Shown here piece after piece: positions 1 through 39,664 of a stretch of DNA of 39,664 bases. A model generated the notes under the pieces. It did not search any database, was not told where the DNA came from, and saw only the letters and a list, made by a program, of their open reading frames with translations. How positions within the stretch are numbered: the first letter of the stretch is position 1; every line of letters starts with the position of its first letter. Origin of the DNA: a virus. The DNA lies in IMG/VR virus record IMGVR_UViG_3300045999_001070, positions 1-39,664 of that record; one strand, written 5' to 3'. The translations under genes were made by a program, and so were the position numbers.

Positions 1-60
1 AGCAGACAGGATGTTGCTGAGCTTATCTTAAAACAACCACATCACGGGGATTTGCAATGA
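1..60 (+). CDS. 3' end of small hypothetical gene (truncated by window edge)
   Basis: The last 19 codons and stop of a gene whose full-length homologue lies at 36409-36618. The frame ends in ...KQPHHGDLQ, identical to that protein's C-terminus, while the residues just before it differ (SRQDVAEL here, DRQEIAEL there). The TGA stop overlaps the exonuclease ATG (ATGA), as in the right copy. The missing 5' part lies outside the window. Function unknown. Confidence 0.85.
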   Translation, partial: SRQDVAELILKQPHHGDLQ

Positions 61-962
61 CAAGCGTAAACACAGATGATTTTGCACCAGAGGTACGTAA
101 TGCAGCATGGTGGTCAAGTGACAGCCGCCTAGCAGCTAACGGTCGCGCTGCTGACGCAATCCTAGTTAAGCAAGGAAAGAAGGAGCCGCCTGATCTATCT
201 GAGGTGGAAGAAGTACAAATGGGTAAGGTGATGGAGCCAACTATTGCCAGACTATTTCAAGACAAGCACAAGATAGAACTCAAGGACGCTGACTATGTTC
301 TTTCGCATAAGACTGAACCGTGGCTTAAATCTCATTTTGATTACGTCTCAGCAAATGGACGAATACTCGTTGAATGCAAAAACTACAACGCTGGCGTTTT
401 GTCTAAGTTCGACGAAGAAACAAACATGGTTCCTGCTGCTGATATGGCGCAACTCGTACACGAAGCTACCTGTCATAACGTGGATGAGATTTATCTTGCG
501 GTCTTGTTTGGAGGACAGAAGTTCAGAACATTCCACTTCACTATCACGCAGGAGATGAAGGATGAGCTTATCAAAGAGATGGCAAAGCTTTGGGCAATTG
601 TCGTATCGAATGCCGAGCCGCAAGCTAGTGATGTTGAATCAACCAAGCTTATCTGGCCTACTTCGAGTGAGGAGATCGCAACTGCTACTGGCGCGGTGGA
701 ACAAGCTTGTTCTGTCCTTAGTGAATACAAGGCACGTATTAAACAGCTTGAAACCGAAGCGGAGAAGGTTGAAGTTGCGATTAGGGAATACATGGGTACG
801 AAAGGTGCGCTGGTTAGCGTGGATGGAAAGACGCTTGTAACGTGGCGTAACTCTAAAGCAAGCATGAAGTTCTCAGGCGAATTATTTAAACAGGCTATGC
901 CAGACGTTTATCAAAAGTTTGTGGTTGAAGTAAATGGTTCACGTAGGTTCTTACTTAAATAA
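57..962 (+). CDS. YqaJ/lambda-exonuclease-like viral recombinase (copy A)
   Basis: A 301-residue protein of the YqaJ viral exonuclease family, which belongs to the PD-(D/E)XK superfamily. Such enzymes resect double-stranded DNA ends 5' to 3' and hand the single strand to an annealing protein. Visible motifs are a GKVMEP segment (56-61), an acidic HFDY motif (Asp95) and ECK (Glu106-Lys108), together the metal-binding core. The C-terminal third (about 215-250) is Glu/Lys-rich and probably helical. A GGGGAT Shine-Dalgarno site lies 5 nt before the ATG, which overlaps the upstream stop. The RecT-like gene two genes downstream supports a phage Exo/annealase pair. The homologue at 36615-37520 differs at about 24 residues, concentrated near the C-terminus. 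Confidence 0.88.
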   Translation: MTSVNTDDFAPEVRNAAWWSSDSRLAANGRAADAILVKQGKKEPPDLSEVEEVQMGKVMEPTIARLFQDKHKIELKDADYVLSHKTEPWLKSHFDYVSANGRILVECKNYNAGVLSKFDEETNMVPAADMAQLVHEATCHNVDEIYLAVLFGGQKFRTFHFTITQEMKDELIKEMAKLWAIVVSNAEPQASDVESTKLIWPTSSEEIATATGAVEQACSVLSEYKARIKQLETEAEKVEVAIREYMGTKGALVSVDGKTLVTWRNSKASMKFSGELFKQAMPDVYQKFVVEVNGSRRFLLK

Positions 963-972
963 AGGGGATGAG

Positions 973-1155
973 ATGAAAGCTTTTCCAACACCAAGCCAAC
1001 AAACTGAACAGGGCATGGACTTGCGTGATTATTTTGCAGCACAAGCTATGCAATCGTTACTGTGGAGTCCTGATGCTAATTTAAATTCTAAAGATGATGT
1101 TTGTACAGCAGCTTATGAATATGCAGATGAGATGATGAAAGCGAGGACACAATGA
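973..1155 (+). CDS. Small conserved hypothetical protein, 60 aa (copy A)
   Basis: The start at 973 is chosen because GGGG lies 5 nt upstream; an earlier in-frame Met at 934 would sit inside the exonuclease gene. The middle and C-terminal part (DYFAAQAMQSLL, then AYEYADEMMKAR) is predicted helical and conserved in the homologue at 37531-37710, whereas the N-terminal 17 residues differ. I know this type of sequence from other phages only as an unnamed small protein beside recombination genes. The stop overlaps the next ATG by 4 bp, so the gene is probably translationally coupled to the annealing protein. Function unknown. Confidence 0.8.
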   Translation: MKAFPTPSQQTEQGMDLRDYFAAQAMQSLLWSPDANLNSKDDVCTAAYEYADEMMKARTQ

Positions 1156-1961
1156 GCAATATAGTTCCGTATCAAGATATAGAAAAGATGGCAGTAGTTA
1201 TAGCAAAGTCTGGATTGTTTAACGTCAAGACAGAACAAGAAGCTATGGCGTTGATGCTGATAGCACAGGCAGAAGGATCACACCCTGCTGCGGCTGCGCG
1301 TGACTATCACGTTATTCAGGGTAGGCCAGCATTAAAAGCAGACGCAATGATGGCTAGGTTCCAGCAAGCAGGTGGGAAAGTAGAGTGGAAGGAATATACA
1401 GATGACTGCGTTACTGGTGTTTTTAGTCATCCCGCTGGTGGGTCTTTGTCTGTCACTTGGACTATCGAGATGGGAAAGAATATCGGGTTGGTTAAACCGG
1501 GTAGTGGATGGCACAAATATCCTAGAGCTATGCTCAGAGCGCGTTGCATCTCAGAAGGTATCCGATCCGTATATCCCGGCTGTGTCGCAGGTGTTTACAC
1601 GCCAGAGGAAGTACAGGACATGGAGCCGCCAAAGCACCATCAGGAAGTTGACATGGGTAAAGCGGAAGTCGTAGTTGAGGAAATAAAGAAAGCGAAAGAA
1701 AGAAAAGAAGGTGAAGTTTTTTTGCCGCTGTACGTACCGGGGATAGAGGAGCCGTTCAGCGAGTCCACGGATTTAGCAGAGTGGGAGATTTCTTTTCACG
1801 ACATGGTTCACAAAATAAAGGCAAGCCAAAAGCTTACTAGCGATGTCAAACGCGAAAAGCTAAAGATGCTTAAAGATGCAAACGGTGAAGTGATAGACAC
1901 ACTAGACGCGCCTACCAAAATGAAAGTAATGGCGGCTGCAAATTCTCTGGAGGAAGTATGA
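1152..1961 (+). CDS. recT-like: RecT-like single-strand annealing protein (copy A)
   Basis: A 269-residue protein resembling phage RecT-family annealing proteins, which bind single-stranded DNA exposed by a partner exonuclease and anneal it to a complementary strand. The conserved core spans about residues 20-155: GLFNVKT, LIAQAEGSHPAAAARDYHVI, a run around residues 60-70 (RPALKADAMMARF), a KYPRAMLRARCISEGIR stretch and GVYTPEEV. The C-terminal third is Lys/Glu-rich with no recognised domain. Position next to a YqaJ exonuclease and an SSB-like protein fits. The ATG overlaps the preceding stop, and its own stop overlaps the next start. The 37707-38516 homologue differs at about 24 of 269 positions. 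Family assignment is by sequence pattern only. Confidence 0.72.
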   Translation: MSNIVPYQDIEKMAVVIAKSGLFNVKTEQEAMALMLIAQAEGSHPAAAARDYHVIQGRPALKADAMMARFQQAGGKVEWKEYTDDCVTGVFSHPAGGSLSVTWTIEMGKNIGLVKPGSGWHKYPRAMLRARCISEGIRSVYPGCVAGVYTPEEVQDMEPPKHHQEVDMGKAEVVVEEIKKAKERKEGEVFLPLYVPGIEEPFSESTDLAEWEISFHDMVHKIKASQKLTSDVKREKLKMLKDANGEVIDTLDAPTKMKVMAAANSLEEV

Positions 1962-2239
1962 AGAACCACAACGAACGCCCCGGCAAGGGAGTGTTATTTA
2001 CTAACGACAAACGTAAGACAGACACACAACCTCACCTTAAAGGTGGCTTCACTGCTGACAGAGACATTAAAGCAGGTGAGTGGGTCAAGCTTGCAGGATG
2101 GCGCAAACCTACTCCGGTAGGTGAGCTTATATCACTGGCACAGGATAACTTCATGCCTGATCCAAACTACAAGAAACCTACTGAGGGCAGCACAGTAAGA
2201 GAGTACAGCCCACACAGAGATGAAGAAATCCCATTCTGA
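1958..2239 (+). CDS. Small protein with SSB-like acidic tip (copy A)
   Basis: A 93-residue protein ending in RDEEIPF, very like the acidic DDDIPF tip through which bacterial SSB recruits repair and replication proteins. The body has an NDKRKTDTQPHLKGG segment followed by WVKLAGWRKPT and a GELISL strand, a pattern seen in small phage proteins with an OB-like or DUF736-like look. Its place right after the annealing protein suggests it coats single strands or docks host SSB partners in recombination; this is inference. It overlaps the genes on both sides. The copy at 38513-38794 is nearly identical, with changes clustered near the C-terminus. Confidence 0.7.
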   Translation: MKNHNERPGKGVLFTNDKRKTDTQPHLKGGFTADRDIKAGEWVKLAGWRKPTPVGELISLAQDNFMPDPNYKKPTEGSTVREYSPHRDEEIPF

Positions 2240-2559
2240 TGGCTGCTAGTCGCTCACCCACACAACGAAGCCTTGAGTATTTAAGAGAGCAAGGCTACCA
2301 CTGCGAAGTAGTAGAGAAGTGGAATTCTTTTACCAAACAAAGGAAGGACTTGTGGGGGTGGTGCGACATTCTAGCTATACGTAAGGATGAAGTTCTAGCG
2401 GTACAGGTAACGGCTTCTGCTGTTGCTAACCGCATAAAGAAGATTCAAGAATCGACCACGGTTGCGCTAGTTAGAGATGCTGGTATCAAAATTCATGTAC
2501 ACGGCTGGCGTAAGAACAGTAAAGGCAGATACGTCATTAGAGTGGAGGATATATCGTGA
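2239..2559 (+). CDS. Putative PD-(D/E)XK-type small nuclease / resolvase-like protein (copy A)
   Basis: A 106-residue protein with the outline of a small restriction-endonuclease-fold enzyme: an N-terminal helix (about 6-19), then Asp37 and Asp43 in DLWGWCDILAI, and a strand with AVQVT (Gln56, Thr58) where ExK is usual. The C-terminal half is basic (GWRKNSKGRYVIRV). QxT in place of ExK means catalysis is not assured; it may be a divergent active site or a DNA-binding relic. The position in the recombination operon fits a junction-processing role. The ATG overlaps the previous TGA by one base, and the stop overlaps the following GTG start. In copy B the 5' junction of this gene is where the HNH segment is inserted. 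Confidence 0.55.
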   Translation: MAASRSPTQRSLEYLREQGYHCEVVEKWNSFTKQRKDLWGWCDILAIRKDEVLAVQVTASAVANRIKKIQESTTVALVRDAGIKIHVHGWRKNSKGRYVIRVEDIS

Positions 2560-2762
2560 ATGCTGCAAATTTTGATAAGTCTGAACGATTACAGAAAGTA
2601 GCAAATCTTTTGGGGCGGGGAGGGGAATACACAACCCTAGACATTATCCAGAAGGCAGGAGTGTGTGCAGTCAATAGCATTATTTCAGAACTCAGAGCTA
2701 ACGGTTACAGCATTGACTGTCAGCGTAGAGCAGACAAATGGTTTTACAGGATGAACAAATGA
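2556..2762 (+). CDS. Winged-helix DNA-binding protein, 68 aa
   Basis: The start is GTG, overlapping the upstream stop in GTGA. The sequence reads as a small helix-turn-helix domain: a helix over KVANLLGRGGEYT, then TLDIIQKAGVCAVNSIISELR as the turn and recognition helix, then a beta-wing ending in DKWFYRMNK. Phages often carry such domains as small regulators or accessory replication proteins. The first 32 bases are repeated exactly at 39633-39664, where the window ends. The target is unknown. Confidence 0.65.
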   Translation: MNAANFDKSERLQKVANLLGRGGEYTTLDIIQKAGVCAVNSIISELRANGYSIDCQRRADKWFYRMNK

Positions 2763-3214
2763 AGCCAATTACTAAAGATCGTATCGAAGAAAAGATTGAG
2801 CGCATCACTGAAAGTGGCTGTTGGATTTGGATGGGGGCAACTACGGTCAGAGGATACGGTCAACTTCTAAGCAACAACAGAAAGTTTTATGCTCACAGAG
2901 CAAGCTATGAAGCCTTCATTGGTGAGATACCAAAAGGTATGTATGTTTGTCATGCTTGTGACAATGTTTATTGTGTTAATCCAGCACACCTTTTTTTAGG
3001 CACTCAAAAGCAAAACCTTGAGGATATGGCAAGAAAAGGACGCAGCACGATTGGAGAACGGAATCCAATGGCTAAATTGAAAGAAGAAGACGTACAAAAG
3101 ATTAAAGCCGAAATTGATTATGGTCTTTCAAATTCAGATATAGCTATAAATTATTCGGTGTCTCGCCAAACAATAAACAATATTAGAAACGGAAAGGCTT
3201 GGAATCATGTCTAA
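2759..3214 (+). CDS. HNH homing endonuclease with C-terminal HTH
   Basis: A 151-residue free-standing endonuclease. The N-terminal part has GCWIWMG and a YAHRASYE helix, followed by the HNH core VCHACDNVYCVNPAHLFLG, with Cys pairs for zinc and the Asn/His metal-site residues. The C-terminal 45 residues (LKEEDVQKIK to the end) form a helix-turn-helix typical of NUMOD-type DNA-recognition modules. The start at 2759 is preferred over 2738 because it makes an ATGA overlap with the upstream stop. Similar in layout to the HNH protein at 24812-25279. Such genes nick cognate DNA lacking the insertion and spread between related phages. The 3' end overlaps the following gene by 8 bp. Confidence 0.88.
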   Translation: MKPITKDRIEEKIERITESGCWIWMGATTVRGYGQLLSNNRKFYAHRASYEAFIGEIPKGMYVCHACDNVYCVNPAHLFLGTQKQNLEDMARKGRSTIGERNPMAKLKEEDVQKIKAEIDYGLSNSDIAINYSVSRQTINNIRNGKAWNHV

Positions 3215-3950
3215 CATAAAAGTTTTCATTTCGACACCTATGTACGGAGGCCAGTGTTACGGCTTCTACGCTCAGAGCTTGCTACAGCTTAATAATCTGT
3301 TACGAGATAACAATATAGAAAGCATGATGTCATTCATGTTTAACGAGAGCTTGATTACTCGCGGCAGGAATGCACTAGCACATGGCTTTATGAAGACAGA
3401 TTGCACACATCTATTCTTTATTGACGCAGACATACAGTTCCATGCTCCTGATGTTCTGCAAATGATTGAAGAAGACAAGGATGTAATCTGTGGAATCTAT
3501 CCTAAAAAAGAAATTGATTGGAATGGTATCAAGAATGCAGTAGATGCTGGAGTACCTGTAGAACATCTGAAATACTTTACGGGCGCTTTTGTGGTCAACC
3601 TTAAAAATTATGAAGGTTCTGCCACTGTGCCTGTTGATAAGCCCGTAGAGATATGGAATGGCGGCACTGGATTCATGTTAATTAAACGTGAAGTGTTTGA
3701 AAAGCTAAAGCCAATAGTGCCGTGGTACGTCAACGATGTTCTTGATCTGTCTGGAACTATGGGAGCAGAACAAATCAGCCAGTATTTTACTGAAAGTATA
3801 GAGCCAGAAACTAAACGACTTCTGTCTGAAGACTATCATTTCTGTAAGACATGGCGTGATAACGGTGGTGAGATATGGGGAGCACCGTGGGCAGGTCTGA
3901 CGCATATAGGAACCTACGCATTCGATGGCAAACTACTACCAGCACCATAA
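3207..3950 (+). CDS. Glycosyltransferase-like protein (GT-A fold, DxD)
   Basis: A 247-residue protein resembling phage glycosyltransferases of the GT-A type: an N-terminal strand KVFISTPMYGG, a conserved NESLITRGRNALAHGFM helix, then LFFIDADI with the metal and sugar-nucleotide-binding DAD (73-75), and DVICGIYPKK. A later GGTGFMLIKREVFEKL segment fits the second half of the fold. It could glycosylate phage DNA, virion proteins or a host surface target; nothing here shows which. It starts inside the end of the HNH gene with only a moderate Shine-Dalgarno (AAAGG). Other glycan-type genes in this genome lie at 30255-31034 and 31031-31543. Confidence 0.72.
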   Translation: MSNIKVFISTPMYGGQCYGFYAQSLLQLNNLLRDNNIESMMSFMFNESLITRGRNALAHGFMKTDCTHLFFIDADIQFHAPDVLQMIEEDKDVICGIYPKKEIDWNGIKNAVDAGVPVEHLKYFTGAFVVNLKNYEGSATVPVDKPVEIWNGGTGFMLIKREVFEKLKPIVPWYVNDVLDLSGTMGAEQISQYFTESIEPETKRLLSEDYHFCKTWRDNGGEIWGAPWAGLTHIGTYAFDGKLLPAP

Positions 3951-3959
3951 GGAGATAAC

Positions 3960-4199
3960 ATGATTGAAGGTACACCCACACAAAGACCATTCTTTGCTTT
4001 GTTCGATCACATTATGGAAAAGCATAATCTAAAGAACGATGCGAGACTTTATGAATTCTTTGATAAAAAGATGAGTAGGCCAGACATATCTAAGTTTCGT
4101 CATCGCAGAAAGAAAATGGGAGCTGGTCACATTCTCTTGATACATGAGAAATTAGGTATGCCCGTTGCTGACATACGTAGTTTTTTAGAGCAGGAGTAA
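3960..4199 (+). CDS. Small HTH (Cro/C1-like) DNA-binding protein
   Basis: A 79-residue protein with a repressor-like helix-turn-helix: HNLKNDARLYEFFDKKMSRP is the positioning pair, DISKFRHRRKKMG the recognition region, and HILLIHEKLGMPVADIRSFL the closing helices. Close look-alikes are common in Burkholderiales genomes and their phages, which is one hint to the host. AAGGAGATAAC directly before the ATG is a strong ribosome site. Whether it represses early genes or is a host-directed regulator cannot be told. Confidence 0.7.
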   Translation: MIEGTPTQRPFFALFDHIMEKHNLKNDARLYEFFDKKMSRPDISKFRHRRKKMGAGHILLIHEKLGMPVADIRSFLEQE

Positions 4200-4201
4200 C
4201 T

Positions 4202-4312
4202 ATGGAAGCCTTCACCATCATTACGTTTATTGGTGGCTTCCTAGTTGGGGCTGGTATTGCTACAGCAGTTATCTTCGGCTTTTTCTTTTGGCTGTTTTCG
4301 CGGAGCGAATAA
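4202..4312 (+). CDS. Single-span membrane peptide, 36 aa
   Basis: A short reading frame directly after the HTH gene, with GGAG in the end of that gene about 8 nt before the ATG. The peptide starts MEAFTIITF and has one long hydrophobic segment (about residues 5-31, ending FGFFFWLF) before SRSE. No family recognised. Its last 44 bp overlap, on the opposite strand, the 3' end of the last late gene, so at least one transcript here reads through coding sequence of the other strand. Confidence 0.5.
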   Translation: MEAFTIITFIGGFLVGAGIATAVIFGFFFWLFSRSE

Positions 4313-4424
4313 ATGACTGAGCCGTGGGGGCGCCTTTGCTCCCCGGCTGTCTCATTCTCTCACCGCTGCCAGCTTTGATACGCTGACGTTTAGCATGGAT
4401 GTTTGCGTATAGTCCGGGTTTCAT
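4269..4424 (-). CDS. Small basic conserved phage protein, 51 aa
   Basis: Begins MKPGLYANIHAKRQRIKAGS and continues with GERMRQPGSKGAPTAQSF, a pattern I recognise from many tailed phages as a short, Lys/Arg-rich conserved protein encoded near structural or lysis genes. No function is established; a minor virion or DNA-associated role is possible. The start forms an ATGA overlap with the 86-aa gene upstream. It is the last gene of the leftward late operon and overlaps antisense the membrane peptide at 4202-4312. No intrinsic terminator follows. Confidence 0.8.
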   Translation of the reverse strand: MKPGLYANIHAKRQRIKAGSGERMRQPGSKGAPTAQSFIRSAKTAKRKSRR

Positions 4425-4681
4425 CGGCATTTCCATCTCCGCATAGATGCTCTAGCGCGTTCTGAATTCTTAGCTGTCTTAACAATTGCGCCCATCCTTG
4501 CACAGAAGGATGCTCGTCTGCCAGCCTCAGACTTGCTAGGCTTGCTGGTAGTCACTGGAGGCTTGAGATTGCTTCCTGTCTCACGATTGTACTTAGCCCT
4601 ACCCTTGGCAGTTAAGCCAGCACCTTTGCTTGCTGGTAGCTTCTCACCACGGCCTACAGCTAAACTAGGATTCTTAGGCAT
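4421..4681 (-). CDS. Small basic conserved phage protein (DUF6321-like), 86 aa
   Basis: The start at 4681 is chosen because GGAG lies 7 nt upstream and the ATG overlaps the endolysin stop by one base; an earlier Met at 4693 is inside the endolysin gene. Signature segments are GLTAKGRAKYNRETGSNLK, RRASFCARMG and a C-terminal MRRWKCR, which match a widespread small phage protein family of unknown function. The protein is very basic with two Cys. It probably accompanies the virion or packaging, given its constant company with late genes; this is inference. Confidence 0.78.
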   Translation of the reverse strand: MPKNPSLAVGRGEKLPASKGAGLTAKGRAKYNRETGSNLKPPVTTSKPSKSEAGRRASFCARMGAIVKTAKNSERARASMRRWKCR

Positions 4682-5061
4682 TAGTAACTCCACACAGTAG
4701 GACGGTTAGGGCTAGTAGTTAGATCAACATGAATAAATCTTCCTGCGCCTTTCTGCTGTACACCTATCCCTGTAAATTCTAACTCCATAGCAAGCGACAA
4801 AACCTGATGCGCTTCTGAACCACTAACGCCTATGTCGCAAGCTAAACCTGTAGAGTGCGCCCCCGGAGATGCTTTCTTCGCCTCTATAGGATGTTTCGGG
4901 CAACGATAACCTGACGTTATCTTCATTGGTTTCCCGTACTTGTTCCGCAGTAGTTGAAGCTTGTCGAGTAAGCTTTCGTTTATTTCGTTTGCGCCACAAT
5001 GACTGCAAGAAAACTCCGCAGCGGTAAAGTTAGGGTACTTAGACCAATCTATTTTAGTCAC
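4681..5061 (-). CDS. Endolysin, peptidase M15 type
   Basis: A 126-residue zinc peptidase of the M15A group, which cleaves peptidoglycan stem peptides to release progeny. Zinc ligands are visible in HSTGLACD (His69, Asp76) and FIHVD (His111); the ITSGYRCPKHP stretch is the usual substrate-side strand. The start is GTG, overlapping the end of the holin gene by 8 bp, so the two lysis genes are coupled. No signal peptide, so release depends on the holin. The N-terminal CSHCGANE is a typical extra feature of phage members. Confidence 0.88.
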   Translation of the reverse strand: MTKIDWSKYPNFTAAEFSCSHCGANEINESLLDKLQLLRNKYGKPMKITSGYRCPKHPIEAKKASPGAHSTGLACDIGVSGSEAHQVLSLAMELEFTGIGVQQKGAGRFIHVDLTTSPNRPTVWSY

Positions 5062-5227
5062 GATTGTCAGATGTAATCATGCCGATCAAACCAGCAATAC
5101 CAAGACCAGCGGTAACAATAGCCTCAGTCATTGCCGGAGCAATAGGAACACCGATTGCAGTCAGAAACAGAATAGCACCACGCCAAGTAGATGGTTCTTT
5201 TGCTCTAGCTAAGAAGTAATATTTCAT
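5054..5227 (-). CDS. Putative holin, 57 aa
   Basis: A small membrane protein with two hydrophobic stretches (about 18-33 and 37-52) separated by a short PAMTE turn, and a charged N-terminus (MKYYFLARAKEPSTWRG). The size, the immediate overlap with the endolysin start and the ATGA overlap with the upstream gene fit a class II-like holin that opens the inner membrane at lysis. The sequence resembles proteins labelled holin in other phages, particularly the PSTWRG entry motif. Assignment rests on context and topology. Confidence 0.72.
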   Translation of the reverse strand: MKYYFLARAKEPSTWRGAILFLTAIGVPIAPAMTEAIVTAGLGIAGLIGMITSDNRD

Positions 5228-5571
5228 AGTCCCTCTCCGGGAGTAACGTAAAGCTTCGCATTGTTATGCGGAGCAATAATCCTTAAATATACTGTTTTAG
5301 TAGTGCTGCTCTGTGGGCCAGTAAAAACCTTCTCTGTATAAGGAGGAATCGCTACCACCGCAGCGCCAGATTCAGTAGGAATCGTTGCTGTAATATCTGT
5401 TGTTTGTCCATACGCAACAAAGACTGGATCATTCTTGTCTGTATTGAAAACAAGATATTGATTCACAGGGCTAACCGCAGTAATAGAAACAACATTACCC
5501 TGAGTATTTGCGGTAGCAGCCGTAGCTACAACGCAATTACCCATAGGTTGAAACGCAATATTATTAGCCAT
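5224..5571 (-). CDS. Small structural-type beta protein, 115 aa
   Basis: Rich in Thr, Val and Ala with predicted beta strands and no charged clusters. The pattern NQYLVFNTD..VFVAYGQTTD near the middle and LYVTPGEGL at the end parallel the 109-aa protein at 15135-15464 (NQYRVINAG..VFLGYGTTAD, VYITAGDGL), so the two are paralogues. ATG at 5571 is taken (TGATG overlap with the upstream stop) rather than the TTG one codon before. Probably a virion decoration or tail-associated protein; function not shown. Confidence 0.65.
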   Translation of the reverse strand: MANNIAFQPMGNCVVATAATANTQGNVVSITAVSPVNQYLVFNTDKNDPVFVAYGQTTDITATIPTESGAAVVAIPPYTEKVFTGPQSSTTKTVYLRIIAPHNNAKLYVTPGEGL

Positions 5572-5777
5572 CAATAAACCTTTTTCTGGCCTTTCACCAT
5601 ATCAGTCGGGCTATTCTTGCGGTCATCGGAACCGCTAAAACACCACATAGATTGAAAGCCACCTTTAGGCAAAGAGCCAGACTTGTAATATGGATCACCA
5701 CCAGCACTCATATCAGAAGGCATCTGAGGACGCATTGCCACACCGTTTTGTTGGTTATTCGTTTGATACTTTTTCAT
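5571..5777 (-). CDS. Small hypothetical protein, 68 aa
   Basis: A polar, Gly/Gln/Asn/Lys-rich protein (GGDPYYKSGSLPKGG, FSGSDDRKNSP) with no membrane segment or recognisable fold. AGGAG lies 8 nt before the ATG at 5777; a GTG one codon earlier is the alternative start. It overlaps the end of the upstream membrane-protein gene by 23 bp. Similar small disordered proteins occur in phage late operons, but I cannot assign a role. Confidence 0.6.
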   Translation of the reverse strand: MKKYQTNNQQNGVAMRPQMPSDMSAGGDPYYKSGSLPKGGFQSMWCFSGSDDRKNSPTDMVKGQKKVY

Positions 5778-5970
5778 CACTTAAACTCCTGTCTTTACGC
5801 AAAACCAAAAAGGTAAATATGGAAAAGATAGATAGCGCAGCTAATCTCTCCCACTGCGGCCCCCACATTGCCCACGCAGTCATTCCGCAAACCATGCTTA
5901 AAGCTAAAAATACTACTAACCTGCCAGCTAGTACGCTAAGTGCAATTCTGATAATAGAAGTAGCATCCAT
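5755..5970 (-). CDS. Two-span membrane protein, 71 aa
   Basis: Two hydrophobic segments (about 4-33 and 43-58) separated by WGPQWERLAA, and a charged C-terminus (RKDRSLSDEKVSNE). AAGGGGAT is well placed before the ATG. Topology and location among lysis-region genes allow an accessory holin or antiholin role, but there is no family match that I recognise. The 3' end overlaps the next gene in another frame. Confidence 0.62.
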   Translation of the reverse strand: MDATSIIRIALSVLAGRLVVFLALSMVCGMTAWAMWGPQWERLAALSIFSIFTFLVLRKDRSLSDEKVSNE

Positions 5971-6005
5971 GAATATCCCCTTATAACAATGGTATTCAAA
6001 TAATA

Positions 6006-6209
6006 CTACTCATCTTCATCATTTGCAAACCCGCTTCCCCACTCATCATCTGTTAGCTTTAGTTTAATAGCCTCCAGCTTCAAAGCTCGGTCTATGACTT
6101 TCATCTTCTCCGTAATGCTGGCGGTAGCATCTGCCATCACTTCCTTCAAAGACTTGCTGATTGCTTCTTCGAGTTCAGGATTTATCCCCTTATCCTTTTT
6201 CCTGCTCAT
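6006..6209 (-). CDS. Conserved acidic/helical phage protein, 67 aa
   Basis: A charged, probably all-helical protein. The stretch [24 protein letters not shown] is followed by [15 protein letters not shown] and an acidic [14 protein letters not shown] tail. I have seen this pattern in other phages as a conserved hypothetical in the late operon; an adaptor or small scaffold-type role is possible but unproven. The ATGA overlap with the upstream 49-aa gene implies coupled translation. Confidence 0.65.
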
Positions 6210-6355
6210 CGCATACGACCTCTAGCTTCTTTCTTTGCCTTACGAGCAACACTGTAAGCAATAGCTACGGCTTGCTTTTGAGGCTTGCCGCGCTTCATTT
6301 CCTTAGAAATGTTCTTGCTCATAGACTTCTGACTAAATCCTTTTACTAAAGGCAT
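6206..6355 (-). CDS. Small basic conserved phage protein, 49 aa
   Basis: Begins [20 protein letters not shown] and contains [24 protein letters not shown], a highly recurrent motif in small, Lys-rich tailed-phage proteins of unknown function (compare '[15 protein letters not shown]'). It probably binds DNA or packs in the virion; that is inferred from charge only. GGAG lies 8 nt before the ATG. It overlaps the next gene by ATGA. Confidence 0.8.
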
Positions 6356-6364
6356 AGCAGTCTC

Positions 6365-6535
6365 CTAGCGTTTCATCTTACGGTTGCCCATACGCATAGG
6401 CATAGAAGGCTTCAGAGTGCGTCCTAGATTCTTCTGAGCTTCAGCAGAGCCACGAACCTCATTCTCGCCAGCACGACGAGTATCGTCTTCCATCTTACGC
6501 ATTTCATCTTTTGAATAATCTTTACCGTACATCAT
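6365..6535 (-). CDS. Small basic hypothetical protein, 56 aa
   Basis: A Met/Arg/Lys-rich protein (MMYGKDYSKDEMRKMEDD at the start, GNRKMKR at the end). GGAGAG lies about 7 nt before the ATG at 6535, where the 682-aa gene ends; a second Met follows at once. One of three consecutive tiny basic proteins in the late region. Role unknown. Confidence 0.65.
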   Translation of the reverse strand: MMYGKDYSKDEMRKMEDDTRRAGENEVRGSAEAQKNLGRTLKPSMPMRMGNRKMKR

Positions 6536-6537
6536 AA

Positions 6538-8586
6538 TTATCTCTCCATTGAACGAACACCATATACCCCCGCAGCACCAAGTACACCATAACCTAGTAC
6601 ACGAGGAACCATTCTGTTTATTTCCTCTTTTGCAATTCTACTATCATCAACTGCGCTAAGTATGCGATTGGATTGATCCATAATTTCCCGATACTTAGCT
6701 TGATTTATTCTACCTTCAGCTAATGCTTTTCTTGCAAATGCGTCAGTAGCGGTAGCAATCTCTTGCGGATTTCTAGCTGTAATCAAATTGGATTGTAAAG
6801 TCTCAAAATCCCTAGCAACGCGCATTTGTGTTTCTGCTGCACCACTTTCAGCTTTTGCGGCAGCAGTACGTTCTTGCGCTAACTGCGTTTCAGTTTTAGC
6901 CTTCTCTCCAGCAAACTTTGCCCTTCCTGATGCTTGTTGAACTTGAGCAAAATAGTTTTCAAGTAATGGCTTGTTACCAGTGACGTTTAACATTTCGCGG
7001 TTATCACGAATGAATGTGCGTATCTTGTCTGGATTACCAGCCAACTTTTCTATTTCATTAGTAAAGTATTTTGCAGCCTCTTTGCTTGCAAACTTAGTAT
7101 CTCCACCTAGCGCATCTACTAAAGACTGATAACTTTCACGATCCTTAAATACTTTGCCGGGAATGCTTTGTGCAGCAACAGTTGCATAATTAGAGCCACT
7201 TCCAGTAAGTTGCTGGCTGGTTAAGGCTTTACCAATTTTGGTAGCAAATACACGTAATGGTTCTGAATCTTTGCGATATTGGTCTATGTATTTACGAATA
7301 CCGGGAGAAAACTCCTCCATTACTTTCTCTACTTGTTTAGCAATAGTTCCTGCTTGTTGCTGACTAATAGCGTCAAAACCTTCTGCTGGCAAACCATACG
7401 ACCTGTCGTTTAAGAAGCGCCGTAAATTTTCTAAACTTTCAAAACTAATTTTTCTTCCAATGACAGTACCGCCAACTTCTTGAGTTGGGTCTAAATAACG
7501 GCGCAATGACTCTAACTGTTGACGCAATGAACCAACCTCAACATTAGAAAGACCAGTAACAGGATTTGTAATTTCTGTATCTATTTGTTGTAATAAATTT
7601 TTATATGCTTGTGTTTGTATTACATTCTGCGGTGGATTAGCCGATTCTTTTTTATAGGCATCAGAAAAAGCTTGTCTTTTATTTTCCGTTACACGCTCAC
7701 TTCTTGCGTCACGTAATTTTTTGTAAATAGTGTTTGCTGTGTCTTTAATAGTTTGACCAATGCTTTGCTCTGTAGCGGGTATTGCACGCATAGCGCCAGC
7801 CTCAACCTGACCAACAGTTCCCGGCATAATTCCAAGCTTTTGAGCGCCTATTTCTGCTTGTCTGCCAGCTTCAGCCTCCGCAATACCAGCTCGTTTGACT
7901 GCAGCACCAGATTCTTTTTCAGCAGCAGTAACACGTTTAGCAGCATCATCAGCTAGTTTTCTAGCCATGTTTGCTTCAGCGCCAGATTGTGTGGATGCGT
8001 AGCGGCGTAATTCTTCCGCTAAACGCTTTACATCCCCACCAAAAGCACGATTTAAAGTATTTGATAATTTGTCATATCCCGACTTTGCAGCTTGAGCAAG
8101 GCTTGGAACGCCTCCAAGTAAAGCGCCAATAGTGCCGCCAGTGATTGCGGCTTCTTCTTTAACAGGACGTATTTGCTCCATTGTTGGAGCTTCTTGCATA
8201 AGACCGCTAGTTACCGCACCAGTTGCAGCACCTCCAGCTACACTGCTCCCCAAACGTGCGCCAGCAGATAGCGGAGCAGTACGAGACAAAAGCTTTGAAA
8301 CAGGTAGGGTTGCAAGTCCAGCACTACCAATAAATTTACCAAGACTTCTGGCTCCAATAGTCCCGCCGGGGCTTATATATTCTGGCCTTGCTTCTATTTG
8401 CTGTACTTTTTCTGTAGCAAATTTTTGAATTGGCTCATAAGGAATGCTTTGCATAACACCAAAAGCAGGTAAAGCAGCACCACGAAAGAACTCTTTTGTT
8501 TCTTCCATTTGAGATGGTGGCGCTGTTTCAACCTCAGATAGTTTCATAGTCCTTGGCTTTTCTTCACCTACTTCAGATAGCTTCAT
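6538..8586 (-). CDS. Large internal virion / DNA-ejection-type protein, 682 aa
   Basis: A long Ala/Glu/Lys/Arg/Gln-rich protein. Residues about 75-175 are small-residue-rich with Gly/Ala hydrophobic patches (AGGAATGAVTSG, GGTIGALLGG) that could insert into membranes. Residues about 190-260 and 550-640 are heptad-rich coiled coil, and a hydrophobic GYGVLGAAGVYGVRS segment closes the protein. This layout resembles podovirus ejection or pilot proteins that leave the capsid with the DNA. The N-terminus repeats MKLSEV twice (residues 1-6 and 14-19), so an internal start is possible. It overlaps the upstream 489-aa stop by one base. Assignment from architecture and position. Confidence 0.6.
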   Translation of the reverse strand: MKLSEVGEEKPRTMKLSEVETAPPSQMEETKEFFRGAALPAFGVMQSIPYEPIQKFATEKVQQIEARPEYISPGGTIGARSLGKFIGSAGLATLPVSKLLSRTAPLSAGARLGSSVAGGAATGAVTSGLMQEAPTMEQIRPVKEEAAITGGTIGALLGGVPSLAQAAKSGYDKLSNTLNRAFGGDVKRLAEELRRYASTQSGAEANMARKLADDAAKRVTAAEKESGAAVKRAGIAEAEAGRQAEIGAQKLGIMPGTVGQVEAGAMRAIPATEQSIGQTIKDTANTIYKKLRDARSERVTENKRQAFSDAYKKESANPPQNVIQTQAYKNLLQQIDTEITNPVTGLSNVEVGSLRQQLESLRRYLDPTQEVGGTVIGRKISFESLENLRRFLNDRSYGLPAEGFDAISQQQAGTIAKQVEKVMEEFSPGIRKYIDQYRKDSEPLRVFATKIGKALTSQQLTGSGSNYATVAAQSIPGKVFKDRESYQSLVDALGGDTKFASKEAAKYFTNEIEKLAGNPDKIRTFIRDNREMLNVTGNKPLLENYFAQVQQASGRAKFAGEKAKTETQLAQERTAAAKAESGAAETQMRVARDFETLQSNLITARNPQEIATATDAFARKALAEGRINQAKYREIMDQSNRILSAVDDSRIAKEEINRMVPRVLGYGVLGAAGVYGVRSMER

Positions 8587-10055
8587 TACTTGACCTCCTC
8601 AACATCAGGATCGTTAGGGTTTGACAAACCAGTAATCCGATACTTTTTATTTCCTTTTGTGATTATCTGATCTATCTGATATGTACCACCAGACGGTTGA
8701 CCTTGAGTTGTTGGAGCTTGATTGTTTCCACCATAAGTTTGTTCAAAATTAACTTGGCGTAATTGCGGCACACGATAACCAGCCGATTCATACTGCATAG
8801 TTTTTTGACGGGCAGTAGCATCAGAATAATCGGCTTGATCGCGCAACATAGTTTTAACTGTTTCTGCGCTGTCAGATGGTTTTGCAGTAAAGCTTTGGAA
8901 ATTTTTAAGCTCATTACCTGTAAGCGTAGCGCCAAATAAAGCATGACGATTAGGAGCTTGTAATCGGTTATACCTAGACCACCAAGAAATAGCTTCTTGA
9001 GCTTTTTTACCACCTAAACGTCTAGTTGCTTCAAGTTGTGCTTCAGCACCAAAACCAAGCAACCCCATGCTTGCAAATTCAGGCTTAAAGTCTTGCTCTA
9101 ACTTTTTAAGAGAATCAGACAGCGAACTTAAACCTTCTACAGCAGACACTTCTTTTGCTGGCAACGGTTTACCTGCGCCACCACCAGTTTTCATTTCTGC
9201 CATTTGTAAACGCAACGCACGACTTTCTGCGCGATCACGCATTTGTTCTTTTAGTTGACGCTCTTTAAATTGACGTTCTTCTTCTTGCTTGTAAAAATCA
9301 TTTTTTCTTTTATCTAACGTAGTAACGTCTGAATTCAATTGGTCTAGCGTTTTTAATGCTTCTAACGAACCTTGCTTTTTAAGCTTTGCCTCTAGAACTG
9401 ATGACCCTGTTTTTGCAATAGCAACTTCTTCTGCTACACGACCAGCTTCAAAGTTCTTAGTTTTTAGCATAACTGCATCTGCTAACTCATCTCTAGCAAT
9501 TTGAACCTTTGTCTGCATTGCCTTAAAGTTTTTCTCAAACATATCGCGCTCACGTTTGTAAATGTCAGCACGACCTTTTTTGTAACCTTCCAGCATTCCA
9601 TTCATGCCAGCCATAGCAGCATAAGCATTATCTTTACCGCCACCACCTATAGCCATACCAACAATACCCATCAAGCTAAAAAATGTTGCAATGTCTTCAG
9701 CGTTATCTTTGGTAGGAACAAATGCAGAATTTTTCAAACCTTCTTGCGCTTGTTTTAAGGTTTGACGTTCTGGCATAGCAGAAAGCTCTGTTGCTTCTTT
9801 TTGTAAACTTGCTTGTTTACTTTCTAGTCCAGCAACTTTTTGTGCTTGTTCTGCTTGTAATATCTCTGACTCTGCTTGCAAGGCTTGTCCACGTAAACCA
9901 GTTTCAGCAGTGCGACGTTCTTGCATTGAAGCAGCCATATTTCCGGTGCTTATAGGAGCTAGTTTTTCATTAGGAATATCTCTTGTCATCCTTTCCGTAA
10001 TAGGCAACGGTGGAATATTTATTCCTAGTGCGGCATTTAGTTGAGCGTCAGCCAT
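8586..10055 (-). CDS. Coiled-coil internal virion / ejection-type protein, 489 aa
   Basis: Strongly helical. Residues about 45-110 and 165-290 are Gln/Glu/Lys-rich coiled coil, interrupted by a Gly-rich hydrophobic stretch (LMGIVGMAIGGGGKDNAYAA, about 129-148) that may be membrane-active. The C-terminus (YQIDQIITKGNKKYRITGL) looks like a small beta domain. It sits between the 388-aa and 682-aa proteins, as do the internal core proteins of podoviruses. The Shine-Dalgarno is weak (GGAT, then an AT-rich leader). No enzymatic motif seen, such as a lytic transglycosylase. Confidence 0.58.
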   Translation of the reverse strand: MADAQLNAALGINIPPLPITERMTRDIPNEKLAPISTGNMAASMQERRTAETGLRGQALQAESEILQAEQAQKVAGLESKQASLQKEATELSAMPERQTLKQAQEGLKNSAFVPTKDNAEDIATFFSLMGIVGMAIGGGGKDNAYAAMAGMNGMLEGYKKGRADIYKRERDMFEKNFKAMQTKVQIARDELADAVMLKTKNFEAGRVAEEVAIAKTGSSVLEAKLKKQGSLEALKTLDQLNSDVTTLDKRKNDFYKQEEERQFKERQLKEQMRDRAESRALRLQMAEMKTGGGAGKPLPAKEVSAVEGLSSLSDSLKKLEQDFKPEFASMGLLGFGAEAQLEATRRLGGKKAQEAISWWSRYNRLQAPNRHALFGATLTGNELKNFQSFTAKPSDSAETVKTMLRDQADYSDATARQKTMQYESAGYRVPQLRQVNFEQTYGGNNQAPTTQGQPSGGTYQIDQIITKGNKKYRITGLSNPNDPDVEEVK

Positions 10056-10069
10056 AATTAAAATCCTGT

Positions 10070-11236
10070 TTAGAGAGGCACACTAGCTGGCATACCAGCA
10101 GCAATGCTCGCCATGTTAGTAAAGTACGTGTTAGAGAGATTAGCTGCATAGCGATCAGCTTCTAATCCTGTACGGATAGCACCTAACATTAACTGGTCGC
10201 CAATATTGCTGATCTTCTGTCCGTAATCAAACTGGTTCTGCAATAAGTTTTGACGGAAAGCCTCTACTTGGGCAGCAGTTTGTGCAGCACCTACACCGCC
10301 TCTAGCTTCAGCACCCTGTGCCAACCTAGCGCGTAGCGCTTGCAGTTGTTGCTGGCCTTGCGCTGTTAGTTGACCCTCTTGCGCTTGTTGCGTCAATTCC
10401 CTACCACGCTGTTGATACGGACGAGCTAACGCTTCTGTCTCACTACGAGCTTCACGACCTTGCTCTGACGCTCTCCTAGAAGCCATTACACCCTGAAGGG
10501 TTCCCAATCCAGCCAAACCTAACCGAGTAAGAGCTTGTTCACTTAAACCTGTAGCAGCAGAGGCTCTTTTCATCATTCCGGGAGTTGTTTCTCCGGCTAA
10601 CTCTCTATCTGCTCTCATCCTTGCATCTAATGCAGCATTACCAAGAGTAGCTGCACTAGCGCGTTCAGGCACAGCTAGATCAGGAGCTAAAGCACGACTT
10701 CCAACATCAAATCCTTCACGACCACCATCCATACGAACGCCACGTATGTCACGGATATTTGGCTGAATTTCGCCAGCATACCTACTAGGAGCAGTTTCAA
10801 TATCAATTGGTAATTGACTTGATCCTGACGCATAATAATTAAAGTCGTTTTCTCTAGCAGGAGAAGTAGCTAAATAATCATCTATGCTGCTTCTAATATT
10901 TGCTTGTTGAGTTGAATCCATTAAAGGAAACTGCTGACTTCCATAATCAGGAGTAAAACCAGCGTCAGCTACTTGTCTTGCTCTGCTGCTAGAACCGCCA
11001 TAGTCAGCGCCATAAGCATAGTCATCGGAAATACTAAAATATTCAGGCAATCCAGTAACAGGGTTGCGTTCTTCTGCGCCACCCATCTTTCTTAGCATCT
11101 CAGCTTCTTTAGCATTGATATGCGCTAGGATGGTGTCACCGCGTCTTCCCTGTGATTGTAAAAATTGCGCTATAGCTGGTATATCTATGTCAGCCATAAC
11201 ATCCGTCTTTAACAGTCGAGCAATTTGTTTTGCCAT
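10070..11236 (-). CDS. Virion-associated protein with 'GDTxLAH...NPxTGLPE' motif, 388 aa
   Basis: The N-terminal region (about residues 15-65) has IAQFLQSQGRRGDTILAHIN followed by EAEMLRKMGG and NPVTGLPEYF, a signature I recognise from many metagenomic phage structural proteins of unknown fold. The C-terminal 200 residues are Ala/Gln/Arg-rich helices (LRARLAQGAEARGG, FRQNLLQNQFDYGQKISNIG), again like ejection proteins. ATG 11236 is preferred over GTG 11245; it comes right after the upstream stop (TAA then ATG). Probably one of a trio of internal proteins. Confidence 0.58.
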   Translation of the reverse strand: MAKQIARLLKTDVMADIDIPAIAQFLQSQGRRGDTILAHINAKEAEMLRKMGGAEERNPVTGLPEYFSISDDYAYGADYGGSSSRARQVADAGFTPDYGSQQFPLMDSTQQANIRSSIDDYLATSPARENDFNYYASGSSQLPIDIETAPSRYAGEIQPNIRDIRGVRMDGGREGFDVGSRALAPDLAVPERASAATLGNAALDARMRADRELAGETTPGMMKRASAATGLSEQALTRLGLAGLGTLQGVMASRRASEQGREARSETEALARPYQQRGRELTQQAQEGQLTAQGQQQLQALRARLAQGAEARGGVGAAQTAAQVEAFRQNLLQNQFDYGQKISNIGDQLMLGAIRTGLEADRYAANLSNTYFTNMASIAAGMPASVPL

Positions 11237-11237
11237 T

Positions 11238-13817
11238 TTAGCCACCCAATTCGTCTTTAAGTCTCAAGGATTCTACGTTCCAAACATTCTTGCGTCTGCC
11301 TAACCTGCTACCAAACAAAGCCTCACCCGGATCACCAACACTTAATGCTTGTGATAATGCTTGCATACTCGCTCGTTCTGCCGTGGTAGGAACTCGCGTT
11401 TTTGTCGTTGTTTTTGTAACGTTATTACCAGAAATTAAATCTAGTATTACTGGTTCTATAGGAGGTTTTGTTACGGTTGTATCTTCTGTTTTTTTTGTTG
11501 TTTCTGTGTCTTCTATAATTTTTGGTGGCTTTAAAATGGTTTCATCTTCGTATGTAACTTCTACCGGAGGTAACTTTGGTGTATTTAATATAATTTCATC
11601 TTCGTATGTAACCTCAACAGGAGGCAATTTTTTGTCAACACCAGTTGAACCAGTGTTAGTTCTAAAACCATCATTTACTCTTTGCAACAAAGATAAACCA
11701 TCTTGTTCTGTTGGAGCAACACCGCCTACAAAACCACCCCCGCCACCCCCGCCAGCCCCGCCACCCCCGCCAACAGCACCAGTAGAGCCAGCAGTAGCAC
11801 CAGTAATAGCGCCAGTACCAGCGCCAGTAGCGCCAGTAGCGCCAGTAATAGCGTCCACAGCACCCGTAGACGATCCACCACCAGCAACGCCACTAATACC
11901 GGGTTTTATAGGAACATTTGACCCACCACTTCCACCTTTACCTCCACCTATTATTATTGGTTGTTTAGCAGTAAGGTCTGTAGGATCAAATGTTTTACCG
12001 CCAGTAACTTCAACAGGAGATAACGTTTTTATTTCTGTTCCACCAGCAGTATCACCAACACTAGTAACTGGACGAGCAGTTACTTTTTTATCAATAGGAT
12101 CAAAATAGTAAGTTGTAGTTCCAGACGCGTCTGTAATGTCTCTTGTTTGATAAGTTTTACCTTCAACAATAATATTTTTTACAGGGCCAGCTTGTTGATT
12201 TACTCCTACACTAAATTCGCTACCGTCAAACAATGGTTGATCTGTACCTATTCCTCCGGGAACAGCAGACGTTAATCTTTCTCCACCAATAGATGATAAT
12301 TCTGCTGTTGCCTCTCCAAGTTGACTACCAATACCCGGAGTTCTTGGTTGGCTAAACGCTTCTTCAAATTGTTTGTAATAAGAATTTGCTTGTTCGTCTG
12401 TAGATGTACCCGGTGTTTTTTGTTTGGGTTGATTAGAAACGTCTCCAGCATAATCTACGCCAGCCATCAAAGCCGCATCTACTGGAGACACTCCTAGCGT
12501 AGTATATTTTGTGTACTCGCCTATTGCTTTTTGAACTAACGGATCATCAACTGCAAATTGTGCAATGTCAGCAATTGCTCCACCTACTGCTCCAGCAATA
12601 GCATTTTGCCCAACATCTTGCCCAGTTATAAGTGCAGCAACAGCTTGTCTTTCCGCATTTATTAATGCGCTTGCAGTTGTAGGACTAACAGTATTTGGAA
12701 AAAGATTGGCTATGTTTTTATTTATTTCATTTAATGTTTTTGGAATTATTTTAGAAGATTCAACTCCCGGAATTCCAGCGGTTAAACTATTAGCGGCAAC
12801 AGTAGCCGTAATATTTCTAACAACATCTTCCGGTGGTGCTCCACTAGCTAACTGTGCCGCAGCATTTATACCTACTTGCTGTGTAAACGTAAAATTAGGA
12901 TTTCCAGTAACATACGCAGAAATAACCATTGGAGCGCCAACTCGCAATGCTTCCAAAGGCAAGTCATACCAGTTAGATTTTTTAACTGTTTCTGCCGTAA
13001 ACGTAGTTGCTACAGGATTTCCTTCTGCATCTTTTTGCGGAATTAGTCTTCCAGTTCCGTCATCTTTATAAAAAACAGAAGCGTGTTTATTTGTTCCATC
13101 TATGGAATTTGTTACGTAATACATTCCATCTGTTTTTTTGTCTATTTCTTTTAATAAATTTATATTATCAATAACAGTTGAAGTACGACCTCTGTCAGTT
13201 ATTTTTTTGTAATAATTTTCAACAGGAATATTGAAAATTTTAGCTGTATTTATAAGTTGATCTGTTGAGTATCCTGAAGTCAAACCAAATATTTCTCTGC
13301 CTCTTAATATAGAAGAAGCATCAGATTTAACATTCCATCCAAACTTGTCAAAGTTACTTCTGTATATATTTGATGGCATCATATTTGTGCCATACGATCT
13401 AACATAAGATGGATTTGTTAAATACTTATTCATTGTTTCATCTATAGCATTCCTATCCAAAATAGGAAAACCTGTAGATGAGTCAATATTTGGAGCTATA
13501 CTTTTAGGCGCAGCAACGGGTGCAGCAGTAACAGGCGCAGCAGGAGGCGCAGCAGTAGTCGTTGTGGAATAAGAAGTAGGTTGACTACCAATATATAAAG
13601 TAGGTTCAGCAGCAGGAGGAGCAGTAACAGGAGGAGCAGTGGGCGGCACATAACTTGGCGGTAGAAATGGGCCATAATCGTACTGAGATGGAGGCGCAAC
13701 AGGAGCAGCGTTATAAGCTGCCGCAGCCTGAAGCATTGCTTGTGCGCCAGCCATATCGCCTGATCTAGCAAGTTCAAGTGCTTGAGCAGCGCTAGGTATA
13801 GAATTTGAAGTTGCCAT
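11238..13817 (-). CDS. Large low-complexity structural protein, 859 aa
   Basis: Pro/Ala/Thr-rich repeats fill residues about 35-110, a mixed segment with possible membrane helices covers about 280-450, and a Gly/Thr/Ala-rich collagen-like stretch lies around 620-700. A near-perfect tandem repeat of PPVEVTYEDE (about 725-760) comes before the end. The last 40 residues (DPGEALFGSRLGRRKNVWNV and onward) match a conserved C-terminus I recognise in other phage structural proteins that sit beside the GDTxLAH protein. The role is probably virion structure or ejection. High composition bias makes homology hard to judge. Confidence 0.55.
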   Translation of the reverse strand: MATSNSIPSAAQALELARSGDMAGAQAMLQAAAAYNAAPVAPPSQYDYGPFLPPSYVPPTAPPVTAPPAAEPTLYIGSQPTSYSTTTTAAPPAAPVTAAPVAAPKSIAPNIDSSTGFPILDRNAIDETMNKYLTNPSYVRSYGTNMMPSNIYRSNFDKFGWNVKSDASSILRGREIFGLTSGYSTDQLINTAKIFNIPVENYYKKITDRGRTSTVIDNINLLKEIDKKTDGMYYVTNSIDGTNKHASVFYKDDGTGRLIPQKDAEGNPVATTFTAETVKKSNWYDLPLEALRVGAPMVISAYVTGNPNFTFTQQVGINAAAQLASGAPPEDVVRNITATVAANSLTAGIPGVESSKIIPKTLNEINKNIANLFPNTVSPTTASALINAERQAVAALITGQDVGQNAIAGAVGGAIADIAQFAVDDPLVQKAIGEYTKYTTLGVSPVDAALMAGVDYAGDVSNQPKQKTPGTSTDEQANSYYKQFEEAFSQPRTPGIGSQLGEATAELSSIGGERLTSAVPGGIGTDQPLFDGSEFSVGVNQQAGPVKNIIVEGKTYQTRDITDASGTTTYYFDPIDKKVTARPVTSVGDTAGGTEIKTLSPVEVTGGKTFDPTDLTAKQPIIIGGGKGGSGGSNVPIKPGISGVAGGGSSTGAVDAITGATGATGAGTGAITGATAGSTGAVGGGGGAGGGGGGGFVGGVAPTEQDGLSLLQRVNDGFRTNTGSTGVDKKLPPVEVTYEDEIILNTPKLPPVEVTYEDETILKPPKIIEDTETTKKTEDTTVTKPPIEPVILDLISGNNVTKTTTKTRVPTTAERASMQALSQALSVGDPGEALFGSRLGRRKNVWNVESLRLKDELGG

Positions 13818-13831
13818 ATAAATAGCCTATT

Positions 13832-14182
13832 TTAATTTGTTGTTGAAATACCTAAAGCTGCAACTATCTGCGTATGAATGTAATAGTGATTAGCTATCCA
13901 ATCATAAAAAGCTTCTTCTTTATTCCAATCAACATCAAGCAAATTAAAAGGATTATTTAGATTTAAATAGCCAGCAAACGATTGATGCTCTACCTGATGC
14001 GCCATTAACCAATCATCAAGATTGTCAGTATTGGCTTCCATCAACGGATACGCAGGAACCGTTTTCCCTTCATCCATTAAAATCTCACGGAACAATTTGT
14101 GCTGCATTCCGTTCTCAAACAAAAACTCTTGCAATGAATCAACATCGCCAAACTTGACGATGCTCAATCCATCCATATTCAT
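13832..14182 (-). CDS. Hypothetical acidic protein, 116 aa
   Basis: Acidic and aromatic-rich, with helical segments (DSLQEFLFENGMQHKLFREI, DDWLMAHQVEHQSFAGYL, FYDWIANHYYIHTQIVAALG). No membrane segment or known motif. ATGA overlap with the upstream TM/coiled-coil gene. It lies between fibre genes and the internal-protein genes, so it may be a virion or assembly protein. Function unknown. Confidence 0.62.
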   Translation of the reverse strand: MNMDGLSIVKFGDVDSLQEFLFENGMQHKLFREILMDEGKTVPAYPLMEANTDNLDDWLMAHQVEHQSFAGYLNLNNPFNLLDVDWNKEEAFYDWIANHYYIHTQIVAALGISTTN

Positions 14183-14400
14183 TTGTCAGCCTTGTTTTCT
14201 AAACGATCAAATATCTTGCTCAACATTCCTTTTATGTCTTGTATGTCGTTTCTGTAATCATCACGATTGACATAAATCATCGGCATTTCAGCAATTCTGT
14301 CTTCAATTCTAATAATTGAACGTGAAATATTATTTAATATCCAACCAAAAGCACTACCTGCCACCATGAAAAGAACATTAATTAAAAATTGAGGTTCCAT
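14179..14400 (-). CDS. N-anchored membrane / coiled-coil protein (XhlA-like), 73 aa
   Basis: One N-terminal transmembrane segment (about 5-24, LINVLFMVAGSAFGWIL) followed by a charged coiled-coil tail (IEDRIAEMP, then DIKGMLSKIFDRLENKADK). This layout is typical of phage XhlA-like or holin-accessory proteins and of small membrane-anchored tail proteins. It is encoded away from the lysis pair at about 5 kb, so a second lysis factor or an infection-stage membrane protein are both possible. Confidence 0.6.
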   Translation of the reverse strand: MEPQFLINVLFMVAGSAFGWILNNISRSIIRIEDRIAEMPMIYVNRDDYRNDIQDIKGMLSKIFDRLENKADK

Positions 14401-14402
14401 TT

Positions 14403-15125
14403 TTAAACACCGTAATAAGGAATTTTTTTTGCTGTTCCATTAACAATAATTGTTACATAGCCTTCAGGAGCAAGTGGCAAGCTAGGATCAGGCATTGCAG
14501 CCGTATTGCTTGTTGCTAAGTTAGCATATAAATTAGCAGTAATAGTAACATTTGACAATGTTGCGCTACCGCCTGTAATAACCACAGCATTGGCATTTTG
14601 AGTTGCCATCGTGCCAAGACCAGACACATTTGCAGTGGAAATAGCAATAGCAACATTAGCAGCGTTTGTAATCCTGCCTTGTGCGTCAATTGTGATTTGA
14701 GAAACGTCAGTTGCAGTTCCGTAACTTCCAGCGGAGACTGCGGTATTTGCTAAGTTGAGTGTGACATTACCTGTCAACGCGCCACCACCACTTAATGCAG
14801 TGCCAGCAATGACATTGACTGTGTTTGCCGCAGCACCCACATTAGCGGCATTTAAAACTACTACACCTGTTTGACCATTAACAGACTGCACAGCAGGAGA
14901 TTGATCTATCTTCTGCCATACTGAGCCATTAAATATTGCCCAATCACCAATCTGCCAATCAGAAATACCATTAAGATTAGTTGTGCCAGCAACACTGACA
15001 ACGTAATAATGGTTTTGTGTACCAACACTAGAGGTAAGTGCTGGCGAGTTTGCATTGGCATCCCATGTGCCTTGATAAGACAGTGTTCCTGTCGCTATAC
15101 CACCGCCACCAGCTACTTTTAACAT
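14403..15125 (-). CDS. Tail fibre-type protein, 240 aa
   Basis: An N-terminal module with YQGTWDANANSP, YYVVSVAG and WQIGDWAIFNGSVWQKID is a common phage fibre domain. It is followed by beta-rich Ala/Asn/Thr repeats, including YGTATDVSQITIDAQGRIT, the motif of trimeric fibre shafts, and a short conserved C-terminus (VTIIVNGTAKKIPYYGV). It probably forms part of the host-binding tail apparatus together with the Gly-rich 541-aa and 262-aa proteins. Confidence 0.7.
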   Translation of the reverse strand: MLKVAGGGGIATGTLSYQGTWDANANSPALTSSVGTQNHYYVVSVAGTTNLNGISDWQIGDWAIFNGSVWQKIDQSPAVQSVNGQTGVVVLNAANVGAAANTVNVIAGTALSGGGALTGNVTLNLANTAVSAGSYGTATDVSQITIDAQGRITNAANVAIAISTANVSGLGTMATQNANAVVITGGSATLSNVTITANLYANLATSNTAAMPDPSLPLAPEGYVTIIVNGTAKKIPYYGV

Positions 15126-15134
15126 GATTACTCC

Positions 15135-15464
15135 TTATAGCCCATCGCCAGCAGTAATGTAAACAGTCGCCGTACCAGAAGCAGTTACTCCAGTGAAGTA
15201 AGCATTTGGTACAAACGTTAATATTTCGTCTGTGCTTGGCAACAATGGAAAAGCTTGTTGGCTGCTACTTACCAACGTGGCTGCGCTATTAGCAGCATCA
15301 GCAGTAGTTCCGTAACCAAGAAACACCATTCCAGTACCAGCATTAATAACGCGATATTGGTTTCCACCTAACGTACTTGAGACACATTGAACTGGCGTAG
15401 GTGCAGTCGTTGCCGCTAAAAACGTGACGGTGTTACCTGTCTTTGTAAACGCATTAATCCCCAT
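15135..15464 (-). CDS. Small structural-type beta protein, 109 aa (paralogue of the 5224-5571 product)
   Basis: The start at 15464 is set by GGGAGGT 5 nt upstream; an earlier Met at 15515 lies inside the neighbouring gene. A beta-rich protein with NQYRVINAG, VFLGYGTTAD and the C-terminal VYITAGDGL, shared with the 115-aa protein upstream of the holin. Repeated use of the same small fold in both fibre and lysis regions suggests a decoration or fibre-base protein. It overlaps the upstream 120-aa gene by 11 bp. Confidence 0.65.
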   Translation of the reverse strand: MGINAFTKTGNTVTFLAATTAPTPVQCVSSTLGGNQYRVINAGTGMVFLGYGTTADAANSAATLVSSSQQAFPLLPSTDEILTFVPNAYFTGVTASGTATVYITAGDGL

Positions 15465-15816
15465 TTTGTACCTCCCAAGCCTGTGTTGATTCGTTCCATG
15501 AATACATTTGAGCATCAGTTGGCATTGCTACTGGAGGCTCCCAGTTTGCATCAGCATTTAACGTCCACGAAGGATATGGTTGCGGAGCCACAAACGCATC
15601 AATGTCTGCATGGTAGGTGTAACCAACACCAGCATAGTGTTTACGCAAGTTTCCGTTATAACTGGTTTGCTTCCACGTTCCACCAAATAAACGCTCACAA
15701 AATGCAGCACCTATATATTCTTTTTCTACACCATGTGCATCTGCTGTATCTTTGTTATCAATAACAATAACTCGCAGCACCACATTATTAGCATCTAGTT
15801 CAGCAAAATGTGCCAT
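15454..15816 (-). CDS. Conserved phage protein, tail-fibre-region type, 120 aa
   Basis: Starts MAHFAELDANNVVLRVIVID and carries FCERLFGGTWKQTSYNGN, then YAGVGYTYHADIDAF and a Trp-rich C-terminal stretch (PSWTLNADANWEPP). I recognise this as a widespread small protein of marine and freshwater phages encoded among tail fibre genes, usually unnamed or called a structural protein. It overlaps the upstream oxygenase-like stop by one base. Exact role unknown. Confidence 0.75.
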   Translation of the reverse strand: MAHFAELDANNVVLRVIVIDNKDTADAHGVEKEYIGAAFCERLFGGTWKQTSYNGNLRKHYAGVGYTYHADIDAFVAPQPYPSWTLNADANWEPPVAMPTDAQMYSWNESTQAWEVQNGD

Positions 15817-16418
15817 TACGCCTCCAATTTCAAACCAGTAAGTTGCATTTCATCCCCAACAATGCCAACCGGGAATGTATTAAACGACATACTTATTCTT
15901 ACATCCTCACTTTGAATTGTTGGTACGTTATGTTCTAGCGACGATGGGAACAATATTAATCTTCCTTTAATTGCTTCAAACCACCAACTTTCAGAGTTAT
16001 ATAAATTCCAATCTTCAGGAGGAAACTTAATCTGTTCCCAACCAGAACGATAAAAATAAATTCTGTCATCAGGGTTGGTATTTAAATAAAACACACCTGA
16101 TACAAAGCTATTCGGGTGCGCGTGTTTATGATGATATTGACCTTGCTCAGAATAATTAAACCAAGATTGAGTTACTCGAAGATCAACGTCATGTTTGGGA
16201 TTGCTGGTAGCTTTAAAATATTCAGCAACACAACCCTCAATCCAATCTCGCAAGGAAGTCATTACAGGATCGCGCAACACAAAGTTGTTTACGCTAGTTG
16301 CATTTCCTTCATTTCCTCTAGTTTCCTGACCACGAACGAACAACAGTTCCTCATCGGTAAACTCACGATCTAAATCAAACATACCGATTGGCGTAGGAAA
16401 CAGGTTGTGCATATTCAT
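15816..16418 (-). CDS. Putative 2-oxoglutarate/Fe(II) oxygenase
   Basis: A 200-residue protein with the double-stranded beta-helix dioxygenase signature. An HHKHAH segment (96-101) supplies the first iron ligands, a hydrophobic strand SGVFYL follows, and the distal His163 (SLEHNV) and Arg174 (DVRISMSFN) fit the third iron ligand and the 2-oxoglutarate carboxylate. LFPTPIGMF at the N-terminus is typical of the TIGR02466-like phage group. It may hydroxylate a fibre or host protein or a nucleobase; location inside the fibre cluster favours a virion-protein target, as inference only. Starts by ATGA overlap with the upstream gene. Confidence 0.68.
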   Translation of the reverse strand: MNMHNLFPTPIGMFDLDREFTDEELLFVRGQETRGNEGNATSVNNFVLRDPVMTSLRDWIEGCVAEYFKATSNPKHDVDLRVTQSWFNYSEQGQYHHKHAHPNSFVSGVFYLNTNPDDRIYFYRSGWEQIKFPPEDWNLYNSESWWFEAIKGRLILFPSSLEHNVPTIQSEDVRISMSFNTFPVGIVGDEMQLTGLKLEA

Positions 16419-16666
16419 GCGAGTGCCTTTTCTAGTTCTTCTTCCTCTTGCTTCTGCTGCTCTAACTGTTCAGGTAGCCAAATGGTTGGAATGCTTTCCT
16501 CAAACTCTTTAATCTTCTCCATCACCCAGTACACTTCTTCCATGCTCGGGCAAGGTCTAGGATCATCCCAACGAGTGAAAACGTTGTTGCTTATTTCCCA
16601 TTTAGCGTTCGGACGAAGCATCTGCATTGCAACGTCGATGCCGTAGAAGCGGTAGATTTTTTTCAT
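16415..16666 (-). CDS. Hypothetical phage protein with acidic helical tail, 83 aa
   Basis: The N-terminal half (YRFYGIDVAMQMLRPNAKWE) looks like a small globular domain; the C-terminal 35 residues are Glu/Gln/Lys helix ending in EEEELEKALA. It sits between the Gly-rich fibre and the oxygenase and is coupled to the latter. It might be a fibre-assembly chaperone, a common partner of adhesin genes; no motif proves this. Confidence 0.6.
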   Translation of the reverse strand: MKKIYRFYGIDVAMQMLRPNAKWEISNNVFTRWDDPRPCPSMEEVYWVMEKIKEFEESIPTIWLPEQLEQQKQEEEELEKALA

Positions 16667-16668
16667 GG

Positions 16669-18294
16669 TTATGAGTTGAGTTTGATAATTACGATACCGG
16701 AGCCGCCAGAGCCGCCTCCTCCAGCAGTAGTTCCGCTACCTACACCACCTCCACCGCCGCCTGTATTTGCGGTTGCATTTGTTGCATTTGCATTACTTGC
16801 TCCAGCACCACCTCCACCAGACCCGCCGACGCCAGCCGGTTGATTATCATAAGCACCACCACCACCGCCACCAGAATAAGTTACTGAACTTCCAGAAATT
16901 GAATTTGATGTTCCATTGCCTCCTGCGCCCCCACTAGAAGACGATCCATTCGAACCAAGAGCAGATGCGCCGCCGCCGCCGCCACCACCGTAAGCAGGAG
17001 CAGAAACAATCCCATCGCCACCGTTGTTTCCTTGCGACGGACTAGTTGAAGGTGTATTTCCCAATCCCCCCGTGTTGTTATTTTTTGAGCCTCCTCCAGA
17101 ACCACCGTTTCCACCGGTGCTAAGAGCAGCGCCAAATCCACCGCCAGCAGAAGTAATCGTAGAAAAAACACTACTTGATCCGGCAGAGCCATTATTTGGC
17201 CCACCTGATGCGCCTCCATTCCCGCCAGCACCGACAGTAATCGTATAGGTCGTGCCAGCGGTTACTGAAAGACCAGTTCCAGTTCTAAAACCACCAGCAC
17301 CACCACCACCTCCACCATTAGTATTTGCGTTAGCGCCTCCCCCACCACCACCACCAGCCACGACAAGATAATCAACGCTGGTCACACCAGTAGGGCAAGT
17401 CCAGAGTGATGAGCCTTTAAAGGCAAGCACACGGTTAGCTGGTGTTTCGTATTTAAGAATAACTATGCCAGAGCCACCAGCGCCACCAGCACCAATTCCA
17501 GTTGGTGGGTTGTAACCACCTCCACCACCTCCACCACCTGTATTAGCAGTTCCACTAGTTGCAGTTGTTTGATTGTTTGTTCCTGCACCACCACCACCTG
17601 CGCCGCCAGAACCAGCAGTTCCACTATATGGACTGTCAATTCTGGATGCCCCGCCGCCACCGCCGCCATAAGTAACAGATGAACCTGAAATTGTTGATGC
17701 TGTACCAGCACCACCACTTCCCCCAACAGGGGTACTCATTGATGCAACTGCATTACCACCTACCGCGCTGGCTCCACCACCACCACCGCAAGCAGAAAAA
17801 TTATTAACTAAATCCCCGTCACCCCCATTGTTGCCTTGTGATGGACTTGTTGATGGAGTATTCCCATTACCTTTTGTTGAATTATATTGCCCACCGCCGC
17901 CACCAGAACCGCCAGAAGCAGCGTTTACCGTATATGAGCCGCCATAACCTCCACCATTAGATGTAATAGTAGAAAAAATGGAATTAGAGCCACTAGTTCC
18001 TATATTTCCAAGACCGCTAGCAGCTCCGTTTCCACCGCCTCCAACAGTTATTGTGTACGTTGTTCCAGCAGTTACTGAAAAACTAGTTCCAGTTCTAAAA
18101 CCACCAGCACCACCACCACCGCCTAATCCAGAGCCACCACCACCACCACCAGCTACCACTAAATAGTCCACCTGAGTGACACCATCTGGACAAGTCCAGT
18201 CAGCAGTAGCGTTAAAGGTTTCTATGATGGTCAAGCCGCCGCCACCTCCGGCAGCGCCGTAACCCATCAAAATAGATTGTAAAATTCCTGTCAT
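16669..18294 (-). CDS. Glycine-rich tail adhesin with internal duplication, 541 aa
   Basis: The start at 18294 makes an ATGA overlap with the upstream fibre gene. The protein is two tandem modules of about 270 residues, each opening with WTCPxGVTxVDYLVVAGGGG, then GGFRTGT..SVTAGTTYTITVG, and ending in long polyglycine loops and GGSGIVI(L/I)K. At DNA level the units are offset by 810 bp and remain alignable. Such glycine-rich domains form phage tail-tip adhesins and receptor-binding loops. The Gly-rich segments cannot form a normal hydrophobic core, so polyglycine-II packing is likely. Variation between the two modules may tune host range. Confidence 0.75.
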   Translation of the reverse strand: MTGILQSILMGYGAAGGGGGLTIIETFNATADWTCPDGVTQVDYLVVAGGGGGGSGLGGGGGAGGFRTGTSFSVTAGTTYTITVGGGGNGAASGLGNIGTSGSNSIFSTITSNGGGYGGSYTVNAASGGSGGGGGQYNSTKGNGNTPSTSPSQGNNGGDGDLVNNFSACGGGGGASAVGGNAVASMSTPVGGSGGAGTASTISGSSVTYGGGGGGASRIDSPYSGTAGSGGAGGGGAGTNNQTTATSGTANTGGGGGGGGYNPPTGIGAGGAGGSGIVILKYETPANRVLAFKGSSLWTCPTGVTSVDYLVVAGGGGGGGANANTNGGGGGGAGGFRTGTGLSVTAGTTYTITVGAGGNGGASGGPNNGSAGSSSVFSTITSAGGGFGAALSTGGNGGSGGGSKNNNTGGLGNTPSTSPSQGNNGGDGIVSAPAYGGGGGGGASALGSNGSSSSGGAGGNGTSNSISGSSVTYSGGGGGGAYDNQPAGVGGSGGGGAGASNANATNATANTGGGGGGVGSGTTAGGGGSGGSGIVIIKLNS

Positions 18295-19079
18295 GACAAA
18301 CCTGCTCCAGAAATAAGCCACGAAGTGCTTGTAATTTTGACGCAAGTTGCTACGCCATTTGCAGTTAAAGTGCGTGAGCTAGTGTTAGAAGAATTTGCCA
18401 ATGTCATTGTGTCTGTAGTAATTGCAATTGTTACATTATTAGCAGAACCATTAATAATCGTAACTGCTGAACCCACAGTAAATGCAACATTAGAATTTGC
18501 AGGAAAAGTGTAAGTCGCTGCGGCCTGACCTGTTGGGTGATAAATATGTTTACCAGCATCACCTAATACTACGTTGTAATTACTGTTTTGACTATTTTGA
18601 GGAATGCCAATATAACCAGCAACAATTGCGCTATCTGATACAGCATTACCAACTGTTGCATTGTTTAACGTAACATTTCCTAAAGAACTGCTTGTACCAC
18701 CCAACGCAATAGTGGTGTTACCAATAGTGACGTTGCCAGTAACAGCCCCCGGAGCTTGACTTTCCCAAGCCGATCCTGTTGATGTTAGAACATTACCTGA
18801 TGTACCCGGAGCTACAGTTTTGACTGCGCTTGCAGCATTACCAATAATGACATTCTCAGAGGCTAATGTAGTTAGACCCGTTCCACCTTGAGCAGCAGTA
18901 ATAGGCGTAGATACACTACTAATAGTGACATTAGAAAATGTCATGTTATTTAGCGTAGTAACGGTATTACCAAGCTGAACAGCAGTATTGCCTATAGTTA
19001 TTGGCGTAGCAAAGTTGTTATCTAAATTAGATAACGGAATGGTTGTTGTTGCATTCGCAAAAGTATTTGGCACTGGCAT
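18291..19079 (-). CDS. Tail fibre protein with beta repeats, 262 aa
   Basis: Asn/Thr/Val-rich repeats (NTAVQLGNTVTTLNN, TFSNVTISS, NVTIGNTTIALGG) and the hallmark AAQGGTGLTTL motif seen in many phage fibre shafts. The C-terminal third (YTFPANSNVAFTVGS, NNVTIAITTDTMTL) resembles a fibre tip domain. It lies between the nozzle protein and the Gly-rich adhesin, suggesting ordered assembly from tail body outward. Confidence 0.7.
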   Translation of the reverse strand: MPVPNTFANATTTIPLSNLDNNFATPITIGNTAVQLGNTVTTLNNMTFSNVTISSVSTPITAAQGGTGLTTLASENVIIGNAASAVKTVAPGTSGNVLTSTGSAWESQAPGAVTGNVTIGNTTIALGGTSSSLGNVTLNNATVGNAVSDSAIVAGYIGIPQNSQNSNYNVVLGDAGKHIYHPTGQAAATYTFPANSNVAFTVGSAVTIINGSANNVTIAITTDTMTLANSSNTSSRTLTANGVATCVKITSTSWLISGAGLS

Positions 19080-19080
19080 T

Positions 19081-21057
19081 TTAGAACCTCGTTCTTAGTT
19101 CATGTTCAAATTGGAAACCGTTAATAACAATTGGTGTTGATGTGCTATTAATGGTTATACCTAAATATTTACCCCACATCTCAGCGTCAGATTTGTATAA
19201 ATAATAGCCAGCTCCCGGAGACGTATTAGCAAGCCAACTAATAATTGCATTAACATTATTAGACCACTGTATTTCTTGGCTTGAATTATTTGTCCACTCT
19301 ATTGCATTTTGAAATTGTATAGCTGGAGACTGCGCCGACTCTGAATCTACATAAGCAGTAAGATTTGTAGGAGAAGAACCTAGCGTTGCCTCTATACCAA
19401 TCTTCAATGCTTGTTTATCACGAATGGGATCACCCATTGCATCTAATGATGTTTCTAAAATAATATCTACTGCAACAGTATCATCACCATATAGCTCAAT
19501 AAAATTAGTGCCATTTGTGCCAAAGAATTTAATCTTACCGCCTGTAGCAATAGAAGATATTAGCTTAATATTATTTTGATTAGAAAAAAACCATTTCTTC
19601 TCAAAAAATATTGCTTGTATGTAACGATATGTTCCAGAGTCGTTATACCGTATATTAAACGCAGCACATAATATGCTATTTAACAATACTTGACCTGCCG
19701 TAACTGTTGCCGTAGAAAAATCTATATTTGGGAACAGCCCGTCAAGTGGATCAGAAATCTTTGATGTAGTAGAGCCAACAAGAGCATATACGCCATATTC
19801 GTTCATAAACAAAACAGAACGGAAATAAGGAAATATTGCGTACTGCAAACGTGATCCTACAGAAGCACTAATGTTTGTATTTGTAAATAAAGTAATACCT
19901 GTCTGATCTACACGCACATCCGAGAACACGTTAATGCTGTCCTCACCAAAAATGTACAGAAAATTATTGGCAGACAGTAATTGAGTAATGTTACTGCGTA
20001 GTGTTGCGTCTGTAATTGTAAATACGCCAGAAGATAAACTAACAAAATCAGAATATGAACCAGCCGCCGAGTAGCTTACAGAACGCCCTTGCGCTACCCA
20101 AGACCGCCCTGAAAATGTTTGTATGCCTGTAACTGGATTACTGTTGATAATAGCTTTAGCGGCTGCATTTGAGCCACCACCGCCAGCAATAGTCACACTA
20201 ATATTAGATGAGTTGGTATAGCCAGTACCATTGTTGGTCATAATCACTTGGATTACCTGACCACCAGCCAAAATAGCTGTACCAGCAGCGTTTGCACCGC
20301 CGCCTCCACTTATAGTTACCGTTGTATTGGAAACATTTGTGTAACCAGTACCACCATTAGTTACCAATACAGTTACGGTTCCCCTTTTAAATGTAGAAAT
20401 ACCAGCAATTGCTGCCGCATTACTTCCACCACCACCAGATATAGTGATCGTTGGTGACGATGTATAACCAACACCTGCCTCAGTAATCGAAATTCCAGTA
20501 ACTACATTAGCAGTCAAAATGGCTTCTGCTTGAGCTTGTACGCCACCTGTTTCATTAGGAGCTGAAATAACTACAGAAGGTGTAGTCGTGTAGCCAGTTC
20601 CTCCATTAGTAATTCCTATGAATCCAACGGAACCAATAGAGACAAGGTTAGTGCCATCCCAACTGTAAACACCATTATCAGGATCACCGATCAAAACGCG
20701 CTCATCTTTAAACTGCGTTATGTTGACCCTTGAGTTTGAAAAAGTACCACTAACAGCAACATTTCCTTTTGTGCTTGTCTCTACGTCAACATACTCACAA
20801 CGACCATCTTCTTGAAATGCAAGTTGATAGTCTTTGTTGTTTATGTTTGCGGAAACTAATGTACTAGCAACATTTGCAAATGTTACTGCCGTATTTTTTT
20901 CGCCTGATATAGTTTTAATATTTGCATAACCAATAGGCATGGCATTCTCTAGCCATGAAAACTCACCTTCCTCTAAGGCAGTACGGTTTGCTTTCGTGTT
21001 TACGCCACGAAATTGCTTAATTACTTTGTACGACTTTTTTTGTTCAGCCGCAGCCAT
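19081..21057 (-). CDS. Tail nozzle / stabilisation protein (P22 gp10-like) with inserted repeats, 658 aa
   Basis: The N-terminus (KQFRGVNTKANRTALEEGEF, WLENAMPI) is typical of the P22 gp10 / T7 gp12 nozzle class, which closes the tail tube below the portal. Residues about 140-300 hold four copies of a (N/G)GTGYT...SGGGGxNAA unit, an insertion with fibre-like repeats. The conserved second half (YIFGEDSINVFSD, YAIFPYFRSVLFMNEYG, WFFSNQN) returns to the nozzle fold. The Shine-Dalgarno is weak; the leader is AT-rich. It lies directly downstream of the connector gene, as in P22-type tails. Confidence 0.68.
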   Translation of the reverse strand: MAAAEQKKSYKVIKQFRGVNTKANRTALEEGEFSWLENAMPIGYANIKTISGEKNTAVTFANVASTLVSANINNKDYQLAFQEDGRCEYVDVETSTKGNVAVSGTFSNSRVNITQFKDERVLIGDPDNGVYSWDGTNLVSIGSVGFIGITNGGTGYTTTPSVVISAPNETGGVQAQAEAILTANVVTGISITEAGVGYTSSPTITISGGGGSNAAAIAGISTFKRGTVTVLVTNGGTGYTNVSNTTVTISGGGGANAAGTAILAGGQVIQVIMTNNGTGYTNSSNISVTIAGGGGSNAAAKAIINSNPVTGIQTFSGRSWVAQGRSVSYSAAGSYSDFVSLSSGVFTITDATLRSNITQLLSANNFLYIFGEDSINVFSDVRVDQTGITLFTNTNISASVGSRLQYAIFPYFRSVLFMNEYGVYALVGSTTSKISDPLDGLFPNIDFSTATVTAGQVLLNSILCAAFNIRYNDSGTYRYIQAIFFEKKWFFSNQNNIKLISSIATGGKIKFFGTNGTNFIELYGDDTVAVDIILETSLDAMGDPIRDKQALKIGIEATLGSSPTNLTAYVDSESAQSPAIQFQNAIEWTNNSSQEIQWSNNVNAIISWLANTSPGAGYYLYKSDAEMWGKYLGITINSTSTPIVINGFQFEHELRTRF

Positions 21058-21059
21058 AA

Positions 21060-21905
21060 TTAAAATGGAGTGCTATAAGGGTTAGGAATGCGTCGTGTCA
21101 TGGTTGTAACCAGAACACTACGAACTTCTTGTGCATATTGTTGTTTGTAAATTTCAGATTCCCCATAACTCTGTTCTTTAAACTTCGCTTTATGAGCAGC
21201 AAAGTAAGCTACTGGCGTAGTGTATGGCTCAATAAGAACATCAACCTCGTTAGATGAAACAAGGTCATCAGGCAGCACAACCGTATCCATCTCAAGGGTG
21301 TACACCTGATCTGGAACAGGAGAGATAAAAGCTGTCTGCTGTCCATAAACAGTGAATGCTACTGGCCTACCTATGTAGTTTTGCCAATAACGTAATTGAG
21401 CGTTGAACTGAGTCCACGGCAAATACTGCAAAGGAATGCGACTGTTTCCCCAATAAATGTTGATATTTAAAATATCAATCGTATTTATGCTGTCAGGGAA
21501 TGATGCGTAAGGTAATTTTTCGCAATTACCAGCATATTGCAGCGTAGCAGTTCCGTCAGTAAATGGTGTTGTTGGGGGATACGCATAATTTGATGCTGGA
21601 TAAGGAGGTGCTGTAGTTCCTAAAACACCAGCTACAGTTACTTTGTAAATGAAGATGTTTGAAAATACGTAGTCATTTAACGCAACAGTAGCACCAGCAG
21701 TCCAAGCAACAGGATTTGCTCCACCCGCTACGGGAGACATTGGAGTTTGTGATACTTGGATTTTTCTTAGACAACCAGTATCCCTAACTGTTTGCTTACG
21801 GGCTTCATTAATGTAGTCCGTTAGTTCAGAGTCAGAATAGAAGTTTCCGTTGGCATCATGCAGCAGCCTACGAACTTCCGTGATGTAACCGGATAAAGTT
21901 GCCAT
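21060..21905 (-). CDS. Head-to-tail adaptor (P22 gp4-like / connector)
   Basis: A 281-residue protein starting MATLSGYITEVRRLLHDANG with YSDSELTDYINEARKQTVRD, the helical bundle of phage head-tail adaptors that bind under the portal. The central part is beta-rich; the C-terminal helical region (AYFAAHKAKFKEQSYGESE) is also family-like. Gene order portal, capsid, adaptor, nozzle supports the call. It lacks a clear Shine-Dalgarno: the ATG follows an AT-rich leader shortly after the preceding gene. Confidence 0.72.
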   Translation of the reverse strand: MATLSGYITEVRRLLHDANGNFYSDSELTDYINEARKQTVRDTGCLRKIQVSQTPMSPVAGGANPVAWTAGATVALNDYVFSNIFIYKVTVAGVLGTTAPPYPASNYAYPPTTPFTDGTATLQYAGNCEKLPYASFPDSINTIDILNINIYWGNSRIPLQYLPWTQFNAQLRYWQNYIGRPVAFTVYGQQTAFISPVPDQVYTLEMDTVVLPDDLVSSNEVDVLIEPYTTPVAYFAAHKAKFKEQSYGESEIYKQQYAQEVRSVLVTTMTRRIPNPYSTPF

Positions 21906-21918
21906 TTAATTGCCATAA

Positions 21919-22257
21919 TTAAGCGGCTTTTTCGACTTTTCTCCCCACCCCCCGTAAAGGGATAGGTGGGGGTACTTGGTCAATCGCCGGGGATAAGGAG
22001 CGATCCTGTACTGGCATAGATTCGGTAATGCTAAATTTTTCAAGAATTTCCAACCCGCTAGGAATGTCATTCTTTGTTTTAGCAAAACCGAGTCTAGCCA
22101 AAAAAGGTTCTTTATTTTCAGAACCATAACCAAATATGTGACGGGCAATTTCTATAGGTACTTCAACAGATTCGTCCACAGGGAACGTATATGGTTTATA
22201 CGCATATTCATCGACAAGCGGTTTTTCCCACTTGTTAGTCACATATACAGTCGTCAT
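21919..22257 (-). CDS. Hypothetical head/tail-region protein, 112 aa
   Basis: The start at 22257 is supported by the ATGA overlap with the upstream gene; an earlier Met at 22293 is inside that gene. Begins MTTVYVTNKWEKPLVDEYAY and has VEVPIEIARHIFGYGSENKE, then a Pro-rich C-terminus (QVPPPIPLRGVGRK). Resembles a small protein between capsid and adaptor genes in related phages. A 7-bp G/C hairpin (CCCCACC at 21943-21949, GGTGGGG at 21965-21971) lies in its 3' end. Confidence 0.6.
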   Translation of the reverse strand: MTTVYVTNKWEKPLVDEYAYKPYTFPVDESVEVPIEIARHIFGYGSENKEPFLARLGFAKTKNDIPSGLEILEKFSITESMPVQDRSLSPAIDQVPPPIPLRGVGRKVEKAA

Positions 22258-22664
22258 AGAGTTACCGCATCTCCGTAAACCACAATGTCGCAAGTTCCGC
22301 TGGATACGGCGGCAGGTACGTTGACGTACAACGAACCCGACGAATAAACAGCAGTAGCAGCGCCAGCAGCAAGAGTTAAGTCTTGATACGTGGAAGTGCT
22401 AGTTACGTTGCTTAGCGTTGTCAGTGATGCAACCGCATTTGAAACATTACCATCGTTAGAGGTGGTAACAGTCACATTTGCAGTTGCAATCGACTTGTTT
22501 GCATTAGCTACCGTAATCCTGCGAACAATGTATGAACTTGCTCCGACAATGGGAATTTGAACAACAGCATTGGCAACAGAACCCACATTAACGGTTACAG
22601 ATCGACCAAGTGCAAAATTACCAAAGCCATTTGGGAACAATGATCCTACATGGTTAGCATTCAT
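22254..22664 (-). CDS. Putative head decoration / minor structural protein, 136 aa
   Basis: A Val/Ala/Thr/Asn-rich, beta-type protein (GRSVTVNVGSVANAVVQIP, RRITVANANKSIATANVTVTT) with no Cys or charge clusters. It follows the capsid and 107-aa genes. The composition is like the other virion beta proteins in this genome (107, 109, 115 aa), which may be surface decoration proteins. It overlaps the next gene by ATGA. Confidence 0.58.
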   Translation of the reverse strand: MNANHVGSLFPNGFGNFALGRSVTVNVGSVANAVVQIPIVGASSYIVRRITVANANKSIATANVTVTTSNDGNVSNAVASLTTLSNVTSTSTYQDLTLAAGAATAVYSSGSLYVNVPAAVSSGTCDIVVYGDAVTL

Positions 22665-22673
22665 GTTGGCTCC

Positions 22674-22997
22674 TTATGCGTAAGTCTCACTAACCGCTTG
22701 ACCCTGATTCACTTGGAACAGAGTAATGGTTGGTGTACCAGAAAGGACATTAGCACGAATGTTTACGCCATCAGCGATAAAGTAGCCACCAGTATTATTG
22801 GCAACTACAACCTGATACGAAGCATTACTGATGTTTCCAGTTGTGTTCGTATTCAGTTCGATAGTGACGTTAGCAGTTGGAGCAATGTAATAATCGCCAG
22901 CGGGAACAACGGCAGTTGCATTACCCAAAGCATATGCTTGAATAAATGCACCAGCAGCGTTAGTTGATGCACCAGCTACGAGGATTTTATTAGACAT
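22674..22997 (-). CDS. Putative minor structural / decoration protein, 107 aa
   Basis: Encoded directly after the major capsid gene, the usual place for a capsid-stabilising protein. Beta-rich with Asn/Thr/Ala bias (VPAGDYYIAPTANVTIELNT, SYQVVVANNTGGYFIADGVN). No known domain recognised. AAGGAG lies about 7 nt before the ATG. Confidence 0.58.
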   Translation of the reverse strand: MSNKILVAGASTNAAGAFIQAYALGNATAVVPAGDYYIAPTANVTIELNTNTTGNISNASYQVVVANNTGGYFIADGVNIRANVLSGTPTITLFQVNQGQAVSETYA

Positions 22998-23009
22998 GAC
23001 TATTTCTCC

Positions 23010-24011
23010 TTACAATGTGAGCGAGTTATAGCCTGTCACCTTGGTCATGGATTTGGGCTTAGTGTTGACCAGTTCAGCGATCATCAGCACAGCACCAACA
23101 TAACCAATCTGCCAGTTAGGAAGTGTCGATTCAAAACCTGTAAAGACAAACGAACCCTGCTCATGGATATAGAGCGACAGGTAGTTGCTGTTCAGGAAGT
23201 AAACCGTTCCTTCAGGGCAGTACGGATCAGGATAAATAGGAACGCCAGCAACCATCAAAGCGCGGAAGCCAGACTGAGGGCCATTGGAATCGCCATCAAA
23301 ACCGGAACCCGGTGTTAAGACGTATTGTTCTTGACCGACATAATCTTGTGCCAGCAATGTCCAAGTGCCAAATCCGCATACGCCAAACGTAGGCACTTCT
23401 GCGCCATTTTTGACCGTACCAGAAATGTACTGAAGGATATTCTGACGAGTTGGGTTTACAGAACCAGCAGCATACTGCTTCGACTTCCACCAAGTATAGG
23501 TAGAGCGATCAATATTGCCGTAAGTTCCAGAATCAGACACCGCCGCTGGCAAGCCAGTGAACTGCTGAGTGTTTGTCGTGTTGTTGTACAGTGATGTCGC
23601 CATAGCATCCATCATCACGTTAGTCGCGTCATTCATACGCGCTTCGATCAGAGGAATAACAGCTGCATCTTGCTGGACTGCGCCTTCCATACCGAGGAAC
23701 GGTACTGGTGCAATCATCAGCTTCAGGTTGAATTCAGCGTTGTAAGCACCCTGTTGGACAGAAGGCTGAGCGAACGAGCCGCTGTAGTCTGACCACTGAG
23801 CGTTTACGAACTGAGAACCCTGAACAGGTACAGTTACAGAGGAAACACCACCAGAAGCAGACTGACTGTTAGCAATCAGTGCCGCCATAAGCGGTGTTGA
23901 ATTATAAAGTTGTACTACCAGCTTCGGGATAAATGCCCTACGGGTAACGTAGGTCAACTCTGTGAATTGAGTGGAACCCGAAGCCGGAAGAATGCCGCCA
24001 CCAATAGGCAT
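23010..24011 (-). CDS. Major capsid protein (HK97-fold type)
   Basis: A 333-residue protein, well above its neighbours in conservation-like features. It has an N-terminal region RRAFIPKLVVQLYNSTPLM, a beta-rich GGVSSVTVPVQGS, helix RMNDATNVMMDAMATSLYNN, and a C-terminal half with GFRALMVAGVPIYPDPYCP, YFLNSNYLSLYIHE and a closing WQIGYVGAVLMIAELVNTKP, the pattern of phage capsid A- and P-domains. It follows a scaffold-like gene and precedes decoration and adaptor genes. The ATG is preceded by GGAGATAGATT. Confidence 0.8.
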   Translation of the reverse strand: MPIGGGILPASGSTQFTELTYVTRRAFIPKLVVQLYNSTPLMAALIANSQSASGGVSSVTVPVQGSQFVNAQWSDYSGSFAQPSVQQGAYNAEFNLKLMIAPVPFLGMEGAVQQDAAVIPLIEARMNDATNVMMDAMATSLYNNTTNTQQFTGLPAAVSDSGTYGNIDRSTYTWWKSKQYAAGSVNPTRQNILQYISGTVKNGAEVPTFGVCGFGTWTLLAQDYVGQEQYVLTPGSGFDGDSNGPQSGFRALMVAGVPIYPDPYCPEGTVYFLNSNYLSLYIHEQGSFVFTGFESTLPNWQIGYVGAVLMIAELVNTKPKSMTKVTGYNSLTL

Positions 24012-24047
24012 AATCTATCTCCGATCTAAAAACATCCCCTACTTTAA

Positions 24048-24578
24048 TTACAACCCTAATGGTTTAGGATTGCGCCGTAAATCAGATAGTGCTCTTGCTG
24101 CCTCATTTCGCGCACCTTGAACGGGATTCTTCCAATACGCTGACAAGTCAAACTTGCCAATCGCAGAAGGATTATATCCAGTTGGTGTAGGTGCAGCGGA
24201 TTGATTCATGTACTTCCAGTAATCAGCAGCAACTTCATGGTTAGTAATACCTTTTTCTAGCATTACTTTCTCCACTTGTTCAACCTGTTCGTCATTTTCA
24301 ACCAAGCCCATTTCTTTTAATCTGCTACGACGCTTGTTCAATTCATCCATTGCATCTTTTTGCTGGATTCTTGCTTCAAGGTGAGCAACTCGATCATTTG
24401 CTTTCTGAACAGCGTAATTGGTTGAATCTTCAATTTCGAGTTCAGGAATCGGCATATCCGGTTTGGCTTCTTTCGTTAGACGCAAGAAAGCTTTGCGGGT
24501 TTTTGGATTCTCAGCAAGTTGACGAGCCAAAAGAGCCAGTTCATCACGGGCTTCATAGCTTAAATCTTCAAGTGACAT
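24048..24578 (-). CDS. Putative scaffolding protein, 176 aa
   Basis: A charged helical protein. The central segment (NDRVAHLEARIQQKDAMDEL and KRRSRLKEMGLVENDEQV) is coiled coil; a Pro/Ala linker then leads to a C-terminal basic segment (ARALSDLRRNPKPLG) that could contact the capsid shell. The position directly before the major capsid gene is the standard place for scaffold. GGGGAT precedes the ATG by 5 nt. An intrinsic terminator lies just upstream, so this gene may begin its own transcript. Confidence 0.65.
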   Translation of the reverse strand: MSLEDLSYEARDELALLARQLAENPKTRKAFLRLTKEAKPDMPIPELEIEDSTNYAVQKANDRVAHLEARIQQKDAMDELNKRRSRLKEMGLVENDEQVEQVEKVMLEKGITNHEVAADYWKYMNQSAAPTPTGYNPSAIGKFDLSAYWKNPVQGARNEAARALSDLRRNPKPLGL

Positions 24579-24602
24579 TTGTTATCCCCTCAAGTAAACA
24601 AT

Positions 24603-24628
24603 AAAAAAGCGCATTAGATAACGCGCTT
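24603..24628 (-). terminator. Intrinsic terminator between packaging and capsid genes
   Basis: On the leftward strand AAGCGC and GCGCTT (24623-24628 and 24607-24612 on the plus strand) form a 6-bp stem, with three to four further weak pairs inside, followed by six T residues. The stem covers the last codons and stop of the 60-aa gene. It would end or attenuate leftward transcription before the scaffold and capsid genes. Confidence 0.7.
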
Positions 24629-24796
24629 ACCGCCGGGCTTTTCAACCGTCATGCGATTTTTAGTTCCTGTTGCAGCGGCATTTTTCAATCCACCCATTTG
24701 CGAAAAACGAGGCACATTGATAATTTGACCATTCTGCTGTGTGTTATCAGTTGGGTTTCGAGGTGCAGCAGCACCACGGGGTTTAAAAAGATCCAA
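24614..24796 (-). CDS. Small hypothetical protein with TTG start, 60 aa
   Basis: AAGGAG lies 7 nt before a TTG at 24796; no ATG is available nearby, and the next Met is residue 34. The peptide (MDLFKPRGAAAPRNPTDNTQ, a middle NVPRFSQMGG, and EKPGGKRVI at the end) is basic, Asn/Gly/Pro-rich and probably disordered. Similar short proteins sit near portal genes in related phages. The rare start and the terminator in its last codons suggest low or regulated expression. Confidence 0.6.
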   Translation of the reverse strand: MDLFKPRGAAAPRNPTDNTQQNGQIINVPRFSQMGGLKNAAATGTKNRMTVEKPGGKRVI

Positions 24797-24811
24797 AATA
24801 TTCTCCTTTAC

Positions 24812-25279
24812 CTATTGTAGGCGTTGCCACAGCTTGTTACGAACAATGTCAGATACGGTTTTGCCGTCAACACCATAAATTTTCCCAAGCTGTCTAAAAG
24901 AAAATTTACCAGTCTTGTATTCATTACGAATACTGATAACTTGCTCAGATTTTAATTTATTTCTTCCGTGATTTTCACCAAAGCTGTGATTTCCGCGTTT
25001 TCTAGACTCTCTATCTTTTGCGTTTTGTTTATAGTCGCCAAGATATAAATGATCTGGATTTACACAAAACGGATTATCACACTTATGCAAAACAAATTTA
25101 TTAATTGGTATTTCGCCTTTGTTTACTTCATACGAAAAACGATGAGCAAAAATCCAATCTCCATTACCCGTTGCAAATTTTCCGTACCCAAATTTATTTG
25201 TTGCAGCATTCCAAACATGACAATCCATAAAAGGTATTAACTCAATTTTTGAATTAAATCTTTCTTGGATTGTAGGCAT
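24812..25279 (-). CDS. HNH homing endonuclease in the structural operon, 155 aa
   Basis: Same architecture as the HNH protein at 2759-3214: HVWNAATNKFGYG, AHRFSYEV, HNH core VLHKCDNPFCVNPDHLYLG, then a basic linker and a C-terminal HTH (LKSEQVISIRNEYKTG and TVSDIVRNKLWQ). It is a free-standing mobile endonuclease inserted between the 145-aa and 60-aa genes without breaking either. AAGGAG precedes its ATG. Such genes usually cut near their insertion site in related phages and convert them. Confidence 0.87.
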   Translation of the reverse strand: MPTIQERFNSKIELIPFMDCHVWNAATNKFGYGKFATGNGDWIFAHRFSYEVNKGEIPINKFVLHKCDNPFCVNPDHLYLGDYKQNAKDRESRKRGNHSFGENHGRNKLKSEQVISIRNEYKTGKFSFRQLGKIYGVDGKTVSDIVRNKLWQRLQ

Positions 25280-25294
25280 GATTTCTCCTTAAAA

Positions 25295-25732
25295 TTACAT
25301 CATTCCGGGAACTGCTGGCGCAGCAGCCATTGCTTTGCCTTCAGGTGTGGCTCCCCCTGCTTGCGGCAAGGTTTGCAACATTTGCAAAATTTCAGATTTT
25401 TTAAGTTCTTCCATACCATCAGAGCTTTTGCCTGTTAGTTCGGATAATACTTTAATTGCTGAAATAACTTTTTTGCCTTCTGCTGAATCAACGCCGATAG
25501 CTGGTAGTGCGCGTTTAATTAAATCCATTGCCAGCCCAAGATTAACCATCGCTCCCTCTTTAGAACCCATTTTCTGTTCTGGAGTGGACATAGGTGCTGC
25601 CATTGGGGATGAGGATTCTTCGGTTTCGACTTCTTCTGCTTCGCCTTCTTCCATTTCTGGAGCTTCAGGAGCAGGTTTTGATGCTTTTTGCTCCCCCATG
25701 AGGCGCATAATTTCTTCAGATGAGACAGCCAT
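25295..25732 (-). CDS. Acidic protein downstream of the portal gene, scaffold/assembly type, 145 aa
   Basis: The N-terminal half is acidic and disordered (PEAPEMEEGEAEEVETEESS). The C-terminal half is helical and hydrophobic (MVNLGLAMDLIKRALPAIGV, KVISAIKVLSELTG), with a Pro/Gly/Met-rich end. Such proteins downstream of portals often act in procapsid assembly, but no motif proves it. A promoter-like pair lies upstream at 25760-25788, so it may start a transcription unit. Confidence 0.58.
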   Translation of the reverse strand: MAVSSEEIMRLMGEQKASKPAPEAPEMEEGEAEEVETEESSSPMAAPMSTPEQKMGSKEGAMVNLGLAMDLIKRALPAIGVDSAEGKKVISAIKVLSELTGKSSDGMEELKKSEILQMLQTLPQAGGATPEGKAMAAAPAVPGMM

Positions 25733-25759
25733 AATAACTCCGTATGAAATTTGACAATA

Positions 25760-25788
25760 GAAATAAACAAATTAGAAAGCTTTGTCAA
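25760..25788 (-). promoter_or_regulatory. Candidate leftward sigma70-like promoter inside the late operon
   Basis: On the leftward strand a consensus TTGACA (plus 25783-25788) is followed after 17 nt by TATTTC (plus 25760-25765), a weak -10. The 62-bp gap is long for this densely packed region. A 7-bp inverted repeat (TTGACAA at 25751-25757, TTGTCAA at 25782-25788) spans the promoter and could be an operator. Evidence is sequence pattern only. Confidence 0.4.
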
Positions 25789-25794
25789 GTTTTA

Positions 25795-25965
25795 TTATCT
25801 TTTCATGCGTCCATAGGAGCCTCTATTTGGGCTTCGCTCCTGATATGTGCCTAAACGCTGAACGCGATATTCCAAGTTTGGGCCTCGCTCTTCCTGCTTT
25901 AATTGACCGGAAGTAACTCTAGGCTGATCCGCTTTTGATGTGGTATCTACGCCAGTTGGGTTCAT
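25795..25965 (-). CDS. Small hypothetical protein after portal, 56 aa
   Basis: Starts by ATGA overlap with the portal stop. A polar peptide (MNPTGVDTTSKADQPRVTSG, then QLKQEERGPNLEYRVQRL) ending in a basic YGRMKR. No fold recognised; it is likely co-translated with the portal. The stop lies just upstream of the promoter-like site at 25760-25788. Confidence 0.62.
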   Translation of the reverse strand: MNPTGVDTTSKADQPRVTSGQLKQEERGPNLEYRVQRLGTYQERSPNRGSYGRMKR

Positions 25966-27620
25966 GCTACCTCCTGTAAATTTGGCGGTGAACTAGGTTT
26001 CGGCTGTTGTTGCTGCTGCTGTTGCTGTTGTTGCATCATAGCCATTTGTTCTTGTTTTTCTTTATTTTTTGCTAGTTTTTCTTTCAGCAATTGCTTCATT
26101 GGTGGTTCTAGCAAGTCTAGCAGACCTTCTTGGTCAATAGCACCAGCCTGATGCAGACTGAACGCTAAGCTTCTCAAGTCTTCAGTAAAGATTGGGCTAT
26201 TGCTATGAGCATCGACTTTTACAATATAGTCATCAGTAAATTGCTCAGGAATGAAATTATTACCATCATCATCTTTCAGCATGATTGGCTGGTATTTTTG
26301 TATGCACTTTAAGTAAAGTGTTGCTACTTTTTCAAGTGCGTCTTCAATAATCAGTGCGCGTTTCTTTGCTCTAGAACTACCAAGTCTTGATAGCGATTCT
26401 GCATGAGACTTAGAGCGAACTCCTGCTTCACCGCGACCAGCCAACACGGGAGTAATACCGCTTGCTTCTGCAAACATTGAGTCCACTTCTCTGATGACTT
26501 CAAAGAGATCGTTTGGAATGTTTGGCGCAAGACGTTCGACCTTTGCACTTGGCATATCACTAGCAAGCAGACCGCCAGCGCGATTAAGTGCAAAGTTCTT
26601 TTCATCCAAGATACCGTTAAAACCCATCAGTGCGGTAGGAGGCGATACTTGTTTCGACAGCAAATCAAGAATCTCGCCCATACGTTTGTTGCGTAGCTCT
26701 TGCAAAAATACTAATCGTTGTACTTCACTCTGTCCCCAATAATAATCGTACTGAGGATTAGGGCAGAACTGTACAAAAGGCAACTCGCCTTTTAGGAACA
26801 TTTTTTCGCCCGGACGGTCATAAATAATAACGTCTGGATCAGCAATAGTTACGCATTGGTAATCGCCAATCTCGTCGTTAAACGCCCATAGTTCGTGCAT
26901 CTCAACGGTGTCTTCAGCAACTCTGGCTTTATAACGATTCATGCCAGACAAATCCATATTGACGTTACCCATCATGCTTGGATCAGTCTGCGACATGATG
27001 ATGCGGTCTATACCTTCGGGAATATCACTGGACTGTTCGTGGAATGATGAAGATACACGTTTCAAAATGCTGTCACGTTTAGGGTGAGCGTACAGTCTGG
27101 AATACAAGTCAGACTTTGTAATGTAGTACGTATGGACTAAGGCTTCTTGTCTGTCTGTGTACGGTGTGTCTTCACGTAATACGCCAATCGCACCCGGATC
27201 GACCATGTATGGATTCAAACTTCCACCGGGGCCAATAATGAGTTTGGTATATGAGGTGTTGTAGCACAGTGACCATAGCAAAGCGTTCGAGCAAACTTGG
27301 TCAGTATTTGAGCGCAGCCAATCATCATTAAGAAGCCGCTGCATTGAGTTAATTTTTCTTTGTTCGCCAGCTTGTACAGCAGCACCTAAATCAATTGAAA
27401 AACGTGTTGTCTCAGCAGAATATAAAAAGCTGCTTAGTTGATCTATGTGCGGATAAATTTTATTAAAAATGGCTGGCGCGTCTTCTGGAGCTGAACCAAA
27501 AAGAAAGTACGAGCGCAGTGCTGCGTAATCAGATTTACGCTCTTGCCTTGAGATTAAACATTTTCCTATGAGATCAAGATAGAACTGCTCTCTCTGTAGA
27601 GGCTCTGACGGGATTCTCAT
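25962..27620 (-). CDS. Portal protein
   Basis: A 552-residue protein with the pattern of podovirus-type portals. The N-terminal region has ERKSDYAALRSYFLFG and NKIYPHIDQLSSFLYSAE, a clip/stem part has WGQSEVQRLVFLQELRNKRM, and the crown helices include REVDSMFAEASGITPVLAGR. It would form the dodecameric ring through which terminase pumps DNA. The C-terminus ends in a run of ten Gln residues (about residues 530-541), encoded mostly by CAA/CAG, then a Pro-rich tail. It lies two genes after terminase, as usual. ATGA overlaps at both ends. Confidence 0.8.
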   Translation of the reverse strand: MRIPSEPLQREQFYLDLIGKCLISRQERKSDYAALRSYFLFGSAPEDAPAIFNKIYPHIDQLSSFLYSAETTRFSIDLGAAVQAGEQRKINSMQRLLNDDWLRSNTDQVCSNALLWSLCYNTSYTKLIIGPGGSLNPYMVDPGAIGVLREDTPYTDRQEALVHTYYITKSDLYSRLYAHPKRDSILKRVSSSFHEQSSDIPEGIDRIIMSQTDPSMMGNVNMDLSGMNRYKARVAEDTVEMHELWAFNDEIGDYQCVTIADPDVIIYDRPGEKMFLKGELPFVQFCPNPQYDYYWGQSEVQRLVFLQELRNKRMGEILDLLSKQVSPPTALMGFNGILDEKNFALNRAGGLLASDMPSAKVERLAPNIPNDLFEVIREVDSMFAEASGITPVLAGRGEAGVRSKSHAESLSRLGSSRAKKRALIIEDALEKVATLYLKCIQKYQPIMLKDDDGNNFIPEQFTDDYIVKVDAHSNSPIFTEDLRSLAFSLHQAGAIDQEGLLDLLEPPMKQLLKEKLAKNKEKQEQMAMMQQQQQQQQQQPKPSSPPNLQEVA

Positions 27621-28096
27621 TTTTTATCCAATGATAAATTGTCTTGGTCTTGCATATAACTCGCAGGACGGGGTGGTGTCAAGTTCCCAACTTGGCTTGG
27701 CATGATACCAACTTGCTCACCAGCAACGGAAGGGAACATATTTCCTCTTAATAAGTTGCCCATTTCTAGTTTACCACCAGCTCCACCCCATATTGCAGCA
27801 TCTCCTGCGCGTGGTTCGCGTGGAGGTTCTGGTACTCCCTTTGGATTTGGCTTGTTATTGCGTGAATAATACCCTGCTTGACTGTCACCTTCTCTTGCAG
27901 ACTTGATATTTGTCATGTTGAAGTCGAGTGCAAGCTGGTTTAGTGTCTTGTCGTTGTGTTTTGTGGTGTCAGACTTGGTTCCAACGGGTTGTAAGAACAC
28001 CATTTGGACGTTTTCACTGCATCCATCAGGGCAAATAGGCTCCCAAGCCTCAAAAAACCCATGTAAATCACACTTATAATCGTGCATAACGCTCAT
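27617..28096 (-). CDS. Zinc-ribbon-like phage protein, 159 aa
   Basis: The N-terminal YKCDLHGFFEAWEPICPDGC (from residue 7) looks like a small metal-binding ribbon (Cys/His/Cys/Cys). The rest is Pro/Gly/Asn-rich and probably disordered (KPNPKGVPEPPREPRAGD). Proteins with this start are common between terminase and portal genes in similar phages and remain unnamed. AAGGGGAG precedes the ATG at 28096; a Met two codons downstream of the second Val would be a weaker start. Confidence 0.65.
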   Translation of the reverse strand: MSVMHDYKCDLHGFFEAWEPICPDGCSENVQMVFLQPVGTKSDTTKHNDKTLNQLALDFNMTNIKSAREGDSQAGYYSRNNKPNPKGVPEPPREPRAGDAAIWGGAGGKLEMGNLLRGNMFPSVAGEQVGIMPSQVGNLTPPRPASYMQDQDNLSLDKK

Positions 28097-28098
28097 AT

Positions 28099-28503
28099 CT
28101 ATCTCCCCTTAATTTGCTCATCTAAACGGTAATCTGAGTAATCTAACCTGTTTTTAAGCCCTAATTTGAGCTTAATTCCATCATTTCCTAGCTGCAAGCC
28201 ATATCCACGCACAATAACGGGCTTTGGAGTCTTCCTCCACTCCAGCCATTTCTGTCCAAACCGGATCATTACGGCTACTTCTCCGTTTTTCCACGCTAAA
28301 TACGCCTTAGAAACGCGTCTTTGCACCAATTCCGTCATGTGAGTTCGGTCATAGAAGAACATATCGTCCATTCTTGCCTTATCTACCCCGGATAACTCGT
28401 AAAACAGGCGCATAGGGATGCCGCGCTTCTTATCTGCGCGAAATCGTTTCATGATTTGCTTTAATTCCTCTTTAGGAATGATGTAATTGTCATTACTGTC
28501 CAT
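28099..28503 (-). CDS. Basic helical protein next to terminase, 134 aa
   Basis: Lys/Arg-rich helices (KQIMKRFRADKKRG, PMRLFYELSGVDKARMDDMF, RVSKAYLAWKNGEVAVMIRF) could form a helix-turn-helix DNA-binding unit. It starts 11 bp inside the terminase gene end. A DNA-recognition role in packaging is possible, but order differs from the usual small-then-large terminase layout, so I do not call it TerS. Reports of this protein in relatives are as hypothetical. Confidence 0.6.
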   Translation of the reverse strand: MDSNDNYIIPKEELKQIMKRFRADKKRGIPMRLFYELSGVDKARMDDMFFYDRTHMTELVQRRVSKAYLAWKNGEVAVMIRFGQKWLEWRKTPKPVIVRGYGLQLGNDGIKLKLGLKNRLDYSDYRLDEQIKGR

Positions 28504-30253
28504 AAACTCCTATCCTTTTCAGGTAGTCGGATACTGTTCTGCCCACAACAATCTGTTCTGGCGTACTGTCTTCCTGCGTTCTGCTGACATTCCTTGTAAT
28601 TTTCTGTGCAATTAAGCGAGGCTGGAGCTGTTCTGCATACGCAGCACAAGCCAAAGCAGTCGCCATGACACGATCATCCTTATTCCTACCAGATGCCAGA
28701 ATAGAACCGCCATCACGCACGATGGTTTTCATCTCATCTATCAATTCCGTAGAGGTAATCGTCATCATTCCGCGCTCGAAGTAGTCTTTCATGTAGGAAA
28801 GCATACGTTCTTTGCTGGCAGAGGTAGTCAACCAGCCAATAGAGTTAGATAAGCCACCCATTGTGTCGTTACGTCGCCAGATGTAATTGCTCATTGAACC
28901 CAATACGTCCATCAGTTGATGTCCGGTTTTACCGCCCAACGCTGCCGCCTGTCGTTTTAGGTTACGTAGCTCGTTTATGACTGCCTGACCGGGGCCATTT
29001 ACCTCTAAGTTTAATGTGGAGTTTTTGTATGCGCCAGCTAGGTGGGCAATTACCCACGCAAACTGGTAGGTATTCATCTCTGGTGTAGCAAACTCTGCAA
29101 CTTGCTCCATACCGTCAGCATAGCAACGGAACACTTGTATGCAAAAGCGATCAGCCCAATCAGAACTGCCATAGGCAGGATCAGCACCAATGACATAAAA
29201 AGCTGTATCAATGGGTTCCTCCCATACGTTTAGGGTAGCCATTCTGTCTGTCGATTTTAAAACTTCTGTATCTATAAAGTTAGCACCCATGCTGTAGCGG
29301 TAGTGGTCGCACTTAATCTGCTTGGCTATCTTCATAGCGTCCGTACAACGGGCATTAGAGAAGAAGCTAGTGCCTGTCATGATGAAGGCATAGTCTTCCG
29401 TAGGTGGAAACTCTTGATACATCAACGCATCATCTTTGATGCCTTCGTAGAGCTTCCAGCGCCACCAAGCAATCTGCCGAGAGTTGATCTCTACGTTGTA
29501 GAGTTTCTTAATATCTCGCGTCCACTCTTTTTCTTCTGGCGTTAGCTTTCCATCCCAATACACTTTGTAGAGATTAGATTCGCCGGGTACAGAGTAGAGT
29601 TGGTTACGCCACCAGCCGCAGAAGATAGCGTGTTGAGAACGTGCGCGTTTAGCAGTGACGTACATATCGTGGAACATATTAAATCCACGCGCTGTGGACT
29701 CGAAGATATACAGTCGCTTCTCGTTGGTTTCAGCAAGGGATGCTAAGAGGGACGCTAATCCTTCCTCGTCACCCCACGACGAAGTTTCAGTTCCGTGAAG
29801 GAATGTAATACCCTTGCCACGACCAAGACTTCCTTTCGCTCTAAGCCCTGCGACTTGATAAAAGATTCGACTTCTGTTCTTGAGTGCAAGCGAGTTTCTA
29901 TTGTGTGAGAGTATGGGTATCTTGTACTCTTTTGGCAAACCATCCATATAGGCCGTGAGTGTTCCTTTGAACATATCGCGGTTTTCTTCAGTATCTGTGA
30001 CCAGTGTTCCATTAAGTCCATTGTTTAAATAATGCCAGTAGAGGTCGAGGGCTAGAGAAATAGTGGTAATACCAAGCTGTCGGCCTTTCAAGATAACGAA
30101 GAAGTGAATGTTATCTTTTAAGCCCTGCGTTATTTCATCCATTACATACGTCTGCGTACCTAATAAATTATCTAGGTTACGCAAGCCTTGTTCTTTTGTT
30201 TCAATTTGCAACTTAGAACAAAACTTATAAAACTGGTTGAGATTAAAATTCAT
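28493..30253 (-). CDS. terL: Terminase large subunit
   Basis: A 586-residue packaging motor with ATPase and nuclease domains. A deviant Walker A is visible at KGRQLGIT (56-63), a probable Walker B at FLHGTE (151-156) and a coupling motif ESTARG (185-190). The nuclease domain starts around 355 with GADPAYG (356-362), whose Asp is a metal ligand, and later acidic residues follow (NLEVNGPG and NKDDRVMATALACAAYAEQL). It cuts concatemeric DNA and pumps it through the portal. The domain type points to headful packaging, in line with a circularly permuted genome, though family placement would need a search. Confidence 0.85.
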   Translation of the reverse strand: MNFNLNQFYKFCSKLQIETKEQGLRNLDNLLGTQTYVMDEITQGLKDNIHFFVILKGRQLGITTISLALDLYWHYLNNGLNGTLVTDTEENRDMFKGTLTAYMDGLPKEYKIPILSHNRNSLALKNRSRIFYQVAGLRAKGSLGRGKGITFLHGTETSSWGDEEGLASLLASLAETNEKRLYIFESTARGFNMFHDMYVTAKRARSQHAIFCGWWRNQLYSVPGESNLYKVYWDGKLTPEEKEWTRDIKKLYNVEINSRQIAWWRWKLYEGIKDDALMYQEFPPTEDYAFIMTGTSFFSNARCTDAMKIAKQIKCDHYRYSMGANFIDTEVLKSTDRMATLNVWEEPIDTAFYVIGADPAYGSSDWADRFCIQVFRCYADGMEQVAEFATPEMNTYQFAWVIAHLAGAYKNSTLNLEVNGPGQAVINELRNLKRQAAALGGKTGHQLMDVLGSMSNYIWRRNDTMGGLSNSIGWLTTSASKERMLSYMKDYFERGMMTITSTELIDEMKTIVRDGGSILASGRNKDDRVMATALACAAYAEQLQPRLIAQKITRNVSRTQEDSTPEQIVVGRTVSDYLKRIGVYGQ

Positions 30254-30254
30254 A

Positions 30255-31034
30255 TTATTGAATTATTTTATAGTTATAGTGTTTTGAGAATAGGTCATAC
30301 GCTTGGCTTTCAAACGGAATAGTTTTTGTCTGTTCTTTGTTTAAATGCCACAAGATAGTGCTCTCATCTAGTAGCGTTCTAAATCGGCTGTGATGACCAA
30401 AAATCTTATGCGTGTTATCTAAGTCATGCACCTGATCGAACAAATGTTCAAACGAAAATAACTTGGCTTCATCATCTGGTGCAAACTTAACGCCTACTGA
30501 TTCAAGCGCAGGACGCAGGAAGGCTGTTAGCTGTATGTCTTCATTATTGAGTTTGTGATCTTCATACCTAGACGGCATGATTCCATTTTTAACTAATGCA
30601 GACAGTAGCTTTTTACTGCGAAGACTAAACCCACCGTTTTGCACAATAGTGACGTTTGGATTTCCTATCCACTGGTAGTTAGTAACGAAGTTATTATTAA
30701 CCAATCCAGCGTGTGTCAGTCCACCTATATAGTCATACTCTAGCCATTCGTCTTTCCAGTTGTCTGCATTTAGCGCCCATCCATCATGCTGAACAATCAA
30801 GGCGTAGTCTGTATCTATATAGTTCCATAAACTAAACATACAGAAACTACTGTAGGCAAAGTAATCCATAGGTGCAGTAATCTTCTGCGGAACATCACAG
30901 CTAATATATTTGTTAGTAATCAATAGTTGTTTTGATCCCGGCAAACAAGCAGCAGTTTTACGTAACGCAGGTAAGGCTTTCATTCCTTGATTATTGCCGT
31001 AGATAGCAACAACAGTAATGTTGTCGTAGTTCAT
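30255..31034 (-). CDS. DUF5672-like glycosyltransferase-type protein
   Basis: A 259-residue protein with DYALIVQHDGWALN, WLEYDYIGG and VQNGGFSLRSKKLL, the core features of DUF5672 proteins, considered GT-A-like transferases. QHDG replaces a plain DxD. Its stop adjoins the terminase start and its own start overlaps the methyltransferase gene by ATGA, so the two act as a pair upstream of packaging genes. Possible targets are virion glycoproteins or surface glycans; neither is shown. Confidence 0.72.
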   Translation of the reverse strand: MNYDNITVVAIYGNNQGMKALPALRKTAACLPGSKQLLITNKYISCDVPQKITAPMDYFAYSSFCMFSLWNYIDTDYALIVQHDGWALNADNWKDEWLEYDYIGGLTHAGLVNNNFVTNYQWIGNPNVTIVQNGGFSLRSKKLLSALVKNGIMPSRYEDHKLNNEDIQLTAFLRPALESVGVKFAPDDEAKLFSFEHLFDQVHDLDNTHKIFGHHSRFRTLLDESTILWHLNKEQTKTIPFESQAYDLFSKHYNYKIIQ

Positions 31035-31543
31035 TTAATCCCCCAAAAGTACAGATCATGCGCTTGGTCATCTACGCTAAACGCATACTCTTTAAACGCG
31101 CTGAGATCACAAGCAGAGCGAACATCCTCCTCCGTTAAGTTCTTGTAGTATTCACCGCAGTAGGGAGCGTCATGCGGGCTTGTACGGGGCGTTCCGTGTT
31201 CTGCCCTACCTAATGTCGCGCAGGAGAAGAAAACTAGTCCAGAGGACATTCTGACCATATTGGTAAACGTAGCTATCCACTCAGGGTTGTGTTCAAAACA
31301 TTCACAGCTTGCAACCACATCAAAGCTTTCATCTTGGTAGGCAAGGTTCTCGCCTCTGGCAACCAAGTCCACATCTTTCCCCGGCCCAATATCGACACCC
31401 ACATAAAGGCACTGCTGGAAGAACTCTCGTATAGAGCCATTAATGTTTAGGCTTCCAATCTCCAGCACATTCTTGCGGATAAAGTAATCAGGAAACTTCT
31501 CCCTCAAGCTTGCAACAAACTGCATTTGTGCAGGATGACTCAT
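31031..31543 (-). CDS. Class I SAM-dependent methyltransferase
   Basis: A 170-residue protein with NVLEIGSLNINGS (motif I, about 25-37), YVGVDIGPGKDVDLV (the acidic end of beta2, Asp51) and ESFDVVASCECFEH (motif IV region). This is the Methyltransf_11 type, used on small molecules, glycans or proteins, rather than a DNA methylase with NPPY/DPPY, which is absent. Coupling to the DUF5672-like gene suggests joint sugar modification, by inference. Confidence 0.78.
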   Translation of the reverse strand: MSHPAQMQFVASLREKFPDYFIRKNVLEIGSLNINGSIREFFQQCLYVGVDIGPGKDVDLVARGENLAYQDESFDVVASCECFEHNPEWIATFTNMVRMSSGLVFFSCATLGRAEHGTPRTSPHDAPYCGEYYKNLTEEDVRSACDLSAFKEYAFSVDDQAHDLYFWGIK

Positions 31544-31791
31544 TTCTTTCTTCTTTCACCATCAAAGTTATCCAGATTCCAGTTGGCAATACGAAGCCTA
31601 GCTTCCTTGTCTTTCGCCACCCGCAGAAGCTCGTCCACTATCTCTGGCCTATACACCTCTCTCCACAGCTTTACTAACGCGATCTTCTCATCAGGTTTTA
31701 TAGCCTTTATGGCTCTGTTCATCTCATTTTTCAAGATACGTCTGGAGAGCAATAACTCCTCCTTGTACTTATCCTGCGTAGAGTTCTCCAT
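31540..31791 (-). CDS. Charged helical hypothetical protein, 83 aa
   Basis: Almost all helix, Lys/Arg/Glu-rich (YKEELLLSRRILKNEMNRAI, PDEKIALVKLWREVYRPEIV, ARLRIANWNLDNFDG). Its site before the packaging genes would fit a small terminase-like DNA-binding protein, but there is no motif I can recognise. ATGA overlap with the methyltransferase. Its start lies 23 bp inside the preceding gene. Confidence 0.6.
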   Translation of the reverse strand: MENSTQDKYKEELLLSRRILKNEMNRAIKAIKPDEKIALVKLWREVYRPEIVDELLRVAKDKEARLRIANWNLDNFDGERRKK

Positions 31792-31972
31792 TTAGCACCT
31801 TCTTCATTCTCGACATCTCAGAGAGACATTCAGCCAACAAACCAGCAGAACGGGCTTGCTGACGACGCAACTCCATCACCAGCTCAGCATGGTTCATGCG
31901 ACGTACTTGATTCCAGTAGTCATCCGCTTCCATATCCACATAGTCTTCATGCAACTCAATAACATTACTCAT
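31769..31972 (-). CDS. Hypothetical helical protein, 67 aa
   Basis: GGAGG lies 6 nt before the ATG at 31972, which overlaps the upstream stop by ATGA; an earlier in-frame ATG at 31984 lacks such a site. MSNVIELHEDYVDMEADDYW is followed by an amphipathic helix (AELVMELRRQQARSAGLLAE). No family recognised. Confidence 0.6.
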   Translation of the reverse strand: MSNVIELHEDYVDMEADDYWNQVRRMNHAELVMELRRQQARSAGLLAECLSEMSRMKKVLNGELYAG

Positions 31973-32202
31973 TCTGACCTCCATACACGTATCCCATCAC
32001 CCTCACGGCGAGCAATAAACTTCACACCCAACTTCTTACCCGCCCTCCAATTACCGTTCAACACAACCTGCATCTGCACACCCTCAACGTAAAAGCTCTG
32101 CCCTACACCCATCTCCGCATACGGATAGCGTCTTACTACCCTCGCACCCGGCATAGGTACAGCATCATCAATAATAACTCCCATATCCTCACCTCTATCC
32201 AT
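31969..32202 (-). CDS. DUF7303-like small phage protein, 77 aa
   Basis: First gene of the leftward late operon. AGGAGGT sits 6 nt before the ATG. The motif PYAEMGVGQSFYVEG followed by GKKLGVKFIARREGDGIRVW matches a small phage and plasmid protein type I associate with DUF7303, of unknown function. Beta-rich and basic. A textbook terminator lies 42 bp upstream. Confidence 0.7.
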   Translation of the reverse strand: MDRGEDMGVIIDDAVPMPGARVVRRYPYAEMGVGQSFYVEGVQMQVVLNGNWRAGKKLGVKFIARREGDGIRVWRSE

Positions 32203-32243
32203 ATCAATACCTCCTAGCCATAATCATATACTACATACAGACG

Positions 32244-32270
32244 AAAAAAAACCCCAGTACAAGACCGGGG
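32244..32270 (-). terminator. Strong intrinsic terminator upstream of the late operon
   Basis: Leftward strand: CCCCGGT and ACTGGGG form a 7-bp stem (one G-T pair) with loop CTTGT, followed by eight T residues (A run at plus 32244-32251). It lies only 42 bp before the first late start codon, so it must end a transcript begun farther right, or be overridden for late transcription. Confidence 0.85.
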
Positions 32271-32460
32271 CTAATGACCACGCCGAGTGTGAAGGAAAAC
32301 GCAGTCAACACAGAAGGAAAATCAAGGTTGTTGGTACTCGCTGCGTCTGGCACGCCATAACCGCATAGGAGGTGCAGTCACCAGCATCCGCAAATACCAA
32401 CACGACTGAGGACTGCCCGGGTCAGTCGGTTAGTCATCACCAAAGCAATGACACAATCCT
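32244..32460 (-). ncRNA. Candidate structured RNA ending at the late-leader terminator
   Basis: Nested complementary segments can form a long interrupted rod: TGTTGGTA (32329-32336) with TACCAACA (32395-32402), TGCG (32342-32345) with CGCA (32389-32392), CTGG (32347-32350) with CCAG (32381-32384), and GCAC (32350-32353) with GTGC (32372-32375) as an inner alternative. Two more hairpins are GACTG/CAGTC (32411-32415 and 32423-32427) and GTCAT/ATGAC (32433-32437 and 32448-32452). The leftward terminator with T8 gives the orientation. No protein frame or tRNA feature explains this stretch. It could be a leader RNA like the lambda pR' transcript or a regulatory RNA. The 5' end is a guess; no clear promoter is visible. 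Confidence 0.45.
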
Positions 32461-32597
32461 CATGCGTGTAAACAAAGATTAACAGAACTCAGAAAAACAG
32501 TAAATTTCTTTGGGGAGGGAACGGAGAAGGGCACGCAACAATCAAGGTCAAGACCCATCGATATAGACAAAAAGATAATTACAAAAGCAGCAATAAT

Positions 32598-32612
32598 AAG
32601 GGTCAGACCCTT
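32598..32612. promoter_or_regulatory. Palindrome AAGGGTCAGACCCTT with a weaker second site
   Basis: A perfect 15-bp inverted repeat centred on one base. A related, looser palindrome, GGTCAAGACC, lies about 53 bp to the left (32546-32555). Paired symmetric sites in a divergent control region are typical operators. On the plus strand the large one is followed by TTCCCTTTT, so a weak terminator is the alternative. Confidence 0.4.
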
Positions 32613-32756
32613 TTCCCTTTTGGCTAGCGTATGCGTAGCAATCAATCCAGTACACAATGACTAGCAGCAGCAGCCAACCATTGCCCATAGCCAATTGTTA
32701 AATCTCGAGGGGATGATGAGACACATTCCCCCAGCCATAACCCCTATTACACAATA

Positions 32757-32925
32757 GACAACTGCTATATATTTATATTAACAAAATTATATAACAATTA
32801 TATAAACACTCTATATATATTATATAGATATATATAGCCTATGACTATTGCCTATAAACAATACATTGTTAAATACAATGAACATAACCTATTGCATAAT
32901 ACTATAACCTATATATAATGCTTTA
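32757..32925. other. AT-rich tract with CCTAT repeats
   Basis: Dominated by A/T with runs of TATATA. CCTAT occurs at 32838, 32851, 32888 and 32908, and ACAAT/ATTGT half-sites occur near 32860-32880. It may serve DNA unwinding, promoter function or protein binding. CCTAT also appears twice beside the DnaA boxes (about 35863 and 35881). The spacing is not regular, so iterons are not claimed. Confidence 0.4.
32892..32919 (+). promoter_or_regulatory. Candidate rightward early promoter
   Basis: A perfect TATAAT (32914-32919) stands 16 bp after TTGCAT (32892-32897), a weak -35. Transcription would start near 32926 and give a leader of about 43 nt before the ArdC-like start at 32969. The AT-rich surroundings make chance -10 matches likely, so this is a moderate call. 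Confidence 0.45.
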
Positions 32926-32968
32926 CAGCAACACTGTTTTTAATAGTCAATTAAATAGGGGATTCGAT

Positions 32969-33847
32969 ATGACGACTATCTATCAGGAAATAACAGATTC
33001 AATCATTAGTGAACTAGAAAAAGGTGCTACGCCGTGGGTAAAGCCGTGGAATGCACCACAATCAGCGGATAAGAACATAGTCAGTGGTAACCCTTACCGT
33101 GGCATTAATCGGTTCATTACCGCAATGGTTAGTGGCATCAAAGGCTATAACAATCCAGCATGGGCAAGCTTAAAGCAATGGAATGAATTAGGCGGTCGAG
33201 TTCGTAAGGGTGAAAAGTCAACAAAAATTGTCTACTGGTCGCAAGCAAAAGATAAGAAAGCAGCAGCAGTCGGTGAAGATAAGTTTTATCAATTTGCAAT
33301 GGCTTACAGTGTTTTCAATGTTGAGCAGGTCGAAGGTATAGATATTATTGCCAGCGACGATATTCCAGTCAGTGACAATCAAAAGATTGAAGCTTGCGAA
33401 AGCAGAATCATTGCTACACAAGCAAAGTATTCTATAGGTGGTGACACTGCTTGCTATATCCCTTCAATAGATTCTATTCGTATGCCAGCACTAAATACAT
33501 TTCAATCCGCTGAGCACTACTACGCGACTTTCTTTCACGAACTAACACACTGGACTAGCGACAAAACGCGCTGTGATCGTGACTTATCTAAGGGTCGATT
33601 CGGTAATGCTGATTATGCTTTCGAGGAATTAGTCGCTGAACTAGGTGCAGCGTTTATGTGCCAGCAAATAGGTATCAAGGGCGACTTGCGACACGCTGGA
33701 TATATAGACCATTGGCTTAAGTGCTTGAAAGCAGATAGCAGAGCGATATTTAAAGCCAGTGCACTAGCACAACAAGCCAGCGATTTTCTGCTTATGTGCG
33801 GTACTGATAAGCAGGAACTAGTCAACGACGAATTACTAGCAGCATAA
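32969..33847 (+). CDS. ardC-like: ArdC-like antirestriction protein (ssDNA-binding domain + zincin)
   Basis: A 292-residue protein with the two-part ArdC layout. The N-terminal domain (about 1-125) has ATPWVKPWNAP, GNPYRGINRF, ASLKQWNELGGRVRKGEKST and YSVFNVEQVEG, the hallmark of the single-strand-DNA-binding ArdC_N domain. The C-terminal metallopeptidase has HELTH (190-194) with a downstream EELVAE carrying the third zinc ligand. ArdC proteins protect incoming DNA from type I and II restriction. The start at 32969 is set by GGGGAT 5 nt upstream; an earlier Met at 32918 lies in the promoter. As first rightward gene it would be made very early, as expected for antirestriction. Confidence 0.87.
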   Translation: MTTIYQEITDSIISELEKGATPWVKPWNAPQSADKNIVSGNPYRGINRFITAMVSGIKGYNNPAWASLKQWNELGGRVRKGEKSTKIVYWSQAKDKKAAAVGEDKFYQFAMAYSVFNVEQVEGIDIIASDDIPVSDNQKIEACESRIIATQAKYSIGGDTACYIPSIDSIRMPALNTFQSAEHYYATFFHELTHWTSDKTRCDRDLSKGRFGNADYAFEELVAELGAAFMCQQIGIKGDLRHAGYIDHWLKCLKADSRAIFKASALAQQASDFLLMCGTDKQELVNDELLAA

Positions 33848-33853
33848 ACAATG

Positions 33854-33872
33854 GCAGGGGATTTCCCCCTGC
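33854..33872 (+). terminator. G/C hairpin after the ArdC-like gene
   Basis: GCAGGGG and CCCCTGC form a 7-bp stem with a 5-nt loop, followed by TTTCC. The T-tract is short, so it is likely a partial terminator or mRNA end stabiliser that separates a high early dose of ArdC-like protein from the following small genes. Confidence 0.5.
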
Positions 33873-33898
33873 TTTCCTACACTTTAGGAGATCAGACG

Positions 33899-34138
33899 AT
33901 GATTTACGAACCGATAGAAGTATTCAAAGAGCAAGCAGGTTTAATTCCATCATTAGATACGCACGACAATGGTCAAAGCCAGTACGTATTACTTAATTTT
34001 GACGATGCACATGATCCAGAAAATGCCGGTGGGTACATTCGACTGACATTAGAAAACAATGGAGTTTACATTCAAGCATTTAATGCTGATGGTGACGTTA
34101 TTTTAGATCAATCAATTCATTGCAGCCAATTTAAATAA
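33899..34138 (+). CDS. Small acidic hypothetical protein, 79 aa
   Basis: AGGAGATC lies about 6 nt before the ATG at 33899; the longer reading from 33851 would run through the hairpin. Acidic, beta-type sequence (SQYVLLNFDDAHDPENAGGY, YIRLTLENNGVYIQAFNADG). Not recognised. Position in the block directly after ArdC suggests a host-takeover or anti-defence accessory role, as inference. Confidence 0.62.
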   Translation: MIYEPIEVFKEQAGLIPSLDTHDNGQSQYVLLNFDDAHDPENAGGYIRLTLENNGVYIQAFNADGDVILDQSIHCSQFK

Positions 34139-34150
34139 GGGGATTAGATA

Positions 34151-34399
34151 ATGTTTAATGATTATTACGAATTTAATATCGCTCAACAATTTTTACCAGC
34201 AATTATTAACGGCGATTATTCTGGATTAAATGATTTTGAAGTTAATTTGCTTGATGATTTTATAAATAAATATAGCAAATTAAACAATGCAACATGGGAT
34301 ATTGATCCCATAGAAAATCAAAGCAGCCATTTTATAAATTGTGACATTACCGAATTGTTTTCTGATTGTTATAACGTCAAGTTGCACTTTACTAAATAA
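34151..34399 (+). CDS. Small acidic protein (possibly DUF6926-like), 82 aa
   Basis: FLPAIINGDYSGLNDFEVNL, a central ATWDIDPIENQ and SHFINCDITELFSDCYNVKL resemble small proteins found near ArdC-type genes on other mobile elements (a DUF6926-like pattern). Acidic with two to three Cys; no known activity. GGGGAT 6 nt before ATG. Confidence 0.6.
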   Translation: MFNDYYEFNIAQQFLPAIINGDYSGLNDFEVNLLDDFINKYSKLNNATWDIDPIENQSSHFINCDITELFSDCYNVKLHFTK

Positions 34400-34417
34400 T
34401 TAAAGAGGGGATTAGAA

Positions 34418-34657
34418 ATGAGATTAGACCATGCCAGAATTCTATTTGCTTACTTATCAAACTTTCCATTATCTGAAATGGAAGCATTAAAAAATGCCAC
34501 TGAAACATGGGTAAATGCTGCTTTAAATGGTAACTATTCTGAAGCGGTAAATGCTAGGGCGGGATTTTATGCAACTGTAGCCAATGCAACTAATAACCTG
34601 ATAGAGCACGATTTTAGATATATCGAGCAGGTTATTAACGAGGAAATAAAGGGCTAA
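34418..34657 (+). CDS. Small helical hypothetical protein, 79 aa
   Basis: Helical throughout (ARILFAYLSNFPLSEMEALK, ETWVNAALNGNYSEAVNARA, IEQVINEEIKG). No membrane segment, no motif. GGGGAT 5 nt before ATG. Part of the run of small rightward genes between the ArdC-like gene and the terminator at 35097. Confidence 0.6.
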   Translation: MRLDHARILFAYLSNFPLSEMEALKNATETWVNAALNGNYSEAVNARAGFYATVANATNNLIEHDFRYIEQVINEEIKG

Positions 34658-34659
34658 CA

Positions 34660-34746
34660 ATGCTTAAAACATTACTTGAATTGATAGCAGGTACGCTTTG
34701 TTTCCTGATTATGTACGTGTTTTTTATCGTTTTATTATCTGTTTAA
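34660..34746 (+). CDS. Membrane miniprotein, 28 aa
   Basis: Begins MLKTLLELIAGTLCFLIMYV, followed by FFIVLLSV: one transmembrane helix and nothing else. The end of the previous gene (AAAGGGC, close to its stop) can serve as its ribosome site. Very short, so the call rests on placement in a tight operon and on its strikingly hydrophobic content. Confidence 0.4.
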   Translation: MLKTLLELIAGTLCFLIMYVFFIVLLSV

Positions 34747-34758
34747 TAGGGGATTAAC

Positions 34759-35067
34759 ATGGATTACATAAAAGAATTGAATCAACTGGTTACAGTTTGC
34801 TCAGAGCAAGCTCAAAAATTAGCACAAGAAAATGCTAATAATGGCAACTATGAACCATTATATTTATATTATAAGCACTCTACAGAATGGGAAAACGGGC
34901 ACTTGTTAATGGTTCCCGATTCTAAAAAACAACCTGAAGGGTACATTTTAGCTACTGGTGCAGGTCTAAAATGTAATGTCGCATTCTCATACTATTGGCA
35001 ATGGATTAAAGACAATTCAACGCGCTTGCCGATTCTGGCATGGGGAACAAATAAATTATGGGCTTAA
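34759..35067 (+). CDS. Hypothetical protein, 102 aa
   Basis: An N-terminal helix (YIKELNQLVTVCSEQAQKLA) followed by a mixed alpha/beta part with many aromatics (EPLYLYYKHSTEWENGHLLM, FSYYWQWIKDNSTRLPI). GGGGAT 4 nt before ATG. The last gene before a strong terminator. No family recognised. Confidence 0.6.
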   Translation: MDYIKELNQLVTVCSEQAQKLAQENANNGNYEPLYLYYKHSTEWENGHLLMVPDSKKQPEGYILATGAGLKCNVAFSYYWQWIKDNSTRLPILAWGTNKLWA

Positions 35068-35096
35068 AGCACTTTTAAGACGTTTAATTTATTCAG

Positions 35097-35124
35097 GCTA
35101 GTCTGGTATAGGCTAGCTTTTTTT
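35097..35124 (+). terminator. Strong intrinsic terminator
   Basis: GCTAGTCT and AGGCTAGC form an 8-bp stem (one G-T pair) with loop GGTAT, followed by seven T residues. It ends the ArdC-led rightward transcript. Just upstream is TTTTAAGACGTTT (35073-35085), repeated before the next terminator. Confidence 0.88.
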
Positions 35125-35165
35125 ATCGCCTTGTAGGCGGTTTAAATCAATTTAAAGGGGATATT

Positions 35166-35384
35166 ATGGGCAAGCTTAAAGAAAGCATTATCGTATCAAG
35201 TGAATACAATGATTTAATTGTCGATGAAACAATAGATTACCAGCGAATAATTGATGCACTTATCGAAGGTGCAACTGCTTTCAGAATGTTGTCTAACCAT
35301 TGTCCGGTTGACGAAAAGCATTATTTTGTAGATAAGCAGGATGAATTATTAAATTGTGCGGCAGTTATGCAATCTTTCGTATAA
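35166..35384 (+). CDS. Small acidic hypothetical protein, 72 aa
   Basis: VSSEYNDLIVDETIDYQRII and DALIEGATAFRMLSNH predict helices; acidic overall. It has its own GGGGAT site, and terminators lie on both sides (35097-35124 and 35401-35443), so it seems to be a single-gene unit. The leader contains CGCC/GGCG (about 35127-35139) and a TTTAAA repeat. Function unknown. Confidence 0.6.
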   Translation: MGKLKESIIVSSEYNDLIVDETIDYQRIIDALIEGATAFRMLSNHCPVDEKHYFVDKQDELLNCAAVMQSFV

Positions 35385-35400
35385 GCCGTTTTAAGACGTT

Positions 35401-35443
35401 TTCAGGGTGGGATGGTATCTTTCCATTCCCATGCCTGAATTTT
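35401..35443 (+). terminator. Probable intrinsic terminator with long bulged stem
   Basis: TTCAGG with CCTGAA at the base and TGGGATGG with CCATTCCCA inside (one bulge each) form a stem of about 14 bp around a TATCTTT loop, followed by TTTT. It follows the 72-aa gene and is preceded by TTTTAAGACGTTT (35388-35400), the same 13 bases found before the terminator at 35097. Confidence 0.65.
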
Positions 35444-35491
35444 CAGTCCTACGCGCCCGTATGCGCGTTTAAACCCTACTCTGGAGGAACT

Positions 35492-35704
35492 ATGCCCACT
35501 CCTAAGAAACTCTACGCTATCACTCCGCTGGCACAGCCGGACGCGCAGCCGGACGCAAGACCCAAAAGGGTAAAACCCCAAGTCCCTAAAGCTACTTCAA
35601 TCCTAGATCAGAATTTCAATTACACAAGTTCGGCAGGTACAGACTTGCGTGCCAAATTTAAAGCTATGGGATTCAAAACCCCGAAGGTAAAAAGAGTTAG
35701 GTAA
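35492..35704 (+). CDS. Basic Pro-rich hypothetical protein, 70 aa
   Basis: GGAGG lies 5 nt before the ATG at 35492; a longer in-frame reading from 35354 would pass through the terminator hairpin. The protein is Lys/Arg/Pro-rich (MPTPKKLYAITPLAQPDAQP), with an Arg/Lys tail (AKFKAMGFKTPKVKRVR) that may bind nucleic acid. It stands immediately left of the DnaA-box region. Unknown family. Confidence 0.58.
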   Translation: MPTPKKLYAITPLAQPDAQPDARPKRVKPQVPKATSILDQNFNYTSSAGTDLRAKFKAMGFKTPKVKRVR

Positions 35705-35967
35705 TTGTTACTGCTTAATTTTTAAGCACCTATTATAAGTTTTTATATAGAGATAAAGAAGATAGTCGATAGTTCTTTGTATAAAGAACTATTAATAGAC
35801 TTTATATATATCAAGAACCATGCCAGATAAAGTTATCCACAGGTTATCCACAGATAGATAGTCCCTATTGCTATCAGAAAACCTATAATTATTATTCATA
35901 GACAATAATCCGCTAATCAATTACATTTCGTTTGCATCATCTTTTTTAATGACAACTAGGGGGATTT
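35705..35967. other. Candidate replication origin region with DnaA boxes
   Basis: A 263-bp AT-rich gap. Two perfect TTATCCACA boxes lie at 35833-35841 and 35844-35852, in the same orientation and 11 bp apart, one helical turn. A 10-bp inverted repeat with a 4-base loop (ATAGTTCTTT / AAAGAACTAT) is at 35769-35792. Long A/T tracts flank both. This is the classical make-up of a DnaA-dependent origin. No initiator or replisome gene was recognised elsewhere, which increases the interest. Activity is not shown. Confidence 0.6.
35833..35852 (+). promoter_or_regulatory. Two tandem DnaA boxes
   Basis: TTATCCACA twice, separated by GG. This is the high-affinity consensus bound by bacterial DnaA. I found no other exact copy on either strand of the window by eye. 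Confidence 0.75.
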
Positions 35968-36117
35968 ATGAAGTATCTATTCGCTTTGTGGTTAGCTGTT
36001 ACTGCTCCGCTTGTGTACGCCTCATGCACGTATCACACCTACTGTGACGCGTCTGGACGCTGCACTAACTGTTCTACTTGCTGTTACGGAAACAACTGCA
36101 ACACTACTTGCTACTAA
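35968..36117 (+). CDS. Secreted cysteine-rich miniprotein, 49 aa
   Basis: A signal peptide (MKYLFALWLAVTAPLVYA, cleavage likely after residue 18) precedes about 31 residues with eight cysteines (positions 20, 26, 32, 35, 38, 39, 44, 48). The spacing suggests four disulphides in the periplasm, knottin-like in density, with Tyr/Asn/Thr between. The ribosome site is GGGGAT, 2 nt before ATG. I recall similar unnamed small Cys-rich proteins in other phages. A role against competing phages, at the envelope or in signalling is open; the metal-binding alternative is less likely after export. Confidence 0.65.
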   Translation: MKYLFALWLAVTAPLVYASCTYHTYCDASGRCTNCSTCCYGNNCNTTCY

Positions 36118-36149
36118 ACTAACTAGACAACCCTTTCGGGAGATCAGGC

Positions 36150-36428
36150 ATGACATATTTAAAAGACATCAAACTGTGCGTAGATTGTTTTTTTTACGGC
36201 ACACCACACAATCAACGTGATCGTTGCATAAACCCAAAACTAACCACAGTTGATTTAGTTACTGGCAACGCTGAGTTCCCCTACTGCTACGCAGAGAGAC
36301 GCACCACACTGCCAAACCATTGTGGAGAGACAGCTACCCTGTTCGTTTTAAACAGAGAAGCAGAGGCAGACCGACTAGGCCGTTTAAAGGAGCTGGAGGA
36401 GGTTATGCGTGAAGCCCCTACCTTTTAG
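36150..36428 (+). CDS. Conserved Cys-rich phage protein (zinc-binding type), 92 aa
   Basis: The pattern LCVDCFFYG, then RCINPK, DLVTGNAEFPYCYAERR and NHCGETATLF is a familiar small phage protein with conserved Cys that probably bind zinc. The C-terminal 25 residues are a charged helix. GGGAGATC before the ATG. It is encoded ahead of the recombination module and its end overlaps the next gene. Function unknown. Confidence 0.68.
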   Translation: MTYLKDIKLCVDCFFYGTPHNQRDRCINPKLTTVDLVTGNAEFPYCYAERRTTLPNHCGETATLFVLNREAEADRLGRLKELEEVMREAPTF

Positions 36429-36618
36429 TCAGGATGACGTTAATCGCGCCATAGAGAGGCTTACGTCAGTTCTGGAGGACGAATTCGGGAATGACATTGC
36501 CGCATGGGGATCAGCTACTCTGGTGCTGCTCTGCTCAATCATAGACATGACAGAAGCAGACAGACAGGAGATTGCTGAGCTTATCTTAAAACAACCACAT
36601 CACGGGGATTTGCAATGA
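36409..36618 (+). CDS. Small hypothetical protein with GTG start, 69 aa
   Basis: GAGGAGG lies upstream of a GTG at 36409, 20 bp inside the end of the preceding gene. A helical protein with a hydrophobic middle (ATLVLLCSIIDMTEADRQEI). It is the full-length form of the fragment at 1-60. The stop overlaps the exonuclease ATG. The sequence resembles a short regulator or adaptor, without recognisable motif. Confidence 0.65.
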   Translation: MKPLPFSQDDVNRAIERLTSVLEDEFGNDIAAWGSATLVLLCSIIDMTEADRQEIAELILKQPHHGDLQ

Positions 36619-37520
36619 CAAGCGTAAACACAGATGATTTTGCACCAGAGGTACGTAATGCAGCATGGTGGTCAGGTGACAGCCGCCTAGCAGCTAATGG
36701 TAGGGCAGCAGACGCTATCCTTGTTAAGCAGGGAAAGAAGGAGCCGCCTGACTTATCTGACGTGGAGGAAGTACAAATGGGTAAGGTGATGGAGCCAACC
36801 ATTGCCAGACTGTTCCAAGACAAGCACAAGATAGAACTCAAGGACGCTGACTATGTTCTTTCGCATAAGACTGAGCCGTGGCTTAAATCTCATTTTGATT
36901 ACATCTCAGCAAATGGACGAATACTCGTTGAATGCAAAAACTACAACATGGGCGTTTTGTCTAAGTTCGACGAAGAAACAAACATGGTTCCTGCTCCAGA
37001 TATGGCGCAACTCGTCCACGAAGCGGCCTGTCATAACGTGGATGAGATTTATCTTGCGGTCTTGTTTGGTGGACAGAAGTTCAGAACATTCCACTTCACA
37101 ATCAGTCAGGAGATGAAGGATGAGCTTGTCAAAGAGATGGCAAAGTTTTGGGGCATTGTCGTATCGAATGCCGAGCCGCAGCCTAGTGATGTTGAGTCCA
37201 CAAAGCTTATCTGGCCTATTTCGAGTGAAGAGACGGCAACTGCTACAGGCGCGGTGGAACAGGCTTGTTCTGTCCTTAGTGAATACAAGGCACGCATCAA
37301 ACAACTTGAAACGGAAGCAGAGAAAGTCGAAGTTGCGATCAGGGAATACATGGGTGCGAAAGGTTCGCTGGTTAGCGTGGATGGAAAGACGCTTGTAACG
37401 TGGCGAAATTCCAAACCTAGTAAAAAGTTTGCGTCTGATTTGTTTCAACAAGCCATGCCTGATGTTTACCAGAAGTTTGTAATTGAAATGCCCGGCAGTC
37501 GTAGATTTTTACTTAAATAA
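36615..37520 (+). CDS. YqaJ-like viral recombinase / exonuclease (copy B)
   Basis: 301 residues, homologous to 57-962 with about 24 substitutions. The active-site segments are kept (GKVMEP, HFDY, ECK). Changes cluster in the last 35 residues (for example SKKFASDLFQQ here, SMKFSGELFKQ there, and EMPGSRRF against EVNGSRRF), a region that may touch the annealing protein. Same ribosome site and ATGA overlap as copy A. Confidence 0.88.
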   Translation: MTSVNTDDFAPEVRNAAWWSGDSRLAANGRAADAILVKQGKKEPPDLSDVEEVQMGKVMEPTIARLFQDKHKIELKDADYVLSHKTEPWLKSHFDYISANGRILVECKNYNMGVLSKFDEETNMVPAPDMAQLVHEAACHNVDEIYLAVLFGGQKFRTFHFTISQEMKDELVKEMAKFWGIVVSNAEPQPSDVESTKLIWPISSEETATATGAVEQACSVLSEYKARIKQLETEAEKVEVAIREYMGAKGSLVSVDGKTLVTWRNSKPSKKFASDLFQQAMPDVYQKFVIEMPGSRRFLLK

Positions 37521-37530
37521 GGGGATGAGA

Positions 37531-37710
37531 ATGAATGTATTTCCAACGTCAATTCATCAGAGTGATGGAATGACATTAAGAGACTACTTAGCAGCACAAG
37601 CCATGCAATCGTTACTTTGGAATCCTGATGCTAACTTAGATTCAAAAGAAGATGTGTGTGCAGCAGCCTATGAATATGCAGATGAGATGATGAAAGCGAG
37701 GGCAACATGA
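37531..37710 (+). CDS. Small conserved hypothetical protein, 59 aa (copy B)
   Basis: Homologue of 973-1155, one codon shorter. The N-terminal third differs almost completely (MNVFPTSIHQSDGMT against MKAFPTPSQQTEQGMD), while the LRDYLAAQAMQSLLW and AAYEYADEMMKAR helices are conserved. The start at 37531 has GGGG 6 nt upstream; ATG at 37525 lies too near that site. Uneven divergence points to an unconstrained N-terminus. Confidence 0.78.
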   Translation: MNVFPTSIHQSDGMTLRDYLAAQAMQSLLWNPDANLDSKEDVCAAAYEYADEMMKARAT

Positions 37711-38516
37711 GTAACATAGTTCCGTATCAAGACATAGAAAAGATGGCAATAGCAGTCGCTAAGTCTGGATTGTTTAACGTCAAGACAGCAGAGGAAGCTA
37801 TGGCCTTAATGCTAGTAGCACAGGCAGAGGGTTCACACCCTGCTATAGCTGCGCGTGACTACCACGTTATCCAAGGTAGGCCAGCATTAAAAGCAGACGC
37901 AATGATGGCTAGGTTCCAGCAAGCAGGGGGCAAAGTTGAATGGACGGAGTACACAGATGAGCGAGTTACTGGTGTTTTTAGTCACCCCGCTGGCGGGAGT
38001 CTTGCTATTACTTGGACTATTGAAATGGGAAAGAATATCGGGTTGGTTAAACCGGGTAGTGGATGGCACAAATATCCTAGAGCTATGCTCAGAGCGCGCT
38101 GCATATCAGAAGGTATTCGATCCGTATATCCCGGCTGTGTCGCAGGTGTTTACACGCCAGAGGAAGTATCGGACATGGAGCCGCCAAAGCACCATCAGGA
38201 AGTCAACATGGGCAAAGCGGAAGTCGTGGTCGAAGAAATAAAGAAAGCCAAAGAAAGAAAAGAAGGTGAGATTTTTTTGCCACTGTTCGTTCCGGGGATA
38301 GAGGAGCCGTTCAGCGAATCAACGGATTTAGCAGAGTGGGAGATTTCTTTTCACGACATGGTTCACAAAATAAAGGCAAGCCAAAAGCTTAGCGGTGATA
38401 CCAAACGCGACAAACTAAAGATGCTTAAAGACGCAAATACCGAAGTAATAGATAAATTGGAAGCACCTGCAAAAATGAAAGTCATGGCTGCTGCAAACTC
38501 TCTGGAGGAAGTATGA
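37707..38516 (+). CDS. recT-like: RecT-like annealing protein (copy B)
   Basis: 269 residues, about 91 % identical to 1152-1961. The core (ARDYHVIQGRPALKADAMMA, KYPRAMLRARCISEGIR) is unchanged; differences lie at the N-terminus (MAIAVAKS against MAVVIAKS), at TDERVTG against TDDCVTG, and in the C-terminal charged tail. Both copies look intact, with no sign of decay in either. Confidence 0.72.
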   Translation: MSNIVPYQDIEKMAIAVAKSGLFNVKTAEEAMALMLVAQAEGSHPAIAARDYHVIQGRPALKADAMMARFQQAGGKVEWTEYTDERVTGVFSHPAGGSLAITWTIEMGKNIGLVKPGSGWHKYPRAMLRARCISEGIRSVYPGCVAGVYTPEEVSDMEPPKHHQEVNMGKAEVVVEEIKKAKERKEGEIFLPLFVPGIEEPFSESTDLAEWEISFHDMVHKIKASQKLSGDTKRDKLKMLKDANTEVIDKLEAPAKMKVMAAANSLEEV

Positions 38517-38794
38517 AGAATCACAACGAACGTCCCGGCAAGGGAGTGCTATTCACTAACGACAAACGTAAGACAGACACACAACCACATTTAAAAGGTG
38601 GCTTCACTGCTGACAGAGACATTAAGGCTGGTGAGTGGGTAAAGCTTGCAGGATGGCGTAAACCTACTCCAGTAGGGGAGCTTATATCACTGGCAGTGGA
38701 TAACTTCATGCCTGATCCAAACTATAAGAAACCTTCTGAGGGCAGCACAGTACGTGAGTACAGTCCGAATAGGGATGAAGAAATCCCATTCTAG
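38513..38794 (+). CDS. Small protein with SSB-like acidic tip (copy B)
   Basis: 93 residues, nearly identical to 1958-2239 (SLAVDN against SLAQDN, KPSEG against KPTEG, PNRDEEIPF against PHRDEEIPF). The acidic tip is exactly conserved although flanking residues vary, in line with a functional docking motif. Here the stop is TAG rather than TGA because the inserted HNH segment begins at the third base of the stop region. Confidence 0.7.
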   Translation: MKNHNERPGKGVLFTNDKRKTDTQPHLKGGFTADRDIKAGEWVKLAGWRKPTPVGELISLAVDNFMPDPNYKKPSEGSTVREYSPNRDEEIPF

Positions 38795-38808
38795 AACGGT
38801 ATGTGATA

Positions 38809-38840
38809 TAGTTACCTTTCTTGTTGTTGGAGGGTAACTA
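38809..38840 (+). promoter_or_regulatory. Hairpin masking the HNH ribosome site and start
   Basis: TAGTTACC (38809-38816) pairs perfectly with GGTAACTA (38833-38840). The GGAGGG ribosome site (38829-38834) lies at the loop-stem border and the final A is the first base of the ATG at 38840. Folding would block translation initiation. Phage homing endonucleases such as T4 I-TevI are known to have a similar start-site hairpin that limits early translation. Confidence 0.6.
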
Positions 38841-39313
38841 TGAAAACTTGTGGCGAGTGCAAACAGGACAAGCCTTTATCGGAGTTTTATGTTCATAAAG
38901 CAATGCTTGATGGATATTTAAACAAGTGCAAAGAATGTGTTAAGTCCCGTGTAAAAAAACACAGGGATGAAAACATAGAAAAGATAAAGGAATACGACAA
39001 ACAAAGGGCAAACTTACCTCATAGGATTCAGGCAAGAAAGCAGTATTCACAAAGCCCTAGAGGAAAAGAGGCTCATGCTAGAGCGCATAAGAAGTATGTT
39101 GAAAAGTTCCCAATGGCTAGAGCTGCACAAATAATCGTTGGTAACGCTATACGTGATGGCAGATTGATTGTTAAAAAAATTTGCTCTGTTTGTGGAAGCA
39201 ATAAATTAGTAGAGGCTCATCATGATGACTACACAAAACCATTGGACGTTAGAGAGTTGTGCAAGAAATGTCATGCAGACTGGCATAGTCAAAATGAACC
39301 AATCTACAAATAA
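38840..39313 (+). CDS. HNH endonuclease with zinc-knuckle N-terminus, 157 aa (copy B only)
   Basis: The N-terminal MKTCGECKQDKPLSEFY and CKECVKSRVKKHRDEN give CxxC pairs of a zinc finger, a basic helical linker follows, and the C-terminus has KICSVCGSNKLVEAHHDDYT, then LCKKCHADWH: an HNH core of the 'AHHDDY' type with two CxxC zinc sites. This is a different subfamily from the other two HNH proteins in the window. A free-standing homing endonuclease is likely, probably cutting the uninterrupted junction seen in copy A. It has a strong but hairpin-masked ribosome site. Confidence 0.87.
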   Translation: MKTCGECKQDKPLSEFYVHKAMLDGYLNKCKECVKSRVKKHRDENIEKIKEYDKQRANLPHRIQARKQYSQSPRGKEAHARAHKKYVEKFPMARAAQIIVGNAIRDGRLIVKKICSVCGSNKLVEAHHDDYTKPLDVRELCKKCHADWHSQNEPIYK

Positions 39314-39315
39314 AT

Positions 39316-39636
39316 ATGGCTGCTAGTCGCTCACCCACACAACGAAGTCTTGAGTATTTAAGAGAGCAAGGCTACCACTGCGAGATTGTAGAGAAGTGGA
39401 ATTCTTTTACCAAACAAAGAAAGGACTTGTGGGGGTGGTGCGACATTCTCGCTATACGTAAGGATGAAGTTCTTGCGGTACAGGTAACGGCTTCTGCTGT
39501 TGCTGACCGTATAAAGAAGATTCAAGAATCGACCACGGTTGCGCTAGTCAGAGATGCCGGAATAAGAATTGAATGCCACGGCTGGCGCAAGAACAGTAAA
39601 GGCAGATACGTCATTAGAGTGGAGGATATATCGTGA
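39316..39636 (+). CDS. Putative PD-(D/E)XK-type small nuclease (copy B)
   Basis: 106 residues, homologous to 2239-2559 with about six changes, including RIECHGW against KIHVHGW. The DLWGWCDILAI and AVQVT elements are unchanged. The ATG now stands one base after the inserted HNH gene stop (TAA, T, ATG) instead of overlapping the SSB-like gene, so its translation coupling has been rewired. Confidence 0.55.
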   Translation: MAASRSPTQRSLEYLREQGYHCEIVEKWNSFTKQRKDLWGWCDILAIRKDEVLAVQVTASAVADRIKKIQESTTVALVRDAGIRIECHGWRKNSKGRYVIRVEDIS

Positions 39637-39664
39637 ATGCTGCAAATTTTGATAAGTCTGAACG
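39633..39664 (+). CDS. 5' end of winged-helix gene (truncated by window end)
   Basis: GTG start overlapping the preceding stop in GTGA; the first ten codons are identical in DNA to 2556-2587. The remainder lies beyond the window but is given in full by copy A (2556-2762). Confidence 0.85.
   Translation, partial: MNAANFDKSE

Follow-up and report, generated by a model that had tools for sequence, protein, structure and literature searches.

A predicted structured RNA in a phage late leader carries an inserted module of a widespread mosaic RNA family

The divergent control region ahead of the late operon of this virus raises the question of whether its leftward strand encodes a structured RNA and, if so, of what kind. 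In the window (the whole stretch of DNA analysed, a 39,664-base virus record with a freshwater source), the original prediction had placed there an RNA with several helices on an 8-bp base, followed by a textbook terminator with T8, in a gene-free, GC-richer island and resembling no known family. Folding of this region is strand-specific. On the minus strand, positions 32240-32470 have a minimum free energy (MFE) of −85.1 kcal/mol and a z score of −3.33, with 1 of 200 dinucleotide shuffles equally stable, whereas the plus strand gives a z of 0.06 against such shuffles. The same difference is found for 32330-32470 alone (z of −3.65 on the minus strand and −0.29 on the plus strand) and for the tail with the terminator, 32243-32325 (−3.10 and −0.80). 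The GC content of the candidate RNA is 51.6% compared with 42.9% window-wide, exceeding that of 95% of 217-nt windows, and no ORF of at least 60 aa lies inside 32244-32459. All of the named helices, including the 8-bp base helix, exist at their predicted positions, and the terminator consists of 9 pairs with a 5-nt loop and the T8 tract. A comparison of the window with the 4,227 families of Rfam 15 returned no match at the gathering threshold, and hits with E values up to 10 were chance-level noise; neither ARAGORN nor the Rfam tRNA model found a tRNA cloverleaf in the window. These data confirmed that the minus strand encodes a real, strongly folded RNA. Its features, in the order of predicted transcription, are as follows.

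32476..32504, minus strand: predicted promoter, with TTTACT at 32504-32499, a 17-nt spacer and the extended −10 element TGTTAATCT at 32484-32476
32326..32469, minus strand: putative inserted RNA module, alpha plus beta2, absent or doubled in relatives; pattern CAGTCYTCAGYYGTGTTGG
32400..32469, minus strand: alpha domain, with the stem ACACGCATGAGGATTG (32469-32454) / CAGTCCTCAGTCGTGT (32415-32400) and a C.Y plus A.G internal loop
32416..32453, minus strand: hypervariable arm A of alpha, 38 nt; different arms occupy the same slot elsewhere
32329..32402, minus strand: beta2 domain, with P1 formed by TGTTGGTA (32402-32395) / TACCAACA (32336-32329)
32391-32382 / 32349-32337, minus strand: beta2 core, GCGGATGCTG / CAGACGCAGCGAG; the core plus P1 motif occurs in 49 viral contigs
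32350..32381, minus strand: hypervariable arm V of beta2, 32 nt; a related arm occurs in locus L370
32275..32307, minus strand: pre-terminator hairpin of the conserved late leader; 6 of 8 pairs changed on both sides among 12 relatives
32244..32272, minus strand: intrinsic terminator, T8 at 32251-32244; 7 of 9 pairs changed on both sides
31969..32202, minus strand: first late-operon gene (77 aa), then small genes and terminase; ORF, with tblastn synteny in 62 relatives

The alpha stem had been overlooked in the original prediction. It is the MFE structure when the module is folded alone, and the full-length MFE favours an alternative over it by about 2 kcal/mol. Because the predicted promoter lies at 32504-32476, the 5′ end is likelier to be near 32469 than at 32460; of the RNA of roughly 200 nt that had been proposed to end before the late operon, the intrinsic terminator and the approximate length (about 220 nt) were borne out, and the start was moved. 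A discrete transcript of about 226 nt (32469-32244, minus strand) is thus probable, and we hold the predicted identity and architecture of the RNA with high confidence.

To place the leader in context, relatives were collected through TerL, giving 80 related IMG/VR loci and two Manatee Spring phages. Terminase lies in the leftward late operon at 28493-30253, and the first late gene, for whose 77-aa product no confident family was found, is retained in 62 related loci. The relatives usually have an intrinsic terminator 16-74 nt before this gene; in two of them (L010 and L011), an extra gene separates the leader terminator from the orf77 homologue, and the terminator is about 710 nt upstream. 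Across 12 aligned leaders, 13 of the 17 pairs of hairpin and terminator changed on both sides, and 93.9% of cells are paired compared with 74.8% in shuffled alignments and 32-47% in slid structures; none of 500 shuffles reached the observed score. The extended −10 motif TGNTAWNCT stands ahead of the leader in 18 of the 43 relatives with a terminator at the late leader, compared with 1.4% of random windows. In the window, L058 and L077, it lies exactly 17 nt before the module, whose 5′ end falls at the predicted start (about 32469 in the window); a generic promoter scan did not pick up the extended −10 promoter at 32504-32476. The locus thus has the makeup of an intrinsically terminated late leader (promoter, short leader and terminator, conserved in relatives), and 32243-32325 is, as far as these alignments tell, an ordinary ancestral late leader upstream of the same late operon in relatives. 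By analogy, read-through or antitermination of the leader terminator would be implied. No Q-like gene or family was found among the window proteins searched, and many small ORFs have no family.

Several other parts of the window drew our attention. An ArdC-type antirestriction protein is encoded at 32918-33847 on the plus strand. In the divergent region, 32598-32612 is a perfect palindrome, AAGGGTCAGACCCTT, which is terminator-like on both strands, was not seen in L004 and may be an operator. Two divergent RecE-RecT-SSB-like cassettes occupy 57-2239 and 36615-38794. A second strong fold (z of −3.75 on the plus and −3.60 on the minus strand) lies between convergent operons at 4195-4435. Within it, a short hydrophobic ORF runs from 4203, and at about 4316-4360 a GC-rich hairpin resembles a two-way terminator.

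The nested helices upstream of the ancestral leader have a different history. The module of about 145 nt between the predicted promoter and the terminator is missing from L004, L005, L010 and most relatives, doubled in L008, L009 and L018, and present with different inner sequences in L006 and L011. Its alpha motif occurs in 10 of the 43 leaders, and the 33 leaders without the module keep the order of promoter, hairpin, terminator and operon. Since the nested-helix part can be missing, doubled or replaced, the original prediction does not hold as stated, the parts of the candidate differing in history; comparison indicates that a discrete module (32326-32469) is inserted into an older promoter-hairpin-terminator leader. 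Uncompensated breaks in the helices would have counted against the original prediction; instead, the pre-terminator hairpin and the terminator covary in relatives, and the helices of the module covary across phages. In three sister contigs, the 228-bp leader is identical, whereas adjoining genes differ by about 1% and upstream DNA by 10-60%; constraint would explain this, but so little divergence cannot prove it. A further element, AACTTTAYAGT, often paired, was noticed near modules (L006, L009, L011, L118, L161, L166 and L369); 14 of its 26 occurrences are within 250 nt of modules, which make up 4.2% of the sequence.

How far does the module extend beyond these relatives? A blastn search with the whole leader gave no match among phages, and the family surfaced only with short conserved motifs as queries. 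The CAGTCYTCAGYYGTGTTGG motif occurs in at least 119 viral contigs. When the copies were aligned by reading, their skeleton proved to be fixed (ACGCATGAGGATTG, arm A, CAGTCCTCAGYCGTGTTGG, domain B, CCAACA) and their arms unrelated. With a short query, blastn revealed a sister skeleton in cultured phages (GGTAAGAGCATTG, A, CAGTGCTCTTTCC, GTTGTGGTG, B, CACCACAAC), which is present in 439 phage records and in 1,555 of 5,426 complete Escherichia coli genomes (about 29%). Loci with this sister skeleton were examined in PY54, mEp460, Bas80, IME11, HK633, CUS-3, the P1-like phage D6, D3, lambda and DE3, and the family is found in lambda, P1-like and N4-like phages and in prophages. Lambda and DE3 have an unannotated copy between Q and the holin gene S, with a clear alpha and a degenerate beta (in lambda, L208 1440-1570, corresponding to PV340536 17064-17194). 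In total, 261 arrays were recorded in 254 loci, 34 of them multi-domain, and nearly all of the examined loci have no annotation for the copy. Rfam matches in related loci were to tRNA, abiF, int-alpA, isrK and C4, with sub-threshold STnc100 and tmRNA, and none fell on the scaffolds; the abiF match beside the module in L113 overlaps a terminator hairpin. We found no description of the RNA family in open PMC text, so that one may exist in a closed paper or a preprint. By these searches, the module belongs to a widespread mosaic phage RNA family that is absent from Rfam 15 and appears to have escaped annotation so far.

Covariation provides the main evidence that the scaffolds are RNA structures. 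The beta1 scaffold (128 copies) consists of P1, hairpin RATGCGNAGGCTGATNCGC, a variable arm of 26-162 nt, hairpin GCCGGAGATCAGYRCCGGY and P1′. It has 59 distinct complementary P1 helices, with at least 7 pairs in 115 of the 128 copies. Among 106 distinct skeletons, a subset that needed at least 5 of 7 pairs (a filter that dropped few of the 128 copies), P1 is 98.2% paired compared with 67% with shuffled partners. These P1 helices contain 37 G.U but 2 A.C pairs, so that the constraint acts on RNA of this strand. Over 31 diverse beta1 sequences, 98.2% of cells are paired compared with 32-49% in slid structures, and none of 500 shuffles matched this. The two hairpin loops of beta1 could form 6 pairs (GCUGAU/AUCAGY); because these hardly vary, the loop-loop helix is compatible with the data but unproven.

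The window copy is of the beta2 type (55 copies), which is built of P1, GAAA, GCGGATGCTG, arm, CAGACGCAGCGAGTA and P1′; the window has TATTT where most copies have GAAA. Here P1 is 92.4% paired compared with 71.5% for shuffled partners, whose maximum was 78.2%. For alpha, 32 distinct complementary core stems were found in other copies. Its lower part uses a strand of P1, so that alpha and P1 compete: the middle strand, GTGTTGG, pairs either to the left (alpha) or to the right (P1), the two being mutually exclusive, and this choice is conserved in other copies. Domains can also be nested: L361 and loci related to it have beta1 where beta2 would carry its arm. Taken together, the alignments indicate that three scaffold types, alpha, beta1 and beta2, retain their helices by wholesale compensatory change.

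The arms follow other rules. Among the 325 arms, 51 families extend over more than one locus and take in 142 arms; for 67 of the 103 pairs that share an arm, no similarity is seen between the flanks. One example is L370, where a relative of the window's V arm sits between flanks without detectable similarity to those in the window. The largest arm family, A1, has 26 pairs, 9 of them compensatory and 0 broken. Under strict clustering, one arm family occurs in different scaffold slots, and looser clustering adds L099, L088 and L154. These comparisons indicate that the arms are hypervariable and exchanged between unrelated phages. Arm stability has a mean z of −0.5 to −0.7 against shuffles, and the strand difference is clear only in alpha arms; because the average gain in stability over shuffles is only weak, many arms may be passengers. 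A tRNA T-loop motif is present in 12 arms, compared with about 0.8 expected.

The surroundings of the copies are varied. In 137 of 182 arrays, the gene that follows has the same orientation as the RNA, and intrinsic terminators within 200 nt 3′ are commoner on the RNA strand (35 of 246 copies) than on the other strand (6); both count in favour of the reading that we prefer below. Downstream genes include those for the small and large terminase subunits and DNA polymerase; further copies lie among tRNA genes or between a prophage repressor and yfdP. With such varied downstream genes and with copies in tRNA clusters, the copies would seem to ride in strongly transcribed operon leaders rather than with one gene. 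ORFs of at least 90 aa, which are not necessarily genes, overlap 62 of 185 arrays. tRNA genes adjoin several copies, and one E. coli copy is annotated as a pseudogenic tRNA-Gly.

Beside enterobacterial alpha/beta modules, we also observed a tmRNA-like coding domain with a possible PK1-type pseudoknot, the sequence GCA-AAC-GAN and short tag ORFs (ANDDVVLMAA*, ANDDLMMVAA*, ANDEQFLAVA* and ANEEMYLAVA*). It is located at L204 1313, L205 1308, L206 1279, L210 1302, L211 781 and L216 2301, and also in L265, L311, L316, L502 and others. Rfam tmRNA models reach it only below threshold, and ARAGORN makes no call; it is possibly an unrecognised phage tmRNA-like RNA.

Several known systems resemble parts of this arrangement. 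In lambda pR′-tR′ (6S RNA), a promoter, a leader of about 200 nt and an intrinsic terminator stand directly before the late genes. The window has the same layout of promoter, leader, terminator and late gene, but differs in that a module sits between promoter and terminator and in that no Q was found; lambda's own copy, between Q and S, is one that we take to be placed beyond tR′. The beta1 scaffold has tRNA dimensions: a 7-bp P1, a 4-bp and a 5-bp hairpin, a second hairpin that abuts P1 with zero gap, matching the acceptor, D and T arms, and loops that can pair at the place of the contact between D and T loops. In contrast to tRNA, it has a possible 6-bp Watson-Crick loop-loop helix, an arm of 26-162 nt in place of the anticodon arm, and no CCA. 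This tRNA-like topology is a property of beta1 copies in other phages, the window copy being beta2, and neither ARAGORN nor the Rfam tRNA model called the scaffolds tRNA, although nearby tRNAs were called in other loci. Both the tRNA dimensions and the lambda-like layout are resemblances in how such RNAs might work. T4 rnaC and rnaD are stable RNAs beside a tRNA cluster. Much as the family has tRNA-like arms, rnaC (L503 1409-1547) combines a large body that is no cloverleaf with a tRNA-type T arm, CCGGGTTCGAATCCCGG, at its end; inspection by eye revealed none of the three scaffolds (alpha, beta1, beta2) in rnaC or rnaD. GOLLD and ROOL are large, ornate RNAs of phages and mobile elements, each a single large fold, unlike the exchangeable scaffolds described here, and neither had an Rfam match in the scanned loci.

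Prophage anti-sRNAs offer another parallel. AgvB and AsxR are short RNAs that prophages encode close to Q and the late region; their recognition parts vary, and they act on host sRNAs (PMC4104026). Their length is 51-60 nt, the 3′ end being conserved and the 5′ end variable. Identity with them was rejected, as neither RF02702 nor RF02703 matched the window or 34 related loci and the window RNA is about 226 nt long rather than 51-60 nt. Identity with Pas sRNA found no support, and phi29 pRNA had no Rfam match in the window. In L204, L205 and other enterobacterial copies, the P1 strand reads CACAACA, the GcvB R1 target consensus cited for AgvB (PMC4104026); because other lineages have different P1 sequences, this match is possibly a coincidence.

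Could the module simply control its own operon? As a cis-acting attenuator or antitermination RNA of the HK022 put or lambda pR′ leader type, it would set read-through at 32244 by alternative pairings. Its place between predicted promoter and terminator would suit such a role, as would the conserved, mutually exclusive pairing of GTGTTGG and the frequent placement of copies immediately ahead of genes for terminase or DNA polymerase or, in lambda, between Q and S. However, an intrinsic terminator is present within 200 nt 3′ in only 35 of 246 copies, the arms are unrelated between phages, some copies sit among tRNA genes, and 33 of 43 relatives have the same leader order with no module. The many relatives lacking it weaken the idea of a cis switch, which we consider unlikely. 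The hairpins might instead act as DNA, as attC-like recombination cassettes folded in single strands, with the RNA incidental. Exchange of arms between unrelated phages, direct repeats (CACAAC or CCAAC) flanking the cassettes and tandem arrays all speak for a comparison with integron attC; the G.U excess over A.C and the strand asymmetry of folding favour RNA, and the arm families have compensatory changes of their own, which together make action as DNA improbable.

The T-loop motifs, the neighbouring tRNA genes and the pseudogenic tRNA-Gly annotation would also agree with an origin in tRNA genes that are decaying or have been exapted, left over from phage tRNA clusters and merely tolerated in noncoding leaders. 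Decay cannot yield dozens of perfectly paired, compensated helices, though, so that covariation strongly opposes this origin, and most arms have no tRNA feature; we judge it highly improbable. Least probable of all is a packaging-related RNA in the sense of phi29 pRNA. Several copies do lie just upstream of genes for the small or large terminase subunit, and the window copy heads a terminase-containing operon, but others precede DNA polymerase, lie between the prophage repressor and yfdP or reside in tRNA clusters, and most relatives that share the terminase lack the module.

We therefore return to the reading of a promoter-to-terminator RNA that joins an ancestral leader (3′) to a copy of a modular phage RNA (5′) serving as a scaffold or decoy in trans, which we favour slightly. 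Sequence comparison by itself establishes the helices, the constraint on the RNA strand, the modular exchange and the insertion between predicted promoter and terminator. Unless it runs through the terminator, polymerase starting at the late promoter would make about 226 nt of RNA, with the 3′ end at 32244; most transcripts would presumably stop there before late gene expression, and the late genes would be expressed once the terminator is read through or antiterminated. The module would fold into alpha and beta2, present its two arms and work in trans as a stable scaffold or decoy that rides on the late promoter. Because scaffolds are kept whereas arms are exchanged, we infer an action in trans on something that varies between hosts. 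Possible partners of the arms are host proteins that bind or cleave RNA, defences that read tRNA, and RNAs of the host, and arms might be swapped as hosts differ; that exchangeable arms act in trans is a tentative proposal, to which we give somewhat less than even credence.

A wider reading is possible, but we put it forward with more doubt: phages of Proteobacteria may share a combinatorial RNA system in which tRNA-sized scaffolds, arrayed or nested, display horizontally exchanged structured arms. Equally speculative is the extension that this system engages changing host factors and that enterobacterial arrays add a tmRNA-like, tag-coding domain. If true, the combinatorial arms would be an RNA counterpart of hypervariable protein display; to our knowledge, constant covarying scaffolds with interchangeable, nested arms have no known counterpart. 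The proposal can be tested in laboratory phages, lambda having a partly degenerate copy and Bas80 (of the BASEL collection) and HK633 more complete ones. A covarying RNA present in lambda-type, P1-like and N4-like phages and in about 29% of complete E. coli genomes, yet apparently unannotated, would bear on why phages retain noncoding, tRNA-rich regions and on the unexplained stable RNAs of T4.
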